A DNA stretch of 64,000 bases from Pseudomonas oleovorans subsp. oleovorans. GTDB lineage: Bacteria; Pseudomonadota; Gammaproteobacteria; Pseudomonadales; Pseudomonadaceae. Position 1 is the first letter of the stretch. Every line of letters starts with the position of its first letter. Below, one piece after another: positions 1-64,000 of the stretch. Location: positions 1-64,000 of the forward strand of contig NZ_NIUB01000002.1 of NCBI RefSeq assembly GCF_002197815.1, written 5' to 3'. A model generated the notes under the pieces. The model saw only the letters and a list, made by a program, of their open reading frames with translations. It was not told the DNA's origin and ran no database searches. Made by a program: the position numbers and the translations under genes.

Positions 1-128
1 TCTGGGTTGAGGCTGGAGAGCTGTGCCATCCACCGCGAAAACTGAACCGCTTTCATGATAGATCCCTCATGCTGGGAAAGATCACGATTCAGTTTAGACC
101 ACTGCAACAGATAACTCAGACAGAGCCT
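1..128 (-). mobile_element. 5' end of a probable IS1595-type insertion sequence
   Basis: The acyl-CoA dehydrogenase reading frame loses all family similarity at about position 128. From there to the window edge the minus strand reads a short non-coding end followed by an ATG at 56, opening a frame that begins MKAVQFSRWMAQLSSLNP. This short N-terminus resembles those I recall for IS1595-type transposases. Only 18 codons are visible, so the family name is a guess. The insertion itself is better supported than the family because a conserved gene is cut. The frame happens to stay open across the junction. Confidence 0.45.
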
Positions 129-965
129 TTGGAAATGCGCCACCGGGCGGCCAAAGGCCTGGCGTTCCTTGACGTACTCGATGGTGGTCTGCAGCGCCGC
201 CTCGGCGCCGGCCACAGCGCCACAGGCATTGGTCAGGCGCTCCTGGGCGAGCATATTCATCAGGTAGAAGAAGCCGCCCTTGGCATCGCCCAAGAGGTTC
301 TCCTTGGGCACCTTAACGTCGTTGAAGAACAGCTCGGCAGTGTCCTGGCTGTGCATGCCGAGCTTCTTCAGCTTCTTGCCGCGCTCGAAGCCGGGCATGC
401 CCCGCTCCACCAGAAACAGCCCCATGGCGTGCTTGTTGGCCGGGTCGGTCTTGGCTGCGACGATCACTACATCAGCCAGGTAGCCGTTGGAGATGAACAC
501 CTTGGAACCGTTGAGCAACCAGTGATCGCCCTTGTCCACGGCCGTGGTGCGCATGCCGGCCAGATCGGAGCCGGCAGACGGCTCGGTCATCGCCACCGCC
601 AGGATGGTTTCACCGCTGATGATGCCCGGCAGCAGGCGCGCCTTCTGCTCGGCATTGCCGTACTCGGCGATATAGGGGCCGCACAGCGCCGAGTGTAGCG
701 GGATCATGAAACCCGGTTCGTTGATGCGCGCCAGCTCCTCGCACATGATCTGCTCGTAACGAAAGTCCTTGAGCCCCGCTCCGCCGTACTCCTCGTCCGC
801 CCAGGGCAACAGAAAACCCATCTCGCCGGCTTTGCGCCACACGCTGCGATCCACCACACCAGCCTCTTCCCAGGCTTCCTGATGCGGCACCACCTCTTTA
901 TCGAGAAACGCAGCGAAGGCGTCGCGGAACAGGTTGTGCTCGGTGTCGAAATGGTTGCGTTGCAT
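129..965 (-). pseudogene. acyl-CoA dehydrogenase, truncated by an insertion
   Basis: The FAD-dependent acyl-CoA dehydrogenase family oxidises acyl-CoA to trans-2-enoyl-CoA in beta-oxidation or amino-acid breakdown. About 279 codons remain, starting MQRNHFDTEHNLFRDAF. The N-terminal helical domain and middle beta domain are complete, including the flavin/substrate motif AMTEPSAGSDLAGMRT near residue 130 and the signature ERQAFGRPVAHFQ at the end. The C-terminal helical domain, normally about another 100 residues with the catalytic glutamate found in many family members, is absent because foreign sequence begins right after HFQ. The product is therefore predicted inactive. The gene is divergent from an AraC-type regulator 163 bp away. 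The rest of the gene could resume beyond the window on the far side of the insertion. The exact acyl-CoA substrate cannot be told. Confidence 0.85.
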
Positions 966-1128
966 GGGGCGGGTCCTCCGCTGTTGTTATGTCCTTGAGG
1001 TTAAGGGCCGCCCCGCCGCCCCTCAATGACCCATGCGCTCAGCCTCGGTTGACCCAATCGCTCGGTTGGCTTGCCCTGGCTGGGAGCAACTGCCTACCAT
1101 CGACCACCCTCGATTTCGGAAACCCAGC

Positions 1129-2127
1129 ATGCGCGAACGCACCATTGCCAGCCACTTCGTCCGCGCCGCCCTGCGCGGTGCGGACCGCCACGGCCTGGCC
1201 TGCGACCCGATACTGCGCCAGGCTGGCATCCAGAGCGCCGTGCTGGTCGAGCCGCGCGCACGCATCGCCCCGGAGCAATTCTCCCGGCTGATGCAACTGC
1301 TGTGGGAAGCGCTGGACGACGAATACCTGGGTTTCGGCCGCCAGCCGAGCAAACGCGGCACCTTCGCCATGATGAGCCACGCCATCATCCACTGCCGCAG
1401 CCTGGAAAAAGCCCTGAGTCGTGGCGCGATGTTCTACGGCCTGTTTCCCGACGCGCCAGGCATCAGCCTGCAACGCGAAGGCGACTGGGCGCGGCTGAGC
1501 GTCGACGACAGCACGCTGTGGGATCCGGACCATTTTCTGGTCGAAAGTCTGCTGGTGATCTGGCATCGCCTGGGTAGCTGGCTGATCGGCCAGCGCATCC
1601 GCCTGGAAGAAGCCACCTTCGCCTACCCCGAACCCGCGCATGCCGCCGAGTACGAACTGCTGTTCCCCTGCAGCCGGCGCTTTGCCGCCGGACAAACCAG
1701 CCTGCTGTTCCACGCCCGCTACCTGGCCATGCCGCTGCTGCAGGACGAACGCACGCTCAAGCAATTCCTCCAACACTCCCCCGCCGATCTGCTGGCCCGT
1801 CCCGACGGCGGCGACAGCCTGATCAGCCAGATTCGTCGCCTGCTCGGCCGCGACTGCCGCACCTGGCCGGACCTGGAACAGGTCGCCCAGCACCTGCACA
1901 CCAGCCCACAAACCCTGCGCCGCCACCTGCGCGAAGAAGGCACCAGCTTCCAGGAACTCAAGGACCACCTGCGCCGCGACCTCGCCATCTACCACCTGGG
2001 CCGCGACGAACTGGCGATTCAGGACATCGCCGAACAACTCGGCTTCTCCGAACCCTCGGCCTTTCATCGCGCGTTCAAGAAATGGACGGGGCTGACACCG
2101 GGGGCGTATCGGGCACAGGAGGGGTAA
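1129..2127 (+). CDS. AraC-family transcriptional regulator
   Basis: A 332-residue DNA-binding regulator. The N-terminal two thirds (MRERTIASHFVRAALRGAD onward) match the arabinose-binding-like domain of the OruR/ArgR-type AraC subgroup. The last 100 or so residues carry the two helix-turn-helix units, seen as LEQVAQHLHTSPQTLRRHL and IQDIAEQLGFSEPSAFHRAF, ending FKKWTGLTPGAYR, the family signature. An upstream ATG at 1033 is in frame, but the family N-terminus begins at 1129, so 1129 is chosen. The divergent, interrupted acyl-CoA dehydrogenase is the obvious candidate target. This is inferred from position only, and the ligand is unknown. Confidence 0.85.
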   Translation: MRERTIASHFVRAALRGADRHGLACDPILRQAGIQSAVLVEPRARIAPEQFSRLMQLLWEALDDEYLGFGRQPSKRGTFAMMSHAIIHCRSLEKALSRGAMFYGLFPDAPGISLQREGDWARLSVDDSTLWDPDHFLVESLLVIWHRLGSWLIGQRIRLEEATFAYPEPAHAAEYELLFPCSRRFAAGQTSLLFHARYLAMPLLQDERTLKQFLQHSPADLLARPDGGDSLISQIRRLLGRDCRTWPDLEQVAQHLHTSPQTLRRHLREEGTSFQELKDHLRRDLAIYHLGRDELAIQDIAEQLGFSEPSAFHRAFKKWTGLTPGAYRAQEG

Positions 2128-2342
2128 GGCAGCATGGCTGCCTGTGCATCGGGCTTCGTGGATGGACAGGTCAGGCGGATATGCACTAGGTTCTGACCCA
2201 AGCCTGCTGGCAATGCGCCAGAGGCGATAGGCTTGCCGTTCTTCATGTCGCTTTTCATCCTGGGTGCTGTCGCGGGCGGTTGCAGGAGCTGAGTGCAACA
2301 CGCGCACTCGCGCGCCGAGCCTGCTTGCCCGCATGAATACTG

Positions 2343-2356
2343 TGTAATACATTGCA
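2343..2356. promoter_or_regulatory. candidate autoregulatory operator of the toxin-antitoxin pair
   Basis: The imperfect palindrome TGTAATACATTGCA lies 24 bases before the antitoxin start and just upstream of its GGAGG ribosome-binding site (2368-2372). Ribbon-helix-helix antitoxins usually bind short palindromes at this position to repress their own operon. The role is inferred. Confidence 0.35.
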
Positions 2357-2379
2357 TTCAAAAGTATGGAGGCATATCC

Positions 2380-2652
2380 ATGAGCGTCACAACCGTCCGG
2401 CTTCAACCGGAACTCGAAGAAAATCTTGGCGCTATGGCCGAGAAGCTTCAGAGAAGTAAAAGTTGGCTTATTAATCAAGCACTTAGAGAGTTCTTTGAGC
2501 GCCAGGAGCTAGAGCAGAACCGCTGGCAAGAAACACTGCAAGCGATGGAGTCAGTGGCGCAGGGCCGAGTTGTATCCGGCGAAGCTGTAGCTGCCTGGCT
2601 GCAAAGCTGGGGCACCGACAATGAGCTATCCCCACCGAAGGCTGGTCAGTGA
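2380..2652 (+). CDS. ribbon-helix-helix (ParD/RelB-like) antitoxin
   Basis: A 90-residue protein starting MSVTTVRLQPELEENLGAMA. The first 45 residues have the CopG/Arc-type ribbon-helix-helix pattern: one beta strand (TVRLQPEL) then two helices through SKSWLINQALREFFER. The acidic C-terminal tail would wrap around the toxin. The start at 2380 is chosen because GGAGG lies 8 bases upstream; an in-frame start at 2293 would add residues unlike the family. The stop overlaps the toxin start by four bases (GTGA), so the pair is translationally coupled. Expected roles are to neutralise the toxin and repress the operon. AT content is somewhat higher than in neighbours, which suits a transferred module. 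Confidence 0.85.
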   Translation: MSVTTVRLQPELEENLGAMAEKLQRSKSWLINQALREFFERQELEQNRWQETLQAMESVAQGRVVSGEAVAAWLQSWGTDNELSPPKAGQ

Positions 2653-2939
2653 GACTGGCCTACTCAGAAAACGCGGTGGCAGACCTCGTTCGCCTGCGCG
2701 AATTCATAGCAGAGAACGATCCTCTTGCTGCTGCACGCATTGCAGCAGAGCTCCTTTCCCGCATCGAGAATCTTTGTCTATATCCAGAAATGGGCCGCGC
2801 TGTTGAGCTTGCTCCAAGCCCAAAAGCCATTCGAGACGCAGTTTTCGGAAAATATAGAGTCCGCTATTCAGCCCACACAGAAACTATCGTCATTCTTCGT
2901 ATATGGCACCACAACGAAGACCGTACACCAAGCATCTAA
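2649..2939 (+). CDS. RelE/ParE-family toxin
   Basis: A 96-residue protein with a GTG start inside the antitoxin stop. It reads MRLAYSENAVADLVRLREFIAENDPLAA in the N-terminal helical hairpin and ends GKYRVRYSAHTETIVILRIWHHNEDR, the characteristic ParE/RelE C-terminal beta sheet. RelE members cut mRNA at the ribosome and ParE members inhibit gyrase; sequence inspection cannot separate them, though the Y-R-V-R-Y...I-L-R-I-W-H pattern is common in ParE-like proteins. The length is normal and the frame intact, so it is probably functional. About 260 bp of non-coding sequence with nothing I recognise separates it from phoQ. Confidence 0.85.
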   Translation: MRLAYSENAVADLVRLREFIAENDPLAAARIAAELLSRIENLCLYPEMGRAVELAPSPKAIRDAVFGKYRVRYSAHTETIVILRIWHHNEDRTPSI

Positions 2940-3197
2940 CAACTGACATGGACTCTCCCCACAAGTAGTGAGCAAAGCTTCGCTTTGGCACCTGTCACCA
3001 GCGCGATGACATTCGTATATCCGGCCTGTTCTGGGCCTTTGCGCCCTGGCCATTCCGTAGTTCGCGCCGCGAGGGCGAAGCGTTCAATTGATCAGGGCTC
3101 ACATTTGGTATCGACCTTGTTCCGCTGCAGGACTCGCCTGGACCGGCAGCGGTTCTGTTCCGTACAAGAATCGGAAGAACGTGCCTGACAGCAAGGC

Positions 3198-4580
3198 TCA
3201 GTCGTACAACCGCACCCTGAAACAGGCGCCGCCCAGTTCCGAATCTTCCAGGCTTAGCTCGCCGTCGTAGCTGTCGACGATATCTTCCACCACCGCCAGG
3301 CCGATGCCCTGCCCCGGGTTCTGTGCATCCAGTCGTTCGCCGCGCTGCAGCACCCGCTCACGCTGGTGCGGGGGCACGCCGGGGCCGTCGTCTTCGATGG
3401 TCAGCAGGCAGCCGCCAGCCAGGGGTTGCAGCCTCACACGCACCTGTTGCAGGCACAAGCGGTAGGCGTTTTCCAGCAGGTTGCCGAGCAGTTCCATCAG
3501 CGCGCCACGTTCCATGGTGATCTGGCTGTGCGCGGGCACGTCCAGGGTCGCTTCGACGCGCTTATCCCGGTAGACCTTGTCCAGCGAGCGGCACAGGCTA
3601 TCGAGCAGCGGCCAGACCTGTTCGCGATGACGCACCAGGCCGCTGCGACGCAGGCTGGCGCGTTGCAGTTGATAGCCGACCTGCTGGCTCATGCGTTCGA
3701 TCTGCGCCTGCATCAGTTGCGCCTGTTCGCGATTGTCCGGCTGCACAGCCAGGCTTTCACCAATGCCCTGCAACACGCTGAGTGGTGTTTTCAGGCTGTG
3801 GGCGAGGTCTTCCAGCGAGTCGCGGTAGCGCTCGCGCTGACGCCGTTCGCTGTCGAGCAGGCGGTTGAGGGAGTTGGTCAGGCGCAGCAATTCGCGCGGG
3901 TGTTCGTCACTCAGGCGCTGGCGGGTACCGGCCTCCACGCCATCGAGCTCGTCGCTTAAACCTCGCAAGCTGCGAAAGCCCCAGGTCAGGCCGAACCAGA
4001 GCAGGCCCAGCAGCACCAGCAGGGCGATGCCCAGCCACAGGCGCAGTTGCCAGGCGAAACCGTTGAACAGCCCCTGGTATTCGCGGGTCGGCTGCATGGT
4101 GACGATGCTCAGCGCGGTTTGATCGCCGCGCAGCAGGTCTACTTCGATGTCATAGACAAAGTATTCCTGGCCGTTTTCGTCGCGAATGCGCACGAACTCG
4201 TGGCCGCGACCGTCATAACGCGGCAGGTAGCGCACCAGTTCGTCGATGGATGAGCGCGAGCGCCAGAGCATCTGGCCTTCACGGTCGAAGATGAAGCCCA
4301 GCAGGTGCGAGTCGAGGTTGTCGAATTCTTCGTCCGGCATCTTCTCCGGCATGTGCAACTGGCCGTCGTCGATACGCGCGGCGGATATCAGCGCTGCCGC
4401 GTCGGAGGCCAGGCGCTTTTCGATGGTCTGCTCCAGGGCCATGAGAAACACGCCCTGCAGCACCGGCATCAACAGCAGCATGAACAGCATCGCCAGCGCG
4501 GCGCTGGCCAGCATCAAACGCAGCCGCAGGGAGGCGAAACGCATACGCAGCTTGCGTAGAACGGCGCGCGCTCGACTCAC
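3198..4580 (-). CDS. phoQ: sensor histidine kinase PhoQ
   Basis: A 460-residue inner-membrane kinase, partner of PhoP. A first membrane segment at about residues 20-45 and a second at about 178-200 flank a periplasmic sensor of roughly 135 residues with an acidic stretch (PDEEFDNLD near 82-90). A HAMP-like linker and DHp helix follow, with the phospho-accepting histidine in LAHSLKTPLSVL (His261). The ATP-binding domain has GNLLENAYR, DDGPGVP and GQGIGLAVV boxes. Known PhoQ proteins sense low Mg2+ and cationic peptides. The start overlaps the end of phoP by four bases. Assignment rests on the oprH-phoP-phoQ order and on the near-canonical PhoP next door; the kinase alone would be less certain. 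Confidence 0.9.
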   Translation of the reverse strand: MSRARAVLRKLRMRFASLRLRLMLASAALAMLFMLLLMPVLQGVFLMALEQTIEKRLASDAAALISAARIDDGQLHMPEKMPDEEFDNLDSHLLGFIFDREGQMLWRSRSSIDELVRYLPRYDGRGHEFVRIRDENGQEYFVYDIEVDLLRGDQTALSIVTMQPTREYQGLFNGFAWQLRLWLGIALLVLLGLLWFGLTWGFRSLRGLSDELDGVEAGTRQRLSDEHPRELLRLTNSLNRLLDSERRQRERYRDSLEDLAHSLKTPLSVLQGIGESLAVQPDNREQAQLMQAQIERMSQQVGYQLQRASLRRSGLVRHREQVWPLLDSLCRSLDKVYRDKRVEATLDVPAHSQITMERGALMELLGNLLENAYRLCLQQVRVRLQPLAGGCLLTIEDDGPGVPPHQRERVLQRGERLDAQNPGQGIGLAVVEDIVDSYDGELSLEDSELGGACFRVRLYD

Positions 4581-5254
4581 TTGCAGCGCTCGTTGAACAT
4601 GTAGCCCTGGCCGCGCACGGTTTCTATCGGTTTGCCGCCCAGCACTGCCTCCAGCTTGCGCCGCAGACGACCTACCAGCACTTCTATGACGTTGGGATCA
4701 CGCTCGTCGTCGCCCGGATAGAGCTGTTCCATCAGGCGCTCCTTGGCCACCACCTGCTGATGGTGCAGCATGAGGTACTCGAGGATGCGGTACTCGTAGG
4801 CGGTCAGCTGCAGCGACTGTTCATCCACCGTGGCCTGCTTGCGATTGAGGTACAGCACCAGGGAGCCCGCTTCGATGGTCGACTTGGTGAACCCGGAAGA
4901 ACGTCGCAGCAGCGCGTTCAGACGTGCTTCCAGCTCCTCGAACTGGAACGGTTTGACCACATAGTCGTCGGCACCGCAGGAAAGCCCTTCGACCTTGTCC
5001 TGCCAGTTACCGCGTGCGGTGAGTATCAGGATCGGAAAGTTCTTGTCCTGGCTGCGCAGCTCACGGATCAGGTCGATACCGCTCATACCAGGCAGACCGA
5101 GGTCGACCAGGGCCAGGTCATGATTGAAGGACTCAGCTCGGTACAGTGCTTCTTCGGCGGTGCGCACGGCATCCACCACATGCCCGTTTTCGCTGAGGCG
5201 AGTGAACAGATGGTGACGCAGCAGCGCCTCATCCTCCACCACCAGCAATTTCAT
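4577..5254 (-). CDS. phoP: response regulator PhoP
   Basis: A 225-residue OmpR-type regulator. The receiver domain has the acidic pocket VEDE, phospho-acceptor Asp51 in LVDLGLPGMSG, Thr79 in LTARG and Lys101 in VVKPFQ. The C-terminal winged helix includes LTAYEYRILEYLM, ERDPNVIEVLVGRLRRKL and RGQGYMF. The sequence is very close to the Pseudomonas PhoP I recall. It is expected to activate oprH-phoP-phoQ and lipid A modification genes under low Mg2+. It is co-directional with oprH, separated by a 208-bp gap that contains a large hairpin repeat, and overlaps phoQ. Confidence 0.95.
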   Translation of the reverse strand: MKLLVVEDEALLRHHLFTRLSENGHVVDAVRTAEEALYRAESFNHDLALVDLGLPGMSGIDLIRELRSQDKNFPILILTARGNWQDKVEGLSCGADDYVVKPFQFEELEARLNALLRRSSGFTKSTIEAGSLVLYLNRKQATVDEQSLQLTAYEYRILEYLMLHHQQVVAKERLMEQLYPGDDERDPNVIEVLVGRLRRKLEAVLGGKPIETVRGQGYMFNERCK

Positions 5255-5278
5255 GAGACTCCCCCTATTAAGTTGTGC

Positions 5279-5446
5279 GAAGGCCGGGCAAATCAGTCAG
5301 CGTGAAAACTACTGCGCTCGGCCATGCTGCGTTAAAACCCGGCTCAGAATGCTCATTTACAAGTCGTAAACTGCGCTTCTTCGCCGGCTTTTACCTTGCC
5401 TGACCTTCGCTCGCTACGTTTTCACTCGGACTGATGCCCGGCCTGG
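5279..5446. repeat. large imperfect inverted repeat between oprH and phoP
   Basis: The outer arms read AGGCCGGGCAAATCAGTCAG near 5279 and CGGACTGATGCCCGGCCT near 5428, which are reverse complements with a few mismatches. An inner pair around 5335-5362 and 5368-5395 (TCATTTAC against GTAAACTG) folds further, so the whole gap can form one long hairpin. A related but more decayed copy, in the opposite orientation, lies at about 36225-36415. The shared pieces include GTTAAAAC, ATGCTCATTTAC and CCTTGCCTG. Confidence 0.7.
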
Positions 5447-5462
5447 TAACGCTATGCCGCCA

Positions 5463-6068
5463 TTAGAAGGCGAAGTTGGCGCCGAGGTAGAGCTGCGAGC
5501 TGCTGTGCAGATCCAGCGACCCGGCCTTGCCTGCACCATGCGGCGCCATTTCCGTGCTGGCATTGGTACGCAGGTAACGATAGCCGGCTTCGATCGAGGT
5601 GTTGCTGTTCAGTTCCTGCAGAATACCGGCCTGCAGGCCTGCGGCAAAACCGATGTCACTGTCACGGGAGAAGCCACGGCTCTCCTGTTCGAGCTTGACC
5701 AGGCCGGCCGTCACACCACCGAACAGCTTGGTGTTGTTGCTGCCCAGCGGTACGAACATGTCGTAGCTGCCAAGCAGATTCTGCTGACGCAGCTTGTAGC
5801 CATTGTGACTGTCCGAGACATTCTCGTAGGTCGCGTAGTAGCGGCCGTCAGCGGTCGTCTGGCCGGCCCGGATACCCCAGGTTCCTTCACCATCGATCAC
5901 CTTGTCCAGCTTCGGATTGCCGAGGTTGGCATTCAGCGCGTTGGACTTCTGGATGTTGTTGTCGGTCTGGCCCCAGGTCAGGCCGACGAAATTGTCGTTG
6001 GCCTGGGCAGCGCTTGCACCCAGGGCCAGGCAGGTAGCGAAGGCGATACGGTTCAGGGTGATTTTCAT
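5463..6068 (-). CDS. oprH: outer membrane protein OprH
   Basis: A 201-residue small beta-barrel that in P. aeruginosa binds lipopolysaccharide and stabilises the outer membrane when Mg2+ is scarce. A signal peptide occupies residues 1-23 (MKITLNRIAFATCLALGASAAQA) ahead of mature NDNFVGLTWGQT. The alternating strand pattern ends SSSQLYLGANFAF with the terminal phenylalanine expected of outer-membrane barrels. Motifs SIEAGYRYLRTNASTEMAPH and GSLDLHSSSQ match OprH closely. The first gene of the phoPQ transcript, it has a PhoP-type operator array upstream. An in-frame upstream extension to 6386 runs into the next gene and is not used. Confidence 0.95.
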   Translation of the reverse strand: MKITLNRIAFATCLALGASAAQANDNFVGLTWGQTDNNIQKSNALNANLGNPKLDKVIDGEGTWGIRAGQTTADGRYYATYENVSDSHNGYKLRQQNLLGSYDMFVPLGSNNTKLFGGVTAGLVKLEQESRGFSRDSDIGFAAGLQAGILQELNSNTSIEAGYRYLRTNASTEMAPHGAGKAGSLDLHSSSQLYLGANFAF

Positions 6069-6127
6069 GGCGTCATTCCTCTCGTTGCGGTTTTGATCAA
6101 CTTGGCAACGAGTCTGCCGGAAGACGA

Positions 6128-6166
6128 CTGAATCCCCGCTGAACCCTCCTTGAACCTGCACTGAAC
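6128..6166 (-). promoter_or_regulatory. four-hexamer PhoP-type operator upstream of oprH
   Basis: Read on the minus strand, four hexamers follow one another at exactly 11-base spacing: GTTCAG (6161-6166), GTTCAA (6150-6155), GTTCAG (6139-6144) and ATTCAG (6128-6133), with five bases between each. Tandem hexamers one helical turn apart are how OmpR-family dimers bind. The array lies 60-98 bases before the oprH start, in the gap behind the MFS gene. PhoP as the binder is inferred from the operon. Confidence 0.7.
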
Positions 6167-6180
6167 GAGTGGCAAACAGG

Positions 6181-7353
6181 CTAGATACGCCGCACCAGAG
6201 CACCCGCAACGACAAACAGCGCAGCCAGAACGCCGAGCAATGCCAGCCAGCCGGCATGCTCCCAGACGTAACCGCCGACATAGCCCACCAGGCTGGAGCC
6301 CAGATAATAGGCGCACAGGTACAGCGCCGATGCCTGCGCCTTGGCGCCCTGCGCATGGATGCCGACCTGCCCGCTGGCCACCGCATGGGCCGAGAAGAAG
6401 CCCAGGGTGAACAGCGCCAGGCCGACCACCGCCGCGCTCAGCCAGGGCGCAGCGCACAGCGCTACGCCTAGCAGCATCAGGCCGATGCCGCCATTGAGCA
6501 CCTGACGCGCGCCAAAGCGTGGCACCAGGCGCCCGGCCCAGCCAGCACTGAGAATGCCGAGCAGGTACACGGTGAACAGCAGGCCGATGACCGTCGCCGA
6601 CAGGTTGAATGGCGCACCCGCCAGGCGAAAGCCGACATAGTTGAACAGTGCAACGAAACCGCCCATAAGCAGAAAGCCCAGGGCGAACAGCACGCGCAAA
6701 CGCGGGTTCTTCAGGTGCAGGGCGAAGTTGCCCAGCAGCCCGCGCACCGACAGCGGCTGGGCGGTAAAATGCCGCGACGGCGGCAGCAACCAGATGAACA
6801 GCCCCAGCGCCAGCAAACCCAGCCCGGCAATGCCGCCCAGGGCCCAGGGCCAACCGCCCAGGTCGCTGAGCAAACCGGCCAGCAAACGCCCGAGCAGGCC
6901 ACCCAGCGCCGTGCCACCGATATACAACCCCATCGCTGCCGGTAGCGCTTCAGGGTCGAACTCCTCACCGACATAGGCCATGGCCAGCGCCGGCAAACCG
7001 CTCAGCGCCAGCCCCAGCAGCGCACGCAAAATCAGCAGGCTGCTCCACTGCTCCACCAGTGCGCAGGCGATCCCCAGTAGCGCGGCCAGGCCCAGCGCCG
7101 CGACCATCACCGGCTTGCGCCCCCAGCTCTCGGCCAGTGCACCGGATACCAGCAGGCACAGGGCCAGGCTCAGGGTAGTCAGCGAAAGCGCCAGGCTGCT
7201 GCTGGCCGCAGACACGCGAAAGTGCGCGGCCAACAACGGCAGCAGAGGTTGCACGCAGTAAAGCATGGCGAAGGTGGCGAAACCGGCGCAGAACAGCGCC
7301 AGGGTGGCACGCCGATAACCGGCGCTGCCACGGCTCAGATGAGTCACGGACAT
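6181..7353 (-). CDS. MFS transporter, YnfM-like drug/sugar efflux type
   Basis: A 390-residue, very hydrophobic inner-membrane protein with about 12 predicted membrane segments split by a central loop near residues 195-215 (LLPPSRHFTAQ). The motif between segments 2 and 3, GALAESWGRKPVM, is the major-facilitator motif A, and the N-terminal LYCVQPLLPLLAAHF is typical of the YnfM/arabinose-efflux subgroup. The substrate cannot be read from sequence. It sits between oprH and the divergent nap operon, which I recall as direct neighbours in P. aeruginosa, so it may be a lineage insertion. Its stop is only 15 bp from the oprH operator array. Confidence 0.85.
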   Translation of the reverse strand: MSVTHLSRGSAGYRRATLALFCAGFATFAMLYCVQPLLPLLAAHFRVSAASSSLALSLTTLSLALCLLVSGALAESWGRKPVMVAALGLAALLGIACALVEQWSSLLILRALLGLALSGLPALAMAYVGEEFDPEALPAAMGLYIGGTALGGLLGRLLAGLLSDLGGWPWALGGIAGLGLLALGLFIWLLPPSRHFTAQPLSVRGLLGNFALHLKNPRLRVLFALGFLLMGGFVALFNYVGFRLAGAPFNLSATVIGLLFTVYLLGILSAGWAGRLVPRFGARQVLNGGIGLMLLGVALCAAPWLSAAVVGLALFTLGFFSAHAVASGQVGIHAQGAKAQASALYLCAYYLGSSLVGYVGGYVWEHAGWLALLGVLAALFVVAGALVRRI

Positions 7354-7511
7354 GGATGGACTGGCTCACGAAGCTGGATGCAAGCGATAGTCGGAACATG
7401 CCGCAAGACCGAACCGGGTGACGCCTGCAGGTGAATGAAACCAGACGAAATATTAGCACGCTATCGATAATCGCGAGCGCGTGCCATTAGCGCTCGTGCA
7501 ATTCCTTTTCC

Positions 7512-7525
7512 TTGATCCAGCTCAA
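7512..7525 (+). promoter_or_regulatory. candidate ANR/DNR (FNR-type) box before napE
   Basis: TTGATCCAGCTCAA matches the FNR-type palindrome TTGAT-N4-ATCAA at nine of ten positions. It lies 63 bases before the napE start. A possible -10 element TAGACT is at 7555-7560. Oxygen- or nitric-oxide-responsive control of nap would be expected but is not shown here. Confidence 0.5.
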
Positions 7526-7588
7526 CAGACTTTGCCCTTACTAACGTTAGGGTCTAGACTCAATTGCGAACGCAACGGAGAAGAGCGA

Positions 7589-7756
7589 ATGGCTACCCCG
7601 CCCGAGCGCAGCGCCATGAAAGGCAAGGAAACCCGCCTATTCGTCTTTCTCGTCGTCTGCCTCTTCCCCATCCTTTCGGTCGCGCTGGTCGGCGGCTACG
7701 GATTCATCATCTGGTTCATGCAGATGCTGCTGGGCCCACCTGGCCCACCCACCTGA
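7589..7756 (+). CDS. napE: periplasmic nitrate reductase component NapE
   Basis: A 55-residue single-pass membrane protein, MATPPERSAMKGKETRLFVF followed by a hydrophobic helix of about 28 residues and the tail LLGPPGPPT. The basic cytoplasmic N-terminus (KGKETR) then helix is the NapE/TorE family pattern. Its exact role in nitrate reduction is not settled in the literature. The start at 7589 has GGAG about 10 bases upstream; an earlier in-frame start at 7481 would run through the promoter. First gene of napEDABC. Confidence 0.85.
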   Translation: MATPPERSAMKGKETRLFVFLVVCLFPILSVALVGGYGFIIWFMQMLLGPPGPPT

Positions 7757-7784
7757 TCCTTCCTCACCTACGGAGCCACGGAAC

Positions 7785-8045
7785 ATGGCCGCCTCTATGC
7801 ATATTTCCAGTCTGCTGGTGCACGTACGGCCCGAATGGCTGGCTGCGGTGAAAGCCAACCTGCGCCAGCTGGAAGGCCTCGAACTGCATCAGGAAAGCCC
7901 GCAAGGCAAGCTGGTGGTGGTGCTGGAAACCGAACACGAGCGCCACATCCTCGCCCGCCTCGAACAGATCAACGCGTTGCCAGGCGTGCTCAATGCCGCT
8001 CTGGTTTACCACGAACTCCTCGACACAGAAGGAGACTCAGAATGA
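7785..8045 (+). CDS. napD: NapA maturation chaperone NapD
   Basis: An 86-residue cytoplasmic chaperone. NapD proteins bind the Tat signal peptide of NapA and hold it until the molybdenum cofactor is in place. The ferredoxin-like fold pattern is visible: [21 protein letters not shown], then [11 protein letters not shown], then [16 protein letters not shown]. Length is normal. Its stop overlaps the napA start (ATGA). P. aeruginosa has napF between napE and napD; here the 28-bp gap leaves no room for it. Confidence 0.95.
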
Positions 8046-10546
8046 AGCTAACCCGCCGTGAATTTGCCAAGGCCAACGCTGCTGCCATTGCCGCCGCTGC
8101 CGCCGGTCTGCCGTTGGTGACGACCGCCAGCAACCTGATCACCGAAGCGGACATGACCCGCCTGGACTGGAACAAGGCGCCCTGCCGCTTCTGCGGCACC
8201 GGCTGCAGCGTGATGGTCGCCACCCGCGACAACCGCGTGGTGGCCACCCACGGCGACGTCAAGGCCGAGGTCAATCGCGGCCTGAACTGCGTCAAGGGCT
8301 ACTTCCTGTCGAAAATCATGTACGGCGTCGACCGCCTCAACCAACCGCTGCTGCGCATGAAGAATGGCGTGTACGACAAGCAGGGTGAATTCCAGCCGGT
8401 GAGCTGGGAGCAGGCCTTCGACATCATGGAACAGAAGACCAAGGAGGCGCTGCGCGAGCATGGCCCCGAGGCCGTCGGCATGTTCGGTTCAGGGCAATGG
8501 ACGGTGTGGGAAGGCTACGCCGCCAACAAGCTGATGAAGGCCGGTTTCCGTTCCAACAACATCGATCCCAACGCGCGCCACTGCATGGCCTCGGCGGTGA
8601 TGGGCTTCATGCGCACATTCGGCATGGACGAGCCCATGGGCTGCTACGACGACATCGAGGCCGCCGACGCCTTCGTGCTGTGGGGCTCGAACATGGCCGA
8701 GATGCACCCGATTCTCTGGAGCCGGGTCACCGATCGCCGCCTCAGCCATCCGAACACCAAGGTCGCGGTGCTTTCCACCTTCGAGCACCGCAGCTTCGAC
8801 CTGGCCGACATTCCGCTGGTATTCAAACCGCAGACCGATCTGCTGATCCTCAACTACATCGCCAATCACATCATCGAAAGTGGCGCGGTGAACAAGGACT
8901 TCGTCGGCAAGCACACCAAGTTCGCCCGCGGCGCCGATGACATCGGCTACGGCCTGCGCGCCGACAACCCGCTGGAGATGCAGGCCAAGAACGCGGCCAA
9001 GGCCAACACCTGGGAGGACATGTCCTTCGAGCAGTTCGCCGCCTTCGTCAAACCCTACACCCTGGAGCGCACCGCCCGGGAAAGCGGCGTGGCGGCCGAG
9101 CGCCTCAAGGCCTTGGCCGAGCTGTACGCCGACCCCAAACGCAAGGTCATGTCGTTCTGGACCATGGGCTTCAACCAGCACACCCGTGGCGTCTGGGCCA
9201 ACAACCTGATCTACAACCTGCACCTGCTCACCGGCAAGATCAGCGAACCGGGCAACAGCCCCTTCTCCCTCACCGGCCAGCCATCGGCCTGCGGCACCGC
9301 GCGCGAGGTGGGCACTTTCTCCCATCGTCTGCCCGCCGACATGCTGGTGGCCAACCCCAAGCACCGTGCAACCGCCGAGAAGATCTGGAAGCTGCCGGCC
9401 GGCACCATCCAGGAAAAACCCGGCTTTCATGCCGTGGAACAGAGCCGCAAGCTCAAGGACGGCGTACTCAAGGTCTACTGGACGCAGGTCAGCAATAACA
9501 TGCAGGCCGGCCCCAACATCATGCAGGAGGTCCTCCCCGGTTGGCGCAACCCGCAGGCCTTCGTCATCGTCTCCGATGTCTACCCCACCGTCTCGGCCCA
9601 GGCTGCCGATCTGATCCTGCCCAGCGCCATGTGGGTGGAGAAGGAAGGCGCCTACGGCAATGCCGAGCGCCGCACGCAGTTCTGGCACCAACTGGTCAAG
9701 GCACCGGGCGAGGCCAAGTCCGACCTGTGGCAACTGGTGGAGTTTTCCAAGCGCTTTACCACCGACGAAGTCTGGCCTGCCGAACTGCTGGCCAAGGCCC
9801 CGGAATACAAGGGCAAGACGCTGTACCAGGTGCTGTTTGCCAACGGCCAGGTCGACCAGTACCCCCGCGAACAGATCGAGGCCGGCTATGCCAACGACGA
9901 AGCCGAGGCTTTTGGCTTTTACCTGCAGAAGGGCTTGTTCGAGGAATACGCCCAGTTCGGTCGCGGCCATGCCCATGACCTGGCGCCCTTCGACAGCTAT
10001 CACGCCGAGCGCGGCCTGCGCTGGCCGGTGGTCGATGGCAAGGAGACGCGCTGGCGCTATCGCGAGGGCCACGACCCCTACGTGGAAAAAGGCAGCGGCG
10101 TGCAGTTCTACGGTTACCCGGACAAGCGCGCGCTGATCTTCGCCCTGCCCTACGAACCGCCAGCCGAGGCGCCGGATGACGACTTCCCGTTCTGGCTCAG
10201 CACTGGCCGCGTGCTCGAACACTGGCACACCGGCAGCATGACCCAGCGCGTCGAGGAGCTGCACGGCGCGGTACCCGATGCCCTGGTGTACATGCACCCG
10301 GACGATGCCAGGGCACTCAAGGCGCGACGCGGCAGCGAGGTCAAAGTGATCAGCCGGCGCGGCGAGATCCGCGCGCGCATCGAAACCCGCGGGCGCAACA
10401 AGCCACCGCGCGGCCTGGTGTTCGTGCCCTTCTTCGACGCCAACAAACTGATCAACAAGGTCACCCTGGACGCCACCGACCCGATCTCCAAGCAGACCGA
10501 CTACAAGAAGTGTGCGGTGAAGATCGAACTGGTCAACCTGGCCTGA
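8042..10546 (+). CDS. napA: periplasmic nitrate reductase catalytic subunit NapA
   Basis: An 834-residue molybdoenzyme that reduces nitrate to nitrite in the periplasm, taking electrons from NapB. A Tat signal with TRREFAK is at residues 4-10. The [4Fe-4S] ligands are Cys48, Cys51, Cys55 and Cys83. Cys181 in NARHCMASA is the expected molybdenum ligand. The two pyranopterin-guanine-dinucleotide cofactor regions run through the body, and the C-terminal domain includes [18 protein letters not shown]. Everything needed for activity appears intact. The start at 8042 gives the proper Tat signal; an earlier in-frame start would read through napD. Confidence 0.98.
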
Positions 10547-10557
10547 GGAGAACCGTC

Positions 10558-11043
10558 ATGAGCCTGCGTTTCCTGCCTCTGCTACTGCTCGCCGCCTTCG
10601 GCCTGGCCATCGCCGGTGAGCTCGATTACCCACTCGACGCCCCCGCGCCGGACGGCCGCCGCCCCGGCGGCACCCTCAGTCAGACCCTGCCGGCACCGGT
10701 GCTGGGCAACGAGGAGAACAAGGACCTGCGCCGCGAGCGCAACTACCCGGAACAGCCACCGACCATCCCGCACAGCATTCGCGGCTATCAGGTCGACGCC
10801 AACGGCAACAAGTGCCTGACCTGCCACAGCCGCGCCGGCAGCGCCCGCAGCCAGGCGCCGATGATCAGCATCACTCATTACATGGATCGCGACGGCCAGC
10901 CGCTGGCAGCCGTGTCGCCGCGGCGCTACTTCTGTACCCAGTGCCACGTCACCCAGCAGGAGGTCAAACCTCTGGTCGGCAACGCCTTCCGCAATATCGA
11001 CCAGTTGCTCGGCGACGAAGCAGCCGGCACGGCAAAACCCTGA
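10558..11043 (+). CDS. napB: periplasmic nitrate reductase cytochrome subunit NapB
   Basis: A 161-residue dihaem cytochrome c that passes electrons from NapC to NapA. A signal peptide covers residues 1-19 ([19 protein letters not shown]). Two c-type haem sites are present, CLTCH at 86-90 and CTQCH at 126-130, with the conserved PHSIRGYQV and [14 protein letters not shown] segments that supply distal ligands. It starts 11 bases after napA with GAGGAG ahead, so it is co-translated in the operon. Confidence 0.97.
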
Positions 11044-11054
11044 GGAGGCCTTTC

Positions 11055-11651
11055 ATGAAGTCGTTAATGGCCCTGCTCAAGGAGTACTGGAGCATCCTGC
11101 GCCGCCCAAGCGTGCATTACAGCCTGGGTTTTCTCACGCTTGGCGGCTTCATCGCCGGGATCATTTTCTGGGGCGGTTTCAACACCGCGCTGGAGGCCAC
11201 CAATACCGAGCAGTTCTGCATCTCCTGCCATGAGATGCGTGACAACGTGTACGTCGAGCTGCAGGACACCATTCACTACAGCAACCGCTCCGGGGTGCGC
11301 GCCACCTGCCCGGACTGCCACGTACCGCACCAGTGGACGGACAAGATCGCGCGCAAGATGCAGGCGTCCAAGGAAGTCTGGGGCAAGATCTTCGGCACCA
11401 TCAGCACCCGCGAGAAGTTTCTGGAAAAGCGTCGCGAACTGGCCGAACACGAATGGGCACGGCTCAAGGCCAACGATTCGCTGGAATGCCGCAACTGCCA
11501 CAACTTCGACTACATGGACTTCACCAAACAGAGCCCGCGCGCCCGCCAGATGCACTCCAGCGCCCTGGCCAGCGGCGCAGCCACCTGCATCGATTGCCAC
11601 AAGGGCATCGCCCACCAGCTACCGGACATGAGTGGGGTGCCGGGTTGGTAA
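11055..11651 (+). CDS. napC: membrane tetrahaem cytochrome NapC
   Basis: A 198-residue quinol dehydrogenase of the NapC/NirT family. One N-terminal membrane helix at about residues 20-42 anchors a periplasmic domain with four CXXCH sites at 55-59 (CISCH), 85-89 (CPDCH), 145-149 (CRNCH) and 178-182 (CIDCH). It draws electrons from the quinol pool and feeds NapB. GAGGAGG lies upstream. No napF, napG or napH occurs nearby, so NapC is the only visible quinol route to NapAB. Confidence 0.97.
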
Positions 11652-11656
11652 GACAG

Positions 11657-11676
11657 GCACCGCTTGTTCGCGGTGC
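11657..11676. terminator. hairpin between convergent napC and the thioredoxin-like gene
   Basis: GCACCGC and GCGGTGC pair around the loop TTGTTC, five bases after the napC stop. There is no clear T-run on either strand, so a role in termination is only likely from position. Confidence 0.35.
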
Positions 11677-11693
11677 TCCGCTCTTGCGCTGGT

Positions 11694-12170
11694 CTATTCG
11701 CCGCGCAGGCGTTCGAGATGTGCGAGCAGCCCGGCGGATGTCTGCTCACCGACCAGGCGCTCACGCAGTTTGCCCTCGGCATCGACAATGTAGGTGACCG
11801 GCAAGACATCGGTGCGTGGCAGTTCGAAGCGCGCCGCCGGATCCTGCGCCAGCACGGTGAAGCGGATGTCGAAACTGTCAGCCGCACGCTTGAGGTCATC
11901 GCCCTGCAAGGCGTCGAAGTTGACGCCAATCACCCGCGCCGACTGGTTTTTCAGCGTTTCTTCCAACGCGTTGAGTTCAGGAATCTCGGTGCGGCACGGC
12001 GCGCACCATTCGGCCCAATAATTGATGATCAGCCACTGGCCATCGAGGCTGTCAGCCGTTACCTTTCGTCCATGCTGGTCAGGGCCGAAATCTTCGGCGC
12101 AAGCCGTTAGCAGCAAACCGGTGCAGATAACCAAGACAGCCTTGCCGAATTTCCGGAGCCCTAAGCCCAT
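11694..12170 (-). CDS. TlpA/ResA-like thioredoxin-fold lipoprotein
   Basis: A 158-residue periplasmic thiol-disulfide protein. The N-terminus has a lipoprotein signal with lipobox LLTAC (Cys24). The thioredoxin active site is WCAPCR (Cys56, Cys59), and LPVTYIVDAEGKLRER holds the cis-proline loop. Such proteins reduce cysteines for cytochrome c maturation or defend against oxidation. Next to two multihaem cytochromes a haem-attachment role is attractive, but this is inference from position. It is convergent with napC and divergent from the PilZ protein. Confidence 0.85.
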   Translation of the reverse strand: MGLGLRKFGKAVLVICTGLLLTACAEDFGPDQHGRKVTADSLDGQWLIINYWAEWCAPCRTEIPELNALEETLKNQSARVIGVNFDALQGDDLKRAADSFDIRFTVLAQDPAARFELPRTDVLPVTYIVDAEGKLRERLVGEQTSAGLLAHLERLRGE

Positions 12171-12200
12171 GTACTCGATCCTCGTCCACCCGGGGTTGAT

Positions 12201-13607
12201 ATGACGCTGGATGCCCTGCGCCTGGAAGTACCGGACATCCGCGAGGACAACAGTTTATCGCCGGCGGAAATCGCCCAGCGACTCGCGGCTGCTCGCCATC
12301 TGGAGCCGGAACATGGCCTGCAACAAGTGCTGGGCCTTTTGTTTTCGCTCAATCGCAGCGCTCTGACCTTACTGGAAAGGCAGCGTGCGCTGCAAAACTT
12401 CAGTGACGAGTACCGCCATTACACCAGCCTTGCCAATCGCCAGCATCCGCCAAGCCCTCTATTCGTGCGGTTGTGCGGCGAATTGGCGATCGGTTTCAAA
12501 CGCCTGCTACTGCAAATTTTGCAGGGTCGCCAGCCGTCGATGCCGCACCTTGCGTGGTGCCTGTACATGGCCCAGCACTTTCTTGCTCAGCAGTTGCTGC
12601 GCCACTACCAGCTGTACCAGGAGCCACCTGCAACGCTCTGGCGCGACAGCCACCTGCTGTACTGGATCGGCGAGCATCAGCAGTGCCTGGACGAACCAGT
12701 CGCAGCGGCCTTCGAGCCGAAACCGGCCAGCACCCTGCGCGGCCTCTACCAGCAGATGCTGCTCTTGGCCCTGAGCAACCCCTTCCATCTCGATGAAGGC
12801 GAATGCCTGACTCTGTTCAGCGCGCTGGCACCTCTGGCGGCGCTGGCCAGGCTGCAAGCCTGGGACGAGGAAGACGATGCCGAAGGCCCGGTAGTCGACC
12901 TCAGCGAATCACAGGCTTGCCTCAGTTTCGAACAGCGTATCGAAGGCGAAGCCGCCAACCTGCGCCGCTTCGAACTGGGCGCGCTGCTGATCGCCCTGCA
13001 TGAGCCGGCACCACTGCAAAGCATGCAGGAACGCCAATTACTCGAACGGGTACGCCAGCACTGGCTGGGCCGCCAGCAACGTCGCCACGAGCGCGCCGAA
13101 CTGGACGGCCAGTGCAGTCTGGTAGTGGGCCTGCCGGCCATTCATGCGCAGCTGCTGGATAAACTGCCGCAGCGTACCGAGGCGCAGATTCTCGACGCCA
13201 GCCCGGGCGGCGCGCGCCTGCTGTGCAACGCCAACGAGGGTGGACAACTGCAGGTCGGGCAACTGGTTCTGCTGCTGACCAATGCCACACCGACCCTGGC
13301 ACTGGTGCGTTGGCGTCATCTCAATAGCGAAGGCCTGCACCTCGGGCTGCGCTATCTGAAAGGCCTGCCGCGGCCGGTCTGGCTGCGGCGTGCACCCAAT
13401 GCGCAGACTCACCCTGGCGTACTGCAAAGCACCCCGGCACCGGGCAACGGTTGGCACCACGGCCTGTGGTTGCCCAACGGCCAGTTCAGCTCCGGCGAGC
13501 ATCTTTGGCTGCAATTGGCCAGCGTGCATAACCAAGCGATTTTGCCGCTGCCCGACAGTAACCTGCAGACCTCATCGGTTACCCGCCACCCGCTACGCCT
13601 GGCCTGA
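12201..13607 (+). CDS. PilZ-domain protein with unrecognised N-terminal region
   Basis: A 468-residue soluble protein without signal peptide or membrane segments. The C-terminal part has both PilZ hallmarks for cyclic di-GMP binding: an RXXXR motif, RRHER at residues 294-298, and DASPGG at 332-337, followed by beta strands through LALVRWRHLNSEGLHLGLRYL. The first 290 residues are mostly helical and leucine-rich (LLQILQGRQPSMPHLAWCLY, QQMLLLALSNPFHLDEGECL) and I do not recognise them. About 85 further residues follow the PilZ core. It is probably a cyclic di-GMP effector; the output is unknown. It stands alone, divergent from the thioredoxin-like lipoprotein gene. Confidence 0.7.
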   Translation: MTLDALRLEVPDIREDNSLSPAEIAQRLAAARHLEPEHGLQQVLGLLFSLNRSALTLLERQRALQNFSDEYRHYTSLANRQHPPSPLFVRLCGELAIGFKRLLLQILQGRQPSMPHLAWCLYMAQHFLAQQLLRHYQLYQEPPATLWRDSHLLYWIGEHQQCLDEPVAAAFEPKPASTLRGLYQQMLLLALSNPFHLDEGECLTLFSALAPLAALARLQAWDEEDDAEGPVVDLSESQACLSFEQRIEGEAANLRRFELGALLIALHEPAPLQSMQERQLLERVRQHWLGRQQRRHERAELDGQCSLVVGLPAIHAQLLDKLPQRTEAQILDASPGGARLLCNANEGGQLQVGQLVLLLTNATPTLALVRWRHLNSEGLHLGLRYLKGLPRPVWLRRAPNAQTHPGVLQSTPAPGNGWHHGLWLPNGQFSSGEHLWLQLASVHNQAILPLPDSNLQTSSVTRHPLRLA

Positions 13608-13677
13608 TATACAAAACTGCGACTCCAGTCACGCGGCCTGTCCGCCGAGTACACAGTTTCGCCAACAGGTGGCTGCT

Positions 13678-13683
13678 TATAAT
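13678..13683 (+). promoter_or_regulatory. candidate -10 element
   Basis: A perfect TATAAT lies 39 bases before the start of the small conserved protein at 13722. The -35 region (around 13655-13662, TTTCGC) is weak. Confidence 0.4.
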
Positions 13684-13721
13684 TCCAGGCACTCAAGTCT
13701 CACCCTGCCTGGAATTTCACC

Positions 13722-14114
13722 ATGTCCCAAGCGCAAGACAAGCTGATTGGCTCCGTGCCCTCGCGCATCGTCGACGTCGCTCACCTGCTGGTCACTCCCT
13801 ACGAGGGGCGCGTGGCCGAATACAACGTCGCCACCTGGCTGCAATTGCCGGGGCTGGCCAACCTGCCGGTATCGCTGCTGGTGAGTTATCGCGACGGGGA
13901 CAAGCGCCGCGAGGTGAATGTCGACCATGGCAAGGTCAATGCCCATGGCAAGATCCTGCTCTCCGGGATCGCTCGCATGCCAGTGCGGATGAAGATCGAA
14001 GACATGCAGGTACGCCTGCGCTCAGCTGTGCCGGCGCAGAGTCTGGTGGTCGAGGAATTCTTCGTTCAAGCCGTCGAATTGGCCAACAGCGAGACCCGCC
14101 AGGCCATGGCCTGA
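13722..14114 (+). CDS. small conserved hypothetical protein
   Basis: A 130-residue acid-basic soluble protein, MSQAQDKLIGSVPSRIVDVAHLLVTPYEG. No signal peptide, membrane segment or catalytic motif is seen. The pattern is largely beta in the middle (NLPVSLLVSYRDGDKRREVNVDHGKVNAHGKILLSGIARMPV) with a helical C-terminus. I do not recognise a named family. It has its own TATAAT-type promoter and is closed by a strong terminator, so it is probably a single-gene unit. The coding pattern is typical of the genome, which favours a real gene. Confidence 0.7.
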   Translation: MSQAQDKLIGSVPSRIVDVAHLLVTPYEGRVAEYNVATWLQLPGLANLPVSLLVSYRDGDKRREVNVDHGKVNAHGKILLSGIARMPVRMKIEDMQVRLRSAVPAQSLVVEEFFVQAVELANSETRQAMA

Positions 14115-14132
14115 ACCAGAACGGCAACATCG

Positions 14133-14158
14133 AACCCCGCGCAGTGACGCGGGGTTTT
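14133..14158 (+). terminator. intrinsic terminator
   Basis: AACCCCGCG pairs with CGCGGGGTT around loop CAGTGA, followed by TTTT-type sequence, 18 bases after the stop of the preceding gene. The adenines before the stem also make it usable from the other strand. Confidence 0.85.
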
Positions 14159-14162
14159 GCTT

Positions 14163-14363
14163 TCAGCCAGAGGAGACTCCGGGGCTGGGCGCAGCCCGCG
14201 GGATTGAACCGTCAGCGTCTGGCTGCAGGTTTTCGGCAACCACGTGTTCGAGCAGCGACTCCGGCCAACGCGCGAACTCCAGCCCAGTGATTCGGTTGAG
14301 CCGCGCCAGCGCTTCCTGCGGATCGCGTCGATGAAGGTGGATTACCCTGTTTTTTACCGTCAT
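14163..14363 (-). CDS. possible small hypothetical protein
   Basis: A 66-codon frame, MTVKNRVIHLHRRDPQEALARLNRITGLEF, with GAGG upstream of the ATG. The composition (basic start, amphipathic helix, then WPESLL) looks protein-like and I have an impression of similar short Pseudomonas proteins, but no function or domain can be given. It is the only candidate gene in the 470-bp gap between the preceding terminator and the YihY gene. The rest of that gap (14364-14588) shows nothing I recognise. Confidence 0.45.
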   Translation of the reverse strand: MTVKNRVIHLHRRDPQEALARLNRITGLEFARWPESLLEHVVAENLQPDADGSIPRAAPSPGVSSG

Positions 14364-14588
14364 TACTGCCTGCGTCCTCAGCGATCCCTGCCCCTGCTGG
14401 CAGTTCGATAGCAACTGCTCCTGCAGTAGCTAGAAGCGTGCCAGCCCTTGTACAACGCATTCCTTGGCGCCTACCCCTTGCGTCCAGGCCACGGCAGGAC
14501 TAGACAACGCCTGAAACTGACGCTTTTTGTCACCCATTTTCGGCGCCTTCTCTCATTCACCGTCGCCCACAATGTCGCGCAAGTTTGC

Positions 14589-15806
14589 TCAGCCCTTGCC
14601 CGGTAACCAATCCGCCAGACTGACTCCGAACTGCTCCTCGCGCTCCGCCTGCAGGCGCTCCAGTCCCTCGCGCAATGCCGGATACCAGGGTTCGTCGAGC
14701 TGAGCGGGCAGTTGCGACAAACTCGGTAATGGCCAGGGACTGCACTCGAGCAATTGATACAGGGAGAAGTTGTGCAGATCGCGGCACAGCACCCACCCTC
14801 CGCCATTGGCCTTGCATGCCAGGTGCTCGCGCTCGAGAAAATCCATCACCTGCGTCCACTCGTCTTCGGGCAACCGCCAGCCCGCACGTTGCATGTCGCC
14901 ATAATGCAGAGCCTCGCCCTTCTGCTGACGTTTGAGCAAAAGCCGCAACACCACCAGCACAATCAGCCCCTTGGGGATAGGCTCGCGGCGCCAGTGCCGC
15001 GGTTGCGACAGGCCATATACCAGCTCGGCGCCCAGCAGCACGATCAACCAGGACAGATAGATCCACACCAGAAACAGCGGCACTGTGGCGAAGGCGCCGT
15101 AGATCAGGTGATAACCGGGAAACAGCCGCACATAGAGGCCGAACAGCGCTTTGGCAACCTCGAACAGCACGGCGCTGAACAGGCCGCCCAGCAGAGCATG
15201 AGACAACGGCACCCGAGTGTTGGGGACCGCGGCATAGAGCAGGGTAAAGGCCGCGATGCTCGATAACAACGGCGTGAAAGCAAGCAGCGTCTTGGCGCCG
15301 ATTACTGCATCCGGCCCGGAGATCAGTGACAGCGAGGCGATATAGGTACTGACTGCAAAACCGGCCCCCAGTAGCAGCGGCCCAAGGCTGAGAATCGCCC
15401 AGTACAGCAGGAAGCTGGACATCCCGCGGCGTGGCTGGCGCACCCGCCAGATCACGTTGAAGGTCTTCTCGATGGTCACCAGCATGAGGAAGGCGGTAAC
15501 GGCCAGCAGGCCCACGCCGAACCAGGTCAGCTGCCGCGCCTGCGTGGTGAACTCACGCAGATACTCCTGCACCGTCTCGCCCGTGGAGGGTACGAAGTTG
15601 TTGAAGATGAACCCCTGGATTTCCTCGCCTACACCCTGGAACGCCGGAATTGCCGAAAGCATGGCGAAGGTCACGGTCATCATCGGCACCACGGCGAACA
15701 AGGTAGTGTAGGTCAACGCCGCTGCGTTGCCTGCGCCGCGGTTATCCACGAAACGCTGATACAGGCTGAGCCAGAACCCCATCCAGTCCTTCAAACGACG
15801 CAGCAT
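14589..15806 (-). CDS. yihY: YihY/BrkB-family membrane protein
   Basis: A 405-residue inner-membrane protein. The first 290 residues hold about six membrane helices with family motifs: [23 protein letters not shown] near the start, [18 protein letters not shown] and [10 protein letters not shown]. About 110 soluble C-terminal residues follow, as in Pseudomonas members. The family was once named ribonuclease BN, but that activity is now assigned to another protein; the true role of YihY is unclear. The gene is divergent from arsC. Confidence 0.85.
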
Positions 15807-15948
15807 GACCTCTCCTTAGCCCTCAAACCTAAACAGACAGACAATGCGCCGCGTAAAAAGGTCGCAGCAAAGCCGCCCCAGCGGTTTGCGTGCATCCGCG
15901 CATCAGGCGGTTAGAATAGCCGCCACTTCAAGCCGGATGCGAGCCACC

Positions 15949-16895
<947 letters not shown>

Positions 16896-16897
16896 AC

Positions 16898-17305
16898 GTG
16901 GCCCGAGCAAAGAAGCCCCTGCCCAGCCTTGAATGGCTGGAGCCACGGGTCAAACTCAGTCGAGCACTGAGCCTGTTCAGTTTCATCGCCCTGCTGACCC
17001 TGCTGCTGGTGTGGAACCTGGCCTTCGCCGATCTGCATGGCGCGCGGGTCGGCGTGGTGCTGGCCATTCAACTGTTGCCACTGGCGCTGCTCGCCCCCGG
17101 GATGTTGATGGGCAACGCCCGTGCCCACGCCTGGACCTGCTTCGTCGTCAACATCTACTTCATCCAGGGCGTACTGGCCGCCATCGACCCGGCGCGCGCA
17201 CTGTTCGGCGCGTTGGAGGCGGTAATCAGCTTCGGCCTGTTCTGCTGCGCCCTGCTCTACACCCGCTGGCGTTTTCAGTACGACCGTAAACTCGCAGGTG
17301 AATAA
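16898..17305 (+). CDS. DUF2069 membrane protein
   Basis: A 135-residue protein with about four membrane helices (LFSFIALLTLLLVWNLAF, VGVVLAIQLLPLALLAPGML, AWTCFVVNIYFIQGVLAAI, LFGALEAVISFGLFCCALLY). It matches the DUF2069 family, of unknown function, that follows wrbA in Pseudomonas. The GTG at 16898, two bases after the wrbA stop, is the preferred start; an ATG at 16841 would overlap wrbA for 57 bases. Confidence 0.8.
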   Translation: MARAKKPLPSLEWLEPRVKLSRALSLFSFIALLTLLLVWNLAFADLHGARVGVVLAIQLLPLALLAPGMLMGNARAHAWTCFVVNIYFIQGVLAAIDPARALFGALEAVISFGLFCCALLYTRWRFQYDRKLAGE

Positions 17306-17314
17306 ATGTCCTGA

Positions 17315-17384
17315 TGTGGGAGCGAGCTCTGCTCGCGAAGCGCTTGTGCAGCTAAAAATTCGCGAGCAGAGCTCGCTCCAACAC
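17315..17384. repeat. REP-like palindrome
   Basis: TGTGGGAGCGAGCTCTGCTC and its near-complement GAGCAGAGCTCGCTCCAACA face each other across a short spacer. This is the usual REP arrangement in Pseudomonas intergenic regions, here between convergent DUF2069 and hda genes. Confidence 0.8.
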
Positions 17385-17401
17385 ATGAACTCCCGAAGCA
17401 G

Positions 17402-18106
17402 CTACCAGCCCAAGGTTTCCTTGAGAAAGGGAATGGTCAGCTTGCGCTGGGCTTGTAGCGAGGCCTGATCCAGGCGTTCCAGCAGCTCGAACAACGCGCT
17501 CATACTGCGTTCGCCACGGGTGAGGATGAAGCGGCCGACCTCATCGCTCATCTGCAGGCCACGACGCGAGGCGCGCAGCTGCAGGGCGCGCAGCTTGTCT
17601 TCATCGGACAGCTCGTGCAACTGGAAGACCAGCGAAAGGGTCAATCGCGACTTCAGATCGGGCAGTTGAATGGGCAGCTCACGCGGCGACATGGTACCAG
17701 CGAGCAAAAGACGCCGGCCGCTGTCACGCAGACGGTTGAACAGGTGGAACAAACCCTCTTCCCAGTCGCTGCGGCCAGCCACTGCATCGAGATCATCGAG
17801 GCAGACCAGCTCGCACAGCTCAAGGTTGTCGAGCAACTCCGGGCCGTGCTGCACCACTTCGCTGAGCGGCAGATACACCACCGCTTCGCCACGCTGCTCA
17901 AAACGCAGGCAGGCCGCCTGCAGCAGGTGGCTGCGCCCGACGCCTTCGGCGCCCCACAGGTAGATCAGGCTTTCCGTCCAGCCGGCGTCGGCCTCGCACA
18001 AGCGCTCGACATAGCCCAGGGCCGCGGCATTGGCGCCGGGGTAGTAGTTGGCGAAGGTGGCGTCATCACGCAGACGCACCCCCAAGGGAAGCTGGATGGG
18101 TTTCAT
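17402..18106 (-). CDS. hda: DnaA regulatory inactivator Hda
   Basis: A 234-residue AAA+ protein like the ATPase core of DnaA but lacking its DNA-binding domain. It works with the sliding clamp to convert DnaA-ATP to DnaA-ADP after initiation. The short N-terminus MKPIQLPLGVRLRDDATF carries the clamp-binding motif (QLPLGV). A Walker A-like loop is WGAEGVGRSHLL, with arginine in place of lysine as in E. coli Hda. Walker B is LVCLDDLDAV, and GTMSPRELPIQLPDLKSRL holds sensor 1/arginine-finger residues. The end of the upstream permease gene overlaps its start by four bases. Confidence 0.92.
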   Translation of the reverse strand: MKPIQLPLGVRLRDDATFANYYPGANAAALGYVERLCEADAGWTESLIYLWGAEGVGRSHLLQAACLRFEQRGEAVVYLPLSEVVQHGPELLDNLELCELVCLDDLDAVAGRSDWEEGLFHLFNRLRDSGRRLLLAGTMSPRELPIQLPDLKSRLTLSLVFQLHELSDEDKLRALQLRASRRGLQMSDEVGRFILTRGERSMSALFELLERLDQASLQAQRKLTIPFLKETLGW

Positions 18107-19185
18107 GTGGGGGGCTCGTGGGAACCGCTGCTCTCTCCGTAAAGGCCGGAAAGTTTATACAAATCATGGGCATGGCGCAGCAGAACCATGATCACCGCTG
18201 CTACCGGCAAGGCCAACAGCACGCCGGTAAAGCCAAACAGCTGGCCGCCAGCGAGGATGGCGAAGATCACCGCGACCGGGTGCAGACCGATGCGATCGCC
18301 CACCAACATGGGCGTCAGCACCATGCCCTCGAGCATCTGGCCGATCATGAACACCACAGCGATGCCGATCAGGGGATAGGGTTCGAGGCCGAACTGGAAC
18401 AGCGCGGCGGTCAACGCCGCACCGATGCCGACGATAAAGCCCATATAGGGCACGATGCTCGCCAACCCCGCCAGCACGCCAATCAGCAATCCCAGCTCCA
18501 GCCCCACCAGCATCAGGCCCGAGGCATAAATGATGCTCAGCGCCAGCATCACCAGTAGCTGGCCACGCAGGAAGGCGCCGAGCACCTCATGGCATTCGCC
18601 TGCCAGCTTGACCACCAACCCCTCGCGTTGACGCGGCAGCAGGCGCCGCACCTGCTCGACCAGCACATCCCAGTCGCGCATCAGGTAGAAGCTCACCACC
18701 GGAATCAGCAGCAGATTACCCAGCCAGGCCAGCAGTGCCAACCCCGAGGATGTCGCCTGGGCCAGCACCGCCTTGAGCACATCGGTGGTCTTGCCAATGT
18801 TGTCGGTAAAGACCTGCTTGAGTTGATCGACCTGCAGCAGGTCATCCTGCAACCCCAGATGCGACTGCGACCACGGCAAGGCCGTGCCTTGCAACCAATC
18901 GAGCATTTCCGGCGCCAGCTGATATAGACGCACCAGCTGTCGTCCCAGCATGGGCACCAACACCAGCAGCAGGATCAGCAATACCAGAGCGAACAGCGCG
19001 AATACCACCACCACGCCCCCCGTGCGCGACAGCCGATGCCGCTCGAGACGATCGACCAGCGGATCGCCCAGGTAGGCCAACAGGATGCCGATCAGGAAGG
19101 GGGAAAGAATCGGGTGCAGCAGGTAAAGCAACCAGCCGAGCAGAAACAGCCCAGCCATCCATAGCCAGCGGGTGGAATCGGTCAT
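18103..19185 (-). CDS. AI-2E/PerM-family membrane permease
   Basis: A 360-residue protein with about eight membrane helices, beginning MTDSTRWLWMAGLFLLGWLLYLLHPILSPF. The family block GLASIVPYMGFIVGIGAAL and the C-terminal GDRIGLHPVAVIFAILAGGQLFGFTG are typical of the AI-2E exporter/PerM superfamily. Substrates in the family range from autoinducer-2 to Na+/H+, so none can be named here. The start at 19185 is preferred over the in-frame ATG at 19206. Confidence 0.85.
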   Translation of the reverse strand: MTDSTRWLWMAGLFLLGWLLYLLHPILSPFLIGILLAYLGDPLVDRLERHRLSRTGGVVVVFALFALVLLILLLVLVPMLGRQLVRLYQLAPEMLDWLQGTALPWSQSHLGLQDDLLQVDQLKQVFTDNIGKTTDVLKAVLAQATSSGLALLAWLGNLLLIPVVSFYLMRDWDVLVEQVRRLLPRQREGLVVKLAGECHEVLGAFLRGQLLVMLALSIIYASGLMLVGLELGLLIGVLAGLASIVPYMGFIVGIGAALTAALFQFGLEPYPLIGIAVVFMIGQMLEGMVLTPMLVGDRIGLHPVAVIFAILAGGQLFGFTGVLLALPVAAVIMVLLRHAHDLYKLSGLYGESSGSHEPPT

Positions 19186-19258
19186 GCTCGCGTCCTCGAT
19201 GCGCAACGGCGCCAGGAAGGCGCCGCGTAACTGGGCTGTGATCCAGCCGGCGCCAATT

Positions 19259-20299
19259 CTACCAGCGAAAGCGCAACTGATCGGTGCGCGGTTTCACCTG
19301 CGGAGCCTCGGTTGCGCCCGTTTCAGGAGCCTCTACCGGCGCTGCGGCGTCGAGCGGCTCGCTGACTTCCTGCAACTGCCCCAGTGCCAGCTGCGCGCGC
19401 AGCTGCTCCGGGCTGGCGCTGACCTGATAGACCAGACGCTGACCGTCGATCTCCTGCAAACGCGCGGCGAAGGGTTCGAGCAAGCGCTCCAGCGCCGCGA
19501 AACGCCCCAGGTCAGCACCTTCGATAACCAGCGTCAGGCTGTGCGCCGCGCCAGGCTTGACGACGAACCGCGGCGCCAGGCGCTCGGCCACGGCCAGCAG
19601 CACTGCATCGGCCAGCGCAGCCTGATCGGCGCCCTCAGCCTTGCCCTGTTCACGCTCGTCGCCCAGCCACAGGCGCCAGGTCGCCTGCCAACTGCCGCCG
19701 CTTTCGGTCGCCTGCACGGCCAGCAAGGCATCGGCGCCATAACGCTCGGAGGCCTCACGTAGCGCCTGTGGATCGTTGGCCAGCAGCACATCGGCATTGC
19801 CCAGTGCCTGCTCGCTCAAATCAGCCAGAGGCAAACGCAGCAGCAGGCCGCGGTGCTGAGCCGCCTCGCGCAGCAGCGCCGACGCACTCTGACTCTCGCC
19901 GACCAGCTGGCTGCCTTCTGGCGCTTCGTTGAGCCACCAGGTCAGGATCACCGGTCGATTGGCGCCCCACAGGGCCAGGCCAGCCTGACGCAATTGCTGA
20001 TCGGTGCTGGCCGGATCGAACTCGACCAACAGCGCGTCGCCTTCATAACCGTACTGGCTGACGATCTGTTGCGGATCCTTGCGCAGGCCTTCCAAGCCAG
20101 CGCTCTGCAGCGCCTTGGCATCACCGGTCAAGCGCAGCACCAGGGTCTGCAGGGCCTTCTGCATGGCCGCGTCGCGGCTTTCCGGCTGTTGATCCGCCAC
20201 AGGTTCACGCACCTGATAAAGACCGGCAACCGGCGCGGCCAGTGCTGGCAGGCTCAGGAGCGACAGACAGAAGAACAGCAGGCGGATGGGCAAACGCAT
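19259..20299 (-). CDS. DUF2066 secreted protein
   Basis: A 346-residue protein with a cleavable signal peptide, MRLPIRLLFFCLSLLSLPALA, ahead of APVAGLYQVREPVADQ. The segment RDAAMQKALQTLVLRLTGD and the later VILTWWLNEAPEGSQLV match the DUF2066 family of unknown function, found between the permease and purM in Pseudomonas. No catalytic motif is evident. It is probably periplasmic. The start six codons inside the longest frame gives the best signal peptide. Confidence 0.8.
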   Translation of the reverse strand: MRLPIRLLFFCLSLLSLPALAAPVAGLYQVREPVADQQPESRDAAMQKALQTLVLRLTGDAKALQSAGLEGLRKDPQQIVSQYGYEGDALLVEFDPASTDQQLRQAGLALWGANRPVILTWWLNEAPEGSQLVGESQSASALLREAAQHRGLLLRLPLADLSEQALGNADVLLANDPQALREASERYGADALLAVQATESGGSWQATWRLWLGDEREQGKAEGADQAALADAVLLAVAERLAPRFVVKPGAAHSLTLVIEGADLGRFAALERLLEPFAARLQEIDGQRLVYQVSASPEQLRAQLALGQLQEVSEPLDAAAPVEAPETGATEAPQVKPRTDQLRFRW

Positions 20300-20546
20300 T
20301 GGCGTGGACTCTCGCAAGGGATGGCCGTACGGCGGGCGGGCACAAAGGCCTATACCTTAAACAGCCGCTCAAGCCCCGGCAACCAGAGCCAGCGCCTGCG
20401 ACGAAGCGCATGCACGCGAGTGGCCGCTACCGGGCAAGCCTGATAAAATCGCGCGCCTTCGCCAGCCGGTACGCGCGCCAGGTTCCCTGAATGAGCCTGC
20501 GCCACGTCGGCGCCTACACGAACTCCCCATCCAAAGGCCCGGATCT

Positions 20547-21605
20547 ATGAGCAAGCAACCCTCCATCAGCTACAAGGACGCAGGCGTCGACATCGATGCC
20601 GGTGAAGCCCTGGTCGAACGCATCAAAGGCGTCGCCAAGCGCACTGCGCGTCCGGAAGTCATGGGTGGCCTGGGCGGCTTCGGCGCCCTGTGCGAGATCC
20701 CGGCCGGCTACAAGCAACCCGTACTGGTGTCCGGCACCGACGGCGTCGGCACCAAACTGCGCCTGGCACTGAACCTGAACAAGCACGACAGCATCGGCCA
20801 GGACCTGGTCGCCATGTGCGTCAACGACCTGGTGGTGTGCGGCGCCGAGCCGCTGTTCTTCCTCGACTACTACGCTACCGGCAAGCTCAACGTCGACGTC
20901 GCCGCCACCGTGGTCACCGGCATTGGCGCCGGTTGCGAGTTGGCTGGCTGCTCCCTGGTCGGTGGTGAAACCGCGGAAATGCCGGGCATGTACGAAGGCG
21001 AAGACTACGACCTGGCCGGCTTCTGCGTTGGCGTGGTGGAAAAGAGCGAAATCATCGACGGCTCCAAGGTCATCACTGGCGACGCGCTGATCGCACTGCC
21101 CTCCTCCGGCCCGCACTCCAACGGCTACTCGCTGATCCGCAAGATCATCGAAGTCTCCGGCGCCGACATCAAGCAGGTGCAACTGGATGGCAAGGCCCTG
21201 GCCGACCTGCTGATGGCGCCGACCCGTATCTACGTCAAGCCGCTGCTCAAGCTGATCAAGGACACCGGTGCGGTCAAGGCCATGGCCCACATCACCGGCG
21301 GCGGCCTGCTGGACAACATCCCGCGTGTGCTGCCGCAAGGCGCCCAGGCGGTGATCGACGTGGCCAGCTGGAATCGTCCGGCGGTGTTCGACTGGCTGCA
21401 GGAACAAGGCAACGTCGACGAACATGAAATGCACCGCGTGCTGAACTGCGGCGTCGGCATGGTCATCTGCGTCGCTCAGGATCAGGTCGAAACCGCCCTG
21501 GCCAGCCTGCGCTCCAGCGGCGAGCAACCCTGGGTCATCGGCCAGATCACCGAAGCAGCCGAAGGCGCAGCCCAGGTGCAGCTGAACAACCTGAAAGCCC
21601 ACTGA
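20547..21605 (+). CDS. purM: phosphoribosylformylglycinamidine cyclo-ligase PurM
   Basis: A 352-residue cytosolic enzyme that closes the imidazole ring to make AIR, the fifth step of purine synthesis. Family signatures are [19 protein letters not shown] at the start, [43 protein letters not shown] and [16 protein letters not shown]. The length is normal. Its stop TGA shares the A with the purN ATG. It is divergent from the DUF2066 gene, with about 250 bp between them. Confidence 0.98.
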
Positions 21606-22249
21606 TGCCCTGCAATGTCGTCGTCCTGATCTCCGGGTCAGGCAGCAATCTGCAAGCGCTGATCGACAGCGTCGCCCACGACGGCAATCCGGCCCGCATC
21701 GCCGCGGTTATCTGCAACCGCGCCGGTGCCCACGGCCTGGAGCGGGCGAAACAGGCCGGGATCGCCACCGAACTGCTTGATCACAAGCAGTTCGACGGCC
21801 GCGAAGCCTTCGATGCCGCCCTGATCCAGGCCATCGATGCCCACCAGCCTGACCTGGTGGTACTGGCCGGTTTCATGCGCATCCTCACGCCTGGCTTCGT
21901 TCAGCACTATTCAGGCCGCCTGCTCAATATCCACCCGTCACTGCTGCCCAAGCACAAAGGCCTGCACACTCATCAACGAGCTATCGAAGCCGGCGACAGC
22001 GAACACGGCTGCAGCGTGCACTTCGTGACAGAGGAACTCGATGGTGGCCCCCTGGTCGTACAAGCAGTGCTGCCCGTAATGGCCGATGACACGGCCGAAA
22101 GCCTGGCCAGCCGCGTACACCAGCAGGAGCACCTGATTTATCCACTGGCGGTGCGCTGGTTTGCCGAAGGCCGCTTGCGTCTTGGCGCCCAAGGCGCAAT
22201 GCTGGATGACCAGCCGCTGCCTGCCAGCGGCCACCTGATTCGAACCTAG
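21605..22249 (+). CDS. purN: phosphoribosylglycinamide formyltransferase PurN
   Basis: A 214-residue enzyme transferring formyl from 10-formyltetrahydrofolate to GAR. The GAR phosphate loop ISGSGSNLQALID is at residues 8-20. The folate and catalytic region LLNIHPSLLPKHKGLHTHQ holds the catalytic Asn/His pair, and CSVHFVTEELDGGPLV provides the aspartate. It is translationally coupled to purM. Confidence 0.97.
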   Translation: MPCNVVVLISGSGSNLQALIDSVAHDGNPARIAAVICNRAGAHGLERAKQAGIATELLDHKQFDGREAFDAALIQAIDAHQPDLVVLAGFMRILTPGFVQHYSGRLLNIHPSLLPKHKGLHTHQRAIEAGDSEHGCSVHFVTEELDGGPLVVQAVLPVMADDTAESLASRVHQQEHLIYPLAVRWFAEGRLRLGAQGAMLDDQPLPASGHLIRT

Positions 22250-22257
22250 GAGACCCT

Positions 22258-22974
22258 ATGCGTCGCGCCCTGCTGTTCGCCCTGACCCTGTTCGCCCTGC
22301 CAGCCCTTGCCGAGGATCTGCAGCCTTTCTCCGCCAGCTACACGGCGGACTGGAAGCAACTGCCGGTCAGCGGCAGCGCCGAACGCAGCCTCAAGCGTGA
22401 GGACGACGGCCGCTGGACCCTCAACTTCGAAGCCTCGATGCTGGTTGCCAGCCTTACCGAAGAAAGCACCTTCCGCGTCGACAACGGCGCCCTGCTGCCC
22501 TTGACCTACCGCCTCAACCGCAGCGGCCTGGGTAAAGGCAAGAAGGTCGAGCAGGACTTCGACTGGGAGCAGAAACAAGTCATCGGCAATGACCGTGGCG
22601 ATGCCGTACGCCTCCCGCTCAATCGCGGCCTGCTGGACAAGTCGACCTACCAGGTCGCCCTGCAGCAGGACGTCGCGGCGGGCAAAAAGAGCGTGAGTTA
22701 CCAGGTGGTCGACGGTGACGAAATCGAAACCTATGACTTCCGTGTACTGGGCGAAGAAGTGGTACGCACCAAGGCTGGCCTGATCGATGCGATCAAGGTC
22801 GAGCGCGTGCGTGACCCCACACAAAGCACCCGCAAGACCGTGCTGTGGTTCGCCAAGGACTGGGGCCACCTGCTGGTACGCCTGCATCAGGTGGAAACCG
22901 ACGGCAAGGAATACCAGATCATGCTCAAGGACGGCACCGTCGCCGGCAAGCCGGTGGAAGGTCGTCGCGACTGA
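22258..22974 (+). CDS. DUF3108 secreted protein
   Basis: A 238-residue protein with signal peptide MRRALLFALTLFALPALA and mature start EDLQPFSASYTADWKQLPVSG. Repeated beta strands, RNRSGLGKGKK-type turns and the conserved LWFAKDWGHLLVRLHQVETDGKEYQIML end match DUF3108, of unknown function. It lies eight bases after purN and is probably co-transcribed. It is likely periplasmic or outer-membrane associated. Confidence 0.82.
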   Translation: MRRALLFALTLFALPALAEDLQPFSASYTADWKQLPVSGSAERSLKREDDGRWTLNFEASMLVASLTEESTFRVDNGALLPLTYRLNRSGLGKGKKVEQDFDWEQKQVIGNDRGDAVRLPLNRGLLDKSTYQVALQQDVAAGKKSVSYQVVDGDEIETYDFRVLGEEVVRTKAGLIDAIKVERVRDPTQSTRKTVLWFAKDWGHLLVRLHQVETDGKEYQIMLKDGTVAGKPVEGRRD

Positions 22975-23075
22975 TCTGCAACCAAATAAAAAACCGGGCC
23001 ATTGCCAAGGTGTTGGCTTAATCTGTTGATGCAGATCGCTAACGCCATGATCTGAAAGACAAAAAACAAAAATCC

Positions 23076-23104
23076 CCAGCAGAAAATATCTCCGCTGGTT
23101 TTTT
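23076..23104 (+). terminator. probable terminator after the purMN unit
   Basis: CCAGC and GCTGG pair across a 13-base loop and are followed by six T residues. The stem is short, so efficiency is doubtful. It lies about 100 bases after the DUF3108 stop. Confidence 0.45.
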
Positions 23105-23127
23105 GCTTCTAGGGCCCGTAACCACTA

Positions 23128-23813
23128 GAGGCTGTTGCCGTTTTTCTCTAACCAGTTGATATATAAGAGAAAACTCGCATCGTTGAAGCTCTAGTCCAAC
23201 ATCGATACGAGTTTACAATGCCCCGATTATTGCTCAGTGATGAGCATTGGTCGAAGCTGCGGGAAATTCTGCTGCGCAAGGCCATCTACCACAAGCGTGA
23301 TCTACGAATGACCGTGGAGGGCATGCTGTAGCATGTGCACGGGATGCCCCTGGAGAGATCTACCCGAAGCGTTCGGGAACTGGAATAAGGTCTATAAACG
23401 CTTCAATGCGTGGTTCGCAACTGGAAAAACGATGAGGCCATAGGAAAAAGTCGAGCTGACAATACCAGCAAGATTCACCTGGCAGTTGATGCTCATGGAC
23501 TACCCATCGAGTTTGAAATTACGGGGGGCAAATCAATGATTGCACCCAGGCTCCCGCATTGATTGCCAAGCTCCCGGAGGCAGAAACCATTGTCGCGGAC
23601 AAGGGCTATGACAGCGAGAGAGTTCGGCAGCAGGTTGAGCAACAAGGGGCCAAGGCCGTGATCCCGAGAAAGCGTAACTCCGTGAAAGGCAATGCGGATC
23701 TGGACAGAGGTCTTTACCGCAACCGGCACTTGGTGGAGAACGCCTTCGCCCGGCTAAAGCACTACCGGGCAGTGGCATCTCGGCTCGACAAACTCAAGAG
23801 AAATTACGAAAGC
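23128..23813 (+). mobile_element. decayed IS5-family insertion sequence
   Basis: The left end GAGGCTGTTGCCGTTT is preceded by TA at 23126-23127 and followed by a transposase relic. The right end is missing: sequence switches to a group II intron at about 23814-23818, a short distance before the expected transposase stop. The remaining element is about 690 bp, well short of a normal 0.8-0.9 kb copy, because of an internal deletion and right-end loss. Confidence 0.7.
23218..23813 (+). pseudogene. IS5-family transposase remnant
   Basis: The relic begins MPRLLLSDEHWSKLREILL, then hits a stop at 23329 where the family continues. Pieces of the transposase appear in shifting frames: CPWRDLPEAFGNWNKVYKRF-like sequence near 23345-23410, then a deletion, then NTSKIHLAVDAHGLPIEFEI near 23462. 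After another frame change come IAKLPEAETIVADKGYDSER and GLYRNRHLVENAFARLKHYR up to KLKRNYES at 23813. The DDE domain's first acidic region is lost in the deletion. It is not functional. Confidence 0.85.
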
Positions 23814-23857
23814 AACGGTCGCGGTAGGGACGGCAGTTACCTGCCGCCCCCCGCACA

Positions 23858-23890
23858 GATCCGTACGTGCGGAACTACCGCATACGGCTC
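23858..23890 (-). ncRNA. group II intron domain V
   Basis: On the minus strand the 33 bases begin GAGCCGTATGCGGTAG and end CCGCACGTACGGATC, a hairpin with the AGC catalytic triad and internal bulge of domain V. A GC-rich domain VI-like hairpin follows at 23818-23857. This motif is the strongest evidence for the intron. Confidence 0.8.
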
Positions 23891-23895
23891 CTGCC

Positions 23896-24120
23896 TCAGG
23901 TTCGTGACGCGAAGCGTTCCTCCGGATAGGGATGTGCAGTTCTGGGCTTCGGTATGTAGATGTCTGCGAGACGACCAAAGCGTGACCACTGGAGCCGGTT
24001 ACGCTGGCTGCGCCGCTTGAGAGCTTGCCGCCAGAGGCGGCAGACCGCCGAACGAAAACCACCAAGACGTATCAGGTTTCCCGGCACCGCGTGGTAATTG
24101 AGTAACCGCTCCATAAACCC
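23896..24120 (-). pseudogene. C-terminal fragment of a group II intron reverse transcriptase/maturase
   Basis: About 75 codons remain, reading GFMERLLNYHAVPGN, then LWRQALKRRSQRNRLQWSRF and IPKPRTAHPYPEERFASRT before the stop. This is the typical end of LtrA-like intron-encoded proteins (thumb/maturase domain). The fingers and palm domains with the YADD-type active site are gone; IS66 sequence replaces them upstream. It lies just upstream of domain V, as expected for an intron-encoded protein set in domain IV. Confidence 0.85.
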
Positions 24121-24140
24121 CGTCCTGGCGGACGGTTTTT

Positions 24141-24602
24141 TCAGGAAGCAGAGGCAGAAGCTGGCGAGCAGTTCCACGGCAGCAGCGCTTCGTAATCCTC
24201 GACGCGGCTCGCCGCTGACAGGCGTTCAAGGATGTGGCGCAACCAGGCGTAAGGCTCTTGCCCGTTGGCTTTGGCAGTTTCGATCAGGCTGTAGATCTGC
24301 GCGCTGGCGGTAGCGCCTTTCGGCGTGTCGCTGAACAGCCAGTTCTTGCGGCCGATGACGAAGGGACGGATGGCGTTCTCGGCGCGGTTGTTGTCGATCG
24401 GTAGATGCCCGCCTTCGATGTAGCGCACCAGCCTGCTCCAGTTTCTGGCCAAGTAGTTTACCGCCTTGCCCAGGGCCGTCTGCCCAGCGACCTGCGGCTG
24501 GGTTTTGTCCAGCCAAGCCTTGAGTTGGTCGATCAGGGGCTGGCTGCGTTGCTGGCGGACGTCGAGGCGTTCGCTATGGTCAGCGTCCTTCAGGTACGCC
24601 AC
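24141..24602 (-). pseudogene. IS66 transposase TnpC, C-terminal third
   Basis: About 150 codons of the roughly 500-residue DDE transposase remain. Motifs seen are [20 protein letters not shown], the catalytic region [20 protein letters not shown] with its glutamate, [20 protein letters not shown] and [16 protein letters not shown]. The first methionine and the next few codons come from the deletion junction with tnpB. The N-terminal zinc-finger and first DDE residues are missing, so it is inactive. Confidence 0.88.
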
Positions 24603-24913
24603 AGGTCGATACCGTCGAGCAGCCAGTTCAGCTCGTCGACCGTCAGCTCGATGGCTTCGTCACCGGCATCGGGTTTGGTCTTGAAACGCTCGGCTTCCAG
24701 ACGCTTGAGCCACAGGCAGAAGCCATTGCGCTCCCAGTAGAGAATCTTGACCTGGCTGCGCGTGCGATTGAGGAACACGAACAGCACCGGGTTGAACACC
24801 TCCACCTTGATGTCCAGCTCGACCAGCGCGGCCAGTCCATTGATGGATTTGCGGAAGTCGACGGGCTTTGGGTAGAGATAGACCTTCTGCACTTTGGCGT
24901 CGGGACGCATCAT
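24590..24913 (-). pseudogene. IS66 accessory protein TnpB, nearly complete
   Basis: The 107-codon frame, MMRPDAKVQKVYLYPKPVDF, covers the IS66 Orf2 family almost to the end. Conserved pieces are FRKSINGLAALVE, VLFVFLNRTRSQVKILYWER and NGFCLWLKRLE. It ends [10 protein letters not shown] at a stop created by fusion to tnpC, slightly short of the usual 110-115 residues. Without tnpA and full tnpC it cannot support transposition. Confidence 0.85.
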
Positions 24914-25245
24914 GACGGAACTCCACGGGAAAATAGGGAGCCCAGGATCCGGGATACGGAGAGGTCAGTTAAAGATGGGGTCTATGGAGCGCATACCAAG
25001 TATCGGGCTTTGGCGATTATGGCCACCTCACCCCGCTGCGCCGCCTCATCCGCTTCCTGTTCGTCAGGCCAGCATTTTGCCTCGGGCTTCCTTCAGGTTC
25101 GCAGTCACCCGCGACACCCTTGCCTCTGGCTAACGCTTCCCCTTGCCGGGTGTGTAGAGGACTTTCACCTCCAAGTCGCCAGGCTCACCACCACAGTGAA
25201 CCCGACAGCGCCAGTCACGGCGCTACGCGCCATGCCTGGCGCACC

Positions 25246-25270
25246 ATAAAAACCCGGCCGGAGCCGGGTT
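25246..25270 (-). terminator. rpoS transcription terminator
   Basis: On the minus strand AACCCGGC pairs with GCCGGGTT around a four-base loop, with a run of five Ts. It lies 19 bases after the rpoS stop. The group II intron 5' end follows immediately. Confidence 0.9.
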
Positions 25271-25288
25271 CATAATCGAAGCGAAACC

Positions 25289-26296
25289 TCACTGGAACAA
25301 GGCGTCGCTGGACAAGCCGTTCTTCTCCAGGATTTCCCGCAGACGCTTGAGCGCCTCAACCTGAATCTGCCGCACCCGCTCGCGGGTCAGACCGATCTCC
25401 TGCCCCACTTCTTCAAGGGTACAGCTTTCATGGCCGCGCAGACCGAAGCGACGCACAACGACTTCCCGCTGTTTGTCGGTCAGGTCGGAGAGCCACTGAT
25501 CGATGCTCTGCGACAGATCATCGTCCTGCAACAGCTCGCAGGGATCGGTCGGACGATCATCGGTCAGGGTGTCGAGCAGCGTCTTGTCCGAATCCGGACC
25601 GAGCGAGACGTCCACCGAGGACACTCGTTCGTTGAGGCCGAGCATGCGCTTGACCTCGCCCACCGGTTTTTCCAGCAGGTTGGCAATTTCTTCCGCAGAA
25701 GGCTCATGGTCAAGCTTCTGGGTCAGTTCACGAGCTGCACGCAGGTATACGTTGAGCTCCTTGACCACATGAATCGGCAAACGGATGGTTCGCGTCTGGT
25801 TCATGATGGCGCGTTCGATGGTCTGGCGGATCCACCAGGTTGCATAGGTCGAGAAACGGAACCCCCGCTCCGGATCGAATTTTTCCACGGCGCGAATCAA
25901 GCCGAGGTTGCCCTCCTCGATCAGATCGAGCAGAGAGAGACCACGGTTGACGTAACGCCGAGCGATCTTCACGACCAGGCGCAGGTTGCTCTCGATCATG
26001 CGTTTGCGCCCGGCAGGATCACCCTTCTGCGCCAGACGCGCGAAGTGCACTTCCTCTTCGGGAGTAAGCAAGGGAGAGAAACCGATTTCGTTGAGGTAAA
26101 GCTGAGTGGCGTCTAGCGCCCGGGTGTAGTCGATGTATTTGTGCTGCTTGGAGGGGGTGGCGTTCTTGGCCTTGGTACGTGCGACCGGTGCTTCCACCTC
26201 ATCGCCCTGAACCTCGCCGAAAACGATGCCTGGCTCCATGAGGAGCAGTTCATCGTCGACGTCAAACTCCGGCGCTTCTTTTTTGATGAGAGCCAT
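25289..26296 (-). CDS. rpoS: stationary-phase sigma factor RpoS
   Basis: A 335-residue sigma-70-family factor directing general stress and stationary-phase transcription. Region 1.2 is [21 protein letters not shown]. Region 2 is [56 protein letters not shown], broken here only for description, followed by region 3 and region 4 with [20 protein letters not shown]. Both length and sequence match Pseudomonas RpoS. It lies about 100 bp behind nlpD; in related bacteria the main rpoS promoter is within nlpD. The neighbours rsmZ and fdxA that I recall downstream in other pseudomonads are absent. Confidence 0.98.
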
Positions 26297-26397
26297 TGTT
26301 GTTGTCCCTAGCTGAGTTCGACAACAGACTCTGGCGGAACCGTCCTGGCCACACCTGAGCCCGTCCCTCCTACGTGATGGAACGGGTCAGCGACGGA

Positions 26398-27276
26398 TCA
26401 ACGACGTGGCAGATATTGCAGCGGATCGACAGGTTTACCTTGGCGGCGAATCTCGAAGTGCAGCTTCACCCGGTCGGCTCCTGTGGACCCCATTTCGGCA
26501 ATACTTTGCCCGGCTTTGACCTGCTGCCCCTCCCGTACCAACAACCTGCGGTTATGACCGTAAGCACTTACGTAGGTATCGCTGTGTTTGATAATGATCA
26601 ACTCGCCGTAGCCCCGCAAACCACTCCCGGCGTACACCACTGATCCATCAGACGCAGCTAAAACAGGCTGGCCTAATTGCCCTGCGATATCAATGCCTTT
26701 ATTCAAACTACCGTTTGAGGAAAAACGACTGATTACTGTGCCCTCGGTTGGCCAGGACCAACCACTGGCCGAGCGACTCACTGGTGTTACTGGCGTAGTC
26801 GCTGGCGTGTTGGCTACCGGCGGGCGGGCGGGCTGAGTTGCAGGCGGTGCAGTCACGGCAACCGGCGGACGACTGGGCACTGGCTGAGTGACAACGGGCG
26901 AGGTGGCCGCAGGCGGTGCCGAAACGACCTGCTGACTGCTGCCCACCGGGCGGTTGTCGAAACGGATCGTCTGACCCACGCGGATCAGATAGGGATCGCG
27001 CAAACCGTTATGAGCAGCGAGTGCCTTCCAATCCCAGCCGAAACGAAAGGCGATCGAATAGAGGGTATCGCCACGCTGCACCACATAGTGGCCATCACGT
27101 ACGGGCTGACGCTGAACCACCGGGGCACGCCCCTGGTTCTGGCCACGGTCGACCACCTGTACGCCACCCGGTGGCGAACTGACGCAACCGGCCAACGCGG
27201 AGGCGGCAAGCATGGCGAGCGGCAGGCGAAACGCTGCAACTGCGCGGACTAGCACGTGAAGGACGGTGAAACTCAC
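26398..27276 (-). CDS. nlpD: NlpD-type LysM/M23 lipoprotein
   Basis: A 292-residue outer-membrane lipoprotein that activates cell-division amidases. A lipobox occurs at ASALAGC (Cys31). LysM is at about residues 63-107 (HYVVQRGDTLYSIAFRFGWD). A proline- and threonine-rich linker follows. The C-terminal M23 domain starts near WSWPTEGTVISRFS; NKGIDIAG and LHFEIRRQG keep the fold, but the zinc-binding set looks incomplete (asparagine-lysine-glycine where active enzymes have a histidine), as expected for a non-catalytic activator. Confidence 0.92.
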   Translation of the reverse strand: MSFTVLHVLVRAVAAFRLPLAMLAASALAGCVSSPPGGVQVVDRGQNQGRAPVVQRQPVRDGHYVVQRGDTLYSIAFRFGWDWKALAAHNGLRDPYLIRVGQTIRFDNRPVGSSQQVVSAPPAATSPVVTQPVPSRPPVAVTAPPATQPARPPVANTPATTPVTPVSRSASGWSWPTEGTVISRFSSNGSLNKGIDIAGQLGQPVLAASDGSVVYAGSGLRGYGELIIIKHSDTYVSAYGHNRRLLVREGQQVKAGQSIAEMGSTGADRVKLHFEIRRQGKPVDPLQYLPRR

Positions 27277-27324
27277 CCAACTGCTCCCTGAATGATTCCG
27301 AGTACGGCGCCCATTGTGCCGTAT

Positions 27325-28263
27325 TTATTCGGTGCGACCAGTATCGAGCACCTGACGACCAGCCAGCCACTCCAGGCCAAGCACCAAGGCGATACCGCCG
27401 ATTGCCAATACCACGGCAAGCAAGAGCTGTGGGTCCTGGCCACTGATTTCTGCAAAATGCCCCGGTAGCAGATTGCTCTGCAGCAGCGGCACCTGCTCAC
27501 CTTTACTGTCGATACGCCAGCTCAGGGTCTCCTTCCAGGGCCAGACCTTGTTCAGCGAACCCAGCATCAGGCCGACCAGAAACGCCAGACTGAGGTCACG
27601 CCAACGTGACAGCAGCCAACTGAGCAGACGCGCGAAACTGAGAATGCCAACCAGGCAGCCGCTGGCGAACACCGCCATAACCAGCAGATCGAGGTCCTTG
27701 ACCGCCCCCAGCACCACCGAGTAAAGCCCGAGTAGAAGCAGGATGAAGCTGCCCGAGATACCCGGCAGAATCATCGCGCAGATGGCGATGGCACCGGCCA
27801 GGAACAGGGTTGGCAGATCACTGCCCCACTGCATCGGAGCGGCAACGGTGATCCAGTAGGCGAAAGCCAGGCCAAGCAGAAAACTCACCGCCCGGCTCCA
27901 GTTCCAGCGAATGATCTCTCGCCCGACCATATAGGTAGACACCAGAATCAGGCCGAAGAAGAACGACCATACCGGAATCGGATGGTACTCAAGCAGATAG
28001 GTGATCAGCCGCGCGAGTGTGAGAATGCTGGTCAGGATGCCGCACAGCAGCACCAGCAGGAACGTCGCGTTGGCCATCTGCCAGGCATCCTTGATGCGGC
28101 CCCGCAGCAGCAGCAGGAACGCTTCGGGAATACTGGCGATGGAGCGCAGCAGCTCGTCATAGATGCCACTGATAAAAGCGATGGTGCCGCCGGAAACGCC
28201 GGGCACGACATCTGCAGCGCCCATCGCCAAGCCCTTGGCATAGAGCAGAAAATATTTCTTCAT
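27325..28263 (-). CDS. DUF368 polytopic membrane protein
   Basis: A 312-residue protein with eight to ten membrane helices. DUF368 hallmarks are MGAADVVPGVSGGTIAFISGIYDELLRSI near the start and the internal repeat ICAMILPGISGSFILLLLGLY, two PGxSGx motifs. The family has recently been linked to undecaprenyl-phosphate translocation in some bacteria; I infer a possible flippase role but cannot assign it here. The start at 28263 (MKKYFLLYAKGLAMG) has a GGA-rich site upstream and avoids a 34-residue extension into pcm. Confidence 0.82.
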   Translation of the reverse strand: MKKYFLLYAKGLAMGAADVVPGVSGGTIAFISGIYDELLRSIASIPEAFLLLLRGRIKDAWQMANATFLLVLLCGILTSILTLARLITYLLEYHPIPVWSFFFGLILVSTYMVGREIIRWNWSRAVSFLLGLAFAYWITVAAPMQWGSDLPTLFLAGAIAICAMILPGISGSFILLLLGLYSVVLGAVKDLDLLVMAVFASGCLVGILSFARLLSWLLSRWRDLSLAFLVGLMLGSLNKVWPWKETLSWRIDSKGEQVPLLQSNLLPGHFAEISGQDPQLLLAVVLAIGGIALVLGLEWLAGRQVLDTGRTE

Positions 28264-28288
28264 GGATCCTTCCGCTGCGAAAAAGCGA

Positions 28289-28963
28289 TCAAACCAGCGG
28301 CCCGTTGAGTAGCGGCACGAAGCGCACCGCATCGAGCACGTGACGGGAAAAACCACCCTCTTCACGCACGATCAGCAGCAGTTGCTGCACATCGCCACTG
28401 CCGACCGGGATGACCAGGCGCCCGCCAGGCGCCAGTTGATCGAGCAAGGCCTGCGGTACCTGCGCGGCGGCGGCGGTGACGATAACGCCGTGGTAAGGGC
28501 CGAGCGCATTCCAGCCCTCCCAGCCATCACCCCAGCGAAAGACCACGTTGCGCAGCTTTAGTTCGGCCAAACGCTCCTTGGCACGCTCCTGCAGCACTTG
28601 AATGCGCTCGACCGAAAACACTCGCTCGACCAATTGCGCCAGCACGGCGGTCTGGTAACCAGAACCGGTACCGATTTCCAGCACCTTGTCCAGCGGGCCC
28701 GCGGCCAACAACAGCTCGGTCATGCGCCCAACCATATAAGGCTGGGAAATGGTCTGGTTATGGCCGATGGGCAGCGCGGTGTCTTCATAGGCGCGGTGCG
28801 CCAGGGCTTCGTCGACGAACAGATGGCGCGGCGTACGGCGGATCACTTCCAGTACCCGCGCGTTGGACAGCCCTTCCTCATAGAGACGCTGGATCAATCG
28901 TTCGCGGGTGCGCTGCGAGGTCATGCCGATCCCGCTGCGCTGCATCTCGTCCTGTCCGCGCAT
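28289..28963 (-). CDS. pcm: protein-L-isoaspartate O-methyltransferase
   Basis: A 224-residue SAM-dependent enzyme that starts repair of isoaspartyl residues in aged proteins. The SAM motif [18 protein letters not shown] is near residue 95, preceded by [20 protein letters not shown], the family substrate loop. The start overlaps the surE stop by one base. A start at [10 protein letters not shown], 13 codons inside, is also possible. Confidence 0.95.
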
Positions 28964-29712
28964 CAGAAGATGCCCTCCAGCCAGCCATCCATAGTTTCAA
29001 GGGCCTCATTGAACGTGCGGTCGAGCCGTAGCGGCGTGATCGATACATAACCTTGCATCACGGCATGAAAATCGGTGCCCTGACTGCCATCCTCGACATC
29101 ACCGGCGGCGGCAATCCAGTAACCTTCCTTGCCACGCGGGTTGACCACCTTGACCGGCGCCGCCGCACGCGCGCGATGACCGAGTCGGGTCAGCTGCACA
29201 CCACGGATATGTTCCAGCGGCAGGTTCGGCACGTTGACGTTGAGTACGGTACGCGGCGGCAGTTCAAGGCGCTCATGCGCCTCCACCAGCTTGCGGGCGA
29301 AGTAGGCCGCAGTCGGCAGATTGTCGGGCAGGCGCGACAACAGCGAAAAGGCGAACGCCGGCTTGCTCAGGAAACGTCCTTCGAGCGCGGCGGCGACGGT
29401 ACCGGAATAGAGCACGTCATCGCCCAGGTTGGCGCCCAGGTTGATGCCGGAGACGACCATATCCGGCGTCTGCTCGAGCAGACCATTGAGCCCCAGGTGC
29501 ACGCAATCGGTCGGCGTGCCATTGAGGCTGATGTAGCCATTGGCCAGGGCCATGGGATGTAGCGGACGGTCGAGCGTCAGCGCACTGCTGGCACCGCTCC
29601 TGTCTTCGCCAGGGGCGATCACCACGCACTCGGCATAGTCGGCCAGCGCTTGGTGCAACGCAGCGATACCGGGCGCGTTCACCCCGTCGTCGTTGGAAAT
29701 CAGAATTCGCAT
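28963..29712 (-). CDS. surE: 5'/3'-nucleotidase SurE
   Basis: A 249-residue metal-dependent phosphatase of stationary-phase survival. The N-terminal metal site [16 protein letters not shown] carries two aspartates at 8 and 9. Ser39-type and Asn residues lie in [10 protein letters not shown] and [20 protein letters not shown]. The start at 29712 is fixed by this motif; the longest frame begins far upstream inside truD and is not used. It overlaps the truD end by 13 bases. Confidence 0.96.
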
Positions 29713-30758
29713 GGAGTATCCGTCTGCCCTGCTGGCACCAGATCGAGCAATTCGCGCACCACCACGGTGGCGAAACACCCGGCCGGCAGGACGAATGCAA
29801 GTTGCAGAATATCGGGTTCGGGATAATGCCATGACAGGCCGCCGATGGGGAGGCGCAGAATTCGCCGTTCGTGCGCCATGTCCGCCTTGATCAGCCATTG
29901 CACCAGTTGCGCAGCCTCATCGGCTACTTCCTGCTCCAGCTGCCGGGTCACACCAGCGCTCGGCAAAGGCCCGTCGCCCCACAGCGGCCCGGTCGGATGC
30001 AGGTCAAGAATGGCCAGGCGCGGGTCAATGCACTCAGTCTCGCCAGCCATGAAGAAACTGCGACTGGCAGTGAAGGCCAGCAAGTCACCGATCTGTGCCT
30101 GGTTCCAGGTGCCTGCCGCCACGCGCTTGGCCAGCACCTGATTGAACAAATAGCTGCGCGCCGAAGAGAGCAGGCGCGAGCGCAGGTTGCGCTGCACCGG
30201 CAACTCCAGGCGCGCGGCAAAATCGCACGCCTGCAGCACGTTACCGCCATCGAAGCCGAAACGCTGCAAGCCGAAGTAATTGGGCACGCCTTGCTCGGCG
30301 ATACGCTGCAGGCGCTGCTCCAGCGCATCGCGATCAGCTTCGAGGGCTGTCAGGCGCAAGGTGAAACCATTGGCGGTATGGGCGCCACGCTGCAATTTGC
30401 GGTTATGCCGCTGACTGCGCAGGATGACCAGATCATCACCCTGCGCGGTCGCCAGATCGGGATCGGCCTTGCCCGGCAGGTGCAGGCTGAACCACTGGCG
30501 AGTCAGCGCCTGACGATCCTTGAGTCCAGCGTAACTGACCGCCTTGAGCGGCAGGCCGGCAGCGCGGGCGATACGCCGAGCGGCCTCCTCGGTATTCAGG
30601 CCGCGTTTTTCAACCCATAGCCAGAGGTGCTCACCCTGCCCAGTGAGCGGGATGTCGAGCACCTCGTCGACCTGGAAGTCCTCGGCCGTGGCCTTGAGCA
30701 CCGCGCGCCCACAGGCCTCGCCGTGGGCACGCGGCCCGAGCAGTTGCAACTCGTTCAT
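29700..30758 (-). CDS. truD: tRNA pseudouridine(13) synthase TruD
   Basis: A 352-residue enzyme forming pseudouridine 13 in tRNA-Glu. The catalytic aspartate is Asp81 in [14 protein letters not shown]. The motifs [20 protein letters not shown] near the start and [17 protein letters not shown] are TruD-specific. It overlaps ispF by four bases upstream and surE by 13 bases downstream, so it is tightly packed in the ispF-truD-surE-pcm run. Confidence 0.96.
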
Positions 30759-31228
30759 GCCTTGACCAGCAGGGCCACGGCGTGCACCGCGATACCTTCC
30801 TCACGTCCGGTGAAACCCAGCTTCTCGGTGGTGGTGGCCTTGACGTTGACCTGATCCAGCTCGATGCCCAGATCCTCGGCAATGCGCTCGCGCATGCTCT
30901 GAATGTGCGGAGCCATCTTCGGCGCCTGGGCGATGATGGTGGCGTCGACGTTACCCACCGCGTAACCCTTGCCCCGCACCAGGCCCATCACATGGCGCAG
31001 CAGGGCGCGACTGTCGGCACCCTTGAAGGTCGGATCGGTATCGGGGAAGTGCTTGCCGATGTCGCCAAGCGCCACGGCGCCAAGCAGCGCATCACTCAGC
31101 GCGTGCAGCAGCACGTCACCGTCGGAGTGAGCGACAAGACCGAATTTATGGGGAATCCGTACGCCGCCGAGGGTGATGAAATCGCCTTCGCCGAAGCGGT
31201 GTACGTCATAGCCATGGCCGATACGCAT
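30755..31228 (-). CDS. ispF: 2-C-methyl-D-erythritol 2,4-cyclodiphosphate synthase
   Basis: A 157-residue trimeric enzyme of the MEP isoprenoid pathway. [12 protein letters not shown] provides the zinc ligands Asp8 and His10; [21 protein letters not shown] holds the third histidine; [11 protein letters not shown] and [20 protein letters not shown] complete the active site. The start at 31228 begins the family sequence; the in-frame ATG at 31279 would add an unrelated 17 residues. In many bacteria ispD lies directly before ispF; here ispD is 3.7 kb away. Confidence 0.97.
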
Positions 31229-31278
31229 AAAGAACAACGCCCTGAAAAAGTCAGGGCATGATTCTAACCGCATTGCCA

Positions 31279-31332
31279 CGTAGCCTGGATGAAATCAGAG
31301 GAGCGAATTTCGCGGCTGCCATCCGGGCTACG
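31279..31332. repeat. short palindromic repeat
   Basis: CGTAGCCTGGATG and CATCCGGGCTACG are inverted copies with one mismatch around a 28-base loop, in the gap between fghA and ispF. The form is that of Pseudomonas intergenic palindromes and could also serve as a weak terminator for fghA. Confidence 0.65.
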
Positions 31333-31333
31333 A

Positions 31334-32176
31334 CTACCGCAAAGCGGCAGCGTGATGACGCAGGTGATCGTCGATGAAGCTGGCGATGAAGTAGTAGCTG
31401 TGGTCATAGCCAGGCTGCATGCGCAGCGTCAGCGGATGAGCGGCCGCCTTGGCCGCAGCCTGCAACACCTGCGGCTTGAGCTGGCCTTCGAGAAAATCGT
31501 CACGATCGCCCTGATCGACCAGGATCGGCAACTTCTCCTCGGCCTCGGCGATCAGCACGCTGGCATCCCACTCACGCCAGCGCGAACGCTCCTCGCCGAG
31601 GTACAGCGAGAACGCCTTCTCCCCCCATGGACAGTTCATCGGATTACTGATCGGTGAAAAGGCCGATACCGACTGATAACGTCCCGGGTTCTTCAGCGCG
31701 CAGATCAGCGCACCGTGGCCGCCCATGGAATGCCCGGCGATGCCACGCTTATCCGAGACGGGGAAATTGGCCTCGATCAGCGCCGGCAACTCCTGCACCA
31801 CGTAGTCGTACATGCGGTAGTGCGACGCGAAGGGCTCCTGGGTGGCATTGACATAGAAGCCTGCACCAAGACCGAAGTCATAGGCGCCATTGGCGTCATC
31901 GGCCACCCCCTCGCCACGCGGGCTGGTGTCCGGCGCGATGATGATCAACCCCAGTTCGGCTGCCATCCGCTGAGCGCCAGCCTTCTGCATGAAGTTCTCG
32001 TCGGTGCAGGTCAACCCGCTCAGCCAGTACAGCACCGGCAGCTTGGCGCCCTGCTCGGCCTGCGGCGGCAGATAGACGGCGAACACCATGTCGCAGTTGA
32101 GGCTGCTGGAGCGATGGCGGTAGCGCTTGTGCCAGCCGCCGAAGCTCTTGTTGCTTGAAACGATTTCGAGGGTCAT
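31334..32176 (-). CDS. fghA: S-formylglutathione hydrolase
   Basis: A 280-residue serine hydrolase of the esterase D type that splits S-formylglutathione to formate and glutathione, the second step of formaldehyde detoxification. The nucleophile is in [11 protein letters not shown]. Other family blocks are [31 protein letters not shown] with the acid, and [21 protein letters not shown] with the catalytic histidine. It is downstream of the matching dehydrogenase in the same direction. Confidence 0.96.
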
Positions 32177-32185
32177 GAGCCGCTC

Positions 32186-32253
32186 CGTAGGGTGCGCCAT
32201 GCGCACCAGGGATTAGCGGTGCGCGCAGCCTAGGAGGCCCCACGCACCCTACG
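32186..32253. repeat. palindromic repeat with GTAGGGTGCG core
   Basis: CGTAGGGTGCGCCATGCGCA at one side and CCCACGCACCCTACG at the other face each other between adhC and fghA. A second member with the same core, CGTAGGGTGCGCCGTGCGCA, lies at 62664-62720 between map and glnD. Confidence 0.7.
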
Positions 32254-32290
32254 AAAGAATCCGCACGACCATCAGCCGTGCGGCACGCCA

Positions 32291-33448
<1,158 letters not shown>

Positions 33449-33522
33449 TCATGTCCAATACGAGATAATCAGCAGAAGAGCAAAACATTATTGCTGTACA
33501 GGGATAATATTCGGCCTCCTTA

Positions 33523-33550
33523 CATCGCCCGCAAGCGGGCTCCTACAGGG
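33523..33550. repeat. single REP-like unit
   Basis: CGCCCGCAAGCGGGCTCCTA has the compact stem (GCCCGC/GCGGGC) and CTCCTACA tail of Pseudomonas REP units. It sits in the 187-bp gap between adhC and the LysR gene, close to the presumed divergent promoters. Confidence 0.5.
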
Positions 33551-33590
33551 GCAGCCGGATGCAATCGGCAGCACAGGAGAAGAAGCATCG

Positions 33591-34487
33591 ATGAATCGCT
33601 GGGAAGGACTCGACGAATTCGTTGCCGTCGCCGAATGCGGGCAATTCAGTGCCGCCGCCGAGCGCCTGGGATTGTCCACCTCGCAGGTCAGTCGCCAGGT
33701 CGCACGCCTGGAAGAGCGCCTGCAGAGCCGTCTGTTCTACCGCAGCACCAGGCGGGTAGCCCTGACCGAGGCCGGCCAGTTGTTTCTGCAACACTGCCAG
33801 CGCCTGCAGGATGCTCGCGAAGAAGCGTTGCGTGCAGTCGGCGATCTTGGCGCCGAACCCAAAGGACTGCTACGCATGACCTGCGCCGTGGCTTACGGCG
33901 AGCGCTTCATCGTGCCACTGGTCAACGACTTCATGGCGCGGCATCCGCAGTTGCGTGTGGAGATCGAGCTGTCCAATCGCCCGCTCGACATGCTGCACGA
34001 AGGTCTGGATCTGGCCATCCGCCTGGGGCGCCTGCAGGACTCGCGCCTGATGGCCGCACGCCTGGCACCTCGAGAAATGTACCTGTGCGCAGCCCCCGAG
34101 TATCTGCAGCGCTACGGGCGTCCGCACTCGTTATCAGAGCTAGCCCGACACAACTGCCTGGTTGGTAGCAGCGACCACTGGAACTTTGCCCAGAACGACC
34201 GTGAAACCCAGGTGCGCATACAGGGTAACTGGCGTTGCAATAGCGGCCAGGCCGTGCTCGACGCAGCGCTGCGCGGATTTGGACTGTGTCAGTTGCCGGA
34301 CTATTACGTATTGGAACACCTGCGCAGCGGACGGCTGATCTCTCTGCTGGAGCAGCATCGCCCACCCAATACCGCAGTTTGGGCGCTTTACCCGCAGCAA
34401 CGTCACCTTTCGCCCAAGGTACGCCAGTTGATCGACTCGCTGCGCCAGGGACTTGGCCAACGCGCCGAATACCTCGATCACTCCTGA
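33591..34487 (+). CDS. gfnR: LysR-family regulator, likely of formaldehyde detoxification
   Basis: A 298-residue LysR-type regulator. The N-terminal helix-turn-helix is FVAVAECGQFSAAAERLGLSTSQVSRQVARLEERL, here only outlined, and the C-terminal part is a periplasmic-binding-like ligand domain. AGGAG precedes the ATG at 33591; in-frame upstream ATGs have no such site. In P. aeruginosa I recall the equivalent gene beside adhC and fghA being named gfnR, for glutathione-dependent formaldehyde neutralisation. The divergent layout here supports the same job. The symbol is by position and memory. Confidence 0.75.
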   Translation: MNRWEGLDEFVAVAECGQFSAAAERLGLSTSQVSRQVARLEERLQSRLFYRSTRRVALTEAGQLFLQHCQRLQDAREEALRAVGDLGAEPKGLLRMTCAVAYGERFIVPLVNDFMARHPQLRVEIELSNRPLDMLHEGLDLAIRLGRLQDSRLMAARLAPREMYLCAAPEYLQRYGRPHSLSELARHNCLVGSSDHWNFAQNDRETQVRIQGNWRCNSGQAVLDAALRGFGLCQLPDYYVLEHLRSGRLISLLEQHRPPNTAVWALYPQQRHLSPKVRQLIDSLRQGLGQRAEYLDHS

Positions 34488-34629
34488 GACTCTGTAACAA
34501 CCTTGTCACCCAGCTGAACGGTCATGGAATGTCACAAGCCGGGCGAAACTTGAGCGAGACGACCGCGTCACAACCCATGCACCCCGCCCAAGCGGGCTCT
34601 CACGAACTCAGCTACATGAGGACATGGTT

Positions 34630-34953
34630 ATGCAGGTTCTGGTCAACAGTGGTAAGCACGTCTCCTCCTCGATGGACTTCAAGGACGACATTCGCAGTCG
34701 CATCCGGGACAAGCTCCAGCGCTACGAGGACCACCTCACCCGGATTGAAATTCATCTCTCCGACGAGAACGCGCTCAAGAGTGGCCCACAGGACAAGCGC
34801 TGCAAGATCGAGGCGCGGATAAAGGGACGCGATCCGCTGACGGTCTCCCACGATGCCAGCGAACTGCACCAAGCCCTCGATGGCGCCATGAACAAGCTGA
34901 CCAACGCGCTGGATCGCAACCTGGGCAAAGATGCCAAACGCTGGACACACTGA
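34630..34953 (+). CDS. HPF/RaiA-like ribosome-associated protein
   Basis: A 107-residue protein, MQVLVNSGKHVSSSMDFKDDI, with the beta-alpha-beta-beta-beta-alpha pattern of the HPF/RaiA (sigma-54 modulation) family: IRDKLQRYEDHLTRIEIHLSDENA, then KRCKIEARIKGRDPLTVSHDASELHQALDGAM, shown in parts. Its ending KDAKRWTH differs from standard Hpf, so it is a divergent member. Classic hpf is near rpoN; this one is alone between the LysR gene and ispD. GAGG sits nine bases before 34630, better spaced than for the ATG at 34624. Confidence 0.75.
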   Translation: MQVLVNSGKHVSSSMDFKDDIRSRIRDKLQRYEDHLTRIEIHLSDENALKSGPQDKRCKIEARIKGRDPLTVSHDASELHQALDGAMNKLTNALDRNLGKDAKRWTH

Positions 34954-34968
34954 TGCGACTGTTCTAGT

Positions 34969-35667
34969 TCAACGGCCTTGCGGCCATATGGACTGTAGAT
35001 AATGCAGATCTTCCGGGCGGGTGACCTTGAGGTTGTCCGCCCGGCCTTCGATGAGCCGGGGCGACTGCCCTGCCCACTCCATGGCCGAGGCCTCATCGGT
35101 CACTGCCACACCTTCTTCCAGCGCTTGCGCCAGTGCCTCGCGTAACGCCCCCAGGCGGAACATCTGCGGTGTGTAGGCCTGCCAGATCACGCTACGATCC
35201 ACGGTCTCCAACACTCGGCCATCGCTGCCGATACGCTTGAGCGTATCGCGCACCGGCACCGCCAGCAGGCCGCCGACCGGATCATCGGTCAGACTCTCCA
35301 GCAGACGAGCCAGGTCCGCCGGGGTGAGGTTAGGACGCGCGGCGTCGTGCACCAGCACCCAGTCATCGCTATCGGCACCACCGACCAGTAACGAGTCCAG
35401 CCCGGCCAGCACCGAGTCGGCGCGCTCACGCCCGCCAGGCGCACGGCGGATGCGCGGATCACGCGCCAGTGACAGCTGCGGCCAGAACGGGTCATCCACG
35501 GCAAGGCATACCACCGCGGCCAACAGGCCGGGATGATCGAGAAAACAATGCAGGGTATGTTCGAGAATGCAGCGGCCGGCGATCTGCAGGTACTGCTTGG
35601 GGCGGTCGGCGGCCATCCGCGCGCCGACGCCGGCGGCCGGGATCACCAGCCAGAATTTCGTGGTCAT
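34969..35667 (-). CDS. ispD: 2-C-methyl-D-erythritol 4-phosphate cytidylyltransferase
   Basis: A 232-residue MEP-pathway enzyme joining CTP and methylerythritol phosphate. The nucleotide loop LVIPAAGVGARMAADRPKQYLQI is at the start, and DDWVLVHDAARPNLTPADL and DEASAMEWAG complete the active site. It overlaps ftsB by four bases, a pairing common in gammaproteobacteria. ispF is on the same strand but 3.7 kb downstream. Confidence 0.96.
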   Translation of the reverse strand: MTTKFWLVIPAAGVGARMAADRPKQYLQIAGRCILEHTLHCFLDHPGLLAAVVCLAVDDPFWPQLSLARDPRIRRAPGGRERADSVLAGLDSLLVGGADSDDWVLVHDAARPNLTPADLARLLESLTDDPVGGLLAVPVRDTLKRIGSDGRVLETVDRSVIWQAYTPQMFRLGALREALAQALEEGVAVTDEASAMEWAGQSPRLIEGRADNLKVTRPEDLHYLQSIWPQGR

Positions 35668-35942
35668 TCGGTCAACAGATAGAGGGTTTCACCCTCTTTG
35701 AGCATGCCCAACTCGTGACGCGCGCGTTCTTCCACGGTTTCCATGCCGCGCTTGAGCTCCATCACTTCGGCCTCGAGGATACGATTGCGCTCCAGCAAAC
35801 GCTCGTTCTCGCCCTGCTGTTCGGCGATCTGCTGTTGCAGACGGCTGGCAGCAGCCAGGCTGCCGTCGCCGACCCACAATCGATATTGCAGACCGCCCAG
35901 CAACAGAACCAGCACGATAAACAGCCAATACGGACTACGCAT
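35664..35942 (-). CDS. ftsB: cell division protein FtsB
   Basis: A 92-residue bitopic division protein that binds FtsL and FtsQ in the divisome. A short cytoplasmic start (MRSPY), one membrane helix (WLFIVLVLLLGGLQYRLWVG), then a periplasmic coiled coil through LQQQIAEQQGENERLLERNR and the conserved AEVMELKRGMETVEERARHELGM end. The start at 35942 gives the normal length. It is overlapped by ispD and separated from eno by 476 bp of repeats. Confidence 0.93.
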   Translation of the reverse strand: MRSPYWLFIVLVLLLGGLQYRLWVGDGSLAAASRLQQQIAEQQGENERLLERNRILEAEVMELKRGMETVEERARHELGMLKEGETLYLLTE

Positions 35943-36109
35943 GGAGCGGCTCGCAGATTGAGTCATCGGCATGGTAGGGGCTACGTTCATGCTTGAAAAG
36001 AAGCCGTCTGATGAGTGACATGGGGTTTCGGTACCTGCATCCGTGCATTGGTTCCCAGAGATCGACGAAGCGTCCACGAAAAAGGCCATGCCCGCAATGA
36101 CGCAGCCTT

Positions 36110-36160
36110 TGTAGGAGCGGCTTCAGCCGCGAAAAATCGCGGATAAATCCGCTCCTACAG
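36110..36160. repeat. REP-like palindrome
   Basis: TGTAGGAGCGGCTTCAGCCG is followed by GCGGATAAATCCGCTCCTAC in reverse orientation. It lies between eno and ftsB; the whole 476-bp gap there holds this repeat, a terminator and a second palindromic repeat, and no credible gene. Confidence 0.85.
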
Positions 36161-36190
36161 CATGCAGCGCAAACGCTGGAATAACCACGA

Positions 36191-36217
36191 AAAAGGGCGA
36201 CTTGCGTCGCCCATTTT
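36191..36217 (-). terminator. intrinsic terminator downstream of eno
   Basis: GGGCGAC pairs with GTCGCCC around a TTGC loop. Five Ts follow on the minus strand and four on the plus strand, so it could work both ways. It is about 200 bases past the eno stop. Confidence 0.8.
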
Positions 36218-36224
36218 CAGGCTA

Positions 36225-36415
36225 GAACGATCTCGCGAGCTAGAGACCTGCAAGGCACAACGACCAACGGGAGTAATAGCCGAAGGCTGGCCCGAAGGGT
36301 GAGCGCCAGCGAATCAAACAGGCAAGGAACGGTCGGGGTCGCGCTCGACTTTACTGAAGTAAATGAGCATTACTCATCTGTTTTTAACGCAGTAGGGCCG
36401 ACGCGCAGCAGATCG
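36225..36415. repeat. degenerate copy of the oprH-phoP hairpin repeat
   Basis: Read on the minus strand this stretch shares ordered blocks with 5279-5446: TGCGTTAAAA, ATGCTCATTTAC, GTAAA and CCTTGCCTG. It lies just after eno. Similarity is patchy, so it is called from the order of the blocks rather than from overall identity. Confidence 0.55.
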
Positions 36416-36418
36416 TGA

Positions 36419-37810
<1,392 letters not shown>

Positions 37811-37856
37811 TCAGGGGGGAATTTCTGGGGCGGCACTTTACCGGATTACGACCGGA

Positions 37857-40367
<2,511 letters not shown>

Positions 40368-40488
40368 TCAGTGCCGCCGGGGAAAGCAAAGGATCGCCAT
40401 CAGTACGAACAATGGCATGCCCGCCAAGCTCCCTGAGGGAGTCGGCAAAAGCTGTATTAAGACGGGAGCGTAGTCTACCCGAAAGGCC

Positions 40489-41814
40489 TTACCAGCTCAA
40501 ACCTTGCGCGCCGATAGGCGGCGACCAGTGCAGAGTCGCCCCGCCAGCCTGGATTTCTGACGATTGCGACAGGTTCGCCACCGCCATCAGTTCATCGCCA
40601 TCGAACAGCAGCGGCAGACGTGGACGCACGAATCCCGGCACGCGCAGTTCGTTGAGCAGACGCTTGAGATCACGCCTGCCGCGCCCCGGCAGCTGCAGCG
40701 ACTCACCACCCTGGCGGTAACGCAAATACCAGCGACCTAGCGGCAACTCGCCCTGTAGATGCACATGACCATTGCCGGGAAGTTCAACCGATTCGGAAAA
40801 CGAGTCGCAGGCTAGATCGAGGGGATCGAGCGACCGCAGCCACTCACCACTGAGCCACCAAAGCCGACCATCGGCACGGTGCAACTCGCCATCGGTCAGT
40901 TTCCAGATCGGCGCCGCATCCGTGGCGGCATCACGCAGGTCACACCAGCCGGCCCAGTGATCGCTATCGGGCAGGCGCGTCAGTGGCGCCAACCAATGGC
41001 GCAGCAGATTTCGCTGACGAGCATCGCTCAGCGCGCTCACTGCCGACAGGTCCAGAGACGGTAGAGTCAACCATGGGCATGCCGAAACGCCATGAACAGT
41101 CGCCAGGTCCATCGCGGCCAACTCATCCAGCAATTGCTGAGCCTCGCCCACGTGCCTGGCGCTACGCGCGATATTTGCCGTGACCTGCGGCCAGCGCTCG
41201 GCCAGCAGCGGCATCACCTGTCTGCGCAGGAAATTGCGGCTGAAACGCTCGTCGGCATTGCTCGGGTCCTCGATCCAGACCATGCCATGAGTCTGCGCAT
41301 AGGCCTGCAATTTCGCACGGGAACAGTCGAGTAGCGGTCGCACCAGGCTGCCCCGCCCCAACGGCCGACTGGCCGGCATCGCCGCCAGCCCGCGCACGCC
41401 GGCACCGCGCAACAGACGAAACAGCAGCGTTTCGGCTTGATCGTCGCGATGCTGGGCACTTAGCAACACTTCGCCCGTTTTCAGCCGCTCGCAGAAAGCC
41501 TGGTAACGCACGTTTCGTGCAGCCTGTTCAAGGCTGGCACCTGGCGTGACCTGAACCCTGACGACTTCGAGAGCAATGCCCAACTGCTCACAGATACGTG
41601 CGCAATGCGCAGGCCAGGCATCGCCGGCCGGCTGCAGCCCATGATGGACATGAATGGCGGACAGCGGCGGCAGCTCCTCGTGCCGCGCCCAGTCGGCTAG
41701 CAGATGCAGCAACACGCTGGAATCCAGGCCACCGGAGAAGGCAATACGCCAGGCAGGGGCCGTACGCCAGGGCTGCAGAGCCTGGCGCAGGCGAAGTTCG
41801 AGAGCAGTCATCAT
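40489..41814 (-). CDS. tilS: tRNA(Ile)-lysidine synthase
   Basis: A 441-residue enzyme adding lysine to C34 of the AUA-reading isoleucine tRNA. The PP-loop AFSGGLDSSVLLHLLADW begins at about residue 26, then IHVHHGLQPAGDAWPAHCA and LLSAQHRDDQAETLLFRLLRGAGVRGLAAM. The C-terminal tRNA-binding domains include ESLQLPGRGRRDLKRLLNEL. Two adjacent ATG codons (41814 and 41811) are equally possible starts. Confidence 0.95.
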   Translation of the reverse strand: MMTALELRLRQALQPWRTAPAWRIAFSGGLDSSVLLHLLADWARHEELPPLSAIHVHHGLQPAGDAWPAHCARICEQLGIALEVVRVQVTPGASLEQAARNVRYQAFCERLKTGEVLLSAQHRDDQAETLLFRLLRGAGVRGLAAMPASRPLGRGSLVRPLLDCSRAKLQAYAQTHGMVWIEDPSNADERFSRNFLRRQVMPLLAERWPQVTANIARSARHVGEAQQLLDELAAMDLATVHGVSACPWLTLPSLDLSAVSALSDARQRNLLRHWLAPLTRLPDSDHWAGWCDLRDAATDAAPIWKLTDGELHRADGRLWWLSGEWLRSLDPLDLACDSFSESVELPGNGHVHLQGELPLGRWYLRYRQGGESLQLPGRGRRDLKRLLNELRVPGFVRPRLPLLFDGDELMAVANLSQSSEIQAGGATLHWSPPIGAQGLSW

Positions 41815-41828
41815 TCAAGCTTAAACAA

Positions 41829-41850
41829 CAACGAGCCCGAAGGCCCGTTG
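41829..41850 (-). terminator. terminator after accA
   Basis: On the minus strand CAACGGGCC-TTCG-GGCTCGTTG forms a nine-pair stem with one G-T pair and a stable UUCG loop, followed by TTGTTTAAG. It lies between the accA stop and the tilS start, making tilS a separate unit or a read-through gene. Confidence 0.75.
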
Positions 41851-41869
41851 ATATATGCGCAGAAAAGAC

Positions 41870-42820
41870 TCAGGCGATGCCGTAGCTCATCAGACGGTCA
41901 TAACGACGCTTGAGCAGCGTTTCGGTGTCATACTTCTGCAGGCTGGCCAGTTGCTTGGTCAGCTCCTGGCGGATCGACTCGGAAGCCGCAGCCGGATCGC
42001 GGTGTGCGCCGCCCAGTGGCTCGGCGATGACCTGATCGACGATACCCAGATCCTTCAGGCGCTCGGCGGTGATGCCCATGGCTTCAGCGGCATCCGGCGC
42101 CTTCTCGGCGGTACGCCACAGGATCGAGGCGCAGCCTTCCGGCGAGATCACCGAATAGGTGGAGTACTGCAACATGTTGAGCTGGTCGCAAACACCGATG
42201 GCCAGTGCACCACCGGAACCACCCTCACCGATAACGGTGGCGATGATCGGGGTTTTCAGGCGCGCCATCACCCGCAGGTTCCAGGCGATGGCCTCGCTCT
42301 GGCCGCGCTCCTCGGCATCGATACCCGGGTAGGCACCGGGGGTGTCGATGAAGGTGAGAATCGGCATCTTGAAGCGTTCGGCCATTTCCATCAGGCGGCA
42401 GGCTTTGCGATAGCCTTCCGGGCGCGGCATGCCAAAATTACGGCGCACCTTCTCGCGCACCTCACGGCCTTTCTGGTGGCCGATGATCATCACCGGCTGA
42501 TCACCCAGACGGGCAATGCCACCGACGATGGCGGCATCGTCGGAGAAGTGCCGGTCGCCGTGCAGTTCATCGAACTCGGTGAAGATGTGCTGGATGTAAT
42601 CCAGGGTATACGGGCGGCGCGGATGGCGTGCCAACTGGGCGATCTGCCAACTGGTCAGGTTGCCGAAGATGCTTTCGGTCAGTGCGCTGCTCTTGTCCTG
42701 CAGGCGGGCAATCTCGTCGCCGATGTTCAGCGAATTGTCATTACCAACCAGGCGTAGCTCTTCGATCTTGGCTTGCAGGTCGGCGATCGGCTGTTCGAAA
42801 TCGAGGAAATTCGGGTTCAT
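41870..42820 (-). CDS. accA: acetyl-CoA carboxylase carboxyltransferase subunit alpha
   Basis: A 316-residue subunit which, with AccD, moves the carboxyl group from biotin to acetyl-CoA, the first step of fatty-acid synthesis. [22 protein letters not shown] starts the family; [47 protein letters not shown] and [23 protein letters not shown] form the CoA and oxyanion regions, noted here in parts. The start at 42820 is preferred over in-frame upstream starts. It follows dnaE on the same strand. Confidence 0.97.
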
Positions 42821-42957
42821 AGTCATCCGTCTTGCGTCGACGGCCAAGTGGCCGGGGAGCTGTATCCATTAGGCGCCATACCTTAAGGGATAGGGCGCAG
42901 CGGGTCGACACCCTCGGGTGCCTTTGCTGTCACGAAGAGGAAATTCCCTCTCGTATA

Positions 42958-46488
<3,531 letters not shown>

Positions 46489-46559
46489 GGGCGGCCTTGC
46501 AGGTGAAAACGACAAAGCGCGGATTGTAGCCTAAGAGGGTCTGGCTTAGGGCCAGAGGT

Positions 46560-47186
46560 TCAGATCGGGGCTGCGATGCAATCGACAGCTACAGGCTCGA
46601 GCAACGCACGCACCGGTGCGAAGGAACGCCGATGAATAGGCGTCGGCCCCAGGCGCTGCAGGGCTTCTAGGTGAACGGGCGTGGGATAGCCCTTGTGGCC
46701 AGCGATGCCGTAACCGGGATAGAGGCGATCCATCTCCACCATCTCGCGGTCGCGACTGACCTTGGCCAGAATAGATGCCGCAGCGATGGCCGGCACCCGA
46801 CTGTCGCCCTTGACCACCGGGGCACTGGGCACCGCCAGTTTCGGACAACGGTTGCCGTCGATCAGCGCCAACTTGGGCGTCACGCTCAAGCCTTCGACGG
46901 CACGCTGCATCGCCAGCATGGTGGCATGCAGGATATTCAGCTGGTCGATCTCCTCCACCTCGGCGCGGGCGATGCACCAGGCCAGGGCCTTCTCGCGAAT
47001 CTCATCGAACAACACCGCGCGACGCGCCTCGGAAAGCTTCTTCGAGTCATTCAGGCCAAGAATCGGCCGCGCCGGGTCGAGGATCACCGCCGCCGTGACC
47101 ACCGCACCGCAGAGCGGGCCACGACCGACCTCGTCAACCCCCGCGACCAGTTCCTCAACCAGCGTGAAGTCGAGCCCCAGCTGCAT
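46560..47186 (-). CDS. rnhB: ribonuclease HII
   Basis: A 208-residue enzyme that cuts RNA in RNA-DNA hybrids, including single ribonucleotides in DNA. The metal-binding acidic residues appear in [23 protein letters not shown] (Asp-Glu) and in [10 protein letters not shown] and [23 protein letters not shown]. The start overlaps the lpxB stop by one base, so it is part of the lpx run. Confidence 0.96.
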
Positions 47187-48319
47187 CAGTCGCGCTCGGC
47201 CAGCTTGAGCACCGCGTCAGCCGCCGATACCGAGGCATCACGGCGCAGCGCGCGATGGATCAGATCAAAGCCCTCGGTCTGCACCTGACCACCGTCGATC
47301 AACGGCGCAACGGCCTGGGCCAAAGCCTCGGGAGTCGCCGCATCCTGAATCAGCTCAGGTACCAGCAGGCGCTCGGCCAGCAGATTGGGCAGCGAGATAT
47401 AGGGGCTCTTCACCAGGCGTTTGAGGACGCGATAGGTCAGTGGCGCTACGCGGTACGCCACCACCATCGGCCGCTTGTACAGCAGCGCTTCCAGGGTCGC
47501 GGTACCCGAAGCGATCAACACCGCATCGCAGGCAGCCAGCGCTTCATGGGAGCGGCCATTGAGCAGCGTCAGCGGCAAATCACGCCCGGCCAGCATCTGT
47601 TCCAACTGCTCGCGGCGCTCGGGCGTGGCGCAAGGCAGCAGGAAATGAATCCCCGGACGCAGTGCGCGCAGACGAATCGCCGCATCGAGAAACAGCTCAC
47701 CGAGACGCGCGACTTCACCACCACGACTGCCGGGCATCAGGGCCACTACCGGCTCGTCCTGTGGTAGATCCAGCGCCTCGCGCGCAGCAGCACGATCAGC
47801 TTGCTGCGGAATCGCATCGGCCAGCGGATGACCAACGAAGCGCACCGGCACCTGATGCTCGTCGTAAAACTGCGCCTCGAACGGGAACAGGGTCAGCATC
47901 AGGTCGCAGGCTTCGCGAATCTTCAGCACGCGCTTCTGCCGCCAGGCCCAGACCGAGGGGCTGACGTAGTGCACGGTCTTGATTCCGGCACGGCGCAGCT
48001 TGAGCTCCAGGCCCAGGTTGAAATCGGGTGCATCGATGCCGATGAACACGTCCGGTTTGGCAGCAATCAGCTCGCGAGCCAGTTGACGACGGCGGCGGAG
48101 CAACTCGAACAGACGGCCAAGCACCTCGACCAAGCCCATCACGGCCAGGCGCTCCATCGGGAAAAAGGATTTAAGGCCTTCGGCCTCCATGCGCGCGCCG
48201 CCAACACCAATGAACTCGGCATCCGGATGGCGCTGTTTGATGGCCTGCATCAGGCCGCAGCCGAGGATGTCACCGGACGCCTCACCGGCGACCAGTGCGA
48301 CGCGAATAGGTCTGCTCAT
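47186..48319 (-). CDS. lpxB: lipid-A-disaccharide synthase
   Basis: A 377-residue GT19 glycosyltransferase that joins lipid X and UDP-diacylglucosamine. [23 protein letters not shown] starts the family; [61 protein letters not shown] and [24 protein letters not shown], each noted in part, cover the donor site. It lies five bases after lpxA and overlaps rnhB. Confidence 0.97.
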
Positions 48320-48324
48320 AGGTA

Positions 48325-49101
48325 TCAGCGCGTGATACCGCGCGTGGAAGCCTGAATCGAATCACGGAAAATCGCCACTTCCGGGAACTGCGCAGCGGAC
48401 TCGGCCAGCTCGGCCAGTGCCTGCTCGACGGTCAGCCCCTGGCGATAGACCAGCTTGTAGCCCTTGCGCAGGGCAGCGATGGCCTCGGCGGAGAAACCAC
48501 GCCGGCGCATGCCCTCGAAGTTCATGCTGCGCGCCTCGGCCGGGTTACCGAACACGGTGACAAAGGCCGGCACATCCTTGCCAATGGCGGTGCCCATACC
48601 GGAAAAGCTGTGCGCACCGATGCGGCAGAACTGGTGAACCAGGGTGTAACCGGACAAGATCGCCCAGTCATCGACCCAGACATGGCCAGCCAGGGCGGTG
48701 TTGTTGACCAGAATGCAATGGTTACCGATCACACTGTCATGGCCGATATGGGCATAAGCCATGATCAGGTTATGGTCGCCAATGGTGGTTTCACTGCGAT
48801 CCTGTACGGTCCCGCGGTGAATGGTGACGCCTTCGCGAATGGTGTTGTGATCGCCGATCACCAGGCGAGTGAGCTCACCTTTGTACTTCAGGTCCGGCGT
48901 ATCTTCACCGATCGAAGAAAACTGGTAGATGCGGTTGTGCTTGCCAATCACGGTCGGTCCCTTGAGCACGACGTGCGGACCGATGACTGTACCCTCGCCA
49001 ATTTCCACATCGGCACCAACAATGCTCCAAGGGCCAACGACAACGTCGTCAGCCAATCTGGCACTGGGGTCGATGATCGCGCGTGGGTCAATCAAACTCA
49101 T
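48325..49101 (-). CDS. lpxA: UDP-N-acetylglucosamine acyltransferase LpxA
   Basis: A 258-residue trimeric enzyme for the first step of lipid A synthesis. Hexapeptide repeats of the left-handed beta helix ([47 protein letters not shown]) run to about residue 190, with the catalytic histidine region [20 protein letters not shown]. The helical C-terminal tail has [20 protein letters not shown]. It overlaps fabZ by four bases. Confidence 0.97.
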
Positions 49102-49538
49102 AGCTTGCGTTCCGCACAGATGATTTCAGCGGAGCAGACTTCCTTGCCATCGACAGTGGCGCGGCACTCGAATTTCCAGATGCTGCGACGGTCGCTCAGA
49201 TACTTGGCTTCCAGCGTAAGCTGATCACCCGGCAGCACCGGCGAACGGAAGCGCAGCTTGTCGGAACCGACGAAGTAATACAGGGTGCCATCGGCCGGCT
49301 TCACGCCCATCATCTTGAAACCGAGGATACCGGCAGCCTGGGCCATGGCCTCGATGATCAGCACGCCCGGCATGATCGGGTGCTCGGGGAAGTGACCGTT
49401 GAAGAATGGCTCGTTGATGCTGACATTCTTATAGGCGCGAATCTGCTTGCCTTCGACGTCCAGGTCCACCACACGATCCACCAGCAGGAACGGATAGCGG
49501 TGCGGCAAATATTCACGAATTTCGTTGATGTCCATCAT
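49098..49538 (-). CDS. fabZ: 3-hydroxyacyl-ACP dehydratase FabZ
   Basis: A 146-residue hot-dog-fold enzyme that removes water from 3-hydroxyacyl-ACP in fatty-acid elongation, competing with LpxA and LpxD for substrate. The catalytic histidine is in [24 protein letters not shown] and the acid lies in the same helix. [17 protein letters not shown] is the family start. Two ATGs are adjacent. A terminator-like hairpin separates it from lpxD upstream. Confidence 0.97.
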
Positions 49539-49552
49539 GTCCGGTTAAGCCT

Positions 49553-49587
49553 GAAAGAAAAGAAAAGAGCACGGCCACGCCGTGCTC
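49553..49587 (-). terminator. terminator-like hairpin between lpxD and fabZ
   Basis: On the minus strand GAGCACGGC pairs perfectly with GCCGTGCTC around GTG, and TTTTCTTTTCTTTC follows. It begins at the last two bases of the lpxD stop codon. By shape it is a strong intrinsic terminator although it lies inside a co-directional essential gene run. Confidence 0.8.
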
Positions 49588-50641
49588 AGGCATCAGATGA
49601 GACGTTTGCCGTCTGGGTCACGGCGGCCAGCTGTTTTTCCAGCTCACGCAGTCGCTTGGCCATATCGTCCAACTGACGAATACGGGCTGCACTCTTCTTC
49701 CACTCGCCCGCCGGTTGCATGGCAGTGCCTGAAGAATAGGCGCCCGGCTCGGTGATCGAGCGAGTCACCATGGTCATACCGGTGACGAAGACGTTGTCGC
49801 ACACCTCGATATGGCCAACCATGCCCACACCGCCGGCGATCATGCAGTTCTTGCCGATCTTGGTGCTGCCGGAAATACCGCAGCAGCCGGCCATGGCGGT
49901 GTTGTCACCGATCTGCACGTTGTGCGCGATCATGATCTGGTTATCCAGCTTCACGCCATTACCGATCAGGGTATCGGACAGCGCACCGCGATCCACCGTG
50001 GTGTTGGCGCCGATCTCGACATCATCACCGATGGTCACCCCACCGATCTGTGCGATCTTCTGCCAGACGCCCTTTTCGTTGGCGAAACCGAAGCCTTCGC
50101 CACCGATCACCGCGCCGGACTGGATTACTACACGCTTGCCGATTTTCACGTCGTGATACAGCGTCACACGTGGTGCCAGCCACCCGCCCTCACCGATCTC
50201 GCTACGCGCACCGACCACGCAATGGGCGCCGATACTGACATCGGCAGCAATACGGGCACCGCTCTCGATCACGGCATAAGGGCCGATGCTGGCACTCGGA
50301 TCGACCTGAGCATCAGCGGCGACCTGAGCAGTCGCATGGATGCCGGCAGCAGCCCTGGGTTTGGGATCGAACAGGTGCGAAAGCTGGGCGTAAGCCAGAT
50401 AGGGATTGGCCACGATCAGGGCATCACCGGCGTAGCCTTCGGCATCTTCGGCAGTCAGCAACACGGCACCGGCCTGAGTCTGCGCCAGGTACTTGCGGTA
50501 CTGGGCATTGGCCAGAAAGCTCAACTGTTCGGGCCTGGCCTCCTGCAAGGTGGCCAGGCCCGTGATGACCTTGCCTTCGGCGCCACGCAGGGTAGCGCCC
50601 AGGCGCTCGGCCAGCTGGCCGAGGGTAAATGTCGCAGTCAT
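49586..50641 (-). CDS. lpxD: UDP-3-O-acylglucosamine N-acyltransferase LpxD
   Basis: A 351-residue trimeric acyltransferase for the third step of lipid A synthesis. An N-terminal uridine-binding domain ([19 protein letters not shown] to about residue 100) precedes hexapeptide repeats such as [20 protein letters not shown] and [20 protein letters not shown], the latter holding the catalytic histidine. The helical C-terminus with [15 protein letters not shown] ends it. It starts two bases after skp. Confidence 0.97.
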
Positions 50642-50643
50642 GC

Positions 50644-51147
50644 TCAGCGCATCTGATTCATGCGTTCGATGACCTGGCGAGTGATGTCGAACTGAGGTTT
50701 GACATCAATCACCGCACCGCGCTCGAGCACCAGGTCGAAGTTACCGTTCTTGATCACTTCTTCGACGGCCTTGTCCAGGTTCGGCTTGAGCTTGGCGAGC
50801 ATCTCACGATCAGCGATGGCCTTGGCTTCGTTCAGCTCCTTGGACTGGAACTGGAAGTCACGAGCCTTCTGCTTGAACTCGAGCTCAAGACGCTCGCGTT
50901 CGGCCTGCTGCATCTTCTCGCCGTCCTTGACCATGCGATCCTGAATGCGCTTGGCATCGCTTTCCAGGGTCTTGAGCTTGTTCAGCTGCGGGCCGAACTT
51001 CTTCTCGGCATCGACGGCGTAGCGCTTGGCTGCATCCGACTCGAGCAGCGCCATCTGATAGTTCAGCACCGCGATCTTCATCTCGGCGAACGCCGGAGTG
51101 GCGATCAGGGCGGCGGTGAACAGAACCAGTTGAGTCAACTTACGCAC
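50644..51147 (-). CDS. skp: periplasmic chaperone Skp/OmpH
   Basis: A 167-residue trimeric chaperone that carries unfolded outer-membrane proteins. The signal peptide [21 protein letters not shown] is followed by [20 protein letters not shown]. The middle is a long charged coiled coil ([20 protein letters not shown] onward), with the family end [15 protein letters not shown]. The GTG at 51147 has AGGAG eight bases upstream and gives the best signal peptide; an upstream TTG at 51165 is unlikely. It lies just behind bamA. Confidence 0.94.
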
Positions 51148-51191
51148 AATGCACTCCTGCAACAAAACTGTTGGCTTTCGGTGAATGACTT

Positions 51192-53552
51192 TTAGAAGGT
51201 CTGGCCCAGGGAGAACTGGAATACCTGGGTATCGGCATCATCCGGTTTCTTGATCGGCATGGCCAGGCTGAAACTCAGCGGACCGAGCGCAGTGATCCAG
51301 GTCAGACCAACACCCACGGAGCTTGCCAGGTTGCTGAAATCGATGTCGCAGCTGTCGCTGAGCTTCTTCTGGCTGGACGAGCAGTTGGTGTCGAAGACGT
51401 TACCCACATCCCAGAACAATGCGGTACGCAACGAGCGTTGATCCTTGACGAACGGCAGCGGGAAGAGCATCTCGACGCCCCCCTGCACCAGAACGTTACC
51501 ACCGAACGGCAACGGATCTTGATCCGGGTCGCGCAGGGTACCTGGTTTGTTGCCGCTGCTCGGCGTGCTGCGTGGACCGAGGCTGCTGTCCTTGAAGCCA
51601 CGAACCGAGTTGAAACCACCGGCGTAGTAGTGCTCGTAGAACGGCAGTTCGGCCGTAGAGCCATAACTGTCGCCATAACCTAGCTGGGTATGGAAGCGCA
51701 GCGTATAGTTGTCACTGAGCGGAGTGAACACCTGACCACGGTAGTCGAGCTTGTAGAACGACAGGTCGCTACCCGGGATGGTGGTTTCCAGCACCAGGCT
51801 CTGCGAGTGACCACGGTTGGCCAGCACACCACGGTTCAGGGTCGATTCGGACCAGCCGATGGAGCCCTTGAAGTTCAGGTAGCTGTCGCCTTCGGCTTCG
51901 ATGAAGTCGAAGATTTCGTCGACGGTGTAACGACCGGTGTCGATGCTGTCCTGCTGAACGGTCAGGCCATAGGTCAGGCGCGAAGTCTCGCTGATCGGAT
52001 AGCCGATATTGACGCCTGCACCCAGGCTGTCTACCGAGTAGCTGGAAACGTCGACATCGAGTTCATCGTAGTCGGTGGTGCGGTAGAAGGCGTTGTAACC
52101 CAGGCTGACGCCGTCGACGGTCCAGTAGGGGTCAACAAAGCCGAAACTGTAGCGGGTCTGGTATTCACTGCGGGTCAGACCGATGCTGACGCGGTTACCG
52201 GTACCCAGGAAGTTGTTCTGGCTGATCGAACCACCGAGGATCAGACCGGCGTTCTGGGCGAAACCGACGCTGGCAGTGATGGAGCCTGACGGCTGCTCTT
52301 CGACGCTATAGTTGACGTCGATCTGGTCATCGGTGCCCGGCACCTGCGGGGTTTCGACATTGACTTCCTTGAAGAAGCCCAGACGCTCGAGGCGGGTCTT
52401 GGACTGATCGATCAGGTAGGTCGAGGCCCAGCCGCCTTCCATCTGGCGCATTTCGCGGCGCAGCACTTCGTCTTCGGATTTGGTATTGCCACGGAAGTTG
52501 ATGCGGTTGACGTAGGCACGCTTGCCCGGATCGACGAAGAAGGTGATGGAAACGGTGTTGTCCTCGTCGTGCGCTTCCGGCACGCCGTTGACGTTGGCGA
52601 AGGTGTAACCCTCATTACCCAGACGACGGGTGATCAGCTCGCTGGTGGTGGTCATGATCTTGCGCGAGAACACCTGACCTTCCTGAACCAGCAGCAGTGC
52701 ACGCACGTCTTCTTCCGGCACCTTAAGGTCACCGGAAAGCTTCACGTCACGGACACTGTACTTCTCGCCCTCTTCGACGTTGACGGTGATGTAGACGTGC
52801 TTCTTGTCCGGGGTAATGGATACCTGGGTGGAGCTGATATCCATGTTGATGTAGCCGCGATCCAGGTAGTAGGAACGCAGACGTTCGAGGTCACCGGACA
52901 GCTTTTCGCGGGCGTACTTGTCGTCGTTGCGGAAGAAGGACAGCCAGTTGGTGGTCTTCAACTCGAACAGATCGGAGAGTTCTTCATCCGTGAAAACCGT
53001 GTTGCCGACCACGTTGATGTGGGAAATGGCAGCAACGGTGCCTTCGTTGATGGTGATTTTCAACGCCACGCGGTTACGCGGCTGCGGAATCACTTCGGCT
53101 TCGATCTCGGCCGAATAGCGACCCTGAGCGACATACTGGCGCTGCAGCTCGTTACGCACACCTTCGAGGGTGGCGCGCTGGAAGATTTCACCCTCGGCCA
53201 GACCGGACTGATTCAGACCCTTGAGCAGATCTTCGGTAGTGATGGCCTTGTTGCCTTCGATCTCGATGCCGGAGATGGAGGGACGCTCGACCACGGTAAC
53301 CACCAGCACGTCGCCATCGCGGCCGAGCTGAATGTCCTGGAAGAAGCCGGTGCGGAACAGCGAGCGAGTAGCGTCGACCAACTGGCGATCATCGACCTGT
53401 TCGCCCACATTGAGCGGCAATGCGCCGAACACACTGCCCGCGGACACCCGCTGCAATCCGTTGACGCGTATATCGGAGATGGTGAAGGACTCGGCGTGAA
53501 CTTCGGCGATCATCAATGCGGACAGTACCGCAGGTAGCAGCAGACGTTTCAT
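51192..53552 (-). CDS. bamA: outer membrane assembly factor BamA
   Basis: A 786-residue essential beta-barrel insertase. The signal peptide (MKRLLLPAVLSALMIAEVHA) leads into five POTRA domains from SFTISDIRVNGLQRVSAGSV to about residue 420. The 16-strand barrel follows, with the loop-6 motif VRGFKDSSLGPR and the closing FQFSLGQTF, whose terminal phenylalanine fits outer-membrane proteins. Gene order rseP-bamA-skp-lpxD is the usual one. The start at 53552 fits the signal peptide. Confidence 0.98.
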   Translation of the reverse strand: MKRLLLPAVLSALMIAEVHAESFTISDIRVNGLQRVSAGSVFGALPLNVGEQVDDRQLVDATRSLFRTGFFQDIQLGRDGDVLVVTVVERPSISGIEIEGNKAITTEDLLKGLNQSGLAEGEIFQRATLEGVRNELQRQYVAQGRYSAEIEAEVIPQPRNRVALKITINEGTVAAISHINVVGNTVFTDEELSDLFELKTTNWLSFFRNDDKYAREKLSGDLERLRSYYLDRGYINMDISSTQVSITPDKKHVYITVNVEEGEKYSVRDVKLSGDLKVPEEDVRALLLVQEGQVFSRKIMTTTSELITRRLGNEGYTFANVNGVPEAHDEDNTVSITFFVDPGKRAYVNRINFRGNTKSEDEVLRREMRQMEGGWASTYLIDQSKTRLERLGFFKEVNVETPQVPGTDDQIDVNYSVEEQPSGSITASVGFAQNAGLILGGSISQNNFLGTGNRVSIGLTRSEYQTRYSFGFVDPYWTVDGVSLGYNAFYRTTDYDELDVDVSSYSVDSLGAGVNIGYPISETSRLTYGLTVQQDSIDTGRYTVDEIFDFIEAEGDSYLNFKGSIGWSESTLNRGVLANRGHSQSLVLETTIPGSDLSFYKLDYRGQVFTPLSDNYTLRFHTQLGYGDSYGSTAELPFYEHYYAGGFNSVRGFKDSSLGPRSTPSSGNKPGTLRDPDQDPLPFGGNVLVQGGVEMLFPLPFVKDQRSLRTALFWDVGNVFDTNCSSSQKKLSDSCDIDFSNLASSVGVGLTWITALGPLSFSLAMPIKKPDDADTQVFQFSLGQTF

Positions 53553-53637
53553 GAAGTCCTTTCTTATTCCAACTGACGATAAAAACTGCCGCTTAAGCGA
53601 CACTTCTTTTAAATCTTAAGAACGTATTCAGCAATGC

Positions 53638-54990
53638 TCACAGGCGGCTGAGGTCGTTGACCAGGGCGAGCAGCATGACCCCGATGACCAGACTGATGCC
53701 GATCTGCATCCCCCAACCCTGAACCCGCTCAGACAAGGGGCGACCACGCACCCACTCAACCAGATAAAACAGCAGATGCCCACCATCCAGTACAGGAATG
53801 GGCAACAGATTGAGAACCCCCAGGCTAATACTCAGATATGCAAGGAATTTTAGGAAATCCCCCAGCCCTGACTCAGCTGAAGCGCCCGCCACTTTAGCAA
53901 TGGTTATCGGCCCACTCAAGTTTTTTACCGAGAGCTCACCGAACAGCATTTTCTTCAGCGAATCGAGGGTCAGCACGCTCATGGACCAGGTTTGACGCAC
54001 GCCTTCGACTACGCCATCGAGCGGACCGTAGCGCACCTCGCGGAGCATCTCCGGCGGCCATTCGACGCCCTGAACGCCCGCGCCCAGGTAGCCGCTGCGA
54101 GCCTCACCCTCGCCACGCGACGCCAGGGTCAGCCTTACATCCTGCGCCTGCCCGTCGCGCTCGACACGCAGCGTGATCGTCTCGCCCGGCAACGCACGCA
54201 CACGATCGACCAGGTCTTGCCAGTCGGCCAGGGGCTCGCCATCGAGCGCCAGCAATCTGTCCCCTGCCTGCAGCCCTGCGGCGTGGGCAGGCCCCTTGGA
54301 GTCGACTTCAGCCAGAACCGGCTCCAGCACCGGACGCCATGGACGAATGCCCAGCGAACCAATCGGGTCCGGCTCGTCGACGCCGCGCAGCCAGTTGTCC
54401 AACTGCACCTGTTTTGGCATTTCGACGGTGGAGCCCGGCTCCAGCACGCGCAGATCGAGCGTGCCGCTCTCGCCCAGACGCCTGACCAGTTGCAGATTGA
54501 CCGCCGCCCAACCACTGGTGGCTTCACCATTGACCGCGACGATCTCCTGCCCGGCACGCAAGCCGGCCATCTCGGCCAGGCTGTCCGTCTGCACCGCACC
54601 AATGACGGGGCGCACCTGCTGACTGCCGAGCATGGCAACGAACCAGAAGAACAGCAGCGCCAACAGGAAATTGGCCAGCGGGCCGGCAGCGACGATAGCG
54701 ATGCGCTGGCGCACGCTCTTGCGATTGAACGATTGCTCGGCGAGCTCGGCCGGCACATCGCCCTCGCGCTCATCGAGCATCTTCACGTAGCCGCCCAGAG
54801 GAATGGCCGCTATGACGAACTCGGTACCCTGGCGGTCATGCCAACGCACCAGTGGCGTACCGAAGCCAACGGAGAAACGCAGCACCTTGACGCCGCAGCG
54901 GCGGGCTACCCAGAAGTGCCCGTACTCGTGAAAGGTCACCAGGACACCCAAGGCGATCAGGGTGCCAACCAGCATGTATAACCCACTCAT
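53638..54990 (-). CDS. rseP: site-2 protease RseP
   Basis: A 450-residue intramembrane zinc protease that cuts the anti-sigma factor (MucA in Pseudomonas) to release AlgU. The zinc motif HEYGH is at residues 21-25 in the first membrane helix. Two PDZ domains occupy roughly residues 115-310 (SLAEMAGLRAGQEIVAVNGE and PAHAAGLQAGDRLLALDGEP). LPIPVLDGGHLLFYLVEW gives the third zinc ligand. Length is normal. Confidence 0.97.
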   Translation of the reverse strand: MSGLYMLVGTLIALGVLVTFHEYGHFWVARRCGVKVLRFSVGFGTPLVRWHDRQGTEFVIAAIPLGGYVKMLDEREGDVPAELAEQSFNRKSVRQRIAIVAAGPLANFLLALLFFWFVAMLGSQQVRPVIGAVQTDSLAEMAGLRAGQEIVAVNGEATSGWAAVNLQLVRRLGESGTLDLRVLEPGSTVEMPKQVQLDNWLRGVDEPDPIGSLGIRPWRPVLEPVLAEVDSKGPAHAAGLQAGDRLLALDGEPLADWQDLVDRVRALPGETITLRVERDGQAQDVRLTLASRGEGEARSGYLGAGVQGVEWPPEMLREVRYGPLDGVVEGVRQTWSMSVLTLDSLKKMLFGELSVKNLSGPITIAKVAGASAESGLGDFLKFLAYLSISLGVLNLLPIPVLDGGHLLFYLVEWVRGRPLSERVQGWGMQIGISLVIGVMLLALVNDLSRL

Positions 54991-55044
54991 TTCACTTCTC
55001 CAGATGCTCAGGCACCGATACGCAACGGCCCTGCATAGCCGCGA

Positions 55045-56229
55045 TCAACGGCGCGCGAGCCACTGCTCGGCCAACTCACGCGCACGCCGGTCAGCGTCGA
55101 AAACAGCGTCGAGCGCTTCGACAGCCTGGACAGGCTGCGCGTTCAGTACGGACTCGATCATACCCGCGATATCGCTGAAACGGATGCGCCGTTGCAGGAA
55201 CGCCTCGACTGCCACCTCATTGGCCGCATTGAGCATCGCCGGTGCACTGCCGCCAGCCTGCGCCGCCTCGCGCGCCAGGCGCAGGCAGGGGAAGCGCTGC
55301 TCGTCGGGACGCTCGAAATCCAGGCGACCGACGGTGAACAGATCCAGCGGCGATACGCCTGAGTCGATACGCTCCGGCCAGGCCAAGGCGTGGGCAATCG
55401 GCGTGCGCATATCCGGATTGCCCAGTTGGGCCAGCACCGAACCGTCGATGTAATCGACCAGCGAGTGAATCACGCTCTGTCGGTGAATGACCACCTCGAT
55501 CTGCTCGGGGCGGGCATCGAACAGCCAGCAGGCCTCGATCATCTCCAGCCCCTTGTTCATCATGCTGGCCGAATCGACCGAAATCTTGCGCCCCATCGAC
55601 CAGTTGGGATGTGCACAGGCCTGTTCCGGCGTGACATGCTCCAGCTCAGCCAGAGGCGTCTCGCGGAATGGCCCGCCGGAAGCCGTCAACAGCACACGGC
55701 GCACGCCGACTGCCTGCAAACCGCGTGCATAGTCGCCGGGCAGACACTGGAAAATGGCGTTGTGCTCGCTGTCGATGGGCAGCAGCACCGCCCCGCTCTG
55801 CCTGACGGCCTGCATAAACAGGGCGCCAGACATCACCAACGCCTCCTTGTTGGCCAGCAGCACTTTCTTGCCGGCCTGCACCGCAGCCAGCGTCGGCCTG
55901 AGCCCGGCAGCACCAACAATGGCAGCCATCACGCAGTCGACGGCCGCATCCGCCGCAACCGCGCACAACCCCTCTTCGCCGACCAGCACCTCGGTCGCCA
56001 GCCCGGCGGCGCGCAGCCTGCCCTGCAGATCGAGCGCTGAACGGTCATCGTGCACTACCGCGTAGCGCGGACGATGCTGAACACATAACACCTGCAGCTC
56101 TGCCAGGCGGGAAAAACCGGTCAGGGCGAATACCTGATAGCGCTCAGGATGGCGCGCAATCACATCCAGCGTACTGAGGCCGATGGACCCCGTCGCCCCC
56201 AGCACGGTTACCTGCTGCACCGCGCTCAC
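55045..56229 (-). CDS. dxr: 1-deoxy-D-xylulose 5-phosphate reductoisomerase
   Basis: A 394-residue enzyme making methylerythritol phosphate, the committed MEP-pathway step. The NADPH loop [21 protein letters not shown] is at the start. Substrate and metal residues are in [28 protein letters not shown] and [21 protein letters not shown], each noted in part. The GTG at 56229 overlaps the cdsA stop (GTGA), as a coupled gene would; the longest frame begins eight codons earlier and is less likely. Confidence 0.96.
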
Positions 56230-57041
56230 AGCGCGCCCCAGCCGGCGAGCCACAGCAATGTGGCAAACACGGGAATGGCCGCGGTAAGGCTGTCGATACG
56301 GTCCAGTACGCCACCATGACCCGGCAGCAGGTTACTGCTGTCCTTGATCCCGGATTGGCGCTTGAACATGCTCTCGGTCAGATCGCCAACCACGGAAATC
56401 AGTACGACCACAGCCGCACCCGCCATAGCCAGCAACAATTCCGTGACGGACCACTCCTGCTGCAGACCAACCAGAAAAGTGATCAGCAGACTGGCAGCAA
56501 GGCCGCCATACAGCCCTTCCCAGCTCTTGCCCGGGCTGACCTTGGGCGCCAGCTTGCGCTTGCCAAAGGTCTTGCCGGAAAAATAGGCGCCGATATCCGC
56601 CCCCCAGACCAGCACCATCACCGCGATGATCAGCGCATTGGCCTGCGGCCACTGCTTGAGCAGGATCAGCCCTTGCCAGGCCGGTAGCAGAATCAGCAAA
56701 CCAATCAGCAAACGTCCCGGCACACCGCCCCAGAGACGACTGCTATCGGGATAGGTCATTACCAGAAAGGTCGCGACCAACCACCACAGCACAGCCACCA
56801 CCAGCAGCAGCGGGGCAACGACCGGCACCATGTACAGCAAGCCGAGCAACACGGCCACTGCAGCTGCATAGGCCACACGCAGCGACTGCGCCTCGAAACC
56901 TGCCAGACGGGCCCATTCCCAGCCCCCCAGCGTGACCACCGCACCGATGAACAGGGCAAAGGCACCGCCATCGAGCAGAAAAAAACCGCCCAGGGCGATG
57001 GGCAACAGCACCAGCGCCGTGATGATTCGTTGTTTGAGCAT
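56226..57041 (-). CDS. cdsA: phosphatidate cytidylyltransferase
   Basis: A 271-residue inner-membrane enzyme making CDP-diacylglycerol from phosphatidate and CTP. About eight membrane helices are seen. The family signature near the C-terminus is [20 protein letters not shown] followed by [15 protein letters not shown]. It overlaps uppS by one base and dxr by four, so the three are tightly coupled. Confidence 0.96.
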
Positions 57042-57787
57042 TAGGAGCGCGCCTTAGCTTCCACCTGCTCGCTGGTCTTGCCGAAGCGACGCTGGCGGGT
57101 AGCGAAATCGGCCAGCGCCTTGCGCATGGCCTCGTGCTTGAAGTCCGGCCAATAGAGGTCGGAGAAGTACAGTTCGCTATAAGCCAACTGCCACAGAAGG
57201 AAGTTACTGATGCGGCGCTCGCCACCCGTACGGATGCACAGGTCGGGCAAAGGCAGGTCACCGGTAGCCAGACAACCCTGAAGCAATTGCGGGGTAATGT
57301 CTTCGGGCTGCAAATGACCTGCTTGCACCTCACGCGCCAGACGCTGAGCGGCCTGGGCGATATCCCACTGACCACCGTAGTTGGCTGCGATCTGCAAGGT
57401 GAAACGCCGGTTGCCGGCAGTCAGTTGCTCGGCTTCGCGCATGGCTGCCTGCAACTCGGGATGAAAGCGCGAGCGGTCCCCGATGATGCGCAGGCTAATG
57501 TCATTATCCAGCAGACGCTTGGCCTCACGACGCAGCGCACCGAGGAACAACTCCATCAGCGCGCCGACCTCTTCGGCCGGGCGCTGCCAGTTTTCACTAG
57601 AAAAGGCGAACAGGGTTAGCACCTCGACACCCGACTCGGCACAGACTTCGATTACCGCGCGAACCGCATCGACCCCGGCCTTGTGCCCTGCCACACCAGG
57701 CAACAGGCGCTTCTTCGCCCAGCGGTTGTTGCCATCCATAATGATGGCGACATGCCGCGGCACCGCCCCCTGCTTGTTCTTGTCCAT
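57041..57787 (-). CDS. uppS: undecaprenyl diphosphate synthase
   Basis: A 248-residue cis-prenyltransferase that makes the lipid carrier for peptidoglycan and O-antigen. The catalytic aspartate is in HVAIIMDGNNRWAKKR near residue 20, then LTLFAFSSENWQRPAEEVGALM and the C-terminal DLCIRTGGERRISNFLLWQLAYSELYF, cited in part, holding the product-release and metal sites. The start at 57787 (MDKNKQGAVPRHV) matches relatives. Confidence 0.97.
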   Translation of the reverse strand: MDKNKQGAVPRHVAIIMDGNNRWAKKRLLPGVAGHKAGVDAVRAVIEVCAESGVEVLTLFAFSSENWQRPAEEVGALMELFLGALRREAKRLLDNDISLRIIGDRSRFHPELQAAMREAEQLTAGNRRFTLQIAANYGGQWDIAQAAQRLAREVQAGHLQPEDITPQLLQGCLATGDLPLPDLCIRTGGERRISNFLLWQLAYSELYFSDLYWPDFKHEAMRKALADFATRQRRFGKTSEQVEAKARS

Positions 57788-57804
57788 GTATGGGCGCCGA
57801 GCCG

Positions 57805-58362
57805 TCAAACGGCCATCAGGTCCGCTTCTTTGACCTCGAGCGCCTTGTCTATGTCACCGATGAACTTGTCGGTGATTTTCTGCAGCTCGTCAGCGGCACG
57901 ACGCTCTTCGTCCTCGCTGATTTCCTTGGCCTTGGACAGTTTCTTCAGCTCGGCCAGGGCATCACGACGCACATTGCGCACCGCGACCTTGGCATCTTCA
58001 GCAACCCCACGCGCCTGCTTGGTGTAGCCCTTGCGGGTTTCCTCGGTCAGGGCTGGCATCGGTACGCGAATGGTAGTGCCGGCGCTGCTCGGGTTCAGGC
58101 CCAGGTCGGAAGTCAGAATGGCCTTCTCGATGGCGGCACTGAGGTTCTTGTCGTGAGCGACGATCTTTAGGGTGCGCGCATCTTCGACGGTGATCGCGGC
58201 TACCTGATTGAGCGGCATGTCGCTGCCCCAGGCCGGGACCTTGATGCTATCGAGAATGCTCGGATGGGCACGACCGGTACGAATGGAAGCAAGGTTGCGA
58301 CCCAGCGCCTCCAGGGACTTGCTCATGCGTTCCTGAGCGTCTTTCTTGATATCGTTGATCAT
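57805..58362 (-). CDS. frr: ribosome recycling factor
   Basis: A 185-residue factor that with EF-G splits post-termination ribosomes. [20 protein letters not shown] starts the three-helix bundle; the family block [36 protein letters not shown], noted in part, and [19 protein letters not shown] follow. It overlaps pyrH by four bases. A long in-frame extension to 58473 lies inside pyrH and is rejected. Confidence 0.97.
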
Positions 58363-59102
58363 TGTGCATCCTCCTCGATCAGAGTTCCTTCGGCGCCACC
58401 CACTACAACGTTCAGCAGGGCGCCGGGCTTGTTCATGTTGAAGACCCGCAGCGGCATGTTGTGATCGCGGCACAGGCAGATGGCGGTCAGATCCATCACC
58501 CCCAGCTTGCGATCGAGCACTTCGTCATAGGTCAGGCGCTCGAACTTTTCGGCATGCGGGTCTTTGAACGGGTCGGCAGTGTACACGCCATCGACCTTGG
58601 TCGCCTTCAGTACCACGTCCGCATCGATCTCGATGGCACGCAGACAGGCGGCCGAATCGGTGGTGAAGAAGGGGTTGCCGGTACCCGCTGCGAAGATCAC
58701 CACCTCACCGGTTTTCAGGTGGCGCATGGCCTTGCGGCGATCGTAATGATCGGTCACGCCGACCATGGAAATCGCCGACATAACGATGGCCGGGATGTTC
58801 GAGCGTTCCAGCGCATCACGCATGGCCAGCGCGTTCATCACGGTCGCCAGCATGCCCATGTGGTCACCGGTAACGCGATCCATGCCGGCAGCGGACAGTG
58901 CTGCGCCGCGGAACAGGTTGCCACCACCGATCACCAGTCCGACCTGCACGCCGATGCCGACCAGTTGACCGACTTCCAGCGCCATGCGATCGAGCACCTT
59001 GGGATCGATGCCGAAATCTTCCGAGCCCATCAGGGCTTCGCCGCTAAGTTTGAGCAGAATGCGTTTGTAGCGAGGTTGGCGACCAGTCGTCTGCTGAGCC
59101 AT
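58359..59102 (-). CDS. pyrH: UMP kinase
   Basis: A 247-residue hexameric kinase converting UMP to [24 protein letters not shown] is the N-terminal phosphate loop, [20 protein letters not shown] follows, and [20 protein letters not shown] is the family core. The C-terminus [24 protein letters not shown] is typical. The start at 59102 matches relatives. A 188-bp gap with a hairpin separates it from tsf. Confidence 0.97.
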
Positions 59103-59235
59103 TGCAAGTCTCTCCTGCGGCGATATGAAATTCTTCTGTAACACGCTTGCGCGCTGCAATTATCCGGCACTTCGAACGTGCCGACGACCGTAGGTTGCAC
59201 GGCCGCTTGTATATTTGTCGCCCCTTATTCGGCAA

Positions 59236-59265
59236 AGAGGCCGCACGCGCAAGCGGGCAGCCTCT
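59236..59265 (-). terminator. hairpin downstream of tsf
   Basis: On the minus strand AGAGGC and GCCTCT pair around a GC-rich inner part, 26 bases after the tsf stop; the following sequence has only three Ts. It probably ends the rpsB-tsf transcript, at least partly. Confidence 0.5.
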
Positions 59266-59290
59266 CTGGGACAACTGGCCGAACCGCCGA

Positions 59291-60154
59291 TTACTGCTTG
59301 CTGGCAGCAACCTGAGCGGCAACTTCGGCAGCGAAGTCGGTCTCGGCCTTCTCGATACCCTCGCCCACTTCGTAACGAACGAAGGAAACGACTTCGGCAC
59401 CGGCCTTCTTCACCAGGTCACCGACCTTGACTTCCGGATCCATGATGAAGGCTTGCTCGACCAGACTGGCTTCGGCCAGGAACTTGGCGATACGGCCTTT
59501 GACCATGTTCTCTACGATGTTTTCCGGCTTGCCGGCGATCTTCTCGGCGTTCAGCTGCAGGAAGATTTCCTTTTCCTTGGCAACCAGCTCTTCGGAAACC
59601 TGGTCCGGCGACACGACAGCCGGGTTGGAGGCAGCGATGTGCATGGCAACGTGCTTGGCCAGTTCGTCGTTGCCGCCTTTCAGGACAACCAGAACACCGA
59701 TGCGGTGGCCGTGCAGGTAGGCACCAACGGTTTCGCCGGAAACAGCGGTCAGGCGACGGATGTTGACGTTCTCGCCGCACTTGGCAACCAGAGCTTCACG
59801 AGCCGATTCGCGGGAAGCGATCAGCGGAGCAGCGTCGGTCAGGTTCTTCTCGAAGGCTTCGTCGATGCTCTCTTTGACGAAAGCCTTGAAGTCGTCCTGC
59901 AGGGCCAGGAAGTCGGTCTGCGAGTTGACTTCGATGATCACACCACGACCACCTTCAACGCGAACGGCGATGGAGCCTTCAGCGGCGATGTTGCCGGCCT
60001 TCTTGGCAGCCTTGATGGCACCGGAAGCGCGCATGTCATCAATGGCTTTCTCGATGTCACCACCAGCAGCAACCAGGGCCTTCTTGCATTCCATCATGCC
60101 TTGGCCGGTACGCTCGCGCAGTTCTTTAACCAGGGCTGCAGTAATCTCTGCCAT
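59291..60154 (-). CDS. tsf: elongation factor Ts
   Basis: A 287-residue nucleotide exchange factor for EF-Tu. The N-terminal domain AALVKELRERTGQGMMECKKALVAAGGD is the family start, quoted in part. The core has VNSQTDFLALQDDFKAFV, as in Pseudomonas, rather than the ETDFVAR form of enterics, and ENVNIRRLTAVSG. It follows rpsB with a 279-bp gap holding a REP-like palindrome. Confidence 0.98.
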   Translation of the reverse strand: MAEITAALVKELRERTGQGMMECKKALVAAGGDIEKAIDDMRASGAIKAAKKAGNIAAEGSIAVRVEGGRGVIIEVNSQTDFLALQDDFKAFVKESIDEAFEKNLTDAAPLIASRESAREALVAKCGENVNIRRLTAVSGETVGAYLHGHRIGVLVVLKGGNDELAKHVAMHIAASNPAVVSPDQVSEELVAKEKEIFLQLNAEKIAGKPENIVENMVKGRIAKFLAEASLVEQAFIMDPEVKVGDLVKKAGAEVVSFVRYEVGEGIEKAETDFAAEVAAQVAASKQ

Positions 60155-60257
60155 CTTGAAAATCCTCTCGGTAGGTCTTCAACCAAATCAAATCTTTGAG
60201 TGGCAAAAAGGGGGCCTAGCACTAATGCCAGTCAGTTAAGCCGTTGCACTCGATCTT

Positions 60258-60319
60258 TGTAGGAGCCGGCTTGCCGGCGATCCGCCATAAAAAGCATCGC
60301 CAGCAAGCTGGCTCCTACG
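60258..60319. repeat. REP-like palindrome between rpsB and tsf
   Basis: TGTAGGAGCCGGCTTGCCGG and, inverted, CAAGCTGGCTCCTACG lie in the rpsB-tsf gap. The same TGTAGGAGC core occurs at 36110. Being inside a likely operon, it could affect mRNA stability or the ratio of the two products. Confidence 0.8.
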
Positions 60320-60433
60320 AAAAGCGCCCCCTCTACTGCAAGTAGGAGGGAGTGGTGACGAACTTATCTGATCAGCATTAGGCCTAGCCCCCTTCTTGCA
60401 CAGCGCATAACGCTAAATGCTTGGCGTTAACGC

Positions 60434-61174
60434 TTAGCCTTCGGCGCTCTCGGCAGCAGCTTCTTCGACGAACTCTTCAGTCGCGCCGCCAGCGTTGCTG
60501 CGACCACGGATCACAGCGTCGGCCATGGCACCCATGTACAGCTGGATGGCGCGGATGGCGTCGTCGTTACCCGGGATGATGTAGTCAACGCCTTCCGGGC
60601 TGCTGTTGGTATCGACAACGCCGATAACCGGGATGCCCAGCTTGTTGGCTTCGGTGATAGCAATGCGCTCGTGGTCAACGTCGATCACGAACAGAGCGTC
60701 CGGCAGACCGCCCATGTCCTTGATACCACCCAGGCTGCGATCCAGCTTTTCCAGATCCCGGGTACGCATCAGGGCTTCTTTCTTGGTCAGCTTGGCGAAG
60801 GTGCCGTCCTGGGACTGGGCTTCCAGCTCGCGCAGGCGCTTGATCGAAGCACGGATGGTCTTGTAGTTGGTCAGCATGCCGCCCAACCAGCGGTGGTCGA
60901 CGAACGGCGAGCCGCAACGAGTGGCTTCTTCGCGAACGATTTTGCCTGCGGAACGCTTGGTGCCAACGAACAGAATCTTGTTCTTGCCAGCAGCCAGCTT
61001 CTCAACGAACGACAGGGCGTCGTTGAACATCGGCAGGGTTTTCTCGAGGTTGATGATGTGAATCTTATTGCGCGCGCCGAAAATGTACTTGCCCATTTTC
61101 GGGTTCCAGTAACGGGTCTGGTGGCCGAAGTGCACACCGGCCTTCAGCATATCGCGCATAGTGACTTGGGACAT
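60434..61174 (-). CDS. rpsB: 30S ribosomal protein S2
   Basis: A 246-residue small-subunit protein. [20 protein letters not shown] begins the family, followed by [52 protein letters not shown] and [20 protein letters not shown]. The C-terminal tail is acidic and alanine-rich ([14 protein letters not shown]). The start at 61174 removes a 24-residue unrelated extension. It is divergent from map, with a 700-bp gap that contains a MITE-like element, one palindrome and no credible gene. Confidence 0.98.
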
Positions 61175-61375
61175 GATAGTTCCTTGATAAGTCGGGTTAG
61201 GCCTCCACGCATCCCAGTTTCCAACCCTCGAACTTGTCGAAGGCACCCAGGAAACCGTGTCGATACGTGTGTGGGTTTAGGCTTTCGGGCGCAGTGCCCG
61301 TAAAGCGGCGCGTTTTATACCACAGAAAGCAGCGACAAGCTACAAGGCAAACGCCGTAAACAGGGGCGAAGCCTA

Positions 61376-61568
61376 GGGTCTGTTGCCGTTTCGCGCACGG
61401 CCGCGACGGAGCCAGTTTTTGCGTGGGACCAGGCGCGAGACGCGAAGTTTGGTCGCCCAAATGAGCCGTCGAGTAACGACGTACCACGCAAAAACTGGCC
61501 CGTCCCTTCGGGTTGCGTGGCGCAATTTGGCGCAGCAACGCGGCTCGCGTCGAAACGGCAACAGACCC
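61376..61568. mobile_element. 193-bp MITE-like palindromic element
   Basis: The element starts GGGTCTGTTGCCGTTTCG and ends with its exact complement, so the terminal inverted repeats are at least 18 bases. TA flanks both ends (61374-61375 and 61569-61570). Inner segments also pair (GCCAGTTTTTGCGTGG with its inverted copy), so it can fold almost end to end. It has no transposase gene. Its ends resemble the IS5-family left end at 23128 (GAGGCTGTTGCCGTTT), which is likewise preceded by TA. Confidence 0.8.
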
Positions 61569-61599
61569 TAATGCCGATCAGATAAGGTTTTTTGCTCTT

Positions 61600-61670
61600 G
61601 CAGGGTGGGCTTCAGCCCACCAACGGCGGCCGGCGTGGGCTGAAACGGAGCGCCGCCCGACCCACCCTAC
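61600..61670. repeat. palindromic repeat with GGGTGGGCTTCAGCCCACC core
   Basis: CAGGGTGGGCTTCAGCCCAC is faced by GTGGGCTGAAACGGAGCGCC and then CGACCCACCCTA, giving nested inverted repeats in the rpsB-map gap. It looks like a further class of short Pseudomonas intergenic palindrome. Confidence 0.65.
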
Positions 61671-61874
61671 AAATCGAACCGACTGGCAACAGTTAAATTC
61701 CTTCCTATACGATTGCAGCGCCCGTAAACCAAGTGTCTAGGCGCTTAACTGACTGACATTAGGGCAAAGCCCGCTCATTAACACATGCGACTCGATGCTT
61801 GCAGCTGCCTTTGGGGCTTGCACCACGTAGCTGCTAATATATGCCCCTTTTCTGCGTACACTCGAGAGCCCGAT

Positions 61875-62657
61875 ATGACCGTCACCATCAAATCCGCCGA
61901 AGAAATCGAGAAAATGCGCGTGGCTGGCCGCCTGGCCGCCGAAGTGCTGGAGATGATCGGCGAGCACGTCAAGCCGGGCGTCACCACCGAAGAGCTGGAT
62001 CGCATCTGCCATGACTACATCGTCAACGTGCAGCAGGCCATCCCCGCCCCGCTCAACTACAAGGGCTTTCCCAAGTCGATCTGCACCTCGGTCAACCATG
62101 TGGTGTGCCACGGCATCCCCAGCGACAAGCCACTGAAAGACGGCGACGTGCTGAACATCGACGTCACCGTGATCAAGGACGGTTACCACGGCGATACCAG
62201 CAAGATGTTCATGGTCGGCAAGGTTGCCGAATGGGCTGAGCGCCTGGCCAAGGTCACCCAGGAGTGCATGTATAAAGGCATCGAACTGGTCAAGCCGGGC
62301 ACCCGCCTGGGCGACATCGGCGAAGTGATCCAGAAGCATGCGGAGAAGAACGGCTTCTCCGTGGTTCGCGAGTACTGTGGGCACGGCATCGGCGCCGTGT
62401 TCCATGAAGAGCCGCAGGTGCTGCACTACGGCAAGGCCGGCACCGGCATGGAGCTCAAGGAAGGCATGACCTTCACCATCGAGCCGATGATCAACCAGGG
62501 CCGCCCGGAAACCCGCCTGCTCGGCGACGGCTGGACCGCCATCACCAAGGACCGCAAGCTTTCCGCGCAATGGGAGCACACTGTGCTGGTCACCGCAGAC
62601 GGCTATGAGATCCTGACCCTGCGCAGCGACGACACCCTGCCGCGCACCTCGGCCTGA
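61875..62657 (+). CDS. map: methionine aminopeptidase type I
   Basis: A 260-residue enzyme removing the first methionine from new proteins. The two-metal site is seen in NIDVTVIKDGYHGDTSKMF (two Asp), GHGIGAVFHEEPQVLHYG (His), MTFTIEPMINQG (Glu) and QWEHTVLVTADGYEILTL (Glu), with the substrate histidine in CTSVNHVVCHGIP. The start at 61875 matches the family. It is upstream of glnD. Confidence 0.97.
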   Translation: MTVTIKSAEEIEKMRVAGRLAAEVLEMIGEHVKPGVTTEELDRICHDYIVNVQQAIPAPLNYKGFPKSICTSVNHVVCHGIPSDKPLKDGDVLNIDVTVIKDGYHGDTSKMFMVGKVAEWAERLAKVTQECMYKGIELVKPGTRLGDIGEVIQKHAEKNGFSVVREYCGHGIGAVFHEEPQVLHYGKAGTGMELKEGMTFTIEPMINQGRPETRLLGDGWTAITKDRKLSAQWEHTVLVTADGYEILTLRSDDTLPRTSA

Positions 62658-62663
62658 CCGCGA

Positions 62664-62720
62664 TCCGTAGGGTGCGCCGTGCGCACCATTGAAGCTTGTG
62701 GTGCGCATAGCGCGCCCCAC
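62664..62720. repeat. palindromic repeat with GTAGGGTGCG core
   Basis: CCGTAGGGTGCGCCGTGCGC pairs with GTGCGCATAGCGCGCCCCAC in reverse, between map and glnD. It shares its first 13 bases with the repeat at 32186-32253. Confidence 0.7.
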
Positions 62721-62742
62721 CTTATATAAGGAAGGCAACTGC

Positions 62743-64000
62743 ATGCCGCAGATGGACCCCGAACTGTTTGACCGCGGTCAGTTCCAGGCCGAGCTGGCCC
62801 TGAAATCCAGCCCCATCGCCGCATTCAAGAAGGCCATCCGCGGCGCGCATGAAGTGCTCGATGCGCGCTTTCGTGCCGGCCGTGACATTCGCCGCCTGGT
62901 CGAGGATCGCGCCTGGTTCGTCGATCAGATCCTGCAGGAAGCCTGGAAGCGCTTCACCTGGAGCGAGGATGCCGACATCGCCCTGCTCGCCGTTGGCGGC
63001 TACGGCCGTGGCGAGCTGCACCCTTACTCGGACATCGACCTGCTGATCCTGCTGGGCAGCAATGATCACGAAATCTTCCGCGAGCCGATCGAAGGCTTTC
63101 TCACCCTGCTCTGGGACATCGGCCTGGAAGTCGGCCAGAGCGTGCGCTCGGTCGACGAATGCGCCGAAGAGGCGCGCGCCGACCTGACGGTGATCACCAA
63201 CCTGATGGAAAGCCGCACCATCGCCGGCCCCGAACACCTGCGCCAGCGCATGCAGCAGGTGACCAGCACCGATCAGATGTGGCCGAGCAAGCACTTCTAC
63301 CTGGCCAAGCGCGACGAACGCAGAGCGCGTCATGCCAAGTACAACGACACCGAGTACAACCTCGAACCCAACATCAAGGGCTCGCCCGGCGGCCTGCGCG
63401 ACATCCAGACCGTGCTCTGGGTGGCGCGCCGCCAGTTCGGCACGCTGAACCTGCAAGCCCTGGTCGGCCACGGCTTCCTGCTGGAAAGCGAATACACCCT
63501 GCTGTCCTCCAGCCAGGAATTTTTGTGGAAGGTGCGCTACGCCCTGCACATGCTCGCCGGGCGCGCCGAAGACCGCCTGCTGTTCGATCACCAGGCCAAG
63601 ATCGCCGCCCTGTTCGGCTATCAGGACGGCGACGGCAAGCGCAGCATCGAACACTTCATGCAGAAGTACTACCGCGTAGTGATGGGGATTTCCGAGCTGT
63701 CGGACCTGATCAACCAGCACTTCGAGGAAGTGATCCTGCGCGCCGGCGAAAGCGGCCCGGCCACGCCCCTGAACAGCCGGTTCCAGGTGCGCGACGGCTA
63801 TATCGAAGTCACCCACCCGAACGTGTTCAAGCGCACGCCCTTCGCCATCATCGAAATCTTTGTGCTGATGGCGCAGCACCCGGAAATCAAGGGTGTACGT
63901 GCCGACAGCATCCGCCTGCTGCGTGACAGCCGCCACCTGATCGACGACGAGTTCCGCAAGGACATCCGCAACACCAGCCTGTTCATCGAGCTGTTCAAGT
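62743..64000 (+). CDS. glnD: bifunctional uridylyltransferase GlnD, 5' part
   Basis: The first 419 codons of a protein normally near 900 residues that adds and removes UMP on PII proteins in response to glutamine. The nucleotidyltransferase motif [19 protein letters not shown] is at about residues 85-103 with the paired aspartates. It is followed by [21 protein letters not shown] and [22 protein letters not shown], quoted in part, of the linker domain. The HD and two ACT domains lie beyond the window. AAGGAAGG precedes the ATG. The gene is cut only by the window edge. Confidence 0.97.

Follow-up and report, generated by a model that had tools for sequence, protein, structure and literature searches.

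The element located between rpsB and map in the window (the whole stretch of 64,000 nucleotides of Pseudomonas oleovorans DNA analysed here) is almost certainly a type II MITE of an ISPa67-like IS5-family element, inserted at TA within the sequence YTAR. The original prediction of a 193-bp MITE-like element with perfect 18-base terminal repeats was borne out, the repeats matching at 18 of 18 bp, as was its placement between the two genes, the starts of which flank the element. Beyond that prediction, the analysis revealed a series of sizes descending to 53 bp, a preference for CTAG, nesting of the window copy in a second MITE, and a genome in which no intact copy of the transposase was seen.

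Structure of the window element

Coordinates of the features are collected in Table 1. The element proper spans 193 bp with a TA dinucleotide on either side (197 bp with both TAs), and with the TAs counted the perfect inverted repeat TAGGGTCTGTTGCCGTTTCG extends to 20 of 20 bp (61374-61393 and 61551-61570). A search for this 20-mer with up to three mismatches located two places in the window, both of them the element's own ends, and none in 100 dinucleotide shuffles. A looser count, of complementary 18-mer pairs less than 400 bp apart, returned seven in the window, three of which derive from the MITE repeat, against none in nine and two in one of ten plain shuffles. The longest stop-free stretches, of 65 codons, correspond to the element's own length, and a transposase gene is absent. 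The RNA fold of the element is highly stable (-124 kcal/mol; z -9.65 versus shuffles), a property that 20-bp perfect ends confer by themselves, whatever use the element may have. Small size without a transposase gene, terminal inverted repeats, a TA duplication with empty sites, dispersed copies and an autonomous partner with the same ends place the element among the bacterial type II MITEs, the empty site for the window copy being provided solely by an uninterrupted copy of the second MITE on contig C48.

Table 1. Positions in the window of the MITE, its surroundings and the related IS5-family remnant
Feature	Position	Strand	Evidence or remark
Type II MITE, internally deleted form	61376..61568		Repeat search, copy comparison, deletion fit
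Left terminal inverted repeat GGGTCTGTTGCCGTTTCG	61376..61393	+	Identical to the first 18 bp, on the left, of the intact IS of relative G012
Right terminal inverted repeat	61551..61568	-	Perfect complement of the left repeat
Left TA of target duplication	61374..61375		Comparison of 28 copies and empty-site alignments
Right TA of duplication, also outermost TA of second MITE	61569..61570
Internal hairpin	61411..61499		19-bp arms (61411-61429 and 61481-61499), 95% complementary
Junction of 72-bp internal deletion relative to 269-bp form	61515..61517		3-bp GCG microhomology
Second MITE, IS4-like ends TAATGCCGATCAGATAAGG ... GACTGACATTA	61569..61761		Aligned to copies at C48:20866 and C10:32688
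Left target duplication of second MITE, GGGCGAAGCC	61364..61373		9 of 10 letters as in the right copy
Right target duplication of second MITE, GGGCAAAGCC	61762..61771
t44 RNA, leader upstream of rpsB, uninterrupted	61196..61291	-	75.6 bits (gathering 44)
Decayed copy of the IS5-family element presumed to mobilise the MITE; no right end was found	23126..23813	+

Copies in the genome and the target site

The genome (4.85 Mb in 109 contigs) contains 57 BLAST matches to the window element, and the 18-base end occurs with up to three mismatches at 75 places, against four for a reversed control. Pairing of the ends yielded 28 copies, a count that leaves out a diverged 283-bp copy on C8, a copy at C18:81060 for which no second end was found, and unpaired ends, some of which belong to IS copies. 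With both TAs included, 17 copies are short (eight of 53 bp, seven of 54 bp and two of 60 bp) and nine are long (two of 268 bp and seven of 269 bp); between them come a single 155-bp copy and the 197-bp window copy. The TA is preceded by C in 25 of the 28 and followed by G in 24, compared with a background in the window of 31 CTAG among 1235 TA sites. A four-base CTAG duplication was considered and rejected: targets reading TTAG or CTAA have TA alone in common on both sides, which makes TA the duplication and YTAR, mostly CTAG, the preferred site.

The copies lie mostly outside long reading frames. By a crude reading-frame rule applied to 24 of the 28 copies (the window copy and three at short loci were set aside), 3 fall inside frames of at least 200 amino acids, compared with 13 of the 31 CTAG sites and 245 of 300 random window positions; for frames of at least 100 amino acids the respective values are 13 of 24, 19 of 31 and 281 of 300. 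Much of the MITE's avoidance of genes therefore follows from its CTAG target.

Empty sites in relatives

Queries were made by joining the 72-base flanks of 25 copies with a single TA retained, and five relatives were searched. In G099, 15 of the 25 queried sites were tested by alignment (among the matches listed), with occupied sizes in the present genome of 53, 54, 60, 155, 268 and 269 bp; 14 of these 15 junctions are free of indels, 12 of them with TA in place. Four sites tested in G012 were likewise free of an indel, one of them with TA at the junction. The absence of TA at 2 of the 14 sites in G099 and 3 of the 4 in G012 weighs against the reading. In G291, probably Pseudomonas indoloxydans JCM 14246 to judge by the number (11) and sequences of its exact short copies, the site of the 155-bp copy is empty, with 142 of 144 letters matching. 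The block 6 site is not clean in G099 or G291, and block 0 in G291 resembles a paralogous repeat. The rpsB-map gap in G012 and G099 is too diverged to provide a base-exact empty site for the window copy.

The IS5-family partner

The original prediction had also likened the ends to those of an IS5 remnant at 23128. The remnant is real, with two differences in 18 bases between its left end (23126-23143) and the MITE end; over positions 23132-23813 it aligns in two segments (92% and 97%) with an intact IS5-family element. A match to a group II intron (23818-23892, minus strand; RF00029, 41.1 bits, gathering 40) begins where the right end of the remnant is lost. An intact element, found in G012, measures 855 bp between TAs, has the ends GGGTCTGTTGCCGTTTCG and GGGTCTGTTGCCGTTTCAC, and holds a single open frame for a transposase of 249 amino acids, assigned to the IS5 family by NF033580 (283.8 bits, cut-off 110), PF13340 (80.7, cut-off 34.3) and PF01609 (78.6, cut-off 23). 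Its size and target would place it, tentatively, in subgroup IS427. The best plasmid record, annotated ISPa67 (LC735983.1), is 89% identical to it over the full length. IS and MITE have 17-21 bp in common at the ends and nothing else significant.

On a plasmid of Azotobacter chroococcum NCIMB 8003 the IS and the MITE both have GTTGACGTTT in place of GTTGCCGTTT, a shared variant which, in this one lineage, fits a partnership between transposase and ends. Against it, MITEs with the GTTGACG end variant are present also on a P. aeruginosa and a Halomonas plasmid, records that contain no such IS. The proposal that the element is non-autonomous and depends on the IS type of the remnant for its movement is supported by the copies, the empty sites, the intact G012 IS with the same 18-bp end and the Azotobacter end variant.

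No whole copy of the partner IS type was seen in the present genome, the copies being truncated, frameshifted or interrupted by stops (two were read in detail), so that present mobility there is putative. A programmed frameshift at a G-run in the transposase gene was rejected as an explanation: the intact G012 copy is open in a single frame and lacks any G-run, and the G-runs in the copies of this genome therefore look like decay. A 141-amino-acid transposase query returned 17 matches in the genome, including a distant IS5 relative on C33 (35%, open frame of 223 amino acids) that could be an alternative mobiliser. Among the 19 genomes searched, matches to the IS at E 1e-20 or better were obtained in this genome, G291 and G012. 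G001 contains 28 matches to the MITE, yet no IS match at that threshold, and the same applies to G099, in which the MITE is present as a full-length copy and two of 54 bp, one exact and the other imperfect; for these two genomes one must therefore assume a different mobiliser, insertions of old date or disappearance of the IS. The right flank of a 54-bp copy in G099 (L157) is a dispersed repeat with many matches in this genome, G291, G012 and G008.

Short palindromes lying mostly outside long reading frames would also suit a repeat of the REP/REPIN type, moved by a RAYT tyrosine transposase. REP/REPIN elements are, however, distinguished by the lack of a target duplication and by a GTAG-type tag, whereas the present element has perfect terminal repeats, ends identical to those of an IS5 element, a tip that reads TAGGG, and a TA duplication with restored empty sites. 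This reading was rejected, and its probability is negligible.

Shortened copies and the 53-60 bp forms

Every shorter copy fits a single internal deletion of the 265-bp consensus (the 269-bp form with TAs) with 0-3 mismatches, the window copy having two outside its GCG junction. The 155-bp copy has a CCGT junction. A 4-bp CGGC junction accounts for six copies of 54 bp, with the seventh, on C48, one base away; a 4-bp CGCG junction for three copies of 53 bp, with variants on C10 and at C1:55485; a 2-bp CG junction, one base off the CGCG class, for three further copies of 53 bp; and a 5-bp GCGCA junction for both copies of 60 bp.

Two accounts of the shortest forms were weighed. In the first, units of 49-50 bp (measured between the cuts, with 13-14 bp separating the 18-bp ends) are themselves mobilised by an IS5-family DDE transposase, a reading that we hold at slightly better than even chances. 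In the second, the copies of 53-60 bp are immobile, being footprints of 269-bp copies that lost their middle in place at short repeats near the base of the hairpin, much as transposons undergo nearly precise excision; this is plausible but somewhat improbable. Shrinkage in place was observed once: a 269-bp copy on C46 has a counterpart of 100 bp at the same site in G291, a near-identical strain, and the two have in common two variants found in none of the eight remaining full copies. The GCCT variant of the 269-bp copy on C70 recurs in the 54-bp copy at C6:130741, and microhomology of 2-5 bp is present at most junctions, both of which are consistent with loss in place. Against it, 17 of the 19 shortened copies measure 53-60 bp, even though just 3 of the 108 possible junctions (at least 4 bp of homology with both ends left whole, which excludes the natural 60-bp junction, as that one begins a base within the end) would leave a copy of at most 65 bp. 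Three copies, moreover, fit a junction with just 2 bp of homology, albeit one that may be a point variant of the CGCG class. Lastly, 12 of the 13 occupied G291 sites compared are equal in size to those of the present genome, 8 of them at 53-54 bp, and 10 of the 11 P. indoloxydans short copies lie at sites in common with this genome, all 10 of equal size; equality of size at common sites shows stability, not movement.

The excess of 53-60 bp copies over the expectation from junctions favours spread of the short forms by transposition, and a deletion hotspot driven by the hairpin could be an alternative cause of that excess. If mobile, the units of 49-50 bp would to our knowledge be among the smallest natural DNA transposons in bacteria. 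DNA of this length bends with difficulty, and mobile ends would therefore have to pair between two copies, or as an extruded hairpin.

The rpsB-map locus and the second MITE

The rpsB start codon lies at 61172-61174 on the minus strand and the start of map at 61875 on the plus strand, leaving a gap of 700 bp compared with 263-450 bp in 13 of 24 relatives, i.e. those in which both starts were found by script. The window MITE sits upstream of the t44 leader of rpsB and occupies, as the 197-bp element, the terminal TA of the second MITE, with GGGCGAAGCC and GGGCAAAGCC bracketing the pair. The left end of the second MITE occurs at 53 places in the genome with up to three mismatches, against none for the reversed control; its ends are IS4-like, and a duplication of 10-11 bp would agree with a putative IS4-type MITE. 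The copy of the second MITE at C48:20866 is uninterrupted at the point of insertion in the window, with the 11-bp repeat GCCAGATGGGC on both sides, and the copy at C10:32688 has a 53-bp element in the same terminal TA, with the 11-bp repeat GGCGTGATGCC on both sides. From these alignments we infer that two copies of the second MITE were hit independently at one and the same position.

Retention of the element as a regulatory or insulating hairpin between the two genes was also considered. The very stable fold, the location between divergent genes and the presence in G291 of the whole window composite (741 bp at 100% identity, rounded) are in keeping with such a role, but G291 is too close to reveal selection, and the 13 relatives measured have shorter gaps, with neither MITE in the gap of the four relatives that were aligned or of G099, where the gap has diverged. 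The gap in G012 contains GGCAAAGCC once and neither MITE. A simple scan of 61150-61900 found no promoter, including inside the element, a result of little weight because the scan missed the promoters of the rpsB and map genes also. No evidence for regulation by the element was seen at this locus, and we regard such a role as very unlikely.

Other repeats were noticed in the window and elsewhere in the genome. A further IS4-like MITE, judged by eye, lies at 60223-60380, past the 3' end of rpsB, between GGCCTAGCAC and GGCCTAGCCC and apparently inside the loop of a GGGGGCCTAG/CTAGCCCCC hairpin. The IS4-like end TAATGCTGATCAGATAAGT has 25 exact copies in the genome, those at C26:64372, 64540 and 64707 being in tandem at a spacing of 167-168 bp. 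Inside the second MITE, 61602-61672 is a dispersed repeat of approximately 70 bases (GGGTGGGCTTCAGCCCACC type) with many matches in G008, G012, G099 and G291.

Distribution beyond this genome

The window copy was matched in 14 of 57 sampled genomes, this one included, all of the same genus. Short palindromes with exact ends were found in 7 of 398 genomes of the genus, again including this one. A named collection contained 20 stretches with such palindromes, of 49 to 62 bp and with many differing cores: 11 in P. indoloxydans, 2 in Stutzerimonas nitrititolerans, and one each in P. ceruminis, P. tumuqii, P. profundi, P. cuatrocienegasensis, Pseudomonas sp. MMS21 TM103 and two metagenome assemblies. 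The P. ceruminis copy lies at a site in common with this genome, with 10 of 60 flank bases different. Full-length relatives of 73-77% identity are carried on four plasmid records (two from Azotobacter, one from Halomonas and one from P. aeruginosa), and phage carriage was rejected, a 269-bp copy having no match among 50,697 phage records. In five genomes (G005 and G021, loci L108 and L109, and G016, G019 and G029) the inner part of the MITE alone matches, at about positions 27-145 or less; these matches are perhaps to a related element with different ends.

Comparison with known elements

MITEPsy1 of Pseudomonas syringae pv. phaseolicola is the nearest known parallel: its mobilisation was demonstrated with an entrapment plasmid, and its presumed mover is the IS5-family element ISPsy2 (PMC3189936). 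As described there, MITEPsy1 is similarly an IS5-type MITE with 18-nt terminal repeats and a CTAG target (CTAG or YTAA), and homologous stretches of 52 nt and 99 nt exist in strain DC3000 and in P. stutzeri, respectively (PMC3189936). It differs in having the ends GGAAGGTCTGAAAAAGCC, a length of 100 nt and a reported 4-nt duplication (PMC3189936), whereas the present family has a TA duplication and ranges from 53 to 269 bp. The ISPa67-like IS (LC735983.1) has ends GGGTCTGTTGCCATTTCG and GGGTCTGTTGCCGTTTTA with flanks CTA and TAG, as in the MITE, but is autonomous, with a transposase gene of 750 bases, and only its ends are common to the two. Size variants are also described for the MITE families Chunjie of Geobacter, the ends of which are conserved, and QMITE2 of Coxiella, although the sizes differ: Chunjie measures 178-235 bp, and QMITE2 at full length about 190 bp (PMC10969869). 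The string GGGTCTGTTGCCGTTT was not found in open-licence literature text, exclusive of sequences inside figures.

Proposed mechanism and significance

The element is almost certainly a non-coding unit reduced to the ends that an ISPa67-like IS presents to its DDE transposase, the enzyme presumably binding the 18-20 bp ends and acting in trans. Insertion is at TA inside YTAR, mostly CTAG, with duplication of the TA, and the copies and empty sites show both preference and duplication. Errors at short direct repeats, perhaps aided by the hairpin, would then delete the middle and leave both ends, a step caught in place in one case and deduced from the junctions in the others. The window copy is such a deletion form; it is lodged between rpsB and map, where it occupies the terminal TA of an IS4-like MITE.

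The findings tie a MITE family to a named IS type, with one step of shrinkage in place, and account for short palindromes at CTAG in the annotation of these genomes. With natural elements of 49-62 bp present in several Pseudomonadaceae, the lower size limit of a DDE transposase substrate in the cell becomes testable.
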